Source of the DNA: Parasaccharibacter apium
GTDB lineage: Bacteria; Pseudomonadota; Alphaproteobacteria; Acetobacterales; Acetobacteraceae
Length of the DNA stretch: 64,000 bases
Direction: 5' to 3'
Assembly (NCBI RefSeq): GCF_002592045.1
Contig: NZ_MEJG01000003.1
Coordinates: 124,001-188,000, forward strand
The notes beneath the pieces are model-generated. The model was not told the DNA's origin. It did no database searches and saw only the letters and a list, made by a program, of their open reading frames with translations. Positions 1-64,000 of the stretch are shown here, piece by piece (the first letter of the stretch is position 1; each line of letters begins with the position of its first letter). A program made the translations under genes and the position numbers.

Positions 1-48
1 CTGCGCCTCTGTATCAGCCAAGGTGCGGATGTGCTTAGGCTTACTCAT
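1..48 (-). CDS. rplV: 50S ribosomal protein L22, N-terminal fragment
   Basis: Only the first 16 codons lie in the window; the gene runs off its left edge. The ATG is at 48-46 and the peptide begins MSKPKHIRTLADTEAQ, which fits the N-terminus of alphaproteobacterial L22. It starts 2 bp after the rpsS stop, the normal S10-operon order (rpsS-rplV). L22 binds 23S rRNA and lines the peptide exit tunnel. The identification rests on a short peptide plus position. Confidence 0.85.
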   Translation of the reverse strand, partial: MSKPKHIRTLADTEAQ

Positions 49-50
49 GC

Positions 51-329
51 TCAGCCTCGCTTCGATTTCTTATCGGAACCATGACCGGTATAAGTACGGG
101 TCGGAGAAAACTCCCCAAACTTATGACCAACCATATGCTCCGTAACCTGCACAGGCAGGAACTTCTGACCATTATAGACGCCGAACGTCAGCCCGACAAA
201 CTGCGGCAGGATGGTGGAACGACGCGACCAAATCTTGATCACCTCGTTCCGGCCCGACGCACGAGCCTTTTCAGCCTTACCAAACAGATACCCGTCGACG
301 AACGGGCCTTTCCAGACGGAACGTGCCAT
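51..329 (-). CDS. rpsS: 30S ribosomal protein S19
   Basis: 92 residues, the normal S19 length. It begins [16 protein letters not shown] and carries the conserved [19 protein letters not shown] and [16 protein letters not shown] blocks. S19 forms a complex with S13 in the head of the 30S subunit and binds 16S rRNA. It lies between rplB (16 bp upstream) and rplV (2 bp downstream), so it is part of the S10 operon transcript. Nothing unusual was seen. Confidence 0.98.
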
Positions 330-345
330 CTTCTATGCCCCTTTC

Positions 346-1176
346 TTACTTACCAGTTTTACGACGACGGATAATCAGGCTGTCCGTCTTCTTGTTGGTG
401 CGTGTTTTATAGCCCTTTGTCGGCACACCCCAAGGTGTCACAGGGTGACGACCACCAGACGTACGCCCTTCACCACCACCATGCGGATGGTCAACAGGGT
501 TCATAACCACACCACGGTTATGCGGACGACGACCCATCCAACGACGGCGACCAGCCTTACCGAAATGCTGGTTCATGTTGTCCGGATTAGACACAGCACC
601 AACCGTTGCCATGCACTCACCGCGCACAATACGCAGCTCACCAGATTGCAACTTGATCTGCGCGTAACCAGCATCCTTACCGACCAGCTGAGCATAATTC
701 CCAGCGGAACGGGCAAGCTTACCGCCAGCACCTGGCTTTAGCTCAATATTATGAATGATGGTCCCCACCGGCATAGACGCCAGCGGCATAGCGTTCCCTG
801 GGCGCACATCAGCATGATGAGCTGCAATCACACGATCGCCAGCCTTCACGCGCTGAGGAGCCAGAATGTAAGCCAGCTCGCCATCTTCATAACGGATGAG
901 TGCGATGAAGGCTGTACGGTTAGGGTCATATTCCAGACGCTCAACCGTCGCAGCAATATCAAACTTACGCCGCTTGAAATCAACATAACGATAAGACTGT
1001 TTATGCCCGCCACCACGGAAGCGCACAGTTGTACGCCCGTAATTATTGCGACCACCGGTCTTGTTTTTACCTTCCGTCAACTGCTTGACGGGCTTGCCTT
1101 TCCAAAGCTCGCTCCGGTCAATCAGCACGGTACCACGAGTGCTTGGTGTCGTGGGATTAAAGTGCTTCAGTGCCAT
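346..1176 (-). CDS. rplB: 50S ribosomal protein L2
   Basis: 276 residues, full length for L2, with the N-terminal [16 protein letters not shown], the RNA-binding middle segment and the conserved C-terminal stretch [19 protein letters not shown]. The histidine in that GGGEG region is one of the residues tied to peptidyl-transferase assembly in the family. L2 is a primary 23S-binding protein needed for subunit association. It follows rplW by 18 bp in the S10 operon. Confidence 0.98.
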
Positions 1177-1194
1177 AGTATATTACCCCGCGCG

Positions 1195-1536
1195 TCAACC
1201 AAGCTTCGCTGTAAGGTCGATTGATTGACCTTCAGCAAGCTGAACATACGCCTTCTTAACATCAGAACGGCGACCTGGACGACCCTTAACGCGCTTTATC
1301 TTACCCTTTTGGACCAAAGTGCTGACACCAGCAACCTTCACCTTAAAGAGTGTCTCAACAGCGACCTTAATCTGCGGCTTAGTAGCTTCCAAAGCAACTT
1401 TGAAAACCACCTGATTCTTCTCAGAAAGAAGTGTAGCCTTCTCCGTGATCAACGGCGCACGCAGAACATCGAACAAAGCCTCTTGAGACAGATTCGCTGC
1501 GGCCTTACGGGCATTCAAAACAGTTTTTGTTGTCAT
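1195..1536 (-). CDS. rplW: 50S ribosomal protein L23
   Basis: 113 residues with the L23 core ([13 protein letters not shown] near residue 25, then [22 protein letters not shown]). The N-terminus carries about 20 residues more than the shortest L23 proteins, an Ala/Asn-rich extension starting [17 protein letters not shown]23 sits at the tunnel exit and docks trigger factor and SRP. Its ATG overlaps the rplD stop by 4 bp (ATGA), which suggests translational coupling and supports this start. Confidence 0.96.
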
Positions 1537-2147
1537 GCCAGACGCTCCTTGAGACCCTCAAGAGCAGCGTGGGTAATTACCAACACATCATGCTTGAGAA
1601 TATCATAAACATTCGCCCCAACCGTGGGCAGAAGATCAATCTTCGGCAGGTTGGAAATTGCGCGTGCGAAAGGCTGATCAGCCACTTGATCAACAATCAA
1701 AGCAGAAGAGCAACCGAGAGCCTTCAGACGAACTGCCGCATCGCGTGTTTTCTCAACACCAGAGAGGTCCTTAAGGATAATCAACTTACCTTCAGACGCT
1801 TTCTGCGAAACAGCGGAACGCAAACCAAGGCGCCGCACCTTCTTGGGCAAATCAAAGCCATGATCGCGCACAACTGGCCCATGAACCACACCACCAGTAC
1901 GGAACTGCGGTGCTCTCAAAGAGCCTTGACGAGCAGAGCCCGTCCCCTTTTGGCGATACGGCTTTTTTGTCGTACCAGAAACAGCACCCATGCCACGCGT
2001 TGCATGCGTCCCTGCACGACGCTTAGCGAGCTGCCAGTTCACAACACGGGCCATAATGTCCTTACGGGGGACAATCCCGAAGATCTCTTCCGGCAGTGCG
2101 ACTTTGCCTGCACTCCCGTTATCGAGGGTTTTGATATCGTATTCCAT
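1533..2147 (-). CDS. rplD: 50S ribosomal protein L4
   Basis: 204 residues from the ATG at 2147 ([14 protein letters not shown]). A GTG three codons upstream, at 2156, overlaps the rplC stop by 4 bp and is an alternative start. The ATG start is preferred because L4 relatives begin at this MEYD-like position. The central arginine-rich loop that reaches the exit tunnel is visible ([20 protein letters not shown]). L4 in Escherichia coli also represses its own S10 operon; whether that holds here cannot be read from the sequence. Confidence 0.96.
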
Positions 2148-2152
2148 ATCCC

Positions 2153-2836
2153 TCACCCGGCGGCCTCAACGGTCGCAGCCGGATAGGGCGCGTCCGCATT
2201 ACGGGCCTTCTTGATTGCATCGCGAACCAGAACAACACTGTTCTTGGCACCTGGGATAGCACCCCGCACCATAATCAGGTTGCGCTCCTCATCCACAGCA
2301 GCAATTTCGAGGTTTTGTGTTGTCACACGCTTGTCACCAAGGTGACCAGCCATCTTCTTGCCCTTAAAGACCTTACCAGGATCCTGACGTTGGCCTGTAG
2401 AGCCGTGAGAACGGTGACTAATAGACACACCGTGTGTGGCTTCCAACCCGGCAAAGTTGTGGCGTTTCATAACACCAGCAAAACCTTTACCCTTACTGCG
2501 GCCGGTAACATCCACCTTCTGCCCCACAACAAAATGAGCGGCGGAAAGCTTCGTCCCAGATTCCAACACGGCATCTTCTGCCACGCGGAACTCGACCAGC
2601 TTCTTTTTGGGTTCAACCTTCACACGGGCAAAGTGCCCACGGTTCGCTTTTGTGACGTGCTTTGTTTTTGCCGCACCCATACCAAGCTGGACAGCTGTAT
2701 AGCCGTCACGCTCCTTTGTGCGGGCATCCACAACCTCGACATTATCAAGGTGCAGCACCGTCACCGGCACATGTGTGCCGTCTTCTTTAAAGAGCCGGGT
2801 CATCCCCAGCTTTTTTGCAATCAATCCGGTACGCAT
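2153..2836 (-). CDS. rplC: 50S ribosomal protein L3
   Basis: 227 residues from the ATG at 2836 ([16 protein letters not shown]), the conserved L3 beginning. An upstream in-frame start at 2869 lies inside rpsJ and is unlikely. AAGG directly after the rpsJ stop serves as the ribosome binding site, about 6 nt from the ATG. L3 starts 50S assembly. The [22 protein letters not shown] stretch around residue 150 includes the glutamine that PrmB methylates in many bacteria. Confidence 0.97.
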
Positions 2837-2846
2837 CGTCTGGACC

Positions 2847-3155
2847 TTAAAGTTTAATCTCGACATCAACGCCAGCGGCGAGGTCGAGCTTCATTAGGGC
2901 GTCCACGGTCTGCGGAGTCGGCTCGACAATATCGAGCAAGCGGCGATGTGTTCTCATTTCGAACTGTTCGCGACTTTTCTTATCCACATGCGGTGAACGA
3001 TTCACAGTAAACCGGGCAATATGCGTCGGCAGAGGGATCGGCCCCCGTACTCGCGCACCCGTACGCTTCGCCGTATTTACAATCTCCTTCGTGCTGTTAT
3101 CCAACACGCGATGATCATACGCTTTAAGGCGAATGCGGATGTTCTGGTCGTCCAT
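2847..3155 (-). CDS. rpsJ: 30S ribosomal protein S10
   Basis: 102 residues, standard S10 length, starting [16 protein letters not shown]. The hallmark [20 protein letters not shown] region is intact. S10 is a 30S head protein and also pairs with NusB in antitermination. It is the first gene of the S10 operon here, 114 bp downstream of tuf with a terminator-like hairpin between. It may therefore be read from its own promoter or by readthrough from tuf. Confidence 0.98.
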
Positions 3156-3216
3156 GATTTCACTTCATCCTTACTAAACCGGATGTTGTCCTACTGCATT
3201 TCATTTAGAAATGGAA

Positions 3217-3243
3217 CCCCGGCCGAAAGAAATTCGACCGGGG
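3217..3243 (-). terminator. Hairpin downstream of tuf
   Basis: In the minus-strand RNA an 11-bp stem (including one G-U pair) closes a 5-nt loop, 26 bp after the tuf stop codon. It is very GC-rich at its base but is followed by only a short mixed U stretch. It could be a partial terminator or a processing site that separates tuf from rpsJ. Confidence 0.55.
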
Positions 3244-3269
3244 CACCATATTCCAAAAACAGTCAGACC

Positions 3270-4460
3270 TTAGGCGCTGATGGAGGCCACCACGCCGGCA
3301 CCCACTGTACGGCCACCCTCGCGAATAGCGAAGCGGAGGCCTTCATCCATAGCGATCGGAGCAATCAGCTCGACATCCATGGTAGCGTTATCACCCGGCA
3401 TCACCATCTCGGTGCCTTCCGGCAATGTAACAACGCCTGTTACGTCCGTTGTACGGAAGTAGAACTGCGGACGATAGTTGGTGAAGAACGGCGTGTGACG
3501 GCCACCCTCTTCCTTCGTCAGGATGTAAGCTTCAGCCTTGAACTTGCTGTGCGGGGTAATTGTACCCGGCTTAGCCAGAACCTGACCGCGCTCAACATCT
3601 TCACGCTTCGTACCACGGAGCAGCGCACCGATGTTATCACCAGCCTCACCACGATCCAGCAGCTTACGGAACATCTCAACGCCCGTAACTGTTGTCTTAG
3701 TGGTCGGACGAAGACCAACGATTTCGACCTCGTCACCAACATTGACTTCACCACGCTCGACACGGCCCGTCACAACGGTACCACGACCAGAGATGGAGAA
3801 CACGTCTTCAATCGGCATCAAGAACGGACGATCAACCGGACGCTCAGGCTGCGGAATATAATCATCCACAGCTTTCATCAGAGCGCGGATAGCTTCCTTA
3901 CCCTGAGCTGGATCACCATCTTCCAAAGTTGCCAAAGCGGAACCCTTCACGATGGGGATATCATCGCCAGGGAAGTCATAGGAGGACAGAAGCTCACGAA
4001 CTTCCATCTCCACCAGCTCCAGAAGCTCTGGGTCGTCAACCTGGTCAACCTTGTTCAAGAAGACAACCAGAGCCGGCACACCGACCTGACGAGCCAAAAG
4101 GATGTGCTCGCGTGTCTGCGGCATTGGGCCGTCAGCAGCGGACACAACCAGGATAGCACCATCCATCTGCGCCGCACCGGTGATCATGTTCTTCACATAG
4201 TCAGCGTGGCCGGGGCAGTCCACGTGAGCATAGTGACGGTTATCCGTCTCATACTCAACGTGCGCTGTGGAAATCGTAATACCACGAGCGCGCTCTTCAG
4301 GAGCTTTGTCGATCTGATCATAAGCACTGAAGGTTGCACCACCGGTCTCAGCCAGTGTCTTTGTGATTGCAGCCGTCAGCGTGGTTTTACCATGGTCAAC
4401 GTGACCAATCGTGCCGATGTTAACATGCGGCTTAGTACGCTCAAATTTAGCCTTTGCCAT
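3270..4460 (-). CDS. tuf: Elongation factor Tu
   Basis: 396 residues from the ATG at 4460 ([14 protein letters not shown]), preceded by a GAGAGA-type ribosome binding site; a longer reading to 4532 has no support. G1 is GHVDHGKT at residues 19-26, then DCPGH and NKVD are present, followed by the two beta-barrel domains. EF-Tu delivers aminoacyl-tRNA to the ribosome. It follows rpsG with 105 bp between, and that gap holds no fusA. The gene closes the rpsL-rpsG-tuf cluster. A second tuf copy could exist elsewhere. Confidence 0.98.
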
Positions 4461-4565
4461 CGTCTCTCTCCAAAACCTTGACCCGGCAAGGGCCAAAGGT
4501 ATGACTGAAACTTCATGCTGGCCACCCTGCAAGCAGATAGTGACCAGAAGCCTTAGCTGGTAAAA

Positions 4566-5054
<489 letters not shown>

Positions 5055-5426
5055 TTATTTCGGCCGCTTCGCGCCATACAACGAACGACGCTGACGACGT
5101 TTTGCGATACCTTGCGTATCCAACACACCACGAAGAATGTGGTAACGCACACCGGGAAGATCCTTCACGCGACCACCGCGGATAAGAACAACGCTATGCT
5201 CCTGGAGGTTATGCCCCTCACCAGGAATATAGCTCACCACCTCATACCCGTTGGTCAGGCGCACTTTGGCCACCTTACGCAGGGCGGAGTTCGGTTTCTT
5301 CGGCGTTACAGTATAAACACGTGTGCAAACACCACGCTTCTGCGGACATCCCTGCAGAGCAGGAACCTTGTTCCGCTTTGCGGCCGGCTCCCGGCCCTTT
5401 GCGATCAACTGGTTGATGGTCGGCAT
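5055..5426 (-). CDS. rpsL: 30S ribosomal protein S12
   Basis: 123 residues from the ATG at 5426 ([20 protein letters not shown]); a longer reading to 5522 adds 32 unconserved residues and is rejected. S12 is in the decoding centre. Residues linked to streptomycin resistance are in the sensitive form: [11 protein letters not shown] has both lysines (43 and 44 counting Met) and [13 protein letters not shown] is unaltered. It is first in the rpsL-rpsG-tuf unit, with a leader of about 240 nt from the proposed promoter. Confidence 0.97.
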
Positions 5427-5676
5427 GCGCCCTTCCCAATCCTTGTCCATATGCTGGCGGGAGACATTCCCACCATGACATTCCGTTCTAACCGACACGC
5501 GGCCGAACCGCCTGTCTCGCACAATTGCACGAGAGAAAGGAAGCTTCCCTCCCCTCGTAGCGACTTGCCTCTGGACTTAACCCCTTTCTTATAGAAACGG
5601 AAGTAGTACCAGACGCTATTTTTTCACTCTGGGACGATTCCTTCACCTTAACAAGTGGGAACTGTCTGAGGCGCGA

Positions 5677-5705
5677 ACCCTAAGAGGGCTTGGCCCAACT
5701 GTCAA
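5677..5705 (-). promoter_or_regulatory. Probable sigma-70 promoter for rpsL-rpsG-tuf
   Basis: On the minus strand a perfect -35 TTGACA (5705-5700) is followed after 17 bp by a -10 of TAGGGT (5682-5677). This places transcription start near 5670, about 245 nt before the rpsL ATG. The 317-bp gap between rpoC and rpsL (5427-5743) holds this promoter, the leader, and the inverted repeat at 5704-5731, with no gene. Confidence 0.6.
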
Positions 5706-5731
5706 GCCTCTCTGCGTTAACAGAGAGGCTT
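5704..5731 (-). terminator. Perfect 11-bp inverted repeat after rpoC
   Basis: The arms at 5704-5714 and 5721-5731 are perfectly complementary with a 6-nt loop (CGTTAA), 13 bp after the rpoC stop. No U tract follows. Instead the 3' arm runs into the -35 hexamer of the next promoter (shared bases 5704-5705). It could be a weak or factor-dependent terminator, an mRNA 3'-end stabiliser, or a protein-binding palindrome at the promoter. Confidence 0.5.
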
Positions 5732-5743
5732 ACCCCCAGAATC

Positions 5744-8700
5744 TTACTCCGCAGCATCCTCCACCTCATCCAGCCCTTTAGGGAGCTGGGTTGGAGCTTG
5801 ATCAGCCGCCAGACTACGCAACCGCCGCATAGCACCGCCTGTCCCAGCTGGAATCAAGCGACCAACGATCACATTCTCCTTCAAGCCGCCAAGCGTGTCG
5901 ATTCTGCCTGATGTAGCAGCATCTGTAAGCACGCGCGTCGTCTCTTGGAAGGAGGCCGCAGAAATAAAGGACTGCGTTTGCAGCGATGCTTTGGTAATCC
6001 CCTGAAGAATCGGCATCGCCTTTGCTGGCTCACGCCCTTGCTCCAGAAGAGCCTTATTATCGCGCTCAAACTCAATCCGATCCACTGTCTCACCGATAAG
6101 GTAAGTGGAATCACCTGGCTCCAGAACCTCTACCTTCTGCAACATCTGGCGGACGATTACTTCGATATGCTTATCGTTAATCTTCACACCTTGCAGGCGA
6201 TAAACATCCTGAATCTCATTAACGAGATAGTCAGACAGAGCCTCCATCCCCATGACTTTTAGAATATCATGCGGAACACGGGGGCCATCCACCAGCGGGT
6301 CACCCTTTTGGACAAAGTCACCTTCCTGAACGGAAATATGCTTGCCCTTAGGAATGAGATAATCTGTCCGCTCGCCTGTCTCATCATTATGCACGATGAC
6401 ACAACGCTTAGCCTTATAGTCCTTACCGAACTCAATACGACCATCGCCTTCTGCGATAATCGCATGGTCCTTCGGACGGCGTGCCTCAAAAAGCTCTGCT
6501 ACGCGCGGTAGACCACCGGTAATATCACGCGTTTTAGACCCTTCACGCGGGATACGGGCCAGCACGTCACCCGCATGGACCTCTGCTCCATTCTCTACCG
6601 AGAGGATACTATCGGGAGAGAGGAAGTAGCGAGCCTCATTACCATTGGCAAGACGGACCACATTCCCATGCGCGTCCTTCAACTGCAAGCGAGGCCGTAG
6701 GTCCACACCCTTCGCGGCTTGTTTGTAGTCCACAACCACGCGAGAGGTTAGGCCGGTGACTTCGTCAACCCGTTCAACCAGTGTGATACTGTCGATCAGG
6801 TCTTGATACTCCACCGTACCAGCTTGCTCGGTGATGATGGGGAGGGTGTAAGGATCCCACTCAGCCATCTTATCACCGCGCTTTACCTCCTGCCCTTCCG
6901 AGACCATCAAGCGCGCACCGTAAGGCACACGATACCGGGCTTTCTCTGCCCCAGTCTCATCAATAAGCAGGATCTCACAGTTACGGGACATCACCACAGG
7001 GACATTCTGCGAGTTTTGCACCACATTGCGGTTGCGGATAGCCACCTTACCATCACGGAAGGCTTCCACCATGGATTGCTCCGCACCACGGGTCGCCGCA
7101 CCACCAATATGGAAGGTCCGCATCGTAAGCTGCGTACCAGGCTCACCAATGGATTGAGCGGCAATTACACCCACAGCCTCACCGATATTCACCGGCGTAC
7201 CACGGGCAAGGTCACGCCCATAGCAATGGGCGCAGATGCCAGCCTGACTATCGCAGGTGAGAACGGAACGAATCTCGACCGCCTCGATCCCTGCTTCCTC
7301 AAGCCGTTCGACATCCGCCTCATCCAGCAGGCGGTTGCGCTCCAGCAGCACTTCACCCGTCACGGGATGCACGACATCCTTCGCCAAGGTCCGCCCCAGA
7401 GCACGCTCTGCCAAAGAGGCTACGACCTCACCGCTATCCATCACGGCACGAACAACCAAACCACGCTCACTGCCGCAATCTGCTTCGGTAATGATGCAAT
7501 CCTGCGCCACATCGACCAGACGGCGGGTAAGATACCCGGAGTTCGCTGTTTTAAGCGCGGTATCGGCAAGACCCTTACGCGCACCATGGCTCGAGGTGAA
7601 GTAATCGAGAACCGATAGACCTTCTTTAAAGTTAGCAACAATCGGCTGTTCGATAATCTCACCTGATGGCTTCACCATCAGGCCACGCATACCGGCAAGC
7701 TGCTTCATCTGTGCTGGTGACCCACGAGCCCCAGAGTGGCTCATCATCCACACAGAATTAGTGGGCTTACCCGGCACTTGCTTGGAGATTTCCTTCAACA
7801 TGGCGGCCTGCACCTCGTCCGTGCAGCGCGACCACGCATCCACCACCTTGTTGTAACGCTCGCCAGCGGTAATCAGACCTTCCTGATATTGCTGCTCGAA
7901 CTCCTTCACTTCCTCGGTCGTCTTGGCAACCAAGGTTGCCTTCTCGCTTGGGACGATCATGTCGTCCTTACCGAAGGAAATACCGGCCTTCGCAGCATGG
8001 CGGAAACCAAGAGCCATCAAACGGTCACAGAAGATAACCGCTTCCTTCTGCCCACAATGACGATACACCGTATCAATCACGTCGGAAACCAACTTCTTCG
8101 TCAGCTGACGGTTAATCAAGCTGAAAGGAATAGCCGGATTCTTAGGTAGAATCTGAGCAATCAAAGCACGACCGGGGGTTGTAAGCACCGTCTGACGGAC
8201 GGACTTGCCCTCCTCATCCTGCACATCCAAGCGCAGACGAATCTTATCATGCAGCTTTAATGCACCAGCAAGCAGAGCGGCCTCAATCTCGGCAACCGTT
8301 GCATAAGCAGGGGGCCCAGCTTTAACGACCTTACCATCCTTAATCTCTGCTTCATCAGGTGTGAGACGGTATTCTGGCACTTCAAGGCTCAGATAATACA
8401 GACCAAGCACAATGTCTTGAGACGGCACAATAATGGGCTTACCATTGGCAGGGCTGAGGATGTTGTTAGTGGACATCATCAACACGCGTGCCTCTAGCTG
8501 CGCCTCTAGGGAGAGAGGCACATGCACGGCCATTTGGTCACCGTCAAAGTCCGCATTAAAAGCAGTACAAACGAGCGGATGAAGCTGAATCGCCTTGCCT
8601 TCCACGAGGCTCGGCTCGAAGGCCTGAATCCCCAGACGGTGCAGCGTTGGCGCACGGTTCAACATCACCGGATGCTCGCGGATAACTTCCTCAAGAATAT

Positions 8701-10060
8701 CCCAAACTTCCGGCCGCTCTTTCTCGACCATACGCTTAGCGGCTTTAATGGTCGTTGCGTGCCCGTACTTCTCCAACTTGGAGTAAATGAACGGCTTAAA
8801 CAGCTCCAAAGCCATCTTCTTAGGAAGACCACATTGATGCAGCTTCAGCTCCGGCCCCACCACAATGACGGAACGACCAGAATAGTCCACGCGCTTACCA
8901 AGAAGGTTCTGACGGAAGCGCCCTTGCTTCCCTTTCAGCATATCAGAAAGGGACTTCAACGGCCGTTTATTCGCCCCGGTAATGGCACGTCCACGACGGC
9001 CATTATCGAACAGCGCATCTACCGCCTCTTGCAGCATACGCTTTTCGTTACGGACGATAATATCGGGCGCACGAAGCTCAATGAGGCGTTTTAGACGGTT
9101 GTTACGGTTAATAACACGGCGATACAAATCATTGAGGTCGGATGTTGCAAAACGCCCGCCATCCAATGGCACGAGAGGGCGCAGCTCCGGCGGAATCACC
9201 GGCACAATGTCCAGAATCATCCATTCCGGCTTAGCCCCGCTCTCCACGAAGGCTTCAACCATCTTCAAGCGTTTGACAAGCTTCTTACGCGCTGCCTCGG
9301 ATGTCGCCTTACGCAATTTCTTGCGCATGATGGTCTTTTCCGAATCACCTTCCATTACCTCAGCATCGTAATCGAAAGGATCCGCCTCGCCCCGCTCCTT
9401 CGCCGCGCTGCTTAGCGCGGCTTCCTCAGCATTGGGAAGGCCCCAATTATAGCTGGAGAGCGCACGCTTAATTGCCTCCGCCCCGATGCCGACATCCAGA
9501 CCAGCATCAGCAAACTCGTCCATCAATTCTTCGCAGCGGATTTCATCCAGCAAATATTGATCGCGACGTTTACCATATTTGTAAGATTCAACTTGGTCGG
9601 ACGCACACACGCCCTTATCCAGCACCAAGAACTTCTCAAAATACAGGACGGGCTCAACATCTTTGAGCGGTAAATCCAGCATTGTGGCAATACGGCTTGG
9701 GAGAGACTTGAGGAACCAAATATGAGCCACCGGCGAGGCCAGGTCGATATGACCCATCCGCTCGCGCCGTACCTTCGCTAAGGTGACCTCTACGCCGCAT
9801 TTCTCACAGATGATCCCGCGGAACTTCATCCGCTTATATTTACCGCACAGACATTCATAATCCTTAGTCGGACCAAAAATGCGCGCACAGAAAAGACCAT
9901 CGCGCTCTGGCTTGAACGTCCGATAATTGATCGTTTCTGGTTTTTTGATCTCGCCATAAGACCAAGAGCGAATCTGCTCGCTTGAGGCAAGCTGAATACG
10001 AATCTGGTCAAACGTGCCTGACTGCCCAGACTGACCGAGAATCTTCATGAGATCGTTCAT
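5744..10060 (-). CDS. rpoC: DNA-directed RNA polymerase subunit beta'
   Basis: About 1438 residues from the ATG at 10060 ([10 protein letters not shown]), the usual alphaproteobacterial start. An in-frame ATG at 10090 would add 10 residues and cannot be excluded. The N-terminal zinc site ([20 protein letters not shown]), the catalytic magnesium loop [12 protein letters not shown] (about residue 502) and the second cysteine cluster ([19 protein letters not shown]) are all present. It starts 82 bp after rpoB and is co-transcribed with it. The beta' subunit forms half of the active-site cleft. Confidence 0.98.
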
Positions 10061-10142
10061 TTGCCGAAACCCCATTGTACCGAACGACATACCGCCGGCA
10101 CGTTAAACATGAACAATGAAGAAGGAGCGGAAAGCACTGCCC

Positions 10143-13100
10143 TCACAGCCCCCCCTGCTCAAGCTCGACATTCAAACCAAGCGACTTCAGTTCCTTCACA
10201 AGGACGTTGAAGCTTTCTGGAATACCTGCTTCAAAATCATCCTGCTCCCGAACAATCGCCTCATACACCTTTGTACGGCCGGAGACGTCATCGGACTTCA
10301 CTGTCAGCATTTCCTGAAGCGTATAAGCCGCTCCGTAAGCCTCCAATGCCCAGACTTCCATCTCCCCGAAACGCTGCCCACCAAACTGAGCCTTACCACC
10401 AAGCGGCTGCTGGGTGACCAACGAGTAAGGACCAATCGAACGTGCGTGAATCTTGTCATCAACAAGATGATGCAGCTTCAGCATATAGATGTAACCAACG
10501 GTGGATTGACGCTCGAACGCTTCACCCGTCCGGCCATCAATCAACTGGGACTGCCCCGTCTCACTCACACCAGCCTTCTTCAGCATTCCCTCAATATCAG
10601 GGATAGATGCCCCATCAAAAACCGGGGTAGCAATCGGCACACCCTTACGCAGGTTATTGGCAAGCTCGATCAGCTGATCATTGTCCATGCTGGCGATATC
10701 TTCCTTGAAGATCTCCTCCCCATAGACATCTTTCAGCTTGTCCAACAACTCTTGCCGTTTCTCACCCGTGCGCTGATATTCATCCACCATTGCACCAATG
10801 CTTTGGCCGATATTGGCGCAGGCCCATCCGAGATGGGTCTCCAAAATCTGCCCCACATTCATACGCGATGGCACGCCAAGGGGGTTCAATAGCAGGTCAA
10901 CAGGCTGGCCATTCTCAAGGAAGGGCATATCCTCAACCGGCACAACGCGGGAGACCACACCCTTATTACCATGACGACCGGCCATTTTATCACCAGGCTG
11001 AAGCTTACGCTTCACCGCGATAAAGACCTTAACCATCTTCATCACACCCGGCGGCAACTCATCACCACGCTGAAGCTTCTCGACCTTATTATCGAAGCGA
11101 TTATTGATGCGCTTAACAGCATCATCAAACTCACGACATAATGTCTCAAGCTGCGCCATAGTCGCGACATCAACAACCGGGATGTTACGCCATGTTGTAC
11201 GTGGATGCTCAGCAAGCAGCTCCGCCGTGATAGGCGTACCTGCACGAATCCCCTTAAAGCCAGCCGCAGCCTCTTGGCCAATCAGATGCTCTTTAAGACG
11301 GTTATAGAAGCTACGCTCCTGAATCCCACGTTCATCGTCACGGTCCTTAGCGAGACGCTCAATCTCGGAACGCTCAATCGCCATAGCGCGCTCATCTTTA
11401 TCCACCCCGCGGCGGGAGAAGACGCGCACATCAACCACTGTGCCACTTGTCCCCGGTGGAAGCTTCAGAGACGTATCGCGCACATCGGAGGCTTTCTCAC
11501 CAAAGATAGCGCGCAGAAGTTTTTCCTCCGGCGTCATCGGGCTTTCACCCTTTGGTGTCACCTTACCGATGAGGATATCGCCCGGATTAACCTCGGCCCC
11601 GACATAAACAATGCCAGCTTCATCAAGGTTGCGCAGAGCCTCTTCCCCAACATTGGGAATATCACGCGTAATTTCTTCCTGACCCAGCTTTGTATCACGG
11701 GCCATGACCTCAAACTCTTCAATATGAATTGAAGTGAAGATGTCATCACGCGCGATACGCTCGGAAATCAGGATCGAATCCTCAAAGTTGTACCCATTCC
11801 ACGGCACGAAAGCCACGAGAACGTTACGACCCAGAGCCAGCTCCCCAAGCTCGGTAGAAGGACCATCAGCAATAATGTCCCCTGCTGAGACCTGATCCCC
11901 CACCCGCACTAACGGACGCTGATTTAAACATGTGGACTGATTGGAGCGCATATATTTCCGCAGCCGGTAAATATCCACACCCTGCGTTGCGCCCTGCTCA
12001 TCCGTTGCACGGATAACAATACGCGCACCATCAAGCTGGTCCACCACACCGCCACGTTTAGCGATGATGGTCGCCCCAGAATCATGCGCGACAGGCCCTT
12101 CCATCCCCGTCCCCACGAGCGGCGCATCCGCGCGCACCAGAGGCACGGCCTGACGTTGCATGTTTGAACCCATGAGCGCACGGTTCGCATCGTCATTTTC
12201 CAAGAACGGAATCAACGCCGCCGCAACAGAGACGAGCTGCTTTGGTGAGACGTCACACGCCGTGACTTGCTCCGGGGCTACGAGGCGGAAATCACCCGTC
12301 TGACGCACAGCAACGAGCTCATCAGTCAAGCGGTTATTGCTCTGCTTAGCATCGGCCTGCGCCACCAAAAGACGCTCTTCTTCCATCGCGGAAAGATACT
12401 TCCAACCATCTTGGAAGACACCATCCTTCACCAGACGATAAGGCGTCTCGATAAAGCCGTATTTATTGACCTTTGCGTAAGTCGCCAGGGAGTTAATCAG
12501 ACCAATATTCGGCCCTTCTGGCGTCTCAATCGGGCAGATACGACCATAATGCGTTGGATGAACGTCACGAACCTCAAAGCCTGCACGCTCACGCGTTAAC
12601 CCACCCGGCCCAAGAGCGGAGAGACGCCGCTTATGCGTTACCTCAGAGAGCGGATTGGTTTGGTCCATAAACTGGCTAAGCTGGGAAGAACCGAAGAACT
12701 CACGCACAGCAGCTGCAGCCGGTTTCGCATTGATGAGGTCATGCGGCATGACGGTATCAATATCGACAGAGCCCATCCGCTCACGGATAGCACGCTCCAT
12801 CCGCAGCAAGCCGATGCGATATTGATTCTCCATCAGCTCCCCAACGGAGCGGACGCGGCGGTTACCCAGGTTATCAATATCATCAACCTGACCACGTCCA
12901 TCCTTCAAGTCGCACAGAATCTTAACCGTGCGTAGGATATCCTCTTTACGCAGCGTCCGCAGCGTATCGGGCGCATCCACATCCAGCCGCATATTCATCT
13001 TCACACGGCCAACAGCGGAAAGGTCGTAACGATCCTGCGAGAAGAACAAACCACGCAGCATAGCCTCCGCCGTCTCACGGGTTGGTGGCTCGCCGGGGCG

Positions 13101-14309
13101 CATGATGCGATAAATATCGATCAACGCCTCCTCACGCGTGGTGTTCTTATCCGCCATAAGCGTATTACGAATCCACGGGCCATGCGTACCATCAATGGCA
13201 AGAACGGGCAGCTCCGTCAGGCCAAGCTCTTCCAGCTCGGCAAGCTTTTCTTCCGTAAGCTCCTCGCCGGCTTCCGCGTAAATCTCACCCGTCTTTTCAT
13301 TAACGAGGTCATGAGCGATGAAGCGGCCCAGAATATCCAACCGCCCAACCTGCACAACGCGGGTCTTTTCAGCAATTTTGCGAACAACGCGCGCTGTTAG
13401 CTTTGTCTCGGCATCTGCAACGACCTCACCCGTATCCGCATCCACCAGCGGGCTTAGCAGCTTAATGCCACGAAAAGCCTCTGGGTCAAAAGGACGCGCC
13501 CACTCACTCCCCATACGCGTGAAGGGCACCGTGCCATAGAAGTTAGCGAGGATTTCATCCTCATCCATCCCCGTAACATCTAGCGCATCAACATCGCCGC
13601 CTTCAGCCAATTTGGCCTCACGCGCCTTGAGGTAATTTTCCCCCTCTAAGGCATAAAGCAACGTGGTGACGGGCAATTTGCGCTTACGGTCGATACGGAC
13701 ATGGATAATATCCTTCGCATCGAACTCAAAATCCAACCAAGAGCCACGATAGGGGATAATACGCGCCGCAAAGAGATATTTACCGGAAGAATGTGTCTTG
13801 CCTTTATCATGGTCGAAGAACACACCAGGGCTACGATGCATCTGCGAGACAATAACACGCTCTGTCCCGTTGATGATAAAGGTGCCGTTATCTGTCATGA
13901 GCGGCATATCGCCCATATAGACCGGCTGCTCCTTCAGGTCATGAATGGAGCGTGTCCCTGTATCCTCATCAATATCCCATGTTGTTAAACGCAGAATGAC
14001 CTTAAGCGGGGCTGCGTATGTTAAACCCCGCTGAATGCATTCCTCAACATCATATTTCGGCTCTTCAAATTCATAATACTGGAAGTCCAACCGACCACGC
14101 CCAGCAAAATCATGAATTGGGAAAACGGAGCTAAAAACCTCCTGAAGGCCCGCCGCCTCGCGGCTATCGGAGCGAACATTCATCTGCAGGAAAGCTTCAT
14201 ACGAAGCCCGCTGCACGTCAATCAAATTAGGCATCGGCGCAATTTCGGGAATACGTCCGAAACTTTTGCGGATCCTTTTACGCCCTGTGAAGGATTTTGT
14301 GATCGCCAT
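10143..14309 (-). CDS. rpoB: DNA-directed RNA polymerase subunit beta
   Basis: 1388 residues, normal for Alphaproteobacteria, starting [19 protein letters not shown]. The rifampicin region is wild type: [20 protein letters not shown] places D549, H559 and S564 at the positions of Escherichia coli D516, H526 and S531. The C-terminal clamp motif [14 protein letters not shown] appears as [14 protein letters not shown]. The gene follows rplL with a 225-bp gap containing two hairpins and a promoter candidate. It is therefore probably read both from the rplK/rplJ side and from its own promoter. Confidence 0.99.
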
Positions 14310-14430
14310 CTTATCCTGCCTCTGAACCAGACCTTCAAGTCGTCCGTAATAGTCCCATGTCCCTTATAGAAACGACAGACGACTTGAACGGCTGGCTTAC
14401 CCCTACTGTATGACGCGTGACGGAGTGCTT

Positions 14431-14459
14431 ACTATACGTAAATTTCCTGTCAACGGCAA
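14431..14459 (-). promoter_or_regulatory. Candidate promoter for rpoB-rpoC
   Basis: The minus strand shows -35 TTGCCG (14459-14454), a 17-bp spacer and -10 TATAGT (14436-14431), about 120 bp before the rpoB ATG. It lies just downstream of the paired hairpins after rplL. That would let rpoBC be transcribed independently of the ribosomal genes. Prediction by eye only. Confidence 0.5.
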
Positions 14460-14462
14460 ATG

Positions 14463-14520
14463 GGGCGGGCACAATAAAGCACCCGCCCACGCGCTCCAAC
14501 GATCCCCTGGAAGGGGATCG
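14463..14520 (-). terminator. Two GC-rich hairpins between rplL and rpoB (attenuator region)
   Basis: The first stem is 8 bp (14513-14520 with 14500-14507, 5-nt loop), starting 14 bp after the rplL stop. The second is 7 bp (14482-14488 with 14463-14469, 12-nt loop). Neither is followed by a strong U tract. In Escherichia coli the rplL-rpoB gap holds a partial attenuator and an RNase III site. A similar role here is inference from position and structure. Confidence 0.5.
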
Positions 14521-14534
14521 CTAGGATCAAACTC

Positions 14535-14912
14535 TTACTTGATCTCGACAGATGCGCCGTTCTCTTCAAGAGCCTTCTTGATCTTCTCAGCGTCTTCCTT
14601 GGTTGCGCCTTCCTTGATGGTCTTCGGTGCGCCTTCAACCAGCTCCTTAGCTTCCTTCAGGCCCAGGCCTGTGATGCCGCGGATTTCTTTAATGACGTTG
14701 ATCTTCTTGTCACCAGCCTTAGCCAGCACAACATCAAACTCGGTCTTGTCAGCAGCAGCCTCGCCACCAGCAGCACCCGGAGCAGCTGCAGCAACAGCAA
14801 CCGGAGCAGCGGCGGAAACGCCCCATTTCTCTTCCAGAAGTTTGGAAAGCTCAGCAGCCTCCAGAACGGAGAGAGCGGAGAGTTCGTCAACCAGTTTTGC
14901 CAAATCGGCCAT
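14535..14912 (-). CDS. rplL: 50S ribosomal protein L7/L12
   Basis: 125 residues from the ATG at 14912 ([22 protein letters not shown]); an upstream start at 14951 is rejected because that extension is not typical of the family. The N-terminal dimer domain, the Ala/Gly/Pro-rich hinge (residues about 38-58) and the C-terminal factor-binding domain (EKTEFDVVL-like, then [16 protein letters not shown]) are clear. L7/L12 forms the multicopy stalk that recruits translation GTPases. It follows rplJ by 60 bp. Confidence 0.98.
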
Positions 14913-14972
14913 GATAATATCCTCTAAGATATGTAAGTTAGGCAGCCACACACATGCGAGCCACCTTGTTCA

Positions 14973-15497
14973 TTAAGCGGCTTCTGTGTCGCCTGTTCTG
15001 GCATAGGCACCAAGAACGCGAGCAAGCTGCCCAGCCGGAGCTTGGGTGACGCCTGCAATGCGCGTTGCTGGGGTACTGATCATACCCACCAGCTGTGCAC
15101 GCAGCTCGTCCAAAGATGGAAGCTCAGCCAGAGCCTTGACACCATTGACGTCCAGCGTCTGGTTACCAAGGGCACCACCAAGCACCACCAGCTTGTCATT
15201 CTTCTTGGCGAACTCGACAAGTACCTTTGCCACGCCAACTGGCTCATCCGACCAAGAAATAGCCGTCGGGCCTTTAAATAGCGGCGCAATACCGTCGAAC
15301 TGGGTCCCATCCAGAGCCCGGCTGACCAGCCGGTTCTTCGCAACCTTATATGTCGCACCCACAGCACGAATGCTCCGGCGCAGCTCTGTCGCATCAGCCA
15401 CCGTCAGACCCAGATTCTGGGTGACGACAACCATGGAGGTGCTGCCGAACACTTTACTGAGGGACTCGACAAAGGCCCGTTTTTCCGTACGGTCCAA
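14973..15497 (-). CDS. rplJ: 50S ribosomal protein L10 (TTG start)
   Basis: L10 is the stalk base that holds L7/L12 dimers. The family-typical N-terminus here reads LDRTEKRAFVESLSKVF, and its first codon is TTG at 15497-15495. An AGGAG lies about 8 nt upstream, so TTG is the likely start, giving 174 residues. The only upstream ATG (15572) would add 25 residues unlike any L10. A non-ATG start could reduce expression of a protein whose synthesis is usually controlled through its leader. Confidence 0.92.
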   Translation of the reverse strand: MDRTEKRAFVESLSKVFGSTSMVVVTQNLGLTVADATELRRSIRAVGATYKVAKNRLVSRALDGTQFDGIAPLFKGPTAISWSDEPVGVAKVLVEFAKKNDKLVVLGGALGNQTLDVNGVKALAELPSLDELRAQLVGMISTPATRIAGVTQAPAGQLARVLGAYARTGDTEAA

Positions 15498-15757
15498 AAC
15501 CTGTCTCCTCGTTAGTCCGATTATCTCGGACCAGGTTACCCATAGGCCCTGCCCCACGCAATGGCAGAACAAAGCCCGCTCGCCTGTCCATGATGAGAAG
15601 ACCGCACCATACCCAGAGGTAAAATACGTTCTACCCGTCTCACGCCTGCGCTACTTTAGCTTCAAGGGGATACCCCACATGCGCTCTTGGACAGGAAAAG
15701 AGCGGCTCATCACCGCTCAGCACCATCCCGAAGGATGGCGATTCCTTACAACCTCAT
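15498..15757 (-). promoter_or_regulatory. rplA-rplJ intergenic region and probable L10 leader
   Basis: This 260-bp gap holds no gene. Reading on the minus strand it has a 6-bp hairpin with a UUCG loop (15738-15723), a terminator-like hairpin (15718-15696), then about 190 nt of leader ending in a small stem just before the AGGAG of rplJ. In many bacteria the leader here binds the L10-L7/L12 complex and represses rplJL translation. That function is inferred from position, not from a recognised motif. Confidence 0.5.
15696..15718 (-). terminator. Intrinsic terminator or attenuator between rplA and rplJ
   Basis: The minus-strand RNA has the stem GAGCGG/CCGCTC with a 7-nt loop followed directly by UUUU. 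It lies 40 bp after the rplA stop. It should separate rplKA from rplJL expression at least in part. Confidence 0.6.
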
Positions 15758-16450
15758 TCAGCCTTCAAAGCTGGAGAGGTCAACGCGTACCCCTACCCCC
15801 ATTGTGGAAGAAAGGGAAGCTTTTTTCAGGTAGGTCCCTTTTGCACCAGCAGGACGAGCCTTCTGAAGTGCATCAACAAGGGCCTTCACGTTCTCAGCCA
15901 ACTGAGACTCGGAGAAAGACGCCTTACCGACACCAGCATGCACGATACCAGCACGCTCAGCGCGATATTCTACCTGACCGGACTTAGCGGCTTCAATCGC
16001 GCCCTTCACATCCATTGTCACGGTGCCTAGGCGCGGGTTCGGCATCAAACCACGCGGACCAAGAATCTTACCTAAACGCCCGACCAGAGCCATCATATCC
16101 GGTGTTGCGATGCAGCGATCGAACTCAATCTCACCAGCCTGAATCTTCTCGGCCAAATCCTCAGCACCGACAACCTCAGCCCCAGCAGCCTGCGCCTCTT
16201 CCGCTTTCGGCCCACGGGCAAACACGCCAACGCGCAATGTTTTACCTGTGCCATGCGGCAGGGAGATCAAACCGCGGACCATCTGGTCAGCATGACGAGG
16301 GTCAACGCCCAGCCCGATCGCGAACTCGACCGTCTCATCAAACTTTGCGGTTGCATTGCCCTTTACCAGAGCTACAGCCTCATTCAGAGAATAGAGCTTC
16401 TCGCTATCAACCTTAGCGCGCAGAGCAGCAATACGTTTGTTTTTAGCCAT
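15758..16450 (-). CDS. rplA: 50S ribosomal protein L1
   Basis: 230 residues, starting [20 protein letters not shown]. The conserved [21 protein letters not shown] block and the C-terminal [16 protein letters not shown] are present. L1 forms the mobile stalk at the E site and in other bacteria represses its own rplKA mRNA. It begins 3 bp after the rplK stop, so the two are translationally linked. Confidence 0.98.
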
Positions 16451-16453
16451 TTC

Positions 16454-16888
16454 TTAGCCCTCCACCACATCAAGACCGATGGAACGAGCAGACCCAGCCA
16501 GCATACGCACGGCACCATCAATGTCGTTTGCGTTCATGTCTTGGAACTTCTTCTCAGCAATCTCACGCAGCTGAGCTGTCGTCACAGAGCCAACAGATGC
16601 CGCACGACCAACTGTCTGAGCACCCTTGGTGATCTTGGCGGCCTTGAGCAAGAAATAAGTGTTCGGCGGGGTTTTGGTGATGAACGTAAAGGTACGGTCC
16701 GCATAAGCCGTAATGACGACCGGGATCGGCATACCGGGCTCAAGACCCTGCGTCTTCGCATTGAACTCTTTACAGAATTGCATGATGTTCAACCCGCGCT
16801 GACCGAGCGCAGGACCAACTGGGGGAGACGGATTCGCCTTACCAGCGGGAATCTGTAATTTGATGTAGCCAACAACTTTTTTGGCCAT
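16454..16888 (-). CDS. rplK: 50S ribosomal protein L11
   Basis: 144 residues, starting [30 protein letters not shown]-like with the proline-rich thiostrepton-binding linker [19 protein letters not shown]. The C-terminal rRNA-binding domain is intact. L11 is part of the GTPase-associated centre and senses uncharged tRNA with RelA. It is the first gene of its cluster. The usual upstream pair secE-nusG is absent and an efflux gene occupies that place. Confidence 0.98.
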
Positions 16889-16972
16889 ATCCGGGACTCC
16901 TTATCTTTAGTACCCGAACCGCGGTTAAGACGGCAGGGAGCATCCCTACCTCCCGCGTTCGATTAGGGGCGT

Positions 16973-17002
16973 TCCCTAGACTATTATCCCCTGCTTCGTC
17001 AA
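16973..17002 (-). promoter_or_regulatory. Candidate promoter for rplK
   Basis: On the minus strand -35 TTGACG (17002-16997) is followed after 18 bp by TAGGGA (16978-16973). The site lies just downstream of the efflux outer-membrane gene and about 85 bp before the rplK ATG. The -10 resembles that proposed for rpsL. Confidence 0.45.
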
Positions 17003-17009
17003 GGTGGAA

Positions 17010-18617
17010 TCAAGGATGTGTTGTCTCATGCGGCGCACCTGTAAAGTCACGCTCTGCAAGAGGTGGCTCAATCTCCGAGCCATGCTGCGCCACCCCCACG
17101 GGCACCTCCCCCGCAGGGCGAGCATGATGCAGGCCCTTATATTGCAGCGGGCCAATCGGGTCGATACTCTTAATATCGGGTAATAATTTATCCGACCAGC
17201 CACCCCCTAGAGCGCGAATAAGCCGCACTGTCGCTTGCACCTGCTTCATCTGCGCTTGGACCTCTAATAAACGTGCCTTCAGCGCATCTTGCTGTGCCAC
17301 CAGCGCGTCCAGATAATTGCTCAACCCGCCAGTATAAAGGGCCATGGTCATGGCTTGGGTCCGTAAAGCCGCTTCGACAGCTTGATGCTGCTGGAGCTGC
17401 TCTTGGTGGTATAACCCGGTCTCACTAAGACCATCTTCTACATCCTGAAAGGCACCTAATACGGTCGCGCGATACGCATCTACCCGCTCCCGATATTGCG
17501 ACCAAGCCCGTTGTAAAGCCGCACGGCGCATACCGCCTGTAAAGAGAGGCTCCACCGCTTGCACCGCAATTTGCCAAAACGCACGTGAAATGCTGGCAAG
17601 GTCAAACCCTGAATCTTCAAACCCACCAGTCGCGCTAATGACGATATGCGGATAAAAGGCCGCACGCGAGACACCAATCGCCCGTGCTGCGGCTGCCATT
17701 TGCCGTTCACTCACCGCGACATCAGGCCGCCGCTCCAACAGAGTGGAGGGTAAACCGCTCTGCACACGGATTGTCCCGAAATGCATGCGGATGTCTTTAA
17801 TCGGCTCGATATGGAAGCTTGCTGGCACCATATTAACCATGACAGCAATTGCATGTTCCTCTATCTGGCGTGCCGCCATGAGGTCACTCTTAGCGGCCTC
17901 TGCATCATAAAGTTGGTTCTCAGCACGCGAGACATCCAGCCCCGCCCCAATAGCCCCGCCCTGCCGTAAGCGCGTAATCTCCACCGCTGTGCGGAAATAA
18001 CGAATGGAATCATCATATACGGCAAGCTGTGCATCAATCCCGCGCAACGTAACGTAATTGGACGCTAACTCCGCTTGAAGCGACAAACGCGTCAACGCAT
18101 ATTGTGCCGCCCCAGCTTGTGCTAAGTTCTTTTGCATATGGCTTTGGTTGCGGATGGCATCCCAAAAATCCGGCTCCCATGTTGCCGCACCGCTATAGGC
18201 TACGTTCGACTCATAAATAGGCGTATTGTTGCTACGCCGTAAAAAGAGCCGCCCTTCCGACTGCTTATTACGACTCATCCGTGCGCCACCGGCTAATTGC
18301 GGATACAGGCGGCTCTCAGTCTCCCGTGCGATATCGCGCTCTTGTGTAAAAACCTCAGCCGCGGCTTGAAGGTCTGGGTTATAGGCCTCCAAACGTTTTT
18401 CTAGATCATCTAATTGCGGATCATGAAAGAGCGTCCACCATTGCCCACGCTCAATAGCATCAGCGGGCTGAGCATCCCCCATAATGCCCTTGCCAGCCCA
18501 CCCATCAGGATAAATAAAATGCGGCGTATGATAATGAGGGGCAAGGTCACACGAAGTCAGACATAACGAAAGCCCGCCTATCACTAACGACACCCGCCCC
18601 CATAAACGCCCCGCCAT
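17010..18617 (-). CDS. Efflux outer-membrane lipoprotein, NodT/TolC family (RND operon)
   Basis: 535 residues. The N-terminal signal peptide ends in a lipobox (LCLTSCDLAP, Cys at about 23), so the protein is probably acylated and sits in the outer membrane. The rest has the alternating coiled-coil and strand pattern of outer-membrane factors, with the family phrase LLERRPDVAVSERQMAAAARAIGVSRAAFYP. It forms the exit duct for the pump encoded upstream. Its ATG overlaps the preceding adaptor stop (TAATG), and it is last in a three-gene operon. The substrate cannot be told from sequence. Confidence 0.92.
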   Translation of the reverse strand: MAGRLWGRVSLVIGGLSLCLTSCDLAPHYHTPHFIYPDGWAGKGIMGDAQPADAIERGQWWTLFHDPQLDDLEKRLEAYNPDLQAAAEVFTQERDIARETESRLYPQLAGGARMSRNKQSEGRLFLRRSNNTPIYESNVAYSGAATWEPDFWDAIRNQSHMQKNLAQAGAAQYALTRLSLQAELASNYVTLRGIDAQLAVYDDSIRYFRTAVEITRLRQGGAIGAGLDVSRAENQLYDAEAAKSDLMAARQIEEHAIAVMVNMVPASFHIEPIKDIRMHFGTIRVQSGLPSTLLERRPDVAVSERQMAAAARAIGVSRAAFYPHIVISATGGFEDSGFDLASISRAFWQIAVQAVEPLFTGGMRRAALQRAWSQYRERVDAYRATVLGAFQDVEDGLSETGLYHQEQLQQHQAVEAALRTQAMTMALYTGGLSNYLDALVAQQDALKARLLEVQAQMKQVQATVRLIRALGGGWSDKLLPDIKSIDPIGPLQYKGLHHARPAGEVPVGVAQHGSEIEPPLAERDFTGAPHETTHP

Positions 18618-19966
18618 TAATGCCGCTCCTGCTGTGAGGGCACAGCCGGTTTGTCATGCACCGCTCCCCCCGTTTTATCAGCATCATCCGTGTTATTCTC
18701 ATCAGGCGGCGGCATAGCCCCCACGCGGCGTAAATCATTCGATGTAACATTTTTAACCGCTGGGGCCTCTTTAGGTTTATGGTCATTATAACCTCGTGTT
18801 GGTGTCACGACCTTTACCTCATCGCCATCCAACATATCCGCAGTAGGATTAGCCACAATCTCATCTTCTGCTGATAAGCCTGAAAGGATTTGCGTGGTCA
18901 TCCCATAATTCGTCCCCGCTTGCACATTCAGCAAAGTAATGTGGTTATGAACAACCTTAGCCACCTGCATCCCTTGTGCACGGAAAATAAGCGCATTGGT
19001 CGGGACGATGAGAATATTCGTATCCCCCGGGGCATGAATATGCGCAGTCGCATAGGAGTTGGGCCAGAGCAACCCATCGGGATTATCCAACACAAGCTCC
19101 GTCGTCACCGTGCGTGTGGCGGCATTAAACGCATTCGCCGTGGCTAAAAAGCGCGCCTTGAAGGAACGCCCCGGATATTGTGGCACGCTTAAATCCGCAC
19201 TGATTTTAGGGGAGATGACACTCGCAAAATCCTGCGGGACAGAGACAAAAACACGGATTTTATGCACATCCGCAACGGAGAATAACTCCGCCATAGCCCC
19301 ACGCGCGCTCATATTGCCGCCTGTGGCGTTAACATAATCCCCAACATTGACTAAACGCGAGGTTACAATGCCATCAAAAGGGGCAACAATCCGCTTAAAG
19401 TTCTCCAACGCTTCGACACGCTCTACCTCATGAGCTGCCGCATCCAGCTCGGCCCGTTGGGCCGCTGCATTAGCGGCTTGCACATCCACCTCTTGGCGCG
19501 AGACCGCCTGCGTGCTGCGTAAAGCCGTCCAACGTTGGGTGGTAATCAACGCCAATTTATACCGGGCATTAATCACCTCATAATGTGCCTTAGCCGCTGC
19601 ATATTGGGCATCAATACTCGGTGTGCTGACCTCTGCGAGCAAATCCCCCCGTTTTACATGCGCACCGTAATCTTTGTACCACATCTTCACATAGCCAGAG
19701 ACCTGCGCATAGATGGGGGCCTCGTACCATGCGGCTAAGTTCGCTGGTAAATCGACCTCACGCATGGCAGGGCCGGGCTGTGGCTTAATTAACACCACGC
19801 GGGTAATGGCCTCATCAGCCGCCTCCCGCTCTAAGGCTGCATGATGCCATGCCCGTTGCAGCAAGCCAATAACCACCAGCCCCACCAACACAGCCAGCAA
19901 GCCATAAAGCCACACACGCCCCTTACCACGCATAGGAGATGATGGCTGTTGTGAGGTCGATGTCAT
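18617..19966 (-). CDS. RND efflux periplasmic adaptor (HlyD/AcrA-type)
   Basis: 449 residues. One membrane anchor at about residues 18-37 is followed by a lipoyl-like half (LPANLAAWYEAPIYAQVSGYV), an alpha hairpin, the second half-lipoyl (IVAPFDGIVTSRLVNVGDYV) and a barrel domain. The C-terminal 60 residues are polar and low in complexity. Such adaptors link the inner-membrane pump to the outer-membrane duct. It overlaps the pump gene by 4 bp (ATGA) and the outer-membrane gene by 1 bp. Confidence 0.92.
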   Translation of the reverse strand: MTSTSQQPSSPMRGKGRVWLYGLLAVLVGLVVIGLLQRAWHHAALEREAADEAITRVVLIKPQPGPAMREVDLPANLAAWYEAPIYAQVSGYVKMWYKDYGAHVKRGDLLAEVSTPSIDAQYAAAKAHYEVINARYKLALITTQRWTALRSTQAVSRQEVDVQAANAAAQRAELDAAAHEVERVEALENFKRIVAPFDGIVTSRLVNVGDYVNATGGNMSARGAMAELFSVADVHKIRVFVSVPQDFASVISPKISADLSVPQYPGRSFKARFLATANAFNAATRTVTTELVLDNPDGLLWPNSYATAHIHAPGDTNILIVPTNALIFRAQGMQVAKVVHNHITLLNVQAGTNYGMTTQILSGLSAEDEIVANPTADMLDGDEVKVVTPTRGYNDHKPKEAPAVKNVTSNDLRRVGAMPPPDENNTDDADKTGGAVHDKPAVPSQQERH

Positions 19967-22900
19967 ACCGTTTCTCCTTGCGTAACAGCCCGTTTCCCCT
20001 TCGGGGCACCACCATGAATCATAGCAAACACACAGGGAACAAACAGTAATGTTGCCACAGTAGCCATCAGCAACCCGCCAATCACCGCCTTCCCTAAAGC
20101 TGCATTGGAGGAATTACTGACGGACATAGGAATCATACCAATCATCATGGCAAGAGCCGTCATTAACACGGGGCGAATACGCTCAAACCCCGCCTCGGAG
20201 GCCGCTAAAATGGCATCGCCATGGTCCTCCAACCGCTCCCGTGCGAAGGCGACCACCAGCACTGCATTAGCTGTTGCGGTACCCATACACATAATCGCCC
20301 CCGTTAAGGCTGGGACGGAGAGGGTCGTATGTGTGAGGAACAAGCTCCACGCAATGCCTCCCAAAGCAGCTGGTAAGGCCATAATAATCACAAACGGGTC
20401 CAACCATGATTGGAAATTAACAACAATAATCAAATAAACCAGCACGATAGAGAGCAACAACCCACCAATGAGCTGAATATAAGCGTTGTTCATCGTCACA
20501 GCTTGCCCACGCACTACCATGCTAGAGCCACGGGGCAAATCTGCCCGCACAGCCTCTACCTCCCGCTTTACAGCCCGCGATAGGCTGCCAAGGTCTATCC
20601 CCTCTGGCGCGACATAAATATCAAAAACCGGCATGATATTATAATGTGAGACCTCAGCAGGCGTGCCTGTCTGCACAATCTGGCTCAAGCCCCCCATAAT
20701 CTGCATGGTCCGGTTTTGCGGGTTGCCATCGCCTTTATCAATCGGCACCTTTTGGAGATCATTAAGCGTCTGCAAATAATTCGCTGGGGCTTGCACATCA
20801 ATCAGCTGCGATGTCCCTTGGGCATTGAGGTAATAAGTCTGCCCCACCTGAGAACTACCCGAGAGGGTCGTCAGCACGTTATAGGCAATATCTTTTTCGG
20901 AAACGCCCGTCCCCAACGCAAAGCTCCGCCGTGCATTGATGAGCATGGTTGGTTGGGTCATCGGCTGTTGAATACTTACATCCACCGCCCCCGGAATCTT
21001 CCGCAGCCGCTGGGCTAAACGGACTGCAAAGGCGTAATTATCCTGCAAATTACGCCCGACAATTTGTACATCAATCGGTGATGGCAGCCCAAAATTGAGG
21101 ATTTTTGCCGTCAAGTCCCCCGGCTGGAAGGTAAAGACCATACCGGGGAAGGCCGTACTCAACGCCTTACGCAACTGTTTGCGGTATGTTGCAACGGGGC
21201 TTTCGGATTCCGCTAATTGGATGGTCACGTCACAATCTTGCGCGCCCGTTGTCGGTGAAGGGACCATAGCCTGATTGATCTGGCTCATCGGCAAACCACA
21301 ATTATTGACAATCAACTTAACTTGGCCGGGCAATGTCTCACGGATTTTCTTCTCTACAAGGCCGCTAAGCTTGGCACTTTCCTCAATACGTGTGCCAATC
21401 GGAGCGCGAAAATGCATCTGCATCGTGCCGGACTTAATCTCCGAGAAAAAATCCTGCCCGACAAACAGTAACAATAATAATGACGATAACGCCCCAGAGA
21501 GAAAAATAATAATAAACCGCTTCCGGTTCGCTAAAGCGCGTAAAAGAGCCTCATGATATAGCTGACGAAATTGCTCAAACCGTGCCTCAAAAGCGTCTTG
21601 AAACCGCCCCAAAATACCGCGCTGCTTCGTTTTATGCTCGGCACTACGTTGCTGCTGTACTTGTGCAGCAAGCAGCCAATTTGCCATGGTTGGCACAAGA
21701 GTTCGGGAAAGAATAAAAGACGCAATCATCGCAAAAATAATTGCCTCTGCCATTGGCATAAACAACCAACCTGAGACGCCCGTTAACTCAAAAAGAGGGA
21801 ACCAAACAATACAAATACAGGTTGTGGAAACAAAGGTTGGAATAACAATTTGGTTCGCAGCATCAATAATAGCCTGCTCTAGCTCTTTACCCATATGCAA
21901 ATGAGCATCGATATTCTCGATCATCACCGTGGCATCATCCACGAGAATGCCCACAGCCAACGCCAGACCACCTAAGGTCATGACATTAATGGACTGCCCA
22001 GCAAGGCTTAGGCAAATTAAAGCCGATAACATCGCTAAGGGAATAGACACCGCCACGATAACGGTCGATCGCCATGAACCAAGAAAGAGCAGTACGGTAA
22101 GGCTTGTTAGGATAGCCGCGGTAATCATCTCCCGCACCACATCCACCACAGATTCCTTCACGAAGCTAGAAGCATCCGTCAGGATGTTCATGCTCGTCCC
22201 CTCTGGCAGGGTTTTTTGAATATCTGGGAGGAGCTTCTTCACACCATCCACGACCTCTAAGGTCGAGGCATTTCCGCTTTTGAGGATGACGATCATCACC
22301 GCCTGTTTCCCTCGTACAAGCACGGCATTTGTCTGCGGGGGGCCACCTTTATGCACCCAGGCAACGTCACGCATATAGATGACCGAGTTGCCTACCTGCT
22401 TAATCGGCATCTTATTAAAAGCCGCAATATCCATGGGGGCAGAATTTGTCCTCACCATGAAATCCATCGGCCCAATTTTCTGATCCCCAGCGGGGAGAAC
22501 AATATTCTGCCGGTTCAACGCGCTGGCGACATCTACTGGGGAGAGCCGATGAGCCAGCAATTTCACGGGGTCGATATCCACCATGATATCCGCTGCCACA
22601 CCACCATAGGGGTTAGGGATGGCCGTCCCAGCGACTGAGACAAGCTCCGGCCTGATGAGGTTGGAGGCCATATTATAGACCTCCGAAGCGGACATATTCG
22701 GGTTATTGACCTGTAAAGTCAGCACGGGGACAGAGGACGCATCCAACGCCAGGATCAAAGGCGGGGTTGCCCCTGTGGGAAGTTGCTTAATCACAGTCTG
22801 CGATACAGAGGTAATTTGCGTCTGCGCAACAGCAGCATCCGTCCCAGGTTGGAAGAATATCTTTACAATACCGCGCCCGTAATAAGAGTTACTCTCTATA

Positions 22901-23142
22901 TGCTCAATGTTATTCACGGTCGCTGTTAAAGCGCGCTCGTAATAATAAACGATACGGCCTGAGACTTCCTCCGGCATTAGCCCGGTATAAGACCAAACAA
23001 CCGCTACAGTGGGAATTTTGATATTAGGGAACACATCAGTCGGTGTTCCCAAAATGGCCTTTACACCAAAAATCACAATGATGATGGACATCACCACAAA
23101 GGTGTAAGGCCGCCGTAACGCCGTTAGAACAATCGCATTCAT
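19963..23142 (-). CDS. RND multidrug/hydrophobe efflux permease (AcrB-like)
   Basis: 1059 residues with the RND plan of 12 membrane helices and two large periplasmic loops. The first helix begins near residue 12. Helix 4 carries the proton-relay pair in GILVDDATVMIENI, matching the Asp-Asp of the hydrophobe/amphiphile exporter (HAE) class rather than the heavy-metal class. It pumps substrates from the periplasm or inner membrane using proton flow. It is the first gene of a permease-adaptor-duct operon. A two-component system 228 bp upstream on the same strand may control it. Confidence 0.93.
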   Translation of the reverse strand: MNAIVLTALRRPYTFVVMSIIIVIFGVKAILGTPTDVFPNIKIPTVAVVWSYTGLMPEEVSGRIVYYYERALTATVNNIEHIESNSYYGRGIVKIFFQPGTDAAVAQTQITSVSQTVIKQLPTGATPPLILALDASSVPVLTLQVNNPNMSASEVYNMASNLIRPELVSVAGTAIPNPYGGVAADIMVDIDPVKLLAHRLSPVDVASALNRQNIVLPAGDQKIGPMDFMVRTNSAPMDIAAFNKMPIKQVGNSVIYMRDVAWVHKGGPPQTNAVLVRGKQAVMIVILKSGNASTLEVVDGVKKLLPDIQKTLPEGTSMNILTDASSFVKESVVDVVREMITAAILTSLTVLLFLGSWRSTVIVAVSIPLAMLSALICLSLAGQSINVMTLGGLALAVGILVDDATVMIENIDAHLHMGKELEQAIIDAANQIVIPTFVSTTCICIVWFPLFELTGVSGWLFMPMAEAIIFAMIASFILSRTLVPTMANWLLAAQVQQQRSAEHKTKQRGILGRFQDAFEARFEQFRQLYHEALLRALANRKRFIIIFLSGALSSLLLLLFVGQDFFSEIKSGTMQMHFRAPIGTRIEESAKLSGLVEKKIRETLPGQVKLIVNNCGLPMSQINQAMVPSPTTGAQDCDVTIQLAESESPVATYRKQLRKALSTAFPGMVFTFQPGDLTAKILNFGLPSPIDVQIVGRNLQDNYAFAVRLAQRLRKIPGAVDVSIQQPMTQPTMLINARRSFALGTGVSEKDIAYNVLTTLSGSSQVGQTYYLNAQGTSQLIDVQAPANYLQTLNDLQKVPIDKGDGNPQNRTMQIMGGLSQIVQTGTPAEVSHYNIMPVFDIYVAPEGIDLGSLSRAVKREVEAVRADLPRGSSMVVRGQAVTMNNAYIQLIGGLLLSIVLVYLIIVVNFQSWLDPFVIIMALPAALGGIAWSLFLTHTTLSVPALTGAIMCMGTATANAVLVVAFARERLEDHGDAILAASEAGFERIRPVLMTALAMMIGMIPMSVSNSSNAALGKAVIGGLLMATVATLLFVPCVFAMIHGGAPKGKRAVTQGETV

Positions 23143-23264
23143 ACGGCTAACTCACTTACGCCCTTCATTATGTCAGAGAAAGCATCCATCTCTTTTTTCA
23201 TCATTCGGGGCAATATCTTTCTCCACCGGGTCACATTTGAGCAGATTTTATCCTACAGGCAGAG

Positions 23265-23270
23265 ATTATA
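23265..23270 (-). promoter_or_regulatory. -10 element upstream of the RND operon
   Basis: A perfect TATAAT lies on the minus strand in the 227-bp gap between the histidine kinase stop and the permease ATG, 123 bp before that ATG. The -35 at 17-18 bp is poor and AT-rich, which would suit activation by a regulator such as the adjacent response regulator. That link is inference. Confidence 0.45.
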
Positions 23271-23286
23271 ACGGGACAAGTTAAAG

Positions 23287-23310
23287 AAAAAATCCTTTTC
23301 ATCTGAAAAG
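23287..23310 (-). terminator. Terminator after the histidine kinase gene
   Basis: A 6-bp stem (CTTTTC/GAAAAG, 4-nt loop) lies 60 bp after the kinase stop and is followed on the minus strand by six U residues. The stem is AT-rich, so termination is probably incomplete. Confidence 0.5.
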
Positions 23311-23369
23311 ATTTTTACATAACACGATTACGTTATCTCCAACACGCCTCCTTCATATATCGCCATATT

Positions 23370-24824
23370 TCAGGCAAGCCGATCCCCCTCCGTCACGGAT
23401 GGAAAAATAAGACGAAATACAGTCCCACTTACCACATCTTCTTCATTATTTTCTTCAATCACCAATCGGGCTTCATGCAAACAGACAATCGCTGCTACTA
23501 AGCTGAGACCAAGGCCACTCCCAGGGATATGACGGCTTTTATCCGCACGGTAAAAGCGGCCCATCACCGCACTGCGCTCCTCCACAGCAATACCGACACC
23601 TGTATCACGCACCTCAAACCACGGCTCCTGTAGCTCATTACAGCCGGCTCGCAATGTAATGCGCCCTCCTGCCTCGGTAAATTTAAGAGCATTATCCAGC
23701 AAATTCGCCAAAACTTCATTCAATAAATCTGCATCCCCCCATAAAGAGACTGGCCCTTCATGCGGGACAACAAAGAGGGATAAACCTTGCATCTCCGCTA
23801 TTGGCTCGTACAAATCAGCCATATCCATAATCAAAGGCACAACATCCATTTGCTGGAAGCCCGCCCGCCGCTGGCCTGTCTCAATCTCACCAATCCGCAA
23901 TAACGCCGTGATGATGGAGAAACATTGCTCCAAATCGCGCTGGCATAGCCCCATCGCACGCTCAAAACGCTCTTTATCCTCTATGGAGGGATCCAAACTC
24001 TGCGCCACAGCATTGACGCGATCTAAGCGCGCTTGCACGCGCGCTAGAGGGGTGCGGAGGTCATGAGCGATATCATTACCCACATCGCGCATCTCCCCCA
24101 TAAGCTGCTCTAGCCTATCCAGCATACGGTTTACCGAGCCTGCGAGACGGTCTAGCTCATCATGCCCGCGCCCAACAGGTAAACGCTCACGCATTTGGCC
24201 TTTCATAATTTGCTCAATAGAGGAGTGCATTTTGGTAATGCGCCCCAAGGCCCTGCGGCTAAGGACCATCCCCGCTAACAACGCGAACAGCACCACCGGC
24301 ACCATCGCAAATAAAGCTGAACGCTGCGCAACCTGCCATAGCTCGTTGATCATATGACGGGAGCGACCTAGCACTAAAAGCCGCGTCCGCCCCGGCTGCA
24401 TCCCTGGGACTTCCACCACCAAAAAACGCATGACTGTAACGCTATGGTCTGGCAACACAAAGGAGAGCTTCTGCATGGTCGGGCCAAATTTCAGCCCTGC
24501 GGGCCATGCCTTCATATCCCCCGCTATAGGGTGACGATTTTTATCAAACAACGCTGCGGCATTGAGGAAAACACGCAACTCACTCGTGCTGCGCTCCTTC
24601 AAGCGGACCTCAAGATCACCCGGGGCTTCCTGCATTAAAACCGAGGCCGAACGCCGCAATAAATCATCAGTGCGGAGCTTCTCATAGGTGCTGATCTGCC
24701 CATAGAGCAAAACCAACTCCAACAGCATCCCCAACACGATGATGCCAACCAGCCCTAAAGTCAGCCTAAAGGCCGCCGTGCGGAAAAGGTCACTCCGGGA
24801 CACGCAAACAGAACCCCGCCCCAC
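23370..24824 (-). CDS. Sensor histidine kinase (HAMP, HisKA, HATPase)
   Basis: About 484 residues from a GTG at 24824; another GTG at 24803 would reduce the overlap with the regulator gene from 35 to 14 bp. A membrane helix near residues 20-42, a periplasmic sensor segment of about 130 residues and a second helix near 172-192 precede a HAMP segment. The phosphoacceptor is in NDIAHDLRTPLARV. The N box (NLLDNALKFTEAGG) and G boxes (DTGVGI, GSGLGLSL) form the ATPase domain. It should phosphorylate the regulator encoded just upstream. The stimulus is unknown. Confidence 0.93.
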   Translation of the reverse strand: MGRGSVCVSRSDLFRTAAFRLTLGLVGIIVLGMLLELVLLYGQISTYEKLRTDDLLRRSASVLMQEAPGDLEVRLKERSTSELRVFLNAAALFDKNRHPIAGDMKAWPAGLKFGPTMQKLSFVLPDHSVTVMRFLVVEVPGMQPGRTRLLVLGRSRHMINELWQVAQRSALFAMVPVVLFALLAGMVLSRRALGRITKMHSSIEQIMKGQMRERLPVGRGHDELDRLAGSVNRMLDRLEQLMGEMRDVGNDIAHDLRTPLARVQARLDRVNAVAQSLDPSIEDKERFERAMGLCQRDLEQCFSIITALLRIGEIETGQRRAGFQQMDVVPLIMDMADLYEPIAEMQGLSLFVVPHEGPVSLWGDADLLNEVLANLLDNALKFTEAGGRITLRAGCNELQEPWFEVRDTGVGIAVEERSAVMGRFYRADKSRHIPGSGLGLSLVAAIVCLHEARLVIEENNEEDVVSGTVFRLIFPSVTEGDRLA

Positions 24825-25545
24825 GAATGCTTTGGATTAAAGGCTCATCCCCCTCTTTATCCACCTTACGGCGCAATTTACCGATATGCACATCCACCAA
24901 ATTTGTCCGTGGGACGAAGCGGTAATTCCACACATCCTCAAGCAACATTGTCCGGGTAAGGACAGTATTAGGCCGGCGCATCATATATTCCAGCAAGCGG
25001 AACTCACGCGGCAATAGGTCAATCTCCCGGCCCTCGCGCCGGACACGCCGCTCTAACAGGTCCATCTCCAACGGCCCTAACTTCAACATAGACGTCCGCC
25101 CATAAATAGGCCGCCTCAATAGGGCCTCTAGCCGTGCGGCTAATTCCTCCATCACAAAAGGCTTCGTCAGATAATCATCACCGCCCGCTTTAAGCCCGCT
25201 AATACGATCATCTACCGCCGATAACGCCGAGAGGACTAAGACAGGCATTGTCATCCCCTGCTCACGCAGCGTCTCTAAGACACTCAACCCATCAAGCCCC
25301 GGTAACATACGGTCCATCACCAAAAGGTCATGCTCGCCTGTTCGGGCCATCTCTAAGCCTTCTGGGCCTGTAGACGCGCGTTTCACGACATAACCACGCC
25401 CGCGTAAATCCTCTACAATCTCTTCTGCGAGGCTATCATCATCTTCTACCAAGAGAAGATTTACCGGCGTTTGGTTTTCCCCCTCACGGTGGGTTTCGCT
25501 AGGCCAGGGTTGCCGTTCGTTCTTTTTCAATGTCGTCTCTGCCAT
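24790..25545 (-). CDS. OmpR-family response regulator
   Basis: 251 residues. The receiver domain has the acidic pair in LLLVEDDDS, the phosphoacceptor D78 in LLVMDRMLPG and the lysine in YLTKPF. The C-terminal winged helix is OmpR-type (LLPREFRLLEYMMRRPNTVLT, RTNLVDVHIGKLRRKVD). About 28 polar residues precede the receiver domain, which is longer than usual. The gene starts 44 bp after the YhiN-like gene, so one transcript may carry all four genes from 27443 to 23370. The RND operon just downstream is the obvious candidate target. Confidence 0.93.
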   Translation of the reverse strand: MAETTLKKNERQPWPSETHREGENQTPVNLLLVEDDDSLAEEIVEDLRGRGYVVKRASTGPEGLEMARTGEHDLLVMDRMLPGLDGLSVLETLREQGMTMPVLVLSALSAVDDRISGLKAGGDDYLTKPFVMEELAARLEALLRRPIYGRTSMLKLGPLEMDLLERRVRREGREIDLLPREFRLLEYMMRRPNTVLTRTMLLEDVWNYRFVPRTNLVDVHIGKLRRKVDKEGDEPLIQSIRGAGFCLRVPE

Positions 25546-25589
25546 CGGTTATATGCTCTCTATTAGGCAATGTACCATCATTCTCACCC

Positions 25590-26774
25590 TCATACACTAG
25601 CTCGCTCTGCCGCAGCCTGTCCTGCTGCCGCACCACTCGCCCATGCCCATTGGAAGTTATAGCCCCCCAACCAGCCCGTTACATCCACCGCTTCCCCTAC
25701 AATATAAAGCCCCGGCACAGAGCATGCCTCCATCGTTTGGGAGGACAGGTCCCGCGTATCCACCCCTCCCCGCATGACCTCCGCCTTAGCATACCCTTCC
25801 GTACTGCTCGGCCTTATCACCCAATCTGCCACATAGTTTGCTAAAGCACGCACAGATTTTGCGGGCTGTTCTGCCAAGGGACGTCCATCCATCCGCCCAT
25901 GAATAAGATATCGTGCTAGACGTGCAGGCAAGGCCTCCACCAAAGCCGCAGCATGGGCCTTGGGCCGTTTCTGGCTGATAGTCCGCATCATCTCATACAC
26001 ATCTCGACCGGGAAGAAGATTAAGACGCACAGCCTCGCCCCTCTCCCACCATGAAGAAATCTGTAAAATCGCAGGGCCAGACACACCCCGATGCGTAAAG
26101 ACCATACCCCCCGTAAAGCAGGGTTTTTTCCGCCCCATAAGAGACACCGTAACAGGCAAAGACACACCGGCAAGTTCCGGCTGGGCCTCAGCCAAACAAA
26201 AGGGCACTAAGGCTGGAGCCGGTGCAACCACACGCAACCCAAAACGCTGCGCGATGCGTAAAGAGAAGTCCGTTGCCCCTAATTTTGGCAAAGCCAACCC
26301 TCCGGTTGCCAAAATCACCGCCCGCGCCTGCAGCACACCCTGCACGGTCTCCACCGCAAAAACATGGCCATCATGCGCGACATCCCGCACCACACAACCA
26401 AGCTGAAAACGCACATGCGCGGCACGACATTCAGCCTCCAACATTGTGACAATCTGCCGGGCAGATTCATCACAAAAAAGCTGACCATCTTCCTTCTCAT
26501 GCCAGCTTATCTTGTGTGCTTCCACCAAAGCCAAAAAATCTTGAGGGCGATAACGCGCTAGGGCTGAGCGGCAAAAATGCGGATTTTCGGAGCGATAATA
26601 CCTCCAATCTGCCTTAATGTTCGTAAAATTACACCGCCCCCCGCCAGAAATCAGAATCTTCCGCCCCGGCTGCTCTGCATGATCCAGCACAAGGACGCGC
26701 GCACCCTTTTGCCCTGCATGAGCAGCGGCCATCATCCCCGCTGCACCAGCCCCTATGACGATAACATCCCACAT
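25590..26774 (-). CDS. NAD(P)/FAD-dependent oxidoreductase, YhiN/HI0933 family
   Basis: 394 residues. The N-terminal Rossmann motif is GAGAAGMMAAAHAGQKGARVLVLDH, followed by the family signature KILISGGGRCNFTN. A second nucleotide segment (VILATGGLALPKLGAT) and a C-terminal FAD closure (GEAVDVTGWLGGYNFQWAWASG) complete the fold. HI0933-like flavoproteins have no well-established role in most bacteria, so the substrate is unknown. The ATG directly follows the GST stop (TGAATG), which suggests coupling. Confidence 0.9.
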   Translation of the reverse strand: MWDVIVIGAGAAGMMAAAHAGQKGARVLVLDHAEQPGRKILISGGGRCNFTNIKADWRYYRSENPHFCRSALARYRPQDFLALVEAHKISWHEKEDGQLFCDESARQIVTMLEAECRAAHVRFQLGCVVRDVAHDGHVFAVETVQGVLQARAVILATGGLALPKLGATDFSLRIAQRFGLRVVAPAPALVPFCLAEAQPELAGVSLPVTVSLMGRKKPCFTGGMVFTHRGVSGPAILQISSWWERGEAVRLNLLPGRDVYEMMRTISQKRPKAHAAALVEALPARLARYLIHGRMDGRPLAEQPAKSVRALANYVADWVIRPSSTEGYAKAEVMRGGVDTRDLSSQTMEACSVPGLYIVGEAVDVTGWLGGYNFQWAWASGAAAGQAAAERASV

Positions 26775-27443
26775 TCAAAAATCGAGATCCGCATAATGTG
26801 CAGGCGGGGTAACGCCACTCACACGATCGCTCAATAAATCCCGAAAACAAGGGCGTGATTTAATACGAGCATACCAATCCCGCACACAAGGGGCTGCACG
26901 CCAATCAATATCACCTAGAAAATCCAACGCAGATAAATGTGACGCAGCAATAAAATCCGCCGCAGAGAGTATAGCCCCTCCCAACCAAGTGCGTGTCTCA
27001 GCAAGATAGCCGATATAATCTAAATGGAAGCGAAGATTTTTATAGCCAGCTTGTAGAATATTCCCATCTGGATGGCCCTGCCCAAAAAGGCGTTTTTCTA
27101 CCTTCTCTCCCACCAAATTTACTGTAACTTCTTGTTGGAAAAGTCTCTCAAACCAATCCACTAAACGGCGTATCTCAACGCGCTCCCCCATTGTCCGCCC
27201 CAATAGCGGCGTATCGGGATAAGCATCCTCCAAATACTCAGCAATAACCCGCGAACCAGGTACGACAATACCGTTATCTTCTACCAAGACAGGGACTTCC
27301 CCTGCGGGATTTAACTTATGGAAGGATTCATTTTGCTCCCACGTCTTTTCTACGACAAGCTCAAAGGGCAAGCCTTTCTCTGTCAACATAAGACGTACAA
27401 AACGCGATTGCGGAGAGAGGGGTAAGTGATGCAATATACGCAT
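26775..27443 (-). CDS. Glutathione S-transferase family protein
   Basis: 222 residues. The N-terminal thioredoxin-like domain (RILHHLPLSPQSRFVRLMLTEKG) carries serines in the catalytic loop and the cis-proline segment EVPVLVEDNG. The SRVIAEYLED segment binds the glutathione gamma-glutamyl group in relatives. An all-helical C-terminal domain follows (SAADFIAASHLSALDFLGD). Alphaproteobacterial proteins of this group can be glutathione transferases or thiol-transfer enzymes; the substrate cannot be assigned. It is probably the first gene of the operon with the YhiN-like protein. Confidence 0.85.
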   Translation of the reverse strand: MRILHHLPLSPQSRFVRLMLTEKGLPFELVVEKTWEQNESFHKLNPAGEVPVLVEDNGIVVPGSRVIAEYLEDAYPDTPLLGRTMGERVEIRRLVDWFERLFQQEVTVNLVGEKVEKRLFGQGHPDGNILQAGYKNLRFHLDYIGYLAETRTWLGGAILSAADFIAASHLSALDFLGDIDWRAAPCVRDWYARIKSRPCFRDLLSDRVSGVTPPAHYADLDF

Positions 27444-27527
27444 ATGTCTTTCCTAATGCATTTTTATGCTATGGACCATTAAAAGACACTCCATAATTCT
27501 GACAAACAGCCAGGTGACCCCAGCTTC

Positions 27528-28304
27528 ATGTCCAACCCGTCAGCATCTCAGCCACTTCATCCATCAGATGCGCCTTCAGTGCAAGCCTCAACACAAACCC
27601 GCATGACCATTCGTGCTCGTGGTCGCTCCTTCCTCGCACTTATTCTCTCACCAGAAGCCCCTCTTAAAGACTGGCTCGCTGGGCTAGATAATCATATGCA
27701 ACGGGCGGCTGGGTTCTTTAACCGTCAGCCAATCATTCTGGACCTCAGCTTACTAGACGAACACACTGAAGGCCTTGCAGAGTTTCAACAAGAGCTCCGC
27801 CAACGCCATATTCATCTTATCGGCATAGAAGGGGCTGACCGCCACTGGCAAGCCCTACAAACATGGGAATGGCCTATCGAGCTCCAAGGCGGCCGCCCCA
27901 GCGGGCCCGTCCAACTCCCCAAAGCGGAAGAAGAAACCCCACCTCTTAACCCGATAAAAGAACCCCTCATCATCAACCGCCCCGTACGCTCTGGGCAGTC
28001 TATCCAAAACCCTGATGGTGATGTCATTATTTTGGGGCCAGTCTCCTCTGGGGCGGAAATTATCGCTGGTGGGTCCATCCATGTTTATGGCCCCTTACGT
28101 GGGCGCGCCATTGCGGGGGTAGATGGTCGCCCACAAGCGCGCATCTATACCACCAAAATGGAAGCCGAACTGCTCGCTATTGATGGCTTCTACATGGTCG
28201 CAGAAGAAATGCCCAGCGAGCCTATTGGACAAGCATCACAAGTTTACCTGGAAGAAGAACGTTTAAAAATCGTCCCCCTGCAAACACCACCCATAAAAGG
28301 CTAG
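27528..28304 (+). CDS. minC: Septum site-determining protein MinC
   Basis: 258 residues. The N-terminal domain (about 24-125) binds FtsZ in the family. The C-terminal beta-helix domain has the diagnostic VRSGQSIQNPDGDVIILGPV and GAEIIAGGSIHVYGPLRGRA, which binds MinD and dimerises. A proline-rich linker near 130-155 joins them. MinC blocks Z-ring formation away from midcell. It precedes minD by 181 bp, an unusually wide gap that contains a promoter. The gene starts divergently from the GST gene. Confidence 0.95.
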   Translation: MSNPSASQPLHPSDAPSVQASTQTRMTIRARGRSFLALILSPEAPLKDWLAGLDNHMQRAAGFFNRQPIILDLSLLDEHTEGLAEFQQELRQRHIHLIGIEGADRHWQALQTWEWPIELQGGRPSGPVQLPKAEEETPPLNPIKEPLIINRPVRSGQSIQNPDGDVIILGPVSSGAEIIAGGSIHVYGPLRGRAIAGVDGRPQARIYTTKMEAELLAIDGFYMVAEEMPSEPIGQASQVYLEEERLKIVPLQTPPIKG

Positions 28305-28404
28305 TATTTTTACCTTTATGAAAGGAATTTTACTTATTTTTGTACAAAGCGTCTTATCAATTTCTAAAGACCACTATAGAGTATGGATATAAGGAGAAGG
28401 GTTA

Positions 28405-28413
28405 TGCTATAAT
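28405..28413 (+). promoter_or_regulatory. Extended -10 promoter for minD-minE
   Basis: TGC followed directly by a perfect TATAAT (28408-28413) lies 73 bp before the minD ATG. This is a full extended -10 element and needs no strong -35; none is visible. A short TATATG/CATATA hairpin (28429-28443) falls in the leader. minDE can therefore probably be transcribed apart from minC. Confidence 0.6.
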
Positions 28414-28485
28414 CCCTCCATTGTTCTGTATATGTTTCATATAACACTGGGCTAATAAGCCACTATTTGGAAGGCTGGGGACTTC

Positions 28486-29301
28486 ATGGCAAAGATCGTT
28501 GTTGTTACATCCGGTAAAGGGGGCGTTGGTAAAACGACAACGACAGCCGCCCTAGGTGCCGCCTTGGCGCGTAGCGGACAGAATGTGGCTGTAGTCGATT
28601 TTGACGTTGGGTTGCGTAATCTTGACCTCATCATGGGGGTGGAACGCCGGGTCGTTTTCGATTTGATCAATGTCATCCAGGGGGAAGCAACCCTCACCCA
28701 GGCCCTCATTCGCGATAAACGCTGCGAGACCCTCTCCATCCTCCCAGCCTCCCAAACACGCGATAAAGACGCCCTCACCGCCGATGGCGTCGCCCGCGTC
28801 ATGCAGGAATTGCAAGAACGTTTTGACTGGATCCTCTGTGACAGTCCAGCAGGGATTGAGCGCGGGGCACAATTAGCGATGCACCATGCTGACCATGCGG
28901 TTATCGTCACAAACCCAGAGGTCAGCTCTGTACGTGATTCCGACCGTATTATCGGGATGTTAGATAGCCAAACAGCCCGTGCAAAACAGGGTGAAACGGT
29001 AGAAAAACACCTCCTCGTAACACGTTACGACCCCAGCCGTGCGGCCCGTGGAGAGATGCTCAGTGTAGAGGATGTGGTGGGTATCCTCTCCTTGCCACTT
29101 CTTGGCGTTGTGCCAGAGAGTGAAGATGTCCTTAAAGCCTCCAACGTAGGGGCCCCTGTAACCCTTGCTTCCCCAGAAAGTGCCCCTGCCGCTGCTTATT
29201 TTGAGGCTGTAGAACGGCTTAAAGGCAAGGACATCCCTGTTAATATTCCCACAGAAAAACGTGGCCTGTTTGACCGTATCTTCAAAAAGAGGGGCTCATG
29301 A
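28486..29301 (+). CDS. minD: Septum site-determining ATPase MinD
   Basis: 271 residues. The deviant Walker A is SGKGGVGKTT at residues 9-18, with the signature Lys11 and Lys16. The switch regions VVDFDVGLRNLD and CDSPAGIERGAQ are intact. The C-terminal amphipathic membrane-binding helix is FDRIFKKRG. MinD binds membrane as an ATP dimer and recruits MinC, and MinE stimulates its ATPase. It overlaps minE by 4 bp (ATGA). Confidence 0.98.
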   Translation: MAKIVVVTSGKGGVGKTTTTAALGAALARSGQNVAVVDFDVGLRNLDLIMGVERRVVFDLINVIQGEATLTQALIRDKRCETLSILPASQTRDKDALTADGVARVMQELQERFDWILCDSPAGIERGAQLAMHHADHAVIVTNPEVSSVRDSDRIIGMLDSQTARAKQGETVEKHLLVTRYDPSRAARGEMLSVEDVVGILSLPLLGVVPESEDVLKASNVGAPVTLASPESAPAAAYFEAVERLKGKDIPVNIPTEKRGLFDRIFKKRGS

Positions 29302-29606
29302 GTTTTCTGGATAGCTTCTTTAACAAAAAACGCCCCGCTACGAGCAGTAATGTCGCACGGGACCGTTTGCAGATTCTTCTTGCGCATGAACGCCAAGCAC
29401 AAGCTGGGGGGGATTCCACGCTCTTGCGTACCCTCCATGCTGAAATCCTCGAAGTACTGGCACGCCATGTCTCTGTGGATGAAGATAATGTTCGCGTAAA
29501 ACTCGATAGAGGGCAGAAATGCTCCAAATTGGAGATTGATATCCAAGTCCCCCAAAGTGGTTTGCGCGCTCAGGTCTCCACCGTCACCCCTAATGACGAG
29601 CTTTAA
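29298..29606 (+). CDS. minE: Cell division topological specificity factor MinE
   Basis: 102 residues, slightly longer than the 88 of Escherichia coli. The N-terminal membrane and MinD-interacting helix (MSFLDSFFNKKRPATSSNVARDRLQILLAHE) and the dimerisation domain (LHAEILEVLARHVSVDEDNVRVKL) are recognisable. MinE sets the position of MinCD. A strong terminator follows 30 bp downstream. Confidence 0.96.
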   Translation: MSFLDSFFNKKRPATSSNVARDRLQILLAHERQAQAGGDSTLLRTLHAEILEVLARHVSVDEDNVRVKLDRGQKCSKLEIDIQVPQSGLRAQVSTVTPNDEL

Positions 29607-29635
29607 GCGCGTTATTCAACTATGGCTATCATGCA

Positions 29636-29665
29636 GGCGGAGCCTTTGCTCCGCCGCTGGTTTTT
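29636..29665 (+). terminator. Intrinsic terminator after minE
   Basis: An 8-bp GC-rich stem (GGCGGAGC/GCTCCGCC, CTTT loop) is followed after 5 bases by five T residues. It lies between the convergent minE and PiuC-like genes. Confidence 0.85.
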
Positions 29666-29684
29666 AGAGCCTAAACGCTGTCTT

Positions 29685-30368
29685 TTATAATTCTGCCCAG
29701 CTACGTAGCAGATTATGATACACATTGGTCAGTCTTAGGACTTCTTGGTCCTTCGGCCCGTGTGTTTGTGTCAGGGCCATGATGCTCTGGTCCAAATCAA
29801 ACAGAATAGACCGATGCTCCTGCGAGCGAATCACTGATTGCGCCCAGAAGAACGACCCCCAACGGCTACCACGCGTAACAGGTGTTACAGTATGCAACGC
29901 TGTTGTGGGATAAACAATCATATCCCCCGCAGGAAGCCGCACGCGCTTCTCCTCCGAAGGGCCATGCAAAACCAGCTCCCCACCCTCATATTCATCCAAA
30001 TCGGAAATAAAGAGTGTACTCGATACATCCGTCCGAATACGTTGCCCGGTACCGGGGATAGGGCGCAACGCATTATCCACATGCGCCCCAAAATTCATCC
30101 CGACATCATAGCGATTAAATAAAGGGGGAACGAGGCGTAAAGGGAGGACTGCGCTATTATAAAGAGGATTCGTCCCCAATTTACGCAACACAAAGGTAGA
30201 AAGCTCACGCCCTAAAGGGCTATCTGGCGCGATTTGGAGGTTGTTTTTTACACTGCCCGATTGCGGCCCCGCCGTCCCACGGCCATCAACCCATTCCCCC
30301 GCGGCAAGACGAGACCGTAGCTCTGCCAGCTCCTCCGCGGAGAGAACCGCAGGAATATGCAACATCAT
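29685..30368 (-). CDS. Fe(II)/2-oxoglutarate dioxygenase, PiuC/PKHD-type hydroxylase
   Basis: About 227 residues from MMLHIPAVLSAEE at 30368; an ATG at 30386 with AAGG just upstream would add six residues and is the alternative. The iron ligands are visible as His and Asp in NFGAHVDNA and a distal His in YPTTALHTVTPV, with the 2-oxoglutarate arginine in GSRWGS. PiuC-type proteins are found beside TonB-dependent iron receptors and respond to iron in several proteobacteria; their substrate is not settled. Here it lies 132 bp after the first of two siderophore receptors, on the same strand. Confidence 0.88.
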   Translation of the reverse strand: MMLHIPAVLSAEELAELRSRLAAGEWVDGRGTAGPQSGSVKNNLQIAPDSPLGRELSTFVLRKLGTNPLYNSAVLPLRLVPPLFNRYDVGMNFGAHVDNALRPIPGTGQRIRTDVSSTLFISDLDEYEGGELVLHGPSEEKRVRLPAGDMIVYPTTALHTVTPVTRGSRWGSFFWAQSVIRSQEHRSILFDLDQSIMALTQTHGPKDQEVLRLTNVYHNLLRSWAEL

Positions 30369-30421
30369 AAGATCATGCCTTTCCATCAAGCCTTATTGGC
30401 AGGCCATCATTAAAATCAAAC

Positions 30422-30446
30422 AAAGAGCAGGCTCTCCTGCCTGCTC
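30422..30446 (-). terminator. Hairpin between receptor and PiuC-like gene
   Basis: An 8-bp perfect stem (GAGCAGGC/GCCTGCTC, 6-nt loop) lies 54 bp after the receptor stop. On the minus strand the 3' side continues TTTGTTTGATTTT. It probably limits readthrough from the receptor gene into the dioxygenase gene. Confidence 0.6.
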
Positions 30447-30499
30447 CTTGTGAAACTTTCACCCCATCCTCCCTGCGATGCAAGAAGGATAGACCAAAA

Positions 30500-32941
30500 T
30501 TAATAATCCATCGTCAAACGGCCCAAGAAGGTCCGCCCCGGTGCTGGGGTCGCATAGCCTGTAAAGAGACTATTATAATTCAGACGATTGGCGAGGTTAT
30601 AGCCATTAAGAGAGACAACCCAATGCCGCCCAAAACGATGAGAAATAACGGAGTCAAAGTCCAAATTGGCAGGGACCTTGCTCGTATTATTATTATCCAA
30701 ATACACGCCTTGACGCCATGTTAGCCCCCCACCGATGGTAAAGTTCCACGGTTTACCGGGGAAGGCCTCATAAGCAGACCATAAGGTCGCCTGATTATGA
30801 GGTACATATTGGATTTGATTATGCATCTTCCCCCCACCGTTAGGCGATGTCTTGGGGTCATATAATGCGTAAGTTGCAGTGATGTTCCATCCCGGTAGGA
30901 TCATCCCCCCAACGGAGAGTTCCATCCCCTGGTTACGCTGCTGTGCCCCTGTATTAATGGTGGAGTTAGAGACGGGGTCGGTCGTCAGCGCATTATCCTT
31001 ATCCAACCGGAAGAGCGAGATGGTAGCCCCTAAACGGTCATGCAATAGGCTGAACTTACTGCCTACCTCATACAAACGTGCTTTTTGCGGCCGTGTATCC
31101 ACACCCCCTTGCGCCCCCGGCCGTACGGGTACAGCCCCGCTTGTTACATACATCCCCGTTGGGGTTGTCGAGCTCGCATAGGTGAAGTAAATCGTCTGCC
31201 ATTTTGTAGGCGTTAAAATCAGGCTAGCCGTTGGGTTAAAGGTATTCTTCGTCTGCGGGAAACTACGGTCAGGATTGTTAGGCAAGTTCTCAAGACCATA
31301 AACCCTATAATTGCTCTGCCAACGGTCCCAACGGAAGCCACCTTTAATAGACGCCCATTTGGTAAACCAAATCTGGTCATACAAAAAGATACCCGTATCA
31401 AACCCATAGCCACGGCTGCTCGGCTTCTTCCCAATCCCGGCAATATTCGGCATAGAGTTCGCCCGTGCGGGCACACGATAGACCATCGCATCAGGCACAT
31501 TATCGGGGTTAGGGTTAAGCATATTCGCCGTAGGTACAGGCGTGGTGGTGGACACACCCGCATAAGTGTCCTGATGACGAGAATCATGGACATATTCCAT
31601 ATCAACACCCGTCACGACCTGATGCCGTAAGAAGCCTGTCTTAAAATCAGCCTGCAAAGACGCTACATCTTGGAAGGACCAGCTATTCTGCTTATAGGGC
31701 AGCGGCACACTCCCATTTGTATTACGAATAATGCTCCCAGCCCCGTAATTGCCACTATTGAGCGCATTCACACATTGCGCCCCACAAGAGACCTTAGACG
31801 CCTCAAAATTACGGCTATATTCACCAAAACGCGTATCATTATGGAAGGTTAAATGGTCGTTAAAGATATGCTTCAGCCGCAATGTCTCCATCGTATCATC
31901 AGTATGGTTATGGTCTTGGCGTTTGCCGTACCAATTCTCCCGCGGGACGCCATATTCTGAGATAGGCCGCCCATAGGCTGAGCCACGCGCCTTGACAACG
32001 GGCATCCCATAATCAGGTACGCTATTATCTGTCTCATGTGTGACTTGCAGGACAACGGTTGTCTTTGTCCCCAGCCCAAACGCGATAGACGGCGCAATCC
32101 CCCAGCGGTGGTCCCACACATGGTCCCGCCCGACAACATTATTGGAAGCCCCCAACCCTTCTATACGGAAGGCCGTTGTATCATTAATACGCTGGTTAAT
32201 ATCCACCGTACCGCGGAAATAATCAGCGGACCCGCCGCTAAAATCGACATTATAATGATTATTAACCGTCGGGGTCTTTGTAACGACATTGATGGCCCCG
32301 CCGGTCGTCCCATTCCCAAAGACCTGAGAGGATGGCCCCTTAATGACATTCACGGAATCATAATTGAAGCTATCGCGTGAATAGACACCAAAATCCCGCA
32401 AGCCATCTTCATAAATATCATTCTGCGCAGGGAAGCCACGGATGAGGAATTGGTCGCCATTCAACCCACCAGCCCCTTCCCCAACGGAAGCCGTAATGCC
32501 GGGGACATTGCGCAAGGCTTCATCCAATGATTTCGCATTTTGCTGCTTAATCAGCTCCCGCGGAACAACATCAATCGTCTGCGCCGTATGCATCACATCC
32601 TGCGGCAAGCGTCCCATATCATTGCTTGCATGCATGGTATTAAAAGGATGCCCAATCACATGGATGTGCTCTACACCCTTCGCTTGGACTCCCTCTTGCT
32701 GCGGGGTGGTTTGCGCTGAAGCCAGCTGCGTTGCGCTCCCCTGCGTCGCAGATGACGGCGCATGTTGTTGAGTGACAGCCTTATGCTCAGCCTTTGCAGC
32801 GACATGATGTTTATCACCTGGTTTCGCACTATCCTGATGCTGGCTTGCAGCCACATCAGCAGCATAAGCGCCCCCTGCAACACTCCCTAATGTCAGAGCG
32901 GCAGATGCTGGCCTAAGGCACCGGTGAATAAAACGGCTCAT
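30500..32941 (-). CDS. TonB-dependent siderophore receptor (copy 1)
   Basis: 813 residues from the ATG at 32941 (MSRFIHRCLRPASAALTLG); the reading to 33043 adds an unsupported 34 residues. A signal peptide ends near AGGAYAAD. A long polar linker of about 75 residues follows, then the plug (DVVPRELIKQQNAKSLDEAL, GDQFLIRGFPAQNDIYEDGL) and a 22-strand barrel ending in GRLTMDY, where the last aromatic residue is typical for outer-membrane insertion. The plug resembles catecholate-type receptors such as Fiu. It is paralogous to the receptor at 33277-35655. Which siderophore it binds is unknown. Confidence 0.93.
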   Translation of the reverse strand: MSRFIHRCLRPASAALTLGSVAGGAYAADVAASQHQDSAKPGDKHHVAAKAEHKAVTQQHAPSSATQGSATQLASAQTTPQQEGVQAKGVEHIHVIGHPFNTMHASNDMGRLPQDVMHTAQTIDVVPRELIKQQNAKSLDEALRNVPGITASVGEGAGGLNGDQFLIRGFPAQNDIYEDGLRDFGVYSRDSFNYDSVNVIKGPSSQVFGNGTTGGAINVVTKTPTVNNHYNVDFSGGSADYFRGTVDINQRINDTTAFRIEGLGASNNVVGRDHVWDHRWGIAPSIAFGLGTKTTVVLQVTHETDNSVPDYGMPVVKARGSAYGRPISEYGVPRENWYGKRQDHNHTDDTMETLRLKHIFNDHLTFHNDTRFGEYSRNFEASKVSCGAQCVNALNSGNYGAGSIIRNTNGSVPLPYKQNSWSFQDVASLQADFKTGFLRHQVVTGVDMEYVHDSRHQDTYAGVSTTTPVPTANMLNPNPDNVPDAMVYRVPARANSMPNIAGIGKKPSSRGYGFDTGIFLYDQIWFTKWASIKGGFRWDRWQSNYRVYGLENLPNNPDRSFPQTKNTFNPTASLILTPTKWQTIYFTYASSTTPTGMYVTSGAVPVRPGAQGGVDTRPQKARLYEVGSKFSLLHDRLGATISLFRLDKDNALTTDPVSNSTINTGAQQRNQGMELSVGGMILPGWNITATYALYDPKTSPNGGGKMHNQIQYVPHNQATLWSAYEAFPGKPWNFTIGGGLTWRQGVYLDNNNTSKVPANLDFDSVISHRFGRHWVVSLNGYNLANRLNYNSLFTGYATPAPGRTFLGRLTMDY

Positions 32942-33000
32942 AAAAGATGCTCCACAGCAAGAATGATACAGCCCCTCGAAAGAGGATGATTTTTCTCCTA

Positions 33001-33016
33001 CATGATAATTATTCTC
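33001..33016 (-). promoter_or_regulatory. Fur-box-like site upstream of receptor copy 1
   Basis: Sixteen bases starting CATGATAATTATTC match the core of the classical Fur 19-mer at 13 of 16 positions by eye. The site lies 60 bp before the receptor ATG in the 335-bp gap 32942-33276, which otherwise holds an AT-rich promoter region and the terminator of the second receptor. Repression by iron is the expected effect. Confidence 0.6.
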
Positions 33017-33212
33017 AATTTCAAACATTAAAAAAGATGACAAACTGTTTAAAGTTGCGATTGTGTCTTAATTGCCACAACACAAAAAGCGCAGTATTCT
33101 CCTATCATTCAGCCAAGGGCCCCATCATAAAAGCCGCTTTAAGTGCGTGCCTCTCCCCTCATAAATGTTACAGAACAGTGAGATAACAAACGCGCATTCA
33201 ACAAAAAACCGC

Positions 33213-33250
33213 GCCCCTTGCCCTTCTCTGAAAGGCAAGCAAGCGCGGTT
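33213..33250 (-). terminator. Intrinsic terminator after receptor copy 2
   Basis: On the minus strand AACCGCGC pairs with GCGCGGTT across a loop that itself contains a second stem, and six T residues follow. It lies 27 bp after the receptor stop. Together with the separate Fur site this shows that the two receptors are independent transcription units. Confidence 0.8.
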
Positions 33251-33276
33251 CACACCCTGATATTTTGAGTGGTGAT

Positions 33277-35655
33277 TTAATAATCCATGCTCAACCGCCC
33301 CAAGAAGGCACGACCCGGCGCTGGGGTAACGCGGTTTGTAAAGAGGGAATTATAATTCAAACGGTTGGAGAGGTTATACGCATTAAGCGATACGACCCAA
33401 TGCCGATTGATACGATGGGATATGTAAGAATCGAACTCCACATTAGCCGGGACTTTCGCCGTATTTGCGAGGTCCAGATACACGCCTTCTCGCCATGTAA
33501 CGCCTCCGCCAATCGTAAAGTTCCACAACTTACCGGGGAAGGCTTCATACGCGGTCCATAAGGTCGCCTGATTATGCGGCACATATTGGATATTCCGCCC
33601 GTGATTCGCGCCAGACATCACGCGAGGGTCATATAGAGCATACGTCCCGGTAATGTTCCAACCCGGCAGAATCATCCCCCCAAGGGAGAGCTCCAAGCCT
33701 TGGTTACGCTCCTTCACCCCTGTGGCCAAAACCTGCCCCGCAATCGGGTCGGTTGTCAGAGCGTTGCTCTTATCCAGCCGGAAAAGCGAAATTGTCGCCC
33801 CTAAACGGTCATGCAAGAAGCTCATCTTCGAGCCGACCTCATAGAGCTTTGCCCGCTCTGGCTGAGTAGCAACCTGCCCATTAAGGGGGCAAATAGGGAT
33901 TGCGCCATTGGTCACATACATGCCCATCGGCGTGGTAGAGCTCGCATAAGTGAAGTAAAAGGTCTGCCAGCTATTGGGAGTAATGAGCAAACTGGCTGTC
34001 GGGTTAAAGACGCCTTTTGTATCGTGATAATTTAGCGCAGCAGAGGGAGCCTTCCCTTGCGGGCCCCGTGCAGCAGCACTTTCCTGCCCATCAGCCCCCC
34101 ATGTTTTATACGCTGTTTGCCAACGGTCCCACCGGAATCCCCCTTTGATGGACACCCATTTTGCAAACCAGATTTGATCGTACAAGAATAAACCCGTATC
34201 AAACCCATAACCATGGGAATCAGGCCGCCCTAGGCTATAATTCGTATTCTTCCAACAATTCCCAGAATCAGCGCGGCACGTCCCATAGCCATAATTATCA
34301 CGCTGAGGATGATATGTATTCTGCCACGGAATTGCCCGATTAGCCCCTACAGCATCATACGCATATTGCCGCCGGGAATCCTGCACATATTCAAAATCCG
34401 CCCCCGTTACGAGCTGATGGCGCAAGAAGCCTGTCTTAAAATCAGCCTGTAGGGAGGCCACATCTTGGAAAGACCAGCTCTTTTGCTTATACGGCATTGG
34501 CCCGCCATTAAGGCCAATCCCCGCCGCAGGGTCCACCTTCTTATAACCCGGATTATAAATCTGCAATTCCGAGCATGACGCATTAGCGCATTGTGGTGAA
34601 GATGCCGCAAAGTCACGGCTATATTCACCAAAGCGTAAATCATTATGGAAGGTAAGATGCTTATTAAAGACGTGCTTTAAACGCAGCGTCTCCATTGTAT
34701 CGTCACTATTATCATGGTCTTGCGATTTACCATAAATATTACTACGCCGTACCCCAAAGGACGAGCTCTCCGTTATGGGATGGCCATTCACAACGGGTAC
34801 ACCATAATCGGGAACATTACGCGATGTTTGGTGCATCACCTGCAACACAACAGTTGTCTTAGTCCCCAAACCAAAAGCTATAGATGGCGCAACACCCCAA
34901 CGATGGGAATATACATAATCGCGCCCTACAACATCGTTGGAGTTAGCCATACCTTCCACACGGAAGGCCGATGTATCATTGATGCGTTTATTAACATCCA
35001 CAACACCACGATAAAAATTAGCCGACCCACCGCTAAAGTCAGCACCGTAATGGTCATGTAATGTCGGGGTCTTTGTAACAATATTAATCGCCCCGCCCGT
35101 TGTCCCATTACCGAATACTTCAGATGATGGGCCTTTAATGACATTCACCGAATCTTGGAAGAAGCTATCGCGGGTATAAACACCAAAATCCCGCAAGCCA
35201 TCCTCATAAATATCATTTTGCGCAGGGAACCCACGGATGAGGAATTGATCCCCACTCATCCCACCAGCCCCCTCCCCGACAGAGGCTGTAATACCGGGCA
35301 CATTCTTCAGGGCTTCATCAAGAGATTTGACATTCTGCTGCTTAATCAACTCCCGCGGGACAACATCAATTGTCTGAGCGGTATGCATCACATCTTGCGG
35401 CATACGCCCCATATCATTGCTTGCATGCAATGTATTAAATGGGTGCCCCACTACATGAATGCGCTCCACACCCTTAGCTTGAACACCAACATCCGCCGCT
35501 GTTTGGTCACCATCCGGCTCTGCCTCTGTCGCCTGTACATCGGAGTGAACTACATTAGAAGGGGCAGCCGTACTGGCATATGCTCCCCCCGCAACGCCTC
35601 CTACCGTTAGAGCTGCCGAAAAAGGCTTAAGACCGCTGCGGATAAATCGACTCAT
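33277..35655 (-). CDS. TonB-dependent siderophore receptor (copy 2)
   Basis: 792 residues from the ATG at 35655. The signal peptide ends near GGAYAST. The plug shares long near-identical stretches with copy 1 (for example PGITASVGEGAGG and DQFLIRGFPAQNDIYEDGL). The barrel strands and the last segment FLGRLSMDY also match, while several extracellular-loop regions differ strongly, including a loop with paired cysteines (QCANASCSE) and another (YGTCRADSGNCWKN). The pattern fits a tandem duplication followed by loop divergence, and therefore different ligands. It has its own Fur-like site and terminator. Confidence 0.93.
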   Translation of the reverse strand: MSRFIRSGLKPFSAALTVGGVAGGAYASTAAPSNVVHSDVQATEAEPDGDQTAADVGVQAKGVERIHVVGHPFNTLHASNDMGRMPQDVMHTAQTIDVVPRELIKQQNVKSLDEALKNVPGITASVGEGAGGMSGDQFLIRGFPAQNDIYEDGLRDFGVYTRDSFFQDSVNVIKGPSSEVFGNGTTGGAINIVTKTPTLHDHYGADFSGGSANFYRGVVDVNKRINDTSAFRVEGMANSNDVVGRDYVYSHRWGVAPSIAFGLGTKTTVVLQVMHQTSRNVPDYGVPVVNGHPITESSSFGVRRSNIYGKSQDHDNSDDTMETLRLKHVFNKHLTFHNDLRFGEYSRDFAASSPQCANASCSELQIYNPGYKKVDPAAGIGLNGGPMPYKQKSWSFQDVASLQADFKTGFLRHQLVTGADFEYVQDSRRQYAYDAVGANRAIPWQNTYHPQRDNYGYGTCRADSGNCWKNTNYSLGRPDSHGYGFDTGLFLYDQIWFAKWVSIKGGFRWDRWQTAYKTWGADGQESAAARGPQGKAPSAALNYHDTKGVFNPTASLLITPNSWQTFYFTYASSTTPMGMYVTNGAIPICPLNGQVATQPERAKLYEVGSKMSFLHDRLGATISLFRLDKSNALTTDPIAGQVLATGVKERNQGLELSLGGMILPGWNITGTYALYDPRVMSGANHGRNIQYVPHNQATLWTAYEAFPGKLWNFTIGGGVTWREGVYLDLANTAKVPANVEFDSYISHRINRHWVVSLNAYNLSNRLNYNSLFTNRVTPAPGRAFLGRLSMDY

Positions 35656-35693
35656 TTACATCACCATACAAGGAGCATCATTCTCTCCTTTCT

Positions 35694-35712
35694 AAATGAT
35701 AATCATTTTCAT
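35694..35712 (-). promoter_or_regulatory. Fur box upstream of receptor copy 2
   Basis: The site contains a perfect 7-1-7 palindrome (AAATGATAATCATTT, 35694-35708) and fits the classical Fur-box core closely. It lies 39 bp before the receptor ATG, in a position to cover the promoter or start site. Iron-dependent repression by Fur is the expected role; no fur gene is in the window. Confidence 0.75.
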
Positions 35713-35853
35713 TTAATAATAAAACTTAATTTAATTACCTTCCTGCAAACCTCATCTTACCCAAAATCACATATAATTCCCTGTTTTTTCAGTAAGATAA
35801 GGCATAATATAACATTACAGTTAGGATAAGTTACGGTCTGAAAAATCACCTTT

Positions 35854-35872
35854 ATTGATAGAATTTATCAAT
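35854..35872 (-). terminator. Hairpin after holA
   Basis: A 7-bp AT-rich perfect stem (ATTGATA/TATCAAT, 5-nt loop) starts 16 bp after the holA stop, followed on the minus strand by a later TTTTT. It is a weak terminator candidate. Confidence 0.4.
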
Positions 35873-35887
35873 TACAAACCCAGACTT

Positions 35888-36904
35888 TTAAAAAGAATCC
35901 TGCTCGAAAAGTCGAGGGTAACATAGCCTGACTACGTGACGGCGGCATAATAGCTCATCAGGTGCGCCGCTTTGTTTACATGCAAGCTCCAAAGCTTGCG
36001 TAGCGCGTGCAGCCTGTTGCAAAACTGGGAAGGACCAGCGTTGTAGCCCAGCGAGGAACTCATCTTTACGACGGAAGAAAACAGGCGGTTTTAAAGCCGC
36101 CATCGCCTCTTGCCGCGAGGCCCCTTGTTGAACGCGTAAACGCGCTTGTTGCAACCGCTCCAATACAGACAATGCTACACGCGCAAAGGCTACAGCACTT
36201 GTGCCATCAGCCATAGCGCGCTCAAAAGCCCGGTCCGCCTTCAGCCGGTTACCCGCTAAGGCTGCATATACAGCATCATCTAGCGAAGCTTGGCCGGAAT
36301 CCCCTACACAAGCCTGTACCGCCTCTATATTCAATCTCGTTCCCGGCTCACCATAGAGGCGGAGCTTCTCTACCTCACTGCGCACAAGGCTGCGGTCATT
36401 ACCCACATGCTCGAGGAACCAAACCATCGCCTCTTTATCGAGCGTTATACGCTCTTCAGCCAACATATCCGTAACCGTGCGCGATAAGGTCCGCCCCTCT
36501 TCAGGATAACAGCCTATAGCGGCAACCTGTTCATGTTTTTCCGCAAATTGTCGCAGCTTAGAGCGTGCTGTCAGCTCCGGTCCCTCCAGCACGATCAGCG
36601 TATCACTCTCTTGAGCTAGGGCTTCTTTAAGCGGAGGCAAAAGCCCATCCTGCACCCCACGCGCCCAAACAACCCGCCGCCCTCCTGTTAAAGAAAGGGC
36701 CGAAGCCTCTTCCCCAAAACGGACTTGTTCCTCACCCTCTAACCGAGCAAGGCGGAAAGGGTCATCCAAATCCTCAAGAACCGTTTGCACCGCACGCTTA
36801 GCGCGCTCACGGATAAGACCATGATCCTCCCCATGAAGAAGAACAACACGCCAACGAGCTGCCTCGGTAATGGTCCGCTCGGCAGCCTGCGTGCCTATCT
36901 TCAC
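35888..36904 (-). CDS. holA: DNA polymerase III subunit delta
   Basis: 338 residues. The N-terminal AAA+-like domain starts with the family stretch WRVVLLHGEDHGLIRERA. The LIVLEGPELTARSKLRQFAEKH segment and the domain III region around VRSEVEKLRLYGEP follow. Delta opens the beta clamp within the clamp loader. The family diverges strongly, and synteny with leuS and lptE supports the call. The ATG overlaps the lptE stop by 4 bp. Confidence 0.92.
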   Translation of the reverse strand: MKIGTQAAERTITEAARWRVVLLHGEDHGLIRERAKRAVQTVLEDLDDPFRLARLEGEEQVRFGEEASALSLTGGRRVVWARGVQDGLLPPLKEALAQESDTLIVLEGPELTARSKLRQFAEKHEQVAAIGCYPEEGRTLSRTVTDMLAEERITLDKEAMVWFLEHVGNDRSLVRSEVEKLRLYGEPGTRLNIEAVQACVGDSGQASLDDAVYAALAGNRLKADRAFERAMADGTSAVAFARVALSVLERLQQARLRVQQGASRQEAMAALKPPVFFRRKDEFLAGLQRWSFPVLQQAARATQALELACKQSGAPDELLCRRHVVRLCYPRLFEQDSF

Positions 36905-37647
36905 AGGCCGTTATCCTCTTCCTCCTGTAGGTGGCGGCTATCCTCACCTGTCGAGGTTGTAACGCTATTGCTACTACGCCCCGTCATACTCGCAGGGAAG
37001 CCATCCACCCCCAGATTCCGCATATCTGTCCGTTGAATCCCTGGCAGACGGTCCAAATAAGGGTCACGCCCGGGACGAATAGATTTCTCCTGCCCAAGGG
37101 ATTGATGCGCCTTAAACCATACGGCTACTTGCATGGTGATCTCATGAGCGAGATTTTCGCCAATCCGTTTATAGAGCGTCTCATTATTTAAGGTTTGAGC
37201 AAAATATTGCTCAATATACATATTATAGCCATCCATCGTCCGGGCATAACCACGTGCTAAAACGTTATCCATGTCTCCGACACGATATAAACGCCAATCC
37301 GCCCAACCAACACCGCGCGTCCGACCAGATGTGTTATCTTCATGCACATCAACTGATTCTAACGAGGCTGTCGCACTCACACGCAGCACGTAGCCTTCTG
37401 GCCGCTCTGGCCCATCCCCGGCCATTTCTTTTTGCAGAGCAAGGCGTATCTCCTGCCCAAAACGGCTGGGAATGTTCGCAACAAAGACATTCTTCAACTG
37501 GTCATTAACCGCAGCTTCTCTCTGAGCTGATTGCTTGCCATAAAGAGGCTGGAAGCCACATGCCCCAAGGCTCGTAATCCCTAAGCCTGCGGCAAGAATA
37601 ACAAGCCCCCCGCGTATAATACGCTGCATTTGGCACATATTGCTCAT
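36901..37647 (-). CDS. lptE: LPS-assembly lipoprotein LptE
   Basis: About 248 residues from the ATG at 37647 (MSNMCQMQRIIRGG), which has AGAGG 5 nt upstream. A GTG at 37665 overlapping the leuS stop is the alternative. The signal peptide ends in the lipobox LGACGFQPLYG, and CGFxPLYG is typical of LptE. LptE plugs the LptD barrel that inserts lipopolysaccharide into the outer membrane. The C-terminal 60 residues are polar and poorly conserved. It lies between leuS and holA, the common alphaproteobacterial arrangement. Confidence 0.9.
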   Translation of the reverse strand: MSNMCQMQRIIRGGLVILAAGLGITSLGACGFQPLYGKQSAQREAAVNDQLKNVFVANIPSRFGQEIRLALQKEMAGDGPERPEGYVLRVSATASLESVDVHEDNTSGRTRGVGWADWRLYRVGDMDNVLARGYARTMDGYNMYIEQYFAQTLNNETLYKRIGENLAHEITMQVAVWFKAHQSLGQEKSIRPGRDPYLDRLPGIQRTDMRNLGVDGFPASMTGRSSNSVTTSTGEDSRHLQEEEDNGL

Positions 37648-37661
37648 CCAGCCTCTCTTAC

Positions 37662-40271
37662 TCACCCTGCTACCACGAAATTAACAATGCGGTTTGGCAC
37701 GTGGATTTCCTTAACAATCCGCTTGCCTGCCAAAGCCTTTGCCACATTTGGCTCATCCTTGGCTTGCGCGATAACAACCTCTTTGGCTTCATCAGGGGCG
37801 CATGTAATCGTCCCACGCAGCTTACCAAGCACTTGCACAGCAATCGTGACTTTTTTTACCGCCAGTAAGCTCTCATCTGCCTCCGGCCAAGGCCGCTCCA
37901 CAACCATGGGCCCTTCCGGCTCTAAGAGGGACATTAACTCCTCTGCCAGATGCGGCATCATAGGGGAGATCAACATCCCCAGCACATAAGCAGCCTCACG
38001 CCGCGCCGCGGGAAGGCCCTCCTCCTGGCCAGTGGCCTCACCCAGTGCCGAGGCCAGCTCATGCAGACGCGCAACAGCCACATTCGGCGTAAAGCCTTCC
38101 AATGCCTCCGTCACTGCGACAATGATGCGATGGGTCACATGGCGCAACTCATCCCCTGCCGTACCATGCGCGGCATGAGGATCATCCTGCGCAGCGACCG
38201 TCTGAACCAACCGATACAGACGTTGCATAAAACGCCCAGCCGCTGTCACACCGGCTGCTGTCCACTCCATATCACGCTCTGGTGGACTATCGGAAAGCAC
38301 AAACCACCGCGCTGTATCAGCCCCGTAACGCTCGATAATCTCCACAGGCGAGACCGTATTACGCTTGGATTTAGACATCTTCTCCGAGCGTCCAACCGTC
38401 ACGGCTTTGCCGTTATCCTTCCGCACAACTTCAGCGCCGCGCTGCTCGACCTCATCAGGATATAGCCATTGGTTTCCATCACGATAGCTCTCATGAGTGA
38501 CCATCCCTTGCGTAAACAAGCCAGCAAAAGGCTCGCTCACATCCAGATGGCCAGTCTTCTTCATCGCGCGCGTGAAGAAGCGTGCATAAAGAAGATGCAA
38601 AATCGCATGCTCAATGCCGCCAATATATTGGTCCACCGCAAGCCAGCCATCAACAGCCTTACGCTCTGTCGGTGTTTTGGCCTGTGGGGCGGTAAAGCGG
38701 GCAAAATACCACGAGCTATCAACAAACGTATCGCATGTATCAGTTTCCCGCTGCGCCTCTACCCCGCATTTAGGGCAGGCAACATGCTTCCATGTTGGAT
38801 GATGATCTAGCGGATTGCCCGGTACGTCAAAACTGACATCCTCCGGCAAGGTCACCGGCAATTCTGCCTCTGGCACGGGGACCGCACCACAAGACGGACA
38901 ATAGATGATAGGGATGGGGCAGCCCCAATAACGCTGGCGAGAAATACCCCAATCGCGCAAACGCCAATTAGTTACACCCTGCCCAACGCCAAGCTCTTCC
39001 ACCCGCGCAATAGCTGCACGAATCGCCTCTTTGGTCGTCTTACCGCTCAAAAAGCCGGAATTATAAAGCGTGGCCTCACCTGTGACGGCCTTCTTCCCGA
39101 CTTTAAACGTCGCTTCTTCCTCACCTGTAGGCAGCAGAACGGAAGGGACATCCAACCCATATTTACGCGCAAAATCGAGGTCTCTTTGGTCCCCACAGGG
39201 GCACCCGAACACAGCACCCGTGCCATATTCTGTCAGCACGAAGTTAGCGATCCAGACCGGGGCGGTTTGCTCTGGGTTCAACGGGTTCACCACACGCAGG
39301 CCCGTATCAAAGCCGCGTTTTTCCATCGTGCTTAACGCTTCTTCGGACGTGCCAACTCTCTGGCACTCCTCAATAAAGCTCTGCGCCTCAGCATTGCCCG
39401 CCGCAATCTTACGCGCCAAGGGATGATCCGCTGCAATACCAATGAAGCTTAGCCCAAAGAGCGTATCAGGACGGGTGGTGAAAACCTCAATGGAATCGCC
39501 ATCCACATCATAGCCTTGCGGAGGATTATGCAGGCTGAAGCGAATCCGCGCCCCTTCAGAACGGCCAATCCAACGCTCCTGCATGGTGCGGACACGCTCT
39601 GGCCATTTATCAAGTGTTTTCAGCCCCTCCAAAAGGGGTTCAGCAAAATCGGTAATTTTGAGGAACCATTGGGAGAGCGTCTTTTTCTCCACCAACGCGC
39701 CAGACCGCCAACCGCGCCCATCCACGACTTGCTCATTGGCCAAAACGGTCTGGTCCACCGGGTCCCAATTCACTGACGAATCGCGCCGCTCTACCAAACC
39801 CGCTGCCAACATATCGAGAAAGAGCTTTTGCTGCTGGCCGTAATAATCCGGCAAGCATGTAGCGATCTCTCGCTTCCAATCTAGCGAGAAGCCTAGCCGT
39901 TGCAACGTGCCGCGCATGGTGGCGATATTTTGTAATGTCCATGTACCCGGATGCACCCCACGTTCCCGCGCGGCATTCTCCGCTGGGAGGCCAAACGCAT
40001 CCCACCCCATAGGGTGCAACACGGCATAACCCCGTGCGCGCTTATAACGTGCTACGACATCACCTAGCGTATAATTACGCACATGCCCTACATGGAGCTG
40101 CCCGGAAGGATACGGGAACATCTCCAGCACGTAATATTTGGGCTTATCGGCTGGCGGTACATCCGGCACATGGAAGGTCCCCGCCTCAGCCCAACGGGCT
40201 TGCCAATGTGGCTCCCGCGCATGGAAGTCAAAGCCGGCCTCGGCGATATTGCTGGCTGTTTTATCGCTCAT
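37662..40271 (-). CDS. leuS: Leucine--tRNA ligase
   Basis: 869 residues. The class I signatures are present: [16 protein letters not shown] (HIGH-type, residues about 53-68) and [11 protein letters not shown] (KMSKS). The editing domain carries the threonine-rich loop [10 protein letters not shown] cysteine pair in CPSCG and another in CPKCG form the inserted zinc domain. The enzyme charges tRNA-Leu in the cytoplasm. It is followed by lptE with an overlap or a close gap. Confidence 0.98.
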
Positions 40272-40280
40272 AAATGTCTC

Positions 40281-40775
40281 TTACTTCCCGCCGCCATTTT
40301 CAGCGCGTAACTGACGCGCACGCTCCAAAATACGCGCTGTAATATCCGACGCTGTGTTCGGTGCAGCGGGGGCATCCTGCCATTCCCCCCCATTAAGGCG
40401 CGTCTGACGGAAGACACTCAGACGGAGCGCATCAGAGCGTAACCGGCGGTCCAGAATATAAGCTGCGATTTTAAAACGCTCATCCTGCGCACCCGCTGGC
40501 TGATACCAATCTGTAAGGATAACACCCCCCTGCGCATCAGCAGAGGCCATCGGCATGAAGGAGAGCGTATCAATCGCCCCACGCCAGAGATAAGCATTCA
40601 CCCCACCGCGAAGCTGATCATCACCCCCTTGTGCACCACGATCCACCCCTAACAGGTGATTGCGTGGTACGGCTAAAGAAGATGGATTGCGTTTATCACC
40701 ACCACACCCTGCCAGACCACCAACAGCCAATAATGCCACAAGAGGTAACACCGCATAACGCGGCATATTGCACAT
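40281..40775 (-). CDS. DUF3576 family lipoprotein
   Basis: About 164 residues from an ATG at 40775 (MCNMPRYAVLPLVALLAVGG), giving a signal peptide of normal length with the lipobox GLAGCGG. Longer readings to 40874 are open but put 33 extra residues before the signal. The NHLLGVDRG and ITARILERARQLR segments fit the DUF3576 group, which in Alphaproteobacteria often precedes leuS-lptE-holA. Its function is not established; the genomic company suggests an outer-membrane role. It starts the minus-strand cluster 9 bp before leuS. Confidence 0.75.
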   Translation of the reverse strand: MCNMPRYAVLPLVALLAVGGLAGCGGDKRNPSSLAVPRNHLLGVDRGAQGGDDQLRGGVNAYLWRGAIDTLSFMPMASADAQGGVILTDWYQPAGAQDERFKIAAYILDRRLRSDALRLSVFRQTRLNGGEWQDAPAAPNTASDITARILERARQLRAENGGGK

Positions 40776-40971
40776 AGAGACAAAAGAGCGAAAGGCTGAA
40801 CGCGATGATGACATTAACATGAGCAAACCTGCAAAGGCCGTGCCAGGGCCGGTCTCAAACAAAGCTTCCAACATGGCAGAGATGGAAGCCTAGCGATCAT
40901 AAATGATCCAAACGTCCCCCTTCATATCGCGCTCACCCTCACAGGCCAAGGGCTATGCTGCATAGACAGGC

Positions 40972-41000
40972 TTGCGAAAGCGTAAAAAAGCCGCTAGGCA
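40972..41000 (+). promoter_or_regulatory. Candidate promoter for tRNA-Arg(CCU)
   Basis: TTGCGA (40972-40977), a 17-bp spacer and TAGGCA (40995-41000) would start transcription about 4-7 bases before the tRNA 5' end at 41011. The GCTAGGC form of the -10 is close to those proposed here for rpsL and rplK. Confidence 0.45.
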
Positions 41001-41010
41001 GAGCCTGCGT

Positions 41011-41348
41011 GTCCGCGTAGCTCAGCAGGATAGAGCACAGGATTCCTAAGTTAATTGGGCACCGGGCTGGCAAACCATCCGGTGAATTCGCTCAAATTCG
41101 GGGAACGCTAAAGCCTCTTTAAAAATTTAAGGGGCTATGCCAATCCCGAGCCAAGCCTGCCTCATTCTTCTGGATGACGCAGGAAGGTGTAGAGACTGTA
41201 CGGGCGACACCGCGGCAGGGCCTCCCTGTGGTGAAGAGACAGTCCAGACCACGAACAGCCCCTCCTATGTTGCGGAAAGGGCCTGGCGATGAAAATCGAA
41301 GTGGTATGAATCCTGGGGTCGAGGGTTCGAATCCCCCCGCGGACACCA
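41011..41348 (+). tRNA. tRNA-Arg (anticodon CCT), interrupted by a group I intron
   Basis: Exon 1 (41011-41047) holds the acceptor 5' strand GTCCGCG, the D arm GCTC/GAGC, the anticodon stem CAGGA and loop bases TTCCT. Exon 2 (41309-41348) holds AA, the stem TCCTG, a 5-nt variable loop, the T arm with TTCGAAT, the acceptor CGCGGAC, A73 and an encoded CCA. Joined, they give 77 nt with perfect acceptor and anticodon stems; the T stem has one A-C mismatch. The anticodon CCU reads AGG. The break lies just 3' of the anticodon's last base (U36). The gene needs splicing to give tRNA. Confidence 0.93.
41048..41308 (+). ncRNA. Group I intron (IC3-like ribozyme) in tRNA-Arg(CCU)
   Basis: 261 nt with no protein gene. 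Exon 1 ends in U and the intron ends in G (41308), as group I splicing requires. P1 pairs exon CCU plus intron AA with UUGGG (41055-41059), giving a U-G pair at the 5' site. Core helices by eye: P2 41060-41084; P3 UCGCUC (41088-41093) with GGGCGA (41202-41207); P4 UCGGGG (41098-41103) with UCCCGA (41144-41149); P5 41113-41135; P6 CCUGC/GCAGG (41156-41160, 41179-41183); P7 GACUGU (41194-41199) with ACAGUC (41239-41244); P8 41208-41233. A GAAA-capped stem lies at 41287-41298. The core resembles the Azoarcus tRNA-Ile intron. Confidence 0.92.
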
Positions 41349-41410
41349 ACTCTCTCGCGCGCAAAACGCCATAGAGGCAAAAGCAACATCTTTCTCTAGG
41401 ACATAACGGG

Positions 41411-41935
41411 ATGACCCAGCCTATCATCGAAAGCCTAGACGCTTTCCGTCAATGGTTCCTCTCCCCCGCCGGCCCCGGATTACGTCGCATCCCATTGCAT
41501 CAACCCACATGCCATAAAGATGGGATCACAACCATCACCTTATACCGGCGCAATGGTTACCAGGCAGAGCTTTGCCTTATCCCCACGGGACGGCATTTCC
41601 TACTAACCCTCCCAGAGACCGATGGCATGATCGTCATGTTTTTAGGTGGGTCATTAACCTTTGACGTTGTCACCTCCCCTAACTCTAACGACCACGCCAT
41701 TCCATCCCCTGATGATTACTTAAAGGGCATGTATCCTGATGGACCACCGGGTGACGATTTAGAGACTCCACACCCTCTTATGCTACAAGACAACATGCTC
41801 TCCACTATGACCATACAAGGAGGGACGAAAATAGAATTCCACGCCCCTAACAAAGACGGGCTTCTTCTATTCTTTAGCCTAAATAAACCGCAGCATTTTT
41901 ATAGATGCACAACTAACATCACTACTATTTTTTAG
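41411..41935 (+). CDS. Protein of unknown function
   Basis: 174 residues from an ATG 62 bp after the tRNA gene. I do not recognise a family. It has no signal peptide or membrane helix. The middle and C-terminal parts alternate short hydrophobic strands with polar turns (GMIVMFLGGSLTFDVV, KIEFHAPNKDGLLLFFSLN), which suggests a mostly beta, possibly cupin-like fold. An aspartate/proline-rich loop (SPDDYLKGMYPDGPPGDDLE) separates them. It lies between the tRNA and the large Hint protein gene, 99 bp upstream of the latter, and could be co-transcribed. Codon use does not look foreign. Confidence 0.7.
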   Translation: MTQPIIESLDAFRQWFLSPAGPGLRRIPLHQPTCHKDGITTITLYRRNGYQAELCLIPTGRHFLLTLPETDGMIVMFLGGSLTFDVVTSPNSNDHAIPSPDDYLKGMYPDGPPGDDLETPHPLMLQDNMLSTMTIQGGTKIEFHAPNKDGLLLFFSLNKPQHFYRCTTNITTIF

Positions 41936-42034
41936 CCAAGTAGATACATTTTTGTAGAGTTTTGTTAACTGGTGATTTACCATGCACGGGCGTGATTCCA
42001 CTCTGCCGTATTCGCTGGAAGGACACTCCCCTGC

Positions 42035-45000
42035 ATGGCCTACAGTTTCGACTCTCGATATGATGACCTACCCCCTATTGGCGTTAACCAAGCACCCGCT
42101 GGATGGACGCAGGTTCTCAGCGGCGGTAGCGATACGCGTGGGGTGAATTCCAATGTCTCAAACTATTATGTTAGCGGCAGCTCTAGCGGGGCTAATGGGG
42201 CGGTAACCAACTCTCTTGTTGCCGCTATTAACAACACATTGACTAACGGTATTGCCGTAGATGGCGGCTCCCTCGCTATTGCGGGCCTCAGAGGCGTTAT
42301 GTACGGGGCAACGGCTCTCTCCAACGCCTCTATCGAAGCTATTGGCGGTGGTGTCATTAGCGGTGGGGTTGTGGGCTCTTCTGGGGCCATCTTTGCCGGT
42401 GCCGTAACATCCTCAGTGAATAATCAATATGACGTCGGTAGTGTTAAAGGCTTTGGGACCGTCATTAATCCTATTGTTGGATCAGGAGGGTATGCGCTCG
42501 TTGGGGGCGGGGGTACAAACTTCATTGTAAAGGGGTTTTCCGTCAACGGAAGTGGCGGCGTCATGCTGGGGGGAACATTCAATCCCGGCAGTCTCTACGG
42601 GGTTGGAAATGGCGGGGTTGCAAGTGGGGGCACTATTGGTGGCCATCAATCCATTTTCTCCAACGGGACATCCATTAATCAACTCTTTGTTGGGTCAAGC
42701 GCGGTACAATCTATCCTTAGTAATAGCCTAGCATCTCAGTCCACCGTACTAAGTGGGGCAACAGGCTTAAACTCAGGCGGTACAACCAGCAAGATGGTTG
42801 CTGTTAATGGTGGTACCCTCATGGTAAATGGCGGCACCTACCTGACATGGCTTAATTCCGGGTACGTTACTTCAACCTTTAATTATGGCAATGGGACATC
42901 ATTTGATGACATCGTCTCTTCCGGCGGGACAGAGATTGTCGGTATGGATGGCTCAGCCAATCGCTCTACAATTCTCTCAGGCGGCATCAGCACCGTCTTA
43001 AGTGGTGGCTCTGCTCTTGCCCCGCTTGTCTCTGGCGGAACAGAATTAGTCAGTAATGCTGGTTTTATAAGCGGTGGGTCTGTCCTCCAACAAGGCAATA
43101 TCACCCTCTCTTCTGGGGCACTTGGCTCCAATCTTTCTGCCTTTACAAGTGGTAATATCGTCATTTCTTCTGGCGGGATGGCCACAACAATTGGGGCAGC
43201 CAGTAATGGTACCATCCAAATCGCCACTGGAGGAACAGGCTCTGCCGTTAGGATTAATAATCAAGGTACCGTTTTGCTCAATAGCGGGGGGACCGCAGGT
43301 AACCTCGTCATCAATAGTGGCGGTACTGGGACAATCGATCCTGGCGCTATCATCTATAGTGGGGCGACCCTCAATGATGGCAACCAAACCCTTGCACCTG
43401 TCTCTGGCGTAACGGCAGATTATCTTGTTGCCAGTGCGGGGACGGTTATCGCTAACCCCGGGGCGACTATATCCGCTATTTACGCCGCAGGCTCCAACGG
43501 AACAGGCTTACTTACACAAAGTGGCGTCTCCCTTGGGTCGGCTATCGCCGGATACGACCCCAATAATAGCACCGCCTTTGGTGGGACTGTCATGGTCAAT
43601 GGAGGGGCAGTAACCTCTATAGCCGGGGCGCAACGAAATGGTCAGCTCATTTTAGGCTCTGGCGGGACAGCCAGCAATTTTTCCCCCATCAGTAACGGCA
43701 CGGTTACCCTCCAAACAGGGGCTTATGTTGCAGATGGCGCCACAGCCCAACTAACGGGCGGCCTCATCTCGCTTGATTCAGGCGTCCATGTAACAAATAT
43801 TACAGCCAGCGCCCTTGGCCTTAATAGTGCTGTAGTCTCTGTTAACACTGGTGGGACAGTTGATGCCATCACCCTTGGCTCCCGCGGAACAGGGAACATC
43901 CTCTCTGGGGCTGTTGTCAGTGCACTAGGTGTTAATCGTGGGGGGTCTGTACTTCTCTCCAGCGGGGCTACTGTCCCCAATATTATGCTCAACGGAGCTA
44001 CGGTGGAGATCCCTGTCGGCGGGGCGGGGGTACAAACTCTTTCTGCTGTCAGTGGGGCGACCAGCATCATTGACTCTGGTGCTAACATTAATAGCGTGTT
44101 TTTATCTGCCGGTAACGCAACTGTTCAATCTGGTGCATTTATCAGCCGTCTTACCATCATGAGCGGCGCCTCTGGCGTGCTGATGTCCGGGGCCTCGGTT
44201 CAACATATTGATGTCAATAGCGGCGGTTGGGTAAGTGGCGCCCGTATCTCTAACAATAACGAACTTGCCGTCAGCTCCAACGGGACAGCATTAGATACAG
44301 TTGTCACTTTCGATTCCGGCAATGGGCCTTATGCACAAAACCCCTATACGATGGTCAGCTCTGGTGGTTATGTCTCCGGGGCCACCATTCTTGGTGCCGA
44401 TGGGTCTGCCGACCCTAATCAACTCGGTGGCTTGCTCACTATAGAATCCGGTGCAACGCTCATTAACACCTCTATGGGGTATAATGCCCGTATTCGCATC
44501 GCGGGGTTAAAATACTCTGATAACTGGCACACCAGCGTTGTAGGCAACACTGTCTTTGTTACAGAGGGGGGAACCAATGGGTCTGGTGCCACAACATGGC
44601 AACTCAGCCTCAAAGGCAATTACAATGCTGGCGGATTTGTCCTTAATGACGATGGGCAAGGCAATACCGTTCTTATTTATGAAAAATGTTTCCTCGCCGG
44701 GAGTATGATCCGTACCCCTACGGGCAACAAAGCTGTAGAACGGCTACGTAAAGGCGAACTGATTTGCATCTATCAAAATGGGCATGAAGAAACCCGTACA
44801 ATCACAGCTGTTATTCAGCGTCGTGCGCGTGTTAACACATCACAACCGGAAGATTTAGCCGGTTGGTCTGTTATTATAGCAAAAGACGCCTTCGGCCCTG
44901 GCCTTCCTGAGCAAGACCTCTCCGTAACACCAGAGCATTGCTTCTATTTTGACGGCCATTTCGTCCCTGCGCGAATGCTCATCAATGGGGCCTCCATCCG

Positions 45001-45730
45001 CTATGACCATAGTCAAGTAGAGTATGATTATTATCACATTAAAACGGACCCTCATTCCATTATTTGGGCAAATAATGTGCTGACAGAAAGCTGGCTTGAT
45101 ACTGACCTGCAAGACCACTATGAGGCAAATGATACGAACATCCTACATTTGGTCGAACAAGAGCAACTCAATTGGAATGAGAATGCCGCGGCTCCGCTGG
45201 GTGTTACTCAAGAGTTCGTCAAGCCATTATATGACGCATTTGTTGCCCGCGCGGCAAAGCTAGGCCTCACAAGCCCTGCGCATACGCATAAAGCCGACGC
45301 AACCACATTAGACCCTACACCCTATATCCGTTTGAAAAATGGTGCCACACTCTACCCACATCGGCATGAAGCAGGACGTTACCTCTTTACTCTCCCTGCT
45401 TATACGCAGCAGGTTACGATTGGCTCGCGCACTTTCCGTCCCTCCGAAGCTGTAGGGCCACATTTGGATGACCGACGGCAGCTCGGCATCCTCATCGGGC
45501 AAGTATCACTTTGGAATGGCGGGCGCGAGACGATCATTACACGCCACCTGACCGATAGAGGGCTAGAGGGATGGGATATCATTGAAGCAGGGCCGCATCG
45601 TTGGACTAAAGGCGAAGCGGATTTACCCCTACATGATAGCCCCCCTGTCAGCGCGACCCAGCAAATCTTAACAATTGAGGTGCAGGCTGGTGGCCCTTAT
45701 TCGCTTTCTCCTGAGGGGGAGGCTCTGTAA
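42035..45730 (+). CDS. AIDA-like repeat protein with hedgehog/intein (Hint) domain
   Basis: 1231 residues. About residues 50-860 are degenerate Gly/Ser/Thr/Asn-rich repeats of the AIDA/autotransporter passenger type (SGGT..., SSGA..., NSGG... about every 19-20 residues), predicted to form a beta-helix. A Hint_2-type domain starts at Cys885 (EKCFLAGSMIRTPTGNKAVE), has the TxxH motif T965-P-E-H968, and ends near ANNVLTESWLD. About 190 further residues of unknown type follow, with no C-terminal autotransporter barrel. No N-terminal signal peptide is visible. Self-cleavage before Cys885 is plausible from family chemistry. A surface or secreted role is inference. Confidence 0.85.
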   Translation: MAYSFDSRYDDLPPIGVNQAPAGWTQVLSGGSDTRGVNSNVSNYYVSGSSSGANGAVTNSLVAAINNTLTNGIAVDGGSLAIAGLRGVMYGATALSNASIEAIGGGVISGGVVGSSGAIFAGAVTSSVNNQYDVGSVKGFGTVINPIVGSGGYALVGGGGTNFIVKGFSVNGSGGVMLGGTFNPGSLYGVGNGGVASGGTIGGHQSIFSNGTSINQLFVGSSAVQSILSNSLASQSTVLSGATGLNSGGTTSKMVAVNGGTLMVNGGTYLTWLNSGYVTSTFNYGNGTSFDDIVSSGGTEIVGMDGSANRSTILSGGISTVLSGGSALAPLVSGGTELVSNAGFISGGSVLQQGNITLSSGALGSNLSAFTSGNIVISSGGMATTIGAASNGTIQIATGGTGSAVRINNQGTVLLNSGGTAGNLVINSGGTGTIDPGAIIYSGATLNDGNQTLAPVSGVTADYLVASAGTVIANPGATISAIYAAGSNGTGLLTQSGVSLGSAIAGYDPNNSTAFGGTVMVNGGAVTSIAGAQRNGQLILGSGGTASNFSPISNGTVTLQTGAYVADGATAQLTGGLISLDSGVHVTNITASALGLNSAVVSVNTGGTVDAITLGSRGTGNILSGAVVSALGVNRGGSVLLSSGATVPNIMLNGATVEIPVGGAGVQTLSAVSGATSIIDSGANINSVFLSAGNATVQSGAFISRLTIMSGASGVLMSGASVQHIDVNSGGWVSGARISNNNELAVSSNGTALDTVVTFDSGNGPYAQNPYTMVSSGGYVSGATILGADGSADPNQLGGLLTIESGATLINTSMGYNARIRIAGLKYSDNWHTSVVGNTVFVTEGGTNGSGATTWQLSLKGNYNAGGFVLNDDGQGNTVLIYEKCFLAGSMIRTPTGNKAVERLRKGELICIYQNGHEETRTITAVIQRRARVNTSQPEDLAGWSVIIAKDAFGPGLPEQDLSVTPEHCFYFDGHFVPARMLINGASIRYDHSQVEYDYYHIKTDPHSIIWANNVLTESWLDTDLQDHYEANDTNILHLVEQEQLNWNENAAAPLGVTQEFVKPLYDAFVARAAKLGLTSPAHTHKADATTLDPTPYIRLKNGATLYPHRHEAGRYLFTLPAYTQQVTIGSRTFRPSEAVGPHLDDRRQLGILIGQVSLWNGGRETIITRHLTDRGLEGWDIIEAGPHRWTKGEADLPLHDSPPVSATQQILTIEVQAGGPYSLSPEGEAL
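42180..44620 (+). repeat. Degenerate in-gene repeats coding AIDA-like units
   Basis: Within the Hint protein gene the DNA repeats short segments such as AGTGGTGGC/AGCGGCGG and TCTGGGGC at spacings near 57-60 bp, matching a 19-20-residue protein unit. The copies are diverged rather than exact, so this is protein-level repetition and not a satellite or CRISPR array. Confidence 0.7.
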
Positions 45731-45747
45731 CCCATTAACAATAGGGG

Positions 45748-45765
45748 GGGAGCAAACACGCTCCC
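45748..45765 (+). terminator. Hairpin after the Hint protein gene
   Basis: GGGAGC pairs with GCTCCC across a 6-nt loop, 17 bp after the stop, followed by TTCCCTTATT. The U tract is weak, so the terminator is of modest strength. Confidence 0.5.
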
Positions 45766-45820
45766 TTCCCTTATTCTGCAAAAAATCATAGGGTTATCTC
45801 TCCACCCCAAGGCAGGATTG

Positions 45821-46807
45821 ATGGCCGCTATGACAACAGCCCTTTTCCTGACAATTATAAATGCCATCCTGCCCATATTAATTACATTAGGGCTGGGTTA
45901 TGTGGCGGCTTGGCGGCGGGATTTTGACTCCCAACAGGCAAGCATCTTAATCCGCCTCGTGATGCTTTATGCCCTGCCGCTGGCTCTGTTTACCTCCATC
46001 CTCAGCACACCACGCGCACATATTCTCTCCGCTGGGCCTTTAGCGGGACTCATTCTTGTGGCGATGCTTGGTGTCTATGTTGTTCTTTTCTGCCTTCTCC
46101 GTTGGGTGATGAAGCGCAGACAGAGCGAAGCAGCCCTCATCGCCATGACAATCACCGGCCCTTCTGTCCCCTTTATTGGGATTCCCGTTTTAGGGCAGCT
46201 CTTTGGCCCTAGCAGCGCCGTGCCAATCTCCGTTGGCTCATTGGTAATGAATCTCTGCCAAATCCCCCTAACCCTCATTTTGATGAATCATGACCAGCAA
46301 CGCCAACAATGTCAGCATGAAGGGCCTTATAGCTGGCATACCACCATGCGCGAACTGGGCGGGCATCTCCTCCATTCCTGCAAAGAGCCTGTTGTCTGGG
46401 CCCCAATGCTGGCCTTCTTGCTCGTATTGCTTGGTATAGGCCTTCCCGTTTCACTCACACATGCCTTCCAACTACTCGGCCATGCCACGGGGGGAACGGC
46501 CCTCTTTGCCTCCGGCGTAGTGTTATGCGCCCGGCAAGTCCGCCTTAGCCTCTCTGTAGGATTAATGGTTTTAGGGCGTAATTTTCTCATCCCTCTTGGG
46601 GTATGCGCTTTAGCCTTTGCTGGGCATCTCCCTACTCTCACCATGCAAGAAGGCGTTCTTGCTATGGCGATGCCGAGTGCGGCTATCAATGTCATTCTCG
46701 CCATGCGTTATCACATAATGGAGCGCGAAATTGCCTCGGTCCTTTTTTTCGGCACGGTAAGTGCCATATTCAGCTTAGCCTTTTTTATTTGGATGACCCA
46801 TTCATGA
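45821..46807 (+). CDS. AEC (auxin efflux carrier) family transporter
   Basis: 328 residues from the ATG at 45821, with CAGGA just upstream; a TTG at 45818 and an ATG at 45830 are alternatives. About ten hydrophobic segments fill the protein. The family region ITGPSVPFIGIPVLGQLFG lies near residue 110 and the C-terminal half has VLAMAMPSAAINVILAMRY. AEC carriers in bacteria export or import organic acids such as malate or malonate; the substrate here is unknown. The stop overlaps the next ATG (ATGA), coupling it to the phosphatase gene. Confidence 0.87.
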   Translation: MAAMTTALFLTIINAILPILITLGLGYVAAWRRDFDSQQASILIRLVMLYALPLALFTSILSTPRAHILSAGPLAGLILVAMLGVYVVLFCLLRWVMKRRQSEAALIAMTITGPSVPFIGIPVLGQLFGPSSAVPISVGSLVMNLCQIPLTLILMNHDQQRQQCQHEGPYSWHTTMRELGGHLLHSCKEPVVWAPMLAFLLVLLGIGLPVSLTHAFQLLGHATGGTALFASGVVLCARQVRLSLSVGLMVLGRNFLIPLGVCALAFAGHLPTLTMQEGVLAMAMPSAAINVILAMRYHIMEREIASVLFFGTVSAIFSLAFFIWMTHS

Positions 46808-47292
46808 GCTGCCTCTCCTCTGCGCCTTCCTTCTTATTTGTTTGCACCGGCAATATTTGCCGCTCTCCCTTGGCAGAACTCGCTATGCGGCGCGAAATTG
46901 AACAACGCGGCCTCATGGCAGATATCGACTCCGCAGGGACGGGGAATTGGCATGAAGGCGACCGACCAGACCCACGCGCCCGCGCTACAGCGCGCCGCCA
47001 TGGGTTGAATGCCGACCCCCTCCGCGCCCGCCAAGTCCGTAAAGAAGATTTTGAACGATTCGACCACATCATTGCTTTAGACCGCTCCCATCTAGCCGCC
47101 TTGCAAAAGATGCAGCCTGCCCAAAGCAAAGCGAAACTCAGCCTTTTATTAGAGCATATCCCTCATGAAACACGGCGCGATGTAGCCGACCCCTATTATG
47201 GCCCTGAAGCCGGTTTTGAGACCACATGGCACGATGTGAAAGCTGGCTGTAAAGCTCTTGCAGCACGTTATTTAGAGTCTTCCTCTCTCTGA
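46804..47292 (+). CDS. Low-molecular-weight protein-tyrosine phosphatase
   Basis: 162 residues from the ATG at 46804, which overlaps the AEC stop. A longer reading back to 46603 lies inside the AEC gene and is rejected. The P loop is FVCTGNICRSPLAE with catalytic Cys14 and Arg20. The general-acid aspartate lies in VADPYYGPEAGFE. Such enzymes dephosphorylate protein tyrosine, sometimes in exopolysaccharide control; no capsule genes lie nearby. Confidence 0.93.
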   Translation: MSCLSSAPSFLFVCTGNICRSPLAELAMRREIEQRGLMADIDSAGTGNWHEGDRPDPRARATARRHGLNADPLRARQVRKEDFERFDHIIALDRSHLAALQKMQPAQSKAKLSLLLEHIPHETRRDVADPYYGPEAGFETTWHDVKAGCKALAARYLESSSL

Positions 47293-47305
47293 AAGGTCCT
47301 TCATC

Positions 47306-48241
47306 ATGTCCCCAAAACAACCCCTCCTGCTTTTAGAACCCCTCCCCGCCCCTACGATGGAAGCCCTCGCAAAGGACTTCACGCTTCTACAGTTCAGCAC
47401 GTTAAACGCTCTTAAAGAGGTTGCACCTACCATTCGGGCAGTTGCTACAGGCGGCTCCTACGGCGTTGCCCCAGAGATCATGGCCGCCTTACCTAATCTC
47501 GAAATCATCGCTGTTAATGGTGTGGGGTTAGACCGCATCGACCTGACAGAGGCCAAAAAGCGCGCTATCTGCGTCACTGTCACAACTGACATCTCCACCG
47601 ATGATGTAGCCGATATGGCCATGCTACTCCTACTCGCGCTCAAGCGTAATCTAAGAGCCAATGAGACGTTTTTACGCAAAGGCACATGGGCTGATGGGAC
47701 ATTGCCACCCCTCGCCCATTCCCTAAAAGGGCGGAAATTAGGGATTGCCGGGTTTGGCCGTATTGGCCAAGCAGTAGCGCAACGCGCGCAGGCCAGTGCT
47801 ATGGAGGTCGCCTATTTTAGTGGCCATCACCATGCCAATAGTCCACTAGCTTTTGAGCCAGATTTAAAAGCTCTTGCCCATTGGGCAGATGTTTTGGTGC
47901 TAACCCTCCCCGCAACAGCCCAAACAAAAGGGTTGATTAATGCGGAGATTCTTGAAGCCCTCGGCAAGGATGGCGTCCTCATCAATACAGCTCGCGGTAG
48001 CGTGGTGGATGAAGATGCCCTGCTCACTGCCCTCCAAAACAAAACCATTGCCGGGGCGGGGCTGGATGTCTTTCAGAATGAGCCGAAGATTAATCCGGCC
48101 TTTTTCGCGCTGGAGAATGTCGTCCTCCAACCCCATCAAGGTTCCGCAACGATAGAGACACGCTTAGCAATGGGGCAAAATATCATTGATAATTTGCACG
48201 CCTATTTCAGCGGTAAACCCCTCCTGACCCCTGCATATTAA
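47306..48241 (+). CDS. D-isomer-specific 2-hydroxyacid dehydrogenase
   Basis: 311 residues. The NAD(P)-binding motif is GIAGFGRIGQAVAQRA near residue 149. The catalytic set is in place: Arg in NTARGSVVDEDAL, Glu in FQNEPKINP and His in LQPHQGSAT. The family reduces glyoxylate, hydroxypyruvate or related keto acids; an acetic acid bacterium might also use it on 2-keto-gluconate. The substrate is not determined. It starts 13 bp after the phosphatase and ends the three-gene operon before a bidirectional terminator. Confidence 0.9.
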   Translation: MSPKQPLLLLEPLPAPTMEALAKDFTLLQFSTLNALKEVAPTIRAVATGGSYGVAPEIMAALPNLEIIAVNGVGLDRIDLTEAKKRAICVTVTTDISTDDVADMAMLLLLALKRNLRANETFLRKGTWADGTLPPLAHSLKGRKLGIAGFGRIGQAVAQRAQASAMEVAYFSGHHHANSPLAFEPDLKALAHWADVLVLTLPATAQTKGLINAEILEALGKDGVLINTARGSVVDEDALLTALQNKTIAGAGLDVFQNEPKINPAFFALENVVLQPHQGSATIETRLAMGQNIIDNLHAYFSGKPLLTPAY

Positions 48242-48269
48242 ACAGGTCTCATCATAAAGTCCTTACAGC

Positions 48270-48301
48270 AAAGCCCGGCAGGGGAAGGCCTGCCGGGCTT
48301 T
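48270..48301. terminator. Bidirectional intrinsic terminator
   Basis: A 13-bp perfect stem (AAAGCCCGGCAGG with its complement, 6-nt loop) lies between the convergent dehydrogenase and TM2 genes. T residues follow on the plus strand; on the minus strand the run after the stem is shorter. Confidence 0.88.
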
Positions 48302-48330
48302 CTATTTTCATCTCTCCACAGCCGATAGGG

Positions 48331-48807
48331 TTAAAACCACTCCCGGCGATTTTGCACATATGTTCGATAAAAACCCTCATCAGACCTTGTGAGGTAAATA
48401 ATCCCTTCAACAAAGGCAATAATCCCAATAATAATACTTGGAATCCCTAGCAAGATAATCCCAAAAATAGTCACCAAAAGCATAATAATGCCTGCTCGTT
48501 TATAACCTAAATAGAACTTATGGACACCAAACCCACCCACAAAGAGAGCAAGAAGCCCGGCAACCATTTTAGACTTACCGCCAATCCCCTCGAAAATATC
48601 ATTTGTTGATGTCTGGCCTGTTCCTGGTACGACAAAAATAGAGAGTGCCTCATCATTCTCTACTTCAAAATCCACAGCGACTCCGTTTTTTAAAAAAACA
48701 TTGTCAGAGCCAAAGCTGCTTCCCTTAAACGTATAACGCTTGCCATCATCACCGCTAATCAGCCCTTCACCAATGCGAATATCATAATTTAGAATTGTTC
48801 CACGCAT
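48331..48807 (-). CDS. TM2-domain membrane protein with N-terminal cold-shock-like domain
   Basis: 158 residues with a good ribosome binding site (GGAGAGA). Residues 1-60 (MRGTILNYDIRIGEGLISGD...) have the small beta-barrel pattern seen before TM2 domains in other bacteria. Residues about 80-140 form the TM2 domain: a helix, the turn GGFGVHKFYLGY, then two more hydrophobic helices. TM2 proteins have no firm bacterial function. The ending FYRTYVQNRREWF is basic and probably cytoplasmic. It is transcribed alone, ending at the shared terminator. Confidence 0.82.
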   Translation of the reverse strand: MRGTILNYDIRIGEGLISGDDGKRYTFKGSSFGSDNVFLKNGVAVDFEVENDEALSIFVVPGTGQTSTNDIFEGIGGKSKMVAGLLALFVGGFGVHKFYLGYKRAGIIMLLVTIFGIILLGIPSIIIGIIAFVEGIIYLTRSDEGFYRTYVQNRREWF

Positions 48808-48926
48808 TTTATCTCTCCAACGGAATCATTACCTAAACAGAACATATTGAATAACTATAACGAGTCCTGCCATTAAAAACATCCATTAAATAAAATGTCA
48901 CAGCATTATTCTTAATTATGTACAAT

Positions 48927-49685
48927 TTATTCAGCAAATTGTTCAGCAATAATCCGTTCCGATAGGCTATGGTCAGGGTCGAACAGTAGAGTAACTTTCT
49001 TCTCTTGGTCTAACCGGACGATAACCTCCTCCACATCGCGTATTTCCTCCGGCCCGGCAACGGCAGAGGCGGGGCGTTTTTTGGTATCTGCCAAAGTAAA
49101 GCGTACAGTTACATCCGCTGGCAATAACGCCCCCCGCCAATGGCGCGGCTGAAAAGGCGATATTGGTGTAAGGGATAAAAGCTCCGCCCCTAAAGGAATA
49201 ATCGGCCCATGAGCAGAACGATTATAAGCAGTTGATCCCGCTGGAGTAGCCAGAATAACGCCATCACAAGTTAAGCGCGGCATCCGCACGCGGCCATCAA
49301 CCTCTATACCGATATGAACCGTCTGGCGTGTCTCGCGGTAAAGGAACACATCATTAAAGCCGACACCCTCATGCATCTCACCCGCTGTGGTGCGCGCCCA
49401 CATATGCAGCGGGGCGATCTCCGTATGTTGGGCATAAGCTAGACGTTGAGGAAGCTGATCCTCCTCTGGATGGTTCATCAAAAAACCAACCGTCCCGTAA
49501 TTCATACCAAAGACAGGGATATTACGCCCAATAATTTGCAATAATGTCTCCAGCATGAAGCCATCACCGCCTAAGCAGACGAGGACTTCAGCTTGCTCTA
49601 ACGGGACATTGCCATAACGCTCCGTAAAGCGCGTGAGGGCTTCCTGCGCGGCGTCCGTCCCTGCTGCGACAAAGGCAATATTCAT
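48927..49685 (-). CDS. nadK: NAD kinase
   Basis: 252 residues. GGDGFMLETL is the phosphate-binding motif and carries the catalytic Asp. GFNDVFLYRE matches the NE/D motif, and TCDGVILATPAGSTAYNRSAHGP is the conserved C-domain loop. The enzyme makes NADP+ from NAD+ and ATP or polyphosphate, setting the NADPH pool. The protein is shorter at its N-terminus than that of Escherichia coli, as in other Alphaproteobacteria. It lies 8 bp downstream of the small secreted-protein gene in the purH direction. Confidence 0.95.
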   Translation of the reverse strand: MNIAFVAAGTDAAQEALTRFTERYGNVPLEQAEVLVCLGGDGFMLETLLQIIGRNIPVFGMNYGTVGFLMNHPEEDQLPQRLAYAQHTEIAPLHMWARTTAGEMHEGVGFNDVFLYRETRQTVHIGIEVDGRVRMPRLTCDGVILATPAGSTAYNRSAHGPIIPLGAELLSLTPISPFQPRHWRGALLPADVTVRFTLADTKKRPASAVAGPEEIRDVEEVIVRLDQEKKVTLLFDPDHSLSERIIAEQFAE

Positions 49686-49693
49686 AGAGGCAC

Positions 49694-50080
49694 TCAGGGG
49701 GATTCACCACTCTTATGCTCAATGACATCATAAGCAGGGGAGCCGGGATAAGCCCCTTTGCGGACATCCAACGCGGATGGGCAAATAAGCTGCTCTTTAT
49801 CATAAAGGGCCAGCATCCAAATCTTATGCCCATCAAGGCTGAGCAAGCCATGCAACTTCACCTCTTTATCCAGCCGTACAAAAGGCAAAAGAGATTCCGG
49901 CATGACGACTGCACGCCCATCGGTAAAAAGCACGCCATCGCCCGTAATGCGGCTTACTGTCCCTGTAAAAACAGGCAAGGGCCGCACATCATACTGACAT
50001 TCCGCAACATGGGCGAAAGCCGGCATCATGCCGAGTAAGCCCATCATGATGACAAAAAATGCAGAAAAACGAGCGATCAT
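49694..50080 (-). CDS. Small secreted protein of unknown function
   Basis: 128 residues from the ATG at 50080, which has AAGGAG 7 nt upstream. A Sec signal peptide (MIARFSAFFVIMMGLLGMMPAFA) probably ends at AFA. The mature part has two cysteines (ECQYDV, LICPSALD) that could form a disulfide, and a beta-rich stretch (GTVSRITGDGVLFTDGRAVVMP) suggesting a small OB- or barrel-like fold. I do not recognise the family. It is sandwiched between purH (10 bp upstream) and nadK (8 bp downstream), so it is co-transcribed with both. Confidence 0.75.
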   Translation of the reverse strand: MIARFSAFFVIMMGLLGMMPAFAHVAECQYDVRPLPVFTGTVSRITGDGVLFTDGRAVVMPESLLPFVRLDKEVKLHGLLSLDGHKIWMLALYDKEQLICPSALDVRKGAYPGSPAYDVIEHKSGESP

Positions 50081-50090
50081 CACATGCTCC

Positions 50091-51689
50091 TTAGTGCCTA
50101 AAATGCCGCATACCCGTAAAGACCATCGCAATCCCTGCTTTATCAGCAGCATCAATCACCTCTTGGTCACGGATGGAACCACCAGGCTGAATCACTGCCG
50201 TAGCCCCGGCTGCTACCACACTCTCTAGCCCATCAGCAAAGGGGAAGAAGGCATCAGAAGCAGCAACAGAGCCTTTTGTCAAAGCATCAGTCTCCCCCGC
50301 AGCCTGTGCGGCATCCTCACTTTTACGCGCTGCAATACGCGCACTATCCACACGGGACATCTGCCCCGCACCAATGCCAACCGTAGCCTGATCCTTCACA
50401 TAAATCACGGCATTAGACTTCACATGTTTGGCAACGCGGAAGGCAAAAAGGAGGTCCGCCATCTCCGCCTTGCTTGGCTGACGCTTGGTGACGACCTTCA
50501 GCATATCCTCCGTAACATGACCATTATCCCGGCTCTGAGCTAAGAACCCACCCGAAACCGAGCGGAAGGACAGCCCCGGTGCTTGTGCCTCTGGCACGCC
50601 ACCTGTCAGCAAGAGACGAAGATTCTTCTTCTTCGCAAGAATAGCCTTTGCCCCTTCCTCTGCATCTGGGGCGACAATCACCTCGGTAAAGATGGCACTA
50701 ATCTGCTCCGCTGTTGCTTCATCTAGCGTCCGGTTCAACGCGACAATCCCCCCAAAGGCAGAGACTGGGTCACAGCGTAAGGCGGCCTTCCATGCCTCCA
50801 CAACACTCCCAGCGGACGCAACACCGCAAGGGTTTGCATGCTTCACAATCACCACTGTAGGGGCTTCAAACTCTGCTACTGCCTCAAAAGCGGCATCAGT
50901 ATCATTCAGGTTATTATAGCTTAGAGCCTTCCCCTGAATCTGCCGTGCTGTAGCAAGACCCGGCCGCGTACTACCATCCCGATAAAACGCTGCTGCTTGA
51001 TGAGGATTCTCACCGTAACGCAAAAGCGTATCACGCTGGCCAGAGAGGGTGAGAACAGGCGGTAAGCTCACGCCATTTATTTTGCTCGCCTCATCATCCT
51101 GCTGGGTGAACCATGCAGCAATCATCCCATCATATGCTGCTGTATGGGTATAAGCCGCAGCAGCCCATGCCCGGCGTTCTGCTAGGGTTGTCCCCCCTTG
51201 CGCTAGGGCGTTTAAAAACGCTTCATATTGGGTTGGGCTTGTTAAAATCGCTACAGAGGCAAAATTCTTCGCCGCCGCGCGCACCATAGCCGGGCCGCCA
51301 ATATCAATATTCTCGACACATTGTTCTTCATCCGCGCCGGAAGCGACAGTCGCTGCAAATGGGTAAAGATTGACACAAACCAAATCAATCGGGGCAATCC
51401 CATGTTCCTGCATTTGCGCTTGATGCTCTGCCTTATCCCGGCGGCCAAGAATACCACCATGAATCCACGGTACGAGCGTCTTAACACGGCCATCCAAAAT
51501 CTCGGGGAAGCCTGTATGGTCGGAGACCTCCTTCACCGGCAGGCCAGCATCGCGCAATGTGCGAGCGGACCCTCCTGTCGAGAGGATTTCCACCCCCTTT
51601 GCGATGAGGGCATGAGCGAGTTCAACCAACCCAGTCTTATCGGAGACAGAAAGAAGGGCACGACGAGGGGAGAAGCGTGTATCAGTCAT
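50091..51689 (-). CDS. purH: Bifunctional AICAR formyltransferase / IMP cyclohydrolase
   Basis: 532 residues. The N-terminal MGS-like domain ([35 protein letters not shown]) is the IMP cyclohydrolase. The C-terminal AICAR transformylase has the active-site motif [12 protein letters not shown] and ends in [25 protein letters not shown]. It does the last two steps of purine synthesis to IMP. It is the first gene of the purH-small protein-nadK set. Confidence 0.97.
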
Positions 51690-51766
51690 GGTTTTGGCAT
51701 ATCGCCCCCCTCCCTCCTGTGCAAGATAGATTCAGAACCATCCGCGCTAAAAAGCCTCTTTAAGGG

Positions 51767-53278
51767 TTATTCTTGATGTTCAATCTGGCTCTCATGCGCA
51801 TGATTACCTATCATGCGCTGCTCTGTTGTCGCCATCATCGTTTGCCATCCACCACCCAAAGCACGATAGAGGCCCACAGCGGCTAACGCTGTTTGCATAT
51901 GGAGTTCTGCCTCCACCACTTGGCTGGAAAGCAACATGGATTCCGCGCGGTCCACCTCTAAGAAAGGCACCGCACCATCCCGATATTGCAGCCGTGCTGC
52001 CTCATAGGCTTTACGATTCTGACGAACAAGCTCCATGATATGCTGATACCGTAGCTGGAGTTGCGCCATACGGGTAATTGCATCATCAACATCCCGCCAT
52101 GCCTCTAAGACTGTTTGCCGGTAAGCAAGGGCTATCTCCTGCTGCTCCGCCTTACGCAAAGCCAAGGTGCCGCGTAAACGTCCCCCCTCAAAAATCGGTA
52201 CATTGACAGTAGGGCCAAGGGTAAAATATTTCGCCCCCGGCATGAAGAAATCCCCCGCAGAGAGGCTTTGTGTTCCTAAATTACCCGCTAGATTAATATC
52301 AGGGTAAAAGGCCGCTTTTGCTGCTCCCACCTCTGCCGTGGCGGCATGGAGCCGTGCATCAGCCATCATAATATCCGGCCTCCGTTGGGCGAGGCTGGAT
52401 GGCACCCCAACCCCGACCGAAACAGGGAGGTCCAGCTGCGGACGTATAGGCAGTAACTCCCCCTCCAACGCACGAGGCGGCAAAGCAAGCATCACGCCAA
52501 TCGTGTTAATCAATGCCGCTTGCATCTCCCGTAAAGGGGGTAAAGCACTATCGGTTTGCTCCACCTGCCCACGCGCCTGCGCGACCTCCAAGTCATTCGC
52601 GGCTCCTTCTGTCTGCCGTGCTAACACAAGGGCAAGGTCGTGCCGCACAAGGGCTTGATGTTGCTCTGTAAGGTGAATCTGTGCCTGCACAGCACGAAGG
52701 CGCAAATAAGCCTCCACGAGGTCGGCCAGCCGTCCCAACGCCACCCCACGCGCATAGGCTTGCTGCTCCACCACGCGGGCTTTACCTGCCTCTACAAGGC
52801 GGCGAATACGGCCAAATAAATCCATATCCCACGAGGCTGAACCAACATTGGCATATTGCTGATATTGCAAATTCGCCCCCGGTGCAGGCTGAGCGAGAGT
52901 GAGAAAGCCGTGGGTGCTCTGCTGCGTCCATGTATAAGAGCCTGCCCAATTTAGGCTCGGCACCCCTTCCGAGGCGACTACTTTAAGTTCCCCACGGGCT
53001 TGGAGCACCCGCGTGGCCGCTTGCCGAATATCCAAATTATCGCGCGAAAGCCGCTCGACCAATTTATTTAAAACAGGGTCGTGCCATTGCTGCCACCATG
53101 TCGTATCCACATCCCCTGCATGAATAAAACCGCGCGTCCGTGCCTCATGCACATCAGCCGCTTTCTCCCAGCCACTAGGTTGATCCGTCTCTTTTGGGGT
53201 TTTATAATCCGCCCCCACACGGATGCACCCACCCAGCCCTAATAGGCCTATTAAAAGCCAAAAACTACGCTGCCTCAT
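51767..53278 (-). CDS. Efflux outer-membrane lipoprotein, NodT family (EmrAB operon)
   Basis: 503 residues. The signal peptide ends in the lipobox LLGLGGCIRVG. The family signature SSLAQRRPDIMMADARLHAATAEVGAAKAAFYPD lies near residue 300, and two similar halves each carry long helical segments. It forms the outer-membrane duct for the adaptor and permease upstream. The ATG overlaps the adaptor stop by 4 bp. It is related to, but clearly different from, the duct protein at 17010-18617. Confidence 0.92.
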   Translation of the reverse strand: MRQRSFWLLIGLLGLGGCIRVGADYKTPKETDQPSGWEKAADVHEARTRGFIHAGDVDTTWWQQWHDPVLNKLVERLSRDNLDIRQAATRVLQARGELKVVASEGVPSLNWAGSYTWTQQSTHGFLTLAQPAPGANLQYQQYANVGSASWDMDLFGRIRRLVEAGKARVVEQQAYARGVALGRLADLVEAYLRLRAVQAQIHLTEQHQALVRHDLALVLARQTEGAANDLEVAQARGQVEQTDSALPPLREMQAALINTIGVMLALPPRALEGELLPIRPQLDLPVSVGVGVPSSLAQRRPDIMMADARLHAATAEVGAAKAAFYPDINLAGNLGTQSLSAGDFFMPGAKYFTLGPTVNVPIFEGGRLRGTLALRKAEQQEIALAYRQTVLEAWRDVDDAITRMAQLQLRYQHIMELVRQNRKAYEAARLQYRDGAVPFLEVDRAESMLLSSQVVEAELHMQTALAAVGLYRALGGGWQTMMATTEQRMIGNHAHESQIEHQE

Positions 53279-54396
53279 TTATCCGTCACCCCACGGTCAA
53301 GCCGCTTTTGAGCCTGCACAATATTGGCTAAATGCGTCTCCACCGTTGTCTCGACCGAAAGCCCCATCCGCAATAGCCGTGCATGGGGCTGACCGGGAAG
53401 AAGGGTAATTTTCACCGGCAGACGTTGGACAATCTTTGTAAAATTACCCGTAGCATTTTCTGGTGCCAAAGGCGCAAAAGCCGCTCCAGAGGCAGGCGGG
53501 ACACTATCCACGACGCCCTCAAGGTCAATATCATAAGCATCAACATGGATGCGGGCCTTCTGGCCGGGGCGCATATGCTGGAGGGCTAACTCCCGATAAT
53601 TTGCCTCAATCCAAAGTTGGTCCATCGGCACAAGGGCCATCAACGCCGCCCCATTAGGAACGTAATTTCCCACCTGAACGGTGCGTTCCCCAACCATGCC
53701 ATCAAAAGGCGCACGAATGGTGGTGTAAGAGAGGTTCAACTCTGCTTGATGCACCCGTGCATGGTCCACCTCCACTTGGCGGCGTGCTGAATCCTGCACA
53801 GCCTCCAACACACGTAGCTGCGCTTGGGCTGCGGCATATTGCGCTTGCGCGGCTTGGAGGGACGCTGCCAGCTCATCCAAACTTGCCCGTGTGCGCTCGC
53901 CCTCCTCGCGGCTCCCCGCACCATTACGCGCTAAATGGGCATAACGGGTTGCATTCTGCCGGGCGAAAATCAACTGCGCGGTTAATTGCGCCACATGCGC
54001 TTGAGCCTCGGCAATCAAAGCGGGTTGACGCGCTACAGTAGCAGCAGCATCCAACACCACCGCACGGTCATGCGCCTCGGTCGCGCGGGCTTGGTCTAAT
54101 GTAGTTTGATAATCACGTGGGTCGAGCTGGACCAGCACATCCCCTGCATGAACACTCTGGTTATCATCCACTGCCACAGCCACAACCTGCCCCGGTACAC
54201 GCGGGGCGATAACGCTATAATGTGCCGTCACATACGCATCATTCGTCCATACGCGTGCAGCAGGGATGAACACAATCGCCAGAATCACACCCACAAAAAG
54301 AGCCAGAATCCCCCCCGCTAACCAGACCGGCCAGCGTTGCCCCAAAAAACGCCCTTGCTGCTTATGGCTATGATGTTCTGCTGCTTGTTGTGTCAT
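53275..54396 (-). CDS. EmrA/HlyD-type membrane fusion protein
   Basis: 373 residues from the ATG at 54396 (MTQQAAEHHSHKQQGRFLGQ), which overlaps the permease stop by 4 bp; a longer reading to 54474 is rejected. One anchor helix (VWLAGGILALFVGVILAIVF) is followed by a lipoyl half (VIAPRVPGQVVAVAVDDNQSV), a long alpha hairpin and the second half (IRAPFDGMVGERTVQVGNYV). The anchor and long hairpin match adaptors that work with MFS pumps. It bridges permease and outer-membrane duct. Confidence 0.92.
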   Translation of the reverse strand: MTQQAAEHHSHKQQGRFLGQRWPVWLAGGILALFVGVILAIVFIPAARVWTNDAYVTAHYSVIAPRVPGQVVAVAVDDNQSVHAGDVLVQLDPRDYQTTLDQARATEAHDRAVVLDAAATVARQPALIAEAQAHVAQLTAQLIFARQNATRYAHLARNGAGSREEGERTRASLDELAASLQAAQAQYAAAQAQLRVLEAVQDSARRQVEVDHARVHQAELNLSYTTIRAPFDGMVGERTVQVGNYVPNGAALMALVPMDQLWIEANYRELALQHMRPGQKARIHVDAYDIDLEGVVDSVPPASGAAFAPLAPENATGNFTKIVQRLPVKITLLPGQPHARLLRMGLSVETTVETHLANIVQAQKRLDRGVTDK

Positions 54397-56012
54397 TCTT
54401 CTTCCACCCCTTCCCCACGCTGGGCCTCTGGCTGCTCTGGCGATGTTACAACTCGTGGTGCAAATACAACCCATGGTGGATAAGTTCGCACAGGCACAAT
54501 GAGGATAAAGACCATCAACACCACTAACAATGCTGCCAAAACGCAGAATAAATCCGATAACGTCAGCACAGTGGCTTGATGATGAAATTGCTGTTTAAGA
54601 TACGCCATACTCCCGCGATAACGCGGTGTTCCATCTGGTAAAAAAGGCGTAGGGCTTTGCAATAAAGGGCTACTACCTTGCACAAGCGCGTACCGATATT
54701 GGCCCAAGCGGTCTGCCAAGCGGCCCTCATGCAGGCCACCGCGCCACCGCGTCACTAAATCCACCAACCATGTGCCCCCCACCATCATGAAGGCACGCGG
54801 CATATTCACCAACGCAACGGCAAAAGGTGATTCTTCTGCCACAACGGCATTGGTGGACATCATCAACAGGGAGGCCAACACCATCACCCCGCCTATGCCT
54901 TGCAAAAACTGCCAGAGATAAAACTCCGGCCGTTGCCATACGGAGGTAACGAGGGAATCCCCACAACAGGCGATGAACATGCAAACCATGCCGCTAAAGC
55001 CGATGATGCGACAATCCACCTCCCGCCTATTGAGCAAATACCCCACAAAAGGCGCGACCAATATCTCCACCGCTGCGACTTCTAAGGTGATGAGATAGCT
55101 TTGCTCCGGCCGATAGCCCACTATCTTTGTCAGAAACTGCAAAGGCACAGCCGAGGCAGAGAGTGAAATCACCACAAAGAGGCTAATCCCCCCTACCCCG
55201 TAGAAATAATTATTCCGGCTGAGAAGTTGAAAGCGGAAAAAAGGCAAAGGGTGCCGCCATTCATTCCACACCAAAAGGGGGATGGCTGCGACACCAATCA
55301 CACTCAAGACGCAAATAAGGGATGAATTGAACCAGTCCAGCCAATCACCAAGGGACAGCACCGTTGTTAGGCACCAAGCGGCTATAACGAAAAATAGCAA
55401 GCCATAACCATTAAACCGCTTTAAGCGATGATGTTGTGGCTCCGTAACAGGCATACCATACCAAATACATGCCCCCGCTAACGCGCCTAGCGGAATAGCT
55501 TGCAAGAAAATAAACCGCCAACTGAAAAAATCCGTCCATATCCCGGCCAAAGCCGTACCGAGATAGGGGAAACAAGTGGAGACAAGCGTATAAGCCACCA
55601 GTCCATAAGCCCGCAGATGAAAAGGCAGAATCCGCAAGATGGAGAACATCAGCAAAGGGATGGCAAATCCACCAGCCAAACCCTGCACGCTGCGCAAACT
55701 ATAAACGGCTATGGGCATCGTGCAAAAAGCCATCGGCACAATGCTGCTTAAAGCAAGGGCCAGCACAAACAAAGCCCAACGGCGCAAGCTAAACGTAATA
55801 GCCATCCATGGGGAGAGCCCTGCCCCAATCACCTGTGCGGAGGTATAGAGGCTAACAAACCACCGGGACGGGTCCCGGCTAAGGCCCATCCCCCCCATAA
55901 TATCACCAAGACCTTGGAGGGAGACTTGCTCATTTAACGTTGTCATCACCGCTACCAGCAAAACGCCAGCGAGACCGATGATAGATGTCATATGGGCACG
56001 AATAGCCTGCAA
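54393..56012 (-). CDS. MFS drug transporter, EmrB/DHA2-like (TTG start)
   Basis: 539 residues, with about 14 hydrophobic segments. The early VSLYTSAQVIGAGLSPWMA and the VQGLAGGFAIPLL loop match EmrB-type proton antiporters. The start is TTG at 56012, with a perfect AGGAGG (56023-56018) 5 nt upstream. An in-frame ATG at 55991 lacks such a site. It is first in a permease-adaptor-duct operon exporting an unknown compound. The family exports hydrophobic toxins and uncouplers, and in acetic acid bacteria could deal with acids or phenolics. Confidence 0.9.
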   Translation of the reverse strand: MQAIRAHMTSIIGLAGVLLVAVMTTLNEQVSLQGLGDIMGGMGLSRDPSRWFVSLYTSAQVIGAGLSPWMAITFSLRRWALFVLALALSSIVPMAFCTMPIAVYSLRSVQGLAGGFAIPLLMFSILRILPFHLRAYGLVAYTLVSTCFPYLGTALAGIWTDFFSWRFIFLQAIPLGALAGACIWYGMPVTEPQHHRLKRFNGYGLLFFVIAAWCLTTVLSLGDWLDWFNSSLICVLSVIGVAAIPLLVWNEWRHPLPFFRFQLLSRNNYFYGVGGISLFVVISLSASAVPLQFLTKIVGYRPEQSYLITLEVAAVEILVAPFVGYLLNRREVDCRIIGFSGMVCMFIACCGDSLVTSVWQRPEFYLWQFLQGIGGVMVLASLLMMSTNAVVAEESPFAVALVNMPRAFMMVGGTWLVDLVTRWRGGLHEGRLADRLGQYRYALVQGSSPLLQSPTPFLPDGTPRYRGSMAYLKQQFHHQATVLTLSDLFCVLAALLVVLMVFILIVPVRTYPPWVVFAPRVVTSPEQPEAQRGEGVEEE

Positions 56013-56134
56013 CCAATCCTCCTGACCAAGAGGTCAAACCTCTATCAGAGATTGGCATATCACTTAATAAAGAGCCTAGTGTTTTTGGTATTATCCGACC
56101 AGTCTGTTACTTAAAAACAACAAGCTTTTCCCAT

Positions 56135-56174
56135 AAAAAACGGGACCACACAGCCATAAGCCGTATTGGTCCCG
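56135..56174 (-). terminator. Intrinsic terminator after eda
   Basis: An 8-bp stem (CGGGACCA/TGGTCCCG) with an 18-nt loop lies 37 bp after the eda stop, and six T residues follow on the minus strand. It separates edd-eda from the efflux operon downstream. Confidence 0.85.
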
Positions 56175-56210
56175 CTTTGCCTCAACGTCTCAGACGAGAA
56201 GGACTAAAGC

Positions 56211-56831
56211 TTAGCGCAAGCCCAAAGCCTTTGTCCGCTTCGCTACTTCCTCAGCGGAAGCATTGCCAGCGGTCAACCAAGAGCCACCAACGCAAGCGAC
56301 TGTCGGCAGGGCCAACCAGTCCTTATATGTAGCCTCGGTGATGCCCCCTGTAGGACAGAAGCGCACGCCCAAGCTACCAAACACAGCGGAAAGCCCCTTT
56401 AATGCCGGGATGCCGCCATTGGTCATAGCAGGGAAGAACTTAAAGCGGCGTAGCCCTAGGTCCAAACCCATCATGATGTCGCTAGCATTAGCTGTACCGG
56501 GGAGGAACGGTACGTCACGGTCCAACGCTTCCTTCACCAGAGCCGGTGTGATGCCGGGGCTGACCATGAATTTTGCACCAGCCTTCATAGCCTGGTCCAT
56601 CTGCTTAGGGTTCAGCACCGTACCAGCACCGACTAACGCCCCTTCCACTTTGGACATCTCAGAGATGACCTCCAAAGCAGCTGGTGTACGCAATGTCACC
56701 TCAAGGGTGGAAATACCACCAGCGACCAAGGCCTCAGCAATCGGGCGGGCCGTAGCCACATCCTCAACAACCAGAACAGGCATAATCGGGCTGCGGTCCA
56801 TTACCGCATCCAGTCTTTTGATGTAGCTCAT
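56211..56831 (-). CDS. eda: KDPG aldolase (2-dehydro-3-deoxy-phosphogluconate aldolase)
   Basis: 206 residues, TIM-barrel class I aldolase. The glutamate near the active site is in STLEVTLRTPAAL, the Schiff-base lysine lies in RRFKFFPAMTNGGIPALKGL, and CPTGGI closes the phosphate site. It splits KDPG to pyruvate and glyceraldehyde 3-phosphate, the last step of the Entner-Doudoroff pathway. It overlaps edd by 4 bp (ATGA), so the two enzymes are made together. Confidence 0.96.
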   Translation of the reverse strand: MSYIKRLDAVMDRSPIMPVLVVEDVATARPIAEALVAGGISTLEVTLRTPAALEVISEMSKVEGALVGAGTVLNPKQMDQAMKAGAKFMVSPGITPALVKEALDRDVPFLPGTANASDIMMGLDLGLRRFKFFPAMTNGGIPALKGLSAVFGSLGVRFCPTGGITEATYKDWLALPTVACVGGSWLTAGNASAEEVAKRTKALGLR

Positions 56832-58696
56832 ACCTCGGTTCCTTTCTCAACATCATCACCGATTTCATCCAGCTCACGATCCATCATGAACTGCATCGGC
56901 GAAGCCCCCTGCTCGGCGGACGGTGCCACCTCACGCATGAGGGCAAACAGCTCGCGCCCTGTGCCAGCTGTGGCGCGATGCGGTTTGGTCGGCGTACGTG
57001 CGTTCCATTCCTTCTCATCCACCAGAGCTTCCAACTGCCCTGTACGGGCACAAACGCGGATCATATCGCCATCGCGCACCTTAGCCAGCGGGCCGCCAAC
57101 CTGCGCCTCCGGCCCAACATGCACCACAGCGGGGACCTTACCACTCGCACCAGAGAGGCGGCCATCCGTAACCAATGCCACCTTAAAGCCTTGGTCCAGC
57201 TCCACACCGAGGGAGGGGATCAAGTTATGCAGCTCTGGCATGCCATTGCCGCGCGGGCCTTGGCCAATCACCACAACCACAACATCCCGATGCAACTCAC
57301 CAGCCTTTTGCGCTTCCTTCACCGCCGTTTGGGAGTTAAAGACGCGGGCCGGGGCCTCAATGGTCAGCAGGTTATCCGCCACAGCACTGGATTTATACAC
57401 GCCGCGACCCAGATTACCCTGAAGCAACTGAATCCCCCCAACTGGGTGGAATGGGTCCTTCACACCGCGAAGAATCTCAACATCGCTGGATGGCTTGGCA
57501 GGGGTGTAAACAACATTCTTGTCATTGCCTAGCAGAGCGCGTTTGGCGTAATCCTCCAACCCATTCTCGGAAATGGTGGGAATATCAGGATGGATCAAGC
57601 CAGCATCGGCTAGTTCAGCAATGACAGTCGGCAAACCGCCAACCTCGTTAAACTTGTTCACATCGGAAGGACCGCTTGGATACACCTTACACAAGGTCGG
57701 CACCGCAGCAGAAAGGTCGGAGAAGTCTTCCCAATTAACGATAATACCCGCAGCACGTGCCACGGCGGGGATGTGGATCGTATGGTTGGTAGACCCACCT
57801 GTAGCCATCAGACCAACAATGGCGTTCACGATGGCCTTCTCATTGACGACCTCGGCCATTGGGCGTGGGGTTTTACCCTTTGTGCTAATCTCCACCAAAC
57901 GATGGACCCCGGCACGGGTCACAGCCTGACGCAGTGGCGTATCAACAGGGATGAAGGACGAATCCGGCATCATGAGCCCAAGGAACTCGGCCATCATCTG
58001 GTTGGTATTGGCTGTCCCGTAGAAGGTACAAGTCCCCTCGGCATGATAAGAGGCCATCTCGGCCTTCATCAGCTCATCTTTGCCAATCTTCCCTTGAACA
58101 TAAAGCTGACGAACCCGGACTTTCTCCTTATTCGGCAGGCCAGAGGTCATCGGGCCAGAGGGAATCAACATACCCGGCAGATGACCAAAGCGCAGCGCAC
58201 CCATCAACAAGCCGGGGACAATTTTATCACAAATACCAAGCAGAGCTACGGCATCATACATACCATGGCTCAGCCCTACGGCGGTGGATTGTGCAATTAC
58301 ATCACGCGAGAAAAGGGAGAGGTCCATCCCCTCTTGGCCTTGCGTGACACCATCGCACATCGCCGGGGCCCCACCAGCAACCTGTGCTGTAGCCCCAACC
58401 TCACGTGCAAAAAGCTTCATCTGCTCCGGGTAATGAGCATAAGGCTCATGGGCAGAAAGCATATCGTTATAAGTTGTAATAATGCCCAAATTAGCACGCT
58501 GCTCAAAAACCAGCTCCTGCTTATCAGCAGCGCTGGAGGCAGCAACGGCATGAGCCAGGTTCCCGCACGTGAGACGGGACCGGTCTACACCTTTTTCACG
58601 GTTACGCTCCATAAGAGTGAGGTAACGACGGCGGGACGTCTTGGACCGCTCGATAATTCTGGACGTTACACTCTCAACAACGGAATTCAGAGACAT
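56828..58696 (-). CDS. edd: Phosphogluconate dehydratase
   Basis: 622 residues from the ATG at 58696 (MSLNSVVESVTSRIIERS); a reading to 58759 adds an unconserved stretch. The IlvD/Edd family motifs are present: CDGVTQGQEGM, LGICDKIVPGLLMG and the C-terminal GRLSGASGKVPAV. The cysteines expected to bind the 4Fe-4S cluster are seen in these motifs. It converts 6-phosphogluconate to KDPG. Acetic acid bacteria often lack a complete Embden-Meyerhof route, so edd-eda is likely a main sugar path here; that is inference. Confidence 0.96.
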   Translation of the reverse strand: MSLNSVVESVTSRIIERSKTSRRRYLTLMERNREKGVDRSRLTCGNLAHAVAASSAADKQELVFEQRANLGIITTYNDMLSAHEPYAHYPEQMKLFAREVGATAQVAGGAPAMCDGVTQGQEGMDLSLFSRDVIAQSTAVGLSHGMYDAVALLGICDKIVPGLLMGALRFGHLPGMLIPSGPMTSGLPNKEKVRVRQLYVQGKIGKDELMKAEMASYHAEGTCTFYGTANTNQMMAEFLGLMMPDSSFIPVDTPLRQAVTRAGVHRLVEISTKGKTPRPMAEVVNEKAIVNAIVGLMATGGSTNHTIHIPAVARAAGIIVNWEDFSDLSAAVPTLCKVYPSGPSDVNKFNEVGGLPTVIAELADAGLIHPDIPTISENGLEDYAKRALLGNDKNVVYTPAKPSSDVEILRGVKDPFHPVGGIQLLQGNLGRGVYKSSAVADNLLTIEAPARVFNSQTAVKEAQKAGELHRDVVVVVIGQGPRGNGMPELHNLIPSLGVELDQGFKVALVTDGRLSGASGKVPAVVHVGPEAQVGGPLAKVRDGDMIRVCARTGQLEALVDEKEWNARTPTKPHRATAGTGRELFALMREVAPSAEQGASPMQFMMDRELDEIGDDVEKGTEV

Positions 58697-59025
58697 TGAA
58701 GCACTCGCTGTTCGGCTGGACACCCCACAGACAGACGGATAATTCCCCCTGAGAGACACGGTATCATATTATCATCCGCTTACTTCCCCGACTAAATAAG
58801 GAAAGCATCGCACTGCCTTTATGTAAGGAAAGACGCCCCAACGGGCAAGCCACCCCCCATGCACAAGCCGCCCATCTCCCCATCACCCAACACAAGGCAC
58901 ATCCCTTAAAAGAGCAGTTTTTAAAGGTTTTCCCTACAAAAAACCCAGATGAAGCCTCACACTGCCATGCATGAAACTCCCGTCTGGGCTTTGCAAAATA
59001 CGTCCCTCTATGACCCAAACAAACA
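58697..59025. other. Intergenic region between edd and the lytic transglycosylase gene
   Basis: 329 bp without a convincing gene. It must hold the edd promoter; no clear -35/-10 pair was found. Near the transglycosylase stop a 6-bp stem (58944-58949 with 58983-58988, long loop) followed on the minus strand by six T residues may terminate that gene. A 107-codon open frame here (58764-59087) overlaps the neighbour and is judged accidental. Confidence 0.5.
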
Positions 59026-60966
59026 TTAGCTGGGCGAGTCACGCTCCTGTTCTTCCTCGCGGAAACTTGGCCAACGCCCCGCAGCAAGAGCTACGAGCGA
59101 AGGAGTTGCAACATGCAATCTACGGCCATAGACCCAATCGTTCGTCAAAACACTACGAACATATTGCCGGGTCTCCGAGCTTGGCAGGCACTCAATGAAC
59201 ATAAGCGGGTCCTGCAAGCCTTTTTGCCCGCTCTGCCACCGGCTAATCGCCAATGGCCCCGCATTATAAGAGGCAAGAACTTTCAATAAAGAAGCCTCTC
59301 CACTGGGTTCATTTTGTGCAATCATGCGGGCGAGATAGAGCATATAAAGCTGCCCTACCTCCAAATTATAGCCCGGCTCCTGCAAACGCCGCTCCATCTC
59401 CTGATAAAACCGCTCCCCAGAAGAAGCCGAAACAGGTTGCGGAAGATGATACTGCTTGTTGATCCAATCCGCTGTTATAGGCATGACCTGCATCATCCCG
59501 TAAGCCCCAGCCGGCGAGGCTGCCAGTGCATCAAAATTCGACTCCATTCTCGCTACGGCATAAACCAAAGCCGAAGAGACACGGAAACCATTATATGGAT
59601 GTAGCTCTGGCAAGGGGCCAAGCACTTCCTTCAATTCATTATGATCCAGCCGCTCTAAAGCGTGCTGCATCTGCTCTGCCAAAGCGAGCATCCCCGCTTT
59701 TTGCACCACTAATTGAAGAGAATGAGCCCGCACAGGGTCCAAAAGAGCCTCTTGCCACATCTGACGTGCCAACATTTCTGCACGCCCTTGCTCACCAATC
59801 TGCAACAAAGCAAAAAGATGCGGCCCTTCCTCCATGGACGACACCACCTTAACGTCCACTTCACTCAAAGCGGTTTGTGTCGCACCCGCTAGGCCAATCG
59901 TAGATAACACACCAGAGAGCGCGGTCTCATCGGTGTGTTTCTCTCGCAACATCCGTTCTGCTAGCAGCCCGTAAAAGCTTTCACTCTGCACAGAGGCCCG
60001 ATGTAGCCATGTATGATACAGACCGACATCGCCATGTCGCTCTGCTACACGACCAGCCCAAAAAGACGCTGCTGCCTGTATGTCACCATCTGTTTGCTCC
60101 GCATTAGCAGCACTCTCAAACAGATCATACGCCGCATCCAAATATCCCTCACGCCATGCCGCCAAACCAGCCACAAAAGCGGGAAAACCGACCTTATAAT
60201 GCCCTACATCCATGCCAGCAGAGCCTATCCGCAGCGCGGCCCGTGTCTCCCCCTGGCTTAAAAGCTGCATCGCAATTTCACCATGCAGCTGTGCCGCATA
60301 GATAGGCGTCATACCCGGTGTAGATTGCACCTGCACGATGGCACGCTGCGCGCCAACAACCCCTTGGGCAGCTTCCTCCATCAAAGCGCGCTCTAATCGA
60401 TTATTCCGTACTAACGTCTGCGAGAAAGGCAACGCGCGCTCCACGCGGTGTAGATCCGCCACAGTGTCATAGCCACTAGGCAGCGTCCCCCCCGTGATAG
60501 TGCCTCCTCGACGCATCACATCAAGCTGTTGCTGTATCAATGGCGCATCAGGCAATGACGAATAACGCCGTAACCACTCCGTCAATTCCGCCTCGGACGG
60601 ATGAAAAGCCGTATTGAGATAGCGCTCTGCCAAATAATCAGGGAGCAACAGATTTTCTGCTGTTTCATTAGGGCCAGAGGCATAATGCAAAACATCTAAC
60701 CGCCCCATATCCCCCTCGCGCACAGCCGCAAAGAGAGCCCGATAACGCCCTGCAACAGCCGCCGGTAAAGGCTGCGGCAAAGAAGCCCCTACTATGGAAC
60801 GAGATGAAACGCTGGGACGCTCACCTTCGGGATGCCCCGGCGCGTGGGACGGAAGAGACATACCCTGCCCCTGCGCCGGAAAAACAGCGTGTCCTGTCAG
60901 AAGTGCAGCACTCAAGAGAACGCTACACCATACTGCGCTAGACCCACCTGGAAATATCCATCGCAT
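59026..60966 (-). CDS. Soluble lytic murein transglycosylase
   Basis: 646 residues with an N-terminal signal peptide (about residues 1-33, ending near VFPAQGQG). Residues about 60-440 form an all-helical superhelix as in Slt70. The C-terminal catalytic domain has the glutamate in ARMESNFDALAASPAGAYGMMQVMP and a later SYNAGPLAISRW. It cleaves the MurNAc-GlcNAc bond in periplasmic peptidoglycan, yielding anhydro-MurNAc. The gene is monocistronic. The start has no strong ribosome binding site. Confidence 0.92.
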   Translation of the reverse strand: MRWIFPGGSSAVWCSVLLSAALLTGHAVFPAQGQGMSLPSHAPGHPEGERPSVSSRSIVGASLPQPLPAAVAGRYRALFAAVREGDMGRLDVLHYASGPNETAENLLLPDYLAERYLNTAFHPSEAELTEWLRRYSSLPDAPLIQQQLDVMRRGGTITGGTLPSGYDTVADLHRVERALPFSQTLVRNNRLERALMEEAAQGVVGAQRAIVQVQSTPGMTPIYAAQLHGEIAMQLLSQGETRAALRIGSAGMDVGHYKVGFPAFVAGLAAWREGYLDAAYDLFESAANAEQTDGDIQAAASFWAGRVAERHGDVGLYHTWLHRASVQSESFYGLLAERMLREKHTDETALSGVLSTIGLAGATQTALSEVDVKVVSSMEEGPHLFALLQIGEQGRAEMLARQMWQEALLDPVRAHSLQLVVQKAGMLALAEQMQHALERLDHNELKEVLGPLPELHPYNGFRVSSALVYAVARMESNFDALAASPAGAYGMMQVMPITADWINKQYHLPQPVSASSGERFYQEMERRLQEPGYNLEVGQLYMLYLARMIAQNEPSGEASLLKVLASYNAGPLAISRWQSGQKGLQDPLMFIECLPSSETRQYVRSVLTNDWVYGRRLHVATPSLVALAAGRWPSFREEEQERDSPS

Positions 60967-61172
60967 AATGTCGGGGCGTAACGTGGTTTTTCTTTACTGG
61001 CAACCCTTGAAAGTTAAACCGAGAAAACCCACCGCTTCCACCATGATACGCCTTGCCTGGGGAAGAATCCAGAGAGTTCTTCTCTTTTCTGGGTAATTTC
61101 GTAATTTATTTTGCCTTATTTTACCATTCTGTTATATCTGGTAATTAACTATTTGTTCATATAAACGACTCG

Positions 61173-61985
61173 CTAATCTTCACCCTCATTGCCTTTTTGA
61201 AGACTCGCTTCCAGCAATAAAAGATCGTGCCATAGGTGGCGCCGTCGCCCTGCATTATCGCCAAGTTGTGCAGGATGCCATAGAGGCAACAACGGAATTG
61301 GCTGTGCAAAACCGGGAATCATCGCCTCATGCCACCGCCCCCGCAGCTGGCTGAGCCGGGGGCCCTCCTGATGCAACAACATACCTGCCGGTATTGTCCC
61401 CATTGTTACAATACGCTGCGGCTTAGCCAGCGCGACAATGCGCTGTAACACAGGCAAACAAAGCTCCAACTCACGCTGAGAGGCACGCTGCCCACCAGGT
61501 GGTCGCCATGGAATAGCCGGTGCCATGGAAAGCTGATCACGCTTTAGGCCAATAGATGCCAAAATACGCCCCAACAAAACGCCCATCTCGCCAGCAAATA
61601 AAGTGCCATGCCGATCCTCATCTTCATTAGGCACGTCACCAATTAAAAGAAAAGGCGCATCCTTTACCAAAACAGGGGCTAGATGATGCTTTGCTGTCCG
61701 CGCGAGGGTAATACCGGGTATGTGTTGGCTCACCTGCTTTAACGTTTCTACATCTTGTGCTGTAGCGAGTGCTGCTAGAACATCCTCCGCTCCTTTTACG
61801 TTCTCACGCGCGGGGGCTGCCATCACTATAGGCTGACCTTTAGGTGGAGGGTCACGCTGTATGGAGCGCTCCTCCCACACATCCCAACTATGATCTTCTA
61901 TCAGGTCATCCACACCCCATTCTTGATGCAGACGCAAAGCTGCAAGCATGTCCTGTACGGGATATGATGATGAGGAAGATACCAT
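61173..61985 (-). CDS. Uracil-DNA-glycosylase-like protein with altered motifs
   Basis: 270 residues. The fold markers of family-4-type UDGs are recognisable: GDVPNEDEDRHGTLFAGEMG, IPWRPPGGQ and PLWHPAQL. The usual GEAPG motif is changed to GDVPN, the usual Asn before WRPPG is missing, and only one cysteine remains in the whole protein, so a 4Fe-4S cluster with four Cys cannot form. About 75 residues before the domain are unconserved. It may be an unusual DNA glycosylase or a protein that has lost activity. Divergent from ispE with 172-184 bp between. Confidence 0.75.
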   Translation of the reverse strand: MVSSSSSYPVQDMLAALRLHQEWGVDDLIEDHSWDVWEERSIQRDPPPKGQPIVMAAPARENVKGAEDVLAALATAQDVETLKQVSQHIPGITLARTAKHHLAPVLVKDAPFLLIGDVPNEDEDRHGTLFAGEMGVLLGRILASIGLKRDQLSMAPAIPWRPPGGQRASQRELELCLPVLQRIVALAKPQRIVTMGTIPAGMLLHQEGPRLSQLRGRWHEAMIPGFAQPIPLLPLWHPAQLGDNAGRRRHLWHDLLLLEASLQKGNEGED

Positions 61986-62169
61986 AAGAAATTAAGGACT
62001 CTCTTTTACATAACTCTAACAGACAGGACTCAACCATCCTCTTTACATGGCTTTTAGTCTCTTAATTTGTTAGAGACTCTCTGCACATAAACACACCATC
62101 CGGACCTTATATAGGCGTGCGAGTCTCCCCCAGCCTCTTCCGGTTTCATAATGAAGGATGCCCTGTACC

Positions 62170-63069
62170 ATGGTGCTGCATCAAGATACAGCTCACGCTA
62201 AGATCAATCTATTCCTTCATGTCACTGGCCGCCGTGATGACGGCTATCACCTCCTTGATAGTCTTGCTATTTTTGCGGGTGCGGGGGATGAACTCTGCCT
62301 TACAACCGCCGCACCCGCACAAATGAGTGAAAACCTTACCCTACAGGGGCCCTTCTCCCAAGGCTTAGAGGCCGATAGCAATAACCTCGTCCTACGTGCA
62401 GCTTCCGCTCTTCGGCACCATCAGGGTGAGATAAAAGGCAAGCTACCAGCTGCTACTTTACGCCTCAATAAACAACTCCCCATTGCCTCCGGCATTGGTG
62501 GAGGCTCTGCCGATGCTGCTTGCGCCTTACGGCTGCTAACGCGCTATTGGCACCTCTCACCGGAGGCTGCCGTCGCTGTCGCCCCAACCTTGGGAGCGGA
62601 TGTCCCTGTATGTTTGCACCAAAAAGCAACACGTATGGAAGGCATTGGCGAAATCCTTACCCCTGCACCGGCTCTACCCAAAATGGGCATTATGCTTGTT
62701 AATCCCGGCGTGAGTGTTTCCACCCCGACGATCTTTAAACGACTCGCTACCACGGGGGGACCGCGCGCACGCGCCGCTTTGTCTCTCCCCACAGCAGGAT
62801 GGCCTACAATAGATGCCCTTGTTACCTTCCTAAATGGAACGGAAAACGACCTCCAACCCCATGCTATCACTCAGGAGCCCATCATCGCCACGGTTTTGGA
62901 ACATCTAGCCCAACTCCCACAGGTCCGTTTTAGCCGTATGAGCGGCTCTGGTGCGACCTGCTTTGCGTTGTTCGACACTCCTCCCGCCGCGCAAGAGGCG
63001 GCCCTTCACCTCACACAGCACCCCGCGGCAAAAACATGGTGGAGCTGGGCAGGGGCTGTACTGGCATAA
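62170..63069 (+). CDS. ispE: 4-(cytidine 5'-diphospho)-2-C-methyl-D-erythritol kinase
   Basis: 299 residues from the ATG at 62170, with AAGGA 10 nt upstream; an ATG at 62158 with AAGG touching it is the alternative. GHMP kinase motifs are clear: AKINLFLHVTGRRDDGYHLL, the ATP loop LPIASGIGGGSADAA and the C-terminal SRMSGSGATCFALF. It phosphorylates CDP-methylerythritol in the MEP pathway to isoprenoids. The gene stands alone and ends at a terminator. Confidence 0.95.
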   Translation: MVLHQDTAHAKINLFLHVTGRRDDGYHLLDSLAIFAGAGDELCLTTAAPAQMSENLTLQGPFSQGLEADSNNLVLRAASALRHHQGEIKGKLPAATLRLNKQLPIASGIGGGSADAACALRLLTRYWHLSPEAAVAVAPTLGADVPVCLHQKATRMEGIGEILTPAPALPKMGIMLVNPGVSVSTPTIFKRLATTGGPRARAALSLPTAGWPTIDALVTFLNGTENDLQPHAITQEPIIATVLEHLAQLPQVRFSRMSGSGATCFALFDTPPAAQEAALHLTQHPAAKTWWSWAGAVLA

Positions 63070-63075
63070 AGAAAA

Positions 63076-63095
63076 GCCCGCTTTTTAGAGCGGGC
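63076..63095 (+). terminator. Intrinsic terminator after ispE
   Basis: GCCCGC pairs with GCGGGC across an 8-nt loop, 6 bp after the stop, followed by CTTCCTCTCT. A second, longer-loop stem (63102-63108 with 63128-63134) lies just beyond and could serve the convergent gene. Confidence 0.7.
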
Positions 63096-63143
63096 CTTCC
63101 TCTCTCACCATTTTGAGAAACCAACATGTGAGAGACACAACCG

Positions 63144-63608
63144 TTACTGGGCCGCGCCTTTCAGCCGGTTATTGCAGGCGGAGTAATACCCACCACCCTT
63201 TTGAATCCACTTCAGCCCACCATTACGCCCCGTGCTTTTATTAGCATTATACTGAGCAAGGCAGGTTTTCATCCGCGCTTTCCCCTCTGATAAAGACGCA
63301 AATTCAGGCGCGATACGTTGAGGAAAAAGCACATCCCCACTCACAACAGGGGCTGCGGCGGCTGGCTTCTTGCCCTCTTCTGGCGTGGCCGATGTGCTAG
63401 AAGCAGGAGCCTCCCCAGTGCAATGAGCTTTCTTAAAAGCAGCGTAGTCCTGCCCTTTTAACGTCCCCGTTGTTTTAGCCTCATTAAAAGCTTTATGACA
63501 TGCGGCAAAAGAGGAGGTCCCCGCGGCAAAAGACGGTGCCACTAATGCAGCACTCCCCCCGCTTATAGCACACATCATCATGAAGACGCTCACAGCTGAA
63601 CATTTCAT
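63144..63608 (-). CDS. Secreted protein with two Cys-containing repeats, PsiF-like
   Basis: 154 residues. A signal peptide (about 1-29, ending SFAAG) is followed by two related segments, AACHKAFNEAKTTGTLKGQDY...KKAHC and KTCLAQYNANKSTGRNGGLKW...ACNNRLKG, each with two cysteines. An Ala/Pro/Lys-rich linker joins them. The C-x(n)-LKG pattern recalls PsiF repeats, whose function is not known, but the match is loose. The protein is likely periplasmic. It lies 114 bp downstream of the ammonium transporter gene on the same strand. Confidence 0.7.
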   Translation of the reverse strand: MKCSAVSVFMMMCAISGGSAALVAPSFAAGTSSFAACHKAFNEAKTTGTLKGQDYAAFKKAHCTGEAPASSTSATPEEGKKPAAAAPVVSGDVLFPQRIAPEFASLSEGKARMKTCLAQYNANKSTGRNGGLKWIQKGGGYYSACNNRLKGAAQ

Positions 63609-63722
63609 TCTGTTACTACCCTTACCTATTTGTTAAAACCATCCGGTAAGTAGTGCCATTATTTCCTCTCATCGTGCAAGCGGCGTGCCCCGCCAAGGCA
63701 GGGCAAAACCGATAAAACACAT

Positions 63723-64000
63723 TTAATTGAGCCGCTCACCATGTTGGGTGAGATCCAGCCCCATTTGCTCCTCATCAGAGGAAACGCGCATACCAATCAT
63801 CTTATCGACGAGCCAGAAGATGATAGCTGTTAGGATAACAGACCATATAATCGTCACACCCACAGCCTCAGCCTGCCGCCCTAACTGCGCCCAACTCCCA
63901 CTCACTCCAGCTGGGTTTGAGGCCGTAGCAGAGAGCGGGCCATAAGCAAATACGCCCGTCAGTAAAGCCCCAACAATGCCCCCTACGCCGTGCACACCAA
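63723..64000 (-). CDS. amtB: Ammonium transporter, C-terminal fragment
   Basis: The last 91 or so codons of an Amt/Mep protein; the rest lies beyond the right edge. VHGVGGIVGALLTGVFA contains the pore-lining histidine region of the tenth helix, followed by the last helix (VTIIWSVILTAIIFWLVDKMIG) and a short cytoplasmic tail. Amt proteins conduct ammonium and are usually paired with a GlnK regulator, which is not visible here. The symbol is used in the broad family sense. Confidence 0.88.
   Translation of the reverse strand, partial: GVHGVGGIVGALLTGVFAYGPLSATASNPAGVSGSWAQLGRQAEAVGVTIIWSVILTAIIFWLVDKMIGMRVSSDEEQMGLDLTQHGERLN

Follow-up and report, generated by a model that had tools for sequence, protein, structure and literature searches.

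A tRNA-Arg(CCU) gene interrupted by a group I intron

The question raised by positions 41011–41348 of the window, the 64-kb stretch of DNA analysed here, is whether a tRNA gene lies there in two pieces, separated by a group I intron that would remove itself from the transcript, and, if so, whether that intron descended vertically or was transferred. Plain ARAGORN without the intron option reported zero tRNAs in the 64-kb window, as had been predicted of a standard tRNA scan, whereas the same program with introns of 100–500 nt permitted returned exactly one tRNA-Arg(CCU) gene at this locus. Its first exon (41011–41047, plus strand) ends in the anticodon CCU, the 261 nt intron occupies 41048–41308 on the same strand, and the second exon (41309–41348, plus strand) begins with AAUCC and encodes CCA at its end (41346–41348). 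When 41011–41047 was joined to 41309–41348, ARAGORN folded a 77-nt tRNA-Arg(CCU) with a full cloverleaf and placed the intron directly behind the third base of the anticodon, ahead of an A. The last base of exon 1 is U and that of the intron is G. The original prediction of a tRNA that becomes complete only upon removal of 261 nt, with a break in the anticodon loop flanked by these two letters, was confirmed.

A search of 551 bases with the Rfam group I intron model RF00028 matched 41042–41258 with 44.1 bits (E 5.1e-10), below the curated gathering cut-off of 50, which is a database threshold and not a biological feature. The genome (1.85 Mb in 13 contigs) gave no other match at E ≤ 10. Failure of this model to score had been named as a refuting outcome; the E-value is strong, and the shortfall concerns the curated cut-off. 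Combined, ARAGORN and RF00028 support the reading of an intron in tRNA-Arg(CCU) of an Acetobacteraceae member. We estimate at about 96% the probability that 41011–41348 is a tRNA-Arg(CCU) gene carrying a group I intron that would excise itself, self-excision being the inferred part of this reading.

An intact second gene for the same tRNA, together with the lack of a spliced product in RNA, had been named as evidence against the intron, and such a gene was looked for genome-wide. No second tRNA-Arg(CCU) gene was found among the 47 tRNA-model hits of the genome: ARAGORN called 46 of them as tRNAs, none with CCU, and saw no tRNA in the 47th, a hit of 15.5 bits. The split gene fills a missing tRNA-Arg(CCU) annotation in this genome. 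The other tRNA-Arg genes identified by ARAGORN carry the anticodons UCU, ACG and CCG; tRNA-Arg(UCU) might read AGG by wobble, so that the CCU tRNA need not be essential. Scans of the locus, weak for this purpose, gave neither an upstream promoter-like site nor a terminator. Elsewhere in the window, 42035–45730 encodes a repetitive protein of 1231 aa that ends in a Hint_2 domain at its C terminus (Pfam PF13403, E 1.5e-29).

Predicted fold of the intron and covariation among its relatives

The structure was drawn on the window sequence, with P5, P8b and P9a adjusted to RNAalifold columns, and was evaluated on an alignment (A1) of 58 of the 62 Arg(CCU) introns in our first family set, from which duplicates, one intron containing N (L135) and one long intron (L056) were left out. 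All helices lie on the plus strand. P1 is formed by the exon 1 CCU (41045–41047) and the internal guide GGG (41057–41059), with a U.G pair at the 5' splice site, and beside the guide the P10 strand AUU (41054–41056) can pair with AAU of exon 2 (41309–41311). The P2 hairpin (41060–41084) bears the tetraloop CAAA at 41071–41074. The 5' strand of P3 (41088–41093) has its partner at 41202–41207; P4 (41098–41149, with strands 41098–41103 and 41144–41149) encloses P5 (41112–41115/41133–41136), a short stem without the P5abc extension; P6 (41150–41152/41186–41188) spans the region 41150–41188, which includes P6a (41156–41160/41179–41183). The 5' strand of P7 (41194–41199) pairs with 41239–41244, and P8 (41208–41233) pairs 41208–41211 with 41230–41233. 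The P9 region (41248–41305) consists of a closing helix (41248–41252/41301–41305) and of two helices named P9a and P9b in this analysis, the latter with the loop GAAA at 41291–41294. The core helices P3 to P8 with the crossing arrangement of P3 and P7 are thus present, and all drawn helices from P1 to P9, among them the originally proposed P1, P3, P4, P6, P7 and P8, pair on the window sequence and hold in the relatives.

In A1, 95.7% of the 3860 cells pair, as compared with 82.5% in shuffled and 29–42% in slid controls, figures that lean somewhat towards the structure as it was partly drawn from these same related sequences. As the relatedness of the rows and this origin of the structure soften the controls, the two-sided changes carry the weight: they occur in 39 of the 67 pairs and in 566 cells, against 163.5 in shuffles. 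All five pairs of P6a, three of the four of P8 and three of the six of P3 show them, P3 being paired in 100% of its cells. P1 (CCU/GGG), P4 and P6 are invariant in A1 and hence uninformative by covariation; P1, just 3 bp long, is kept in 58/58 relatives, the U.G pair included. P7 had been described as 6 bp and perfect, which is true of the window and of about half of the relatives; five of its pairs are invariant across the 58 introns, and the sixth, which pairs in 29/58, is not conserved. The consensus proposed by RNAalifold itself, in which the guide region pairs with the 3' strand of P7, was rejected because the columns concerned barely vary and because it excludes P7.

The IC3 label fits the anatomy of this intron, which is small, lacks P5abc and has GAAA on P9. 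GNRA-type tetraloops on P2 and P9 characterize the IC3 subgroup, and a contact between L2 and P8 is usual in such introns; here the corresponding loops are GAAA in L9 and, in the window's genus, CAAA in L2. Absence of P5a-d is a property reported for IC3 introns (PMC11835236). CAAA, which is not GNRA, stands in L2 (41071–41074 in the window, A1 column 42) in 11/11 genus genomes, while 54 of the 58 A1 introns have GAAA. The base following the 5' strand of P8 is G or A in the genus and T in 53 of the 54 other A1 introns. This is a change confined to a single clade, in which the L2–P8 contact may have been altered or rewired. The statement on L2 is based on the 58 rows of A1 and the 11 genus rows, as an automatic reading of L2 over 116 distinct Arg(CCU) introns did not work for most rows from other genera. 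A continuous P8 helix was also considered as a peculiarity of the genus and was dropped, as other introns pair there too.

Proposed splicing mechanism

According to the model suggested by this fold, the intron core would form within the precursor tRNA, the 3-bp helix P1 between exon CCU and guide GGG, which puts U.G at the splice junction, would fix the 5' cut and a guanosine cofactor would attack there. P10, between AAU of the exon and AUU of the intron, would then align the second exon, the terminal G of the intron would mark the 3' cut, and ligation of the exons would restore a normal 7-nt anticodon loop. The middle column of the P10 triplet, or the one beside it (A1 column 23), holds U in 52 of the 58 introns and C in the other six. 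A homing endonuclease would not fit into the 261 nt of the intron, and mobility, if any, would need an RNA-based route or a helper.

Conservation of the split gene in the genus

The survey of the same tRNA gene in relatives, suggested at the outset, found it split in 11/11 genomes of the genus, in which the 77-nt joined tRNA matched as two halves 230–262 bases apart; no intact full-length copy of tRNA-Arg(CCU) was detected at E ≤ 0.001 in these 11 genomes. A reading in which intergenic DNA resembles an intron with its flanking tRNA halves by chance alone would agree with a score under the Rfam cut-off. It has to contend, however, with an E-value of 5e-10, with the complete tRNA obtained on joining, with covariation and with conservation in 11/11 genomes; the last two already refute it, and we regard its probability as practically nil.

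The same data bear on the possibility that the locus is a tRNA pseudogene whose decayed intron no longer splices, AGG being read by tRNA-Arg(UCU). The presence of the latter gene in the genome, the L2 loop that departs from GNRA in the genus and the modest Rfam score would all suit such decay. Against this, the exon matches are 98–100% in 10 of the 11 genus genomes (97% and 88% in the eleventh), the pairs of the core and of the splice sites are either invariant or compensated, and the joined exons give a full tRNA, all of which makes a pseudogene most improbable.

Distribution in the Acetobacteraceae and beyond

RF00028 at E ≤ 0.01 revealed introns in 85 of 299 family genomes. A second model, built from 48 of the family introns, matched 141/299 genomes in 54 of 102 genera, with two matches in 15 genomes, in what is an uneven contest with RF00028 as this model contains members of the family; nearly all of its matches listed exceeded 100 bits. 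In a sample of the class, 49 of 385 genomes matched, five of the 49 being Acetobacteraceae. Twenty of the 158 family genomes without a match were tried for an uninterrupted gene, and an intact tRNA-Arg(CCU) was found in 16 of them; of the other four, one yielded a Lys match only and three no match.

Split tRNA genes of this type are easily overlooked, since plain ARAGORN found no tRNA over the intron in 87/87 related loci tested, and since only 17 of the 299 family genomes pass the RF00028 cut-off, as compared with the 141 matched by the model made from these introns.

Five plasmids (three from Salmonella, one from Klebsiella and one from Acinetobacter) share a segment with about 71% identity to a portion of the intron core. 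In the two cases inspected, 1501–1605 of L384 (Salmonella) and 1501–1604 of L385 (Acinetobacter), the segment lies where no gene is listed, and an AAC(3)-IId gene is no more than about 750 bases away; Rfam at its cut-off gave no match in either of them.

Host tRNA genes and guides of the related introns

The first family set comprised 88 loci, for 87 of which a host tRNA gene could be given (L052 had none): Arg(CCU) in 62, Leu(UAA) in 11, Thr(GGU) and Arg(UCU) in four each, Leu(CAA) in three, Asn(GUU) and Lys(UUU) in one each, and an ambiguous Leu-like tRNA in one (L120). ARAGORN accepted the joined exons as the assigned tRNA in all 87. An enlarged set of 154 loci, obtained by adding 66 (10 + 56) from the matches listed, had 114 introns in Arg(CCU), 22 in Leu(UAA), six in Thr(GGU), four in Arg(UCU), three in Leu(CAA) and one each in Asn and Lys, with two ambiguous Leu-like hosts and one locus without a host call; where the two host-assignment scripts were at odds, the result yielding a sound tRNA was taken. 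Outside the family, 49 loci were examined from 52 match rows, and the hosts were Leu(UAA) in 18, Lys(UUU or CUU) in eight plus two uncertain cases, Thr(GGU) in five (one by eye), Arg(CCU) in four and Leu(CAA) in two, with no host call in 10. The four non-family introns placed after CCU, at the same site as in the window, are L276, L277, L291 and L295, of which L291 is put in another register by the other set of assignment rules. Long introns of 355 and 421 nt (L372 and L381) lie in tRNA-Leu(CAA) of the alphaproteobacterial family f48.

Related introns thus occupy at least six different tRNA genes of the family, and their guides can pair with the anticodon loops of their hosts. The guide differs with the host, being GGG with CCU, GAG with CUU, GCC with GGU and GAC with GUU. 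The guide script searched the first 40 nt for the guide that fitted best and strayed from the conserved place in, for example, L034, L041, L042, L078, L102, L111, L088, L099, L126 and L133; it found no guide in L056 and none that was sensible in L120, and the expected guides were then read by eye. The expected letters occur near the 5' end in 86/86 classed introns (within 130 nt in L056 and within 45 in the others), a recurrence that is weak evidence because three-letter strings are common by chance. By the script, P10 pairs beside the guide in many introns and not in all, many Leu(UAA) introns being without it. Family introns outside Arg(CCU) with guides that fit the host include L046, L047, L087, L088, L105, L112 and L032. 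For the Leu(CAA) introns L094 and L125, a proper anticodon loop seems to need a 5' cut after C (C34) and not after U. In the mainly open-access literature consulted we saw no proteobacterial introns in Thr(GGU), Arg(UCU) or Asn(GUU), a weak absence, Thr and Asn being the hosts named in a few of the searches.

Descent and movement of the introns

A tree was built from the intron cores of 84 of the 88 loci. It requires eight changes of host, the minimum being seven and the shuffled mean 24.4, and the hosts form nearly separate clades; counted host by host, three are needed for Leu(CAA), three for Leu(UAA) and two for Thr. The Asn(GUU) intron (L032) sits on an end branch of length near 5 and may represent a separate lineage. 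In a tree of 59 Arg(CCU) introns, 11 changes are required for the ten genera that have at least two rows, against a minimum of nine and a shuffled mean of 32.3. The four rows of the window's genus make up one clade (support 99/91), while the genera g54, g42, g31 and g101 are not single clades and some of their rows are on long branches. In the 84-core tree the introns of the genus adjoin two from g101, one of them from the genome G158, where leuS follows the intron at a distance of about 0.9 kb, much as it does in the window, if the contig is oriented as assumed. The closest named leuS among the 80 loci listed, records very near the window being left out, was that of Saccharibacter sp. EH611 (82%).

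The original prediction left vertical inheritance or transfer open, and the evidence leans towards the former within genus and family: vertical descent is favoured because 11/11 genus genomes have the split gene and because the intron tree largely follows the genera. Recent horizontal entry into the genus would be in line with Paquin et al. 1999, the title of which, as cited, makes a case for transposition and horizontal transmission among alpha-purple bacteria, with the many family genomes lacking an intron (141/299 have one) and with the four of ten genera that are not single clades. Yet it is hard to reconcile with a split gene in every genus genome, with a single clade adjoining the g101 introns or, subject to the assumption on orientation, with the leuS neighbourhood shared with G158, and we consider it very unlikely. 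The intron is old in the genus and, as judged from the survey of the genus and these trees, probably vertically inherited, with rare moves between tRNA genes.

For the family as a whole we suggest tentatively, with somewhat more doubt than belief, that one lineage of short introns without ORFs has switched its guide time and again, passing from one tRNA gene to another. Such moves would span Arg(CCU), Leu(UAA), Thr(GGU), Arg(UCU), Leu(CAA) and Lys(UUU), the insertion being in each case at or beside the anticodon and P1, and often P10, fitting the new host. If descent was as in the tree, the introns would have found new targets naturally, with no endonuclease involved and probably through reverse splicing. 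The interest of the locus lies mostly in this broader collection of introns hosted by other tRNA genes, which is ready material for studying how group I introns change target.

Comparison with known introns

The Azoarcus tRNA-Ile(CAU) intron, the model ribozyme of IC3, is a small anticodon-loop intron with a short P1, no P5abc and tetraloops on P2 and P9. The intron described here resembles it in being a small intron in a tRNA anticodon loop with a short P1 and no P5abc, and differs in the tRNA that it interrupts. The tRNA-Arg(CCU) introns of Agrobacterium and Bartonella are alike in tRNA, anticodon and group I structure and belong to a different host family; this likeness is by description, equality of the exact site having been judged within the genomes searched here, where for instance the intron L095 of genome G149 is placed after CCU as in the window. 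The Bartonella intron BbgpI was shown to splice, and its tRNA gene had been left unannotated because of the intron (PMC7717549). Short introns in tRNA-Arg, -Gly and -Lys of cyanobacteria are reported as group I (PMC5733544), and a sporadic distribution with transposition was described for alpha-purple bacteria (Paquin et al. 1999, as cited).

The closest precedents are from the same family and the same tRNA isotype. According to note c of Table 1 in PMC4596401, a homologue of group I introns divides one tRNA(Arg) gene in each of Asaia bogorensis, Acetobacter pasteurianus, Gluconobacter oxydans, Komagataeibacter medellinensis and Gluconacetobacter diazotrophicus; Granulibacter bethesdensis is entered in that table without the split-tRNA note. 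The window's genus does not appear in the table, and the tRNA-Arg(CCU) intron at 41048–41308 adds it as a new genus to an intron family described before in acetic acid bacteria.
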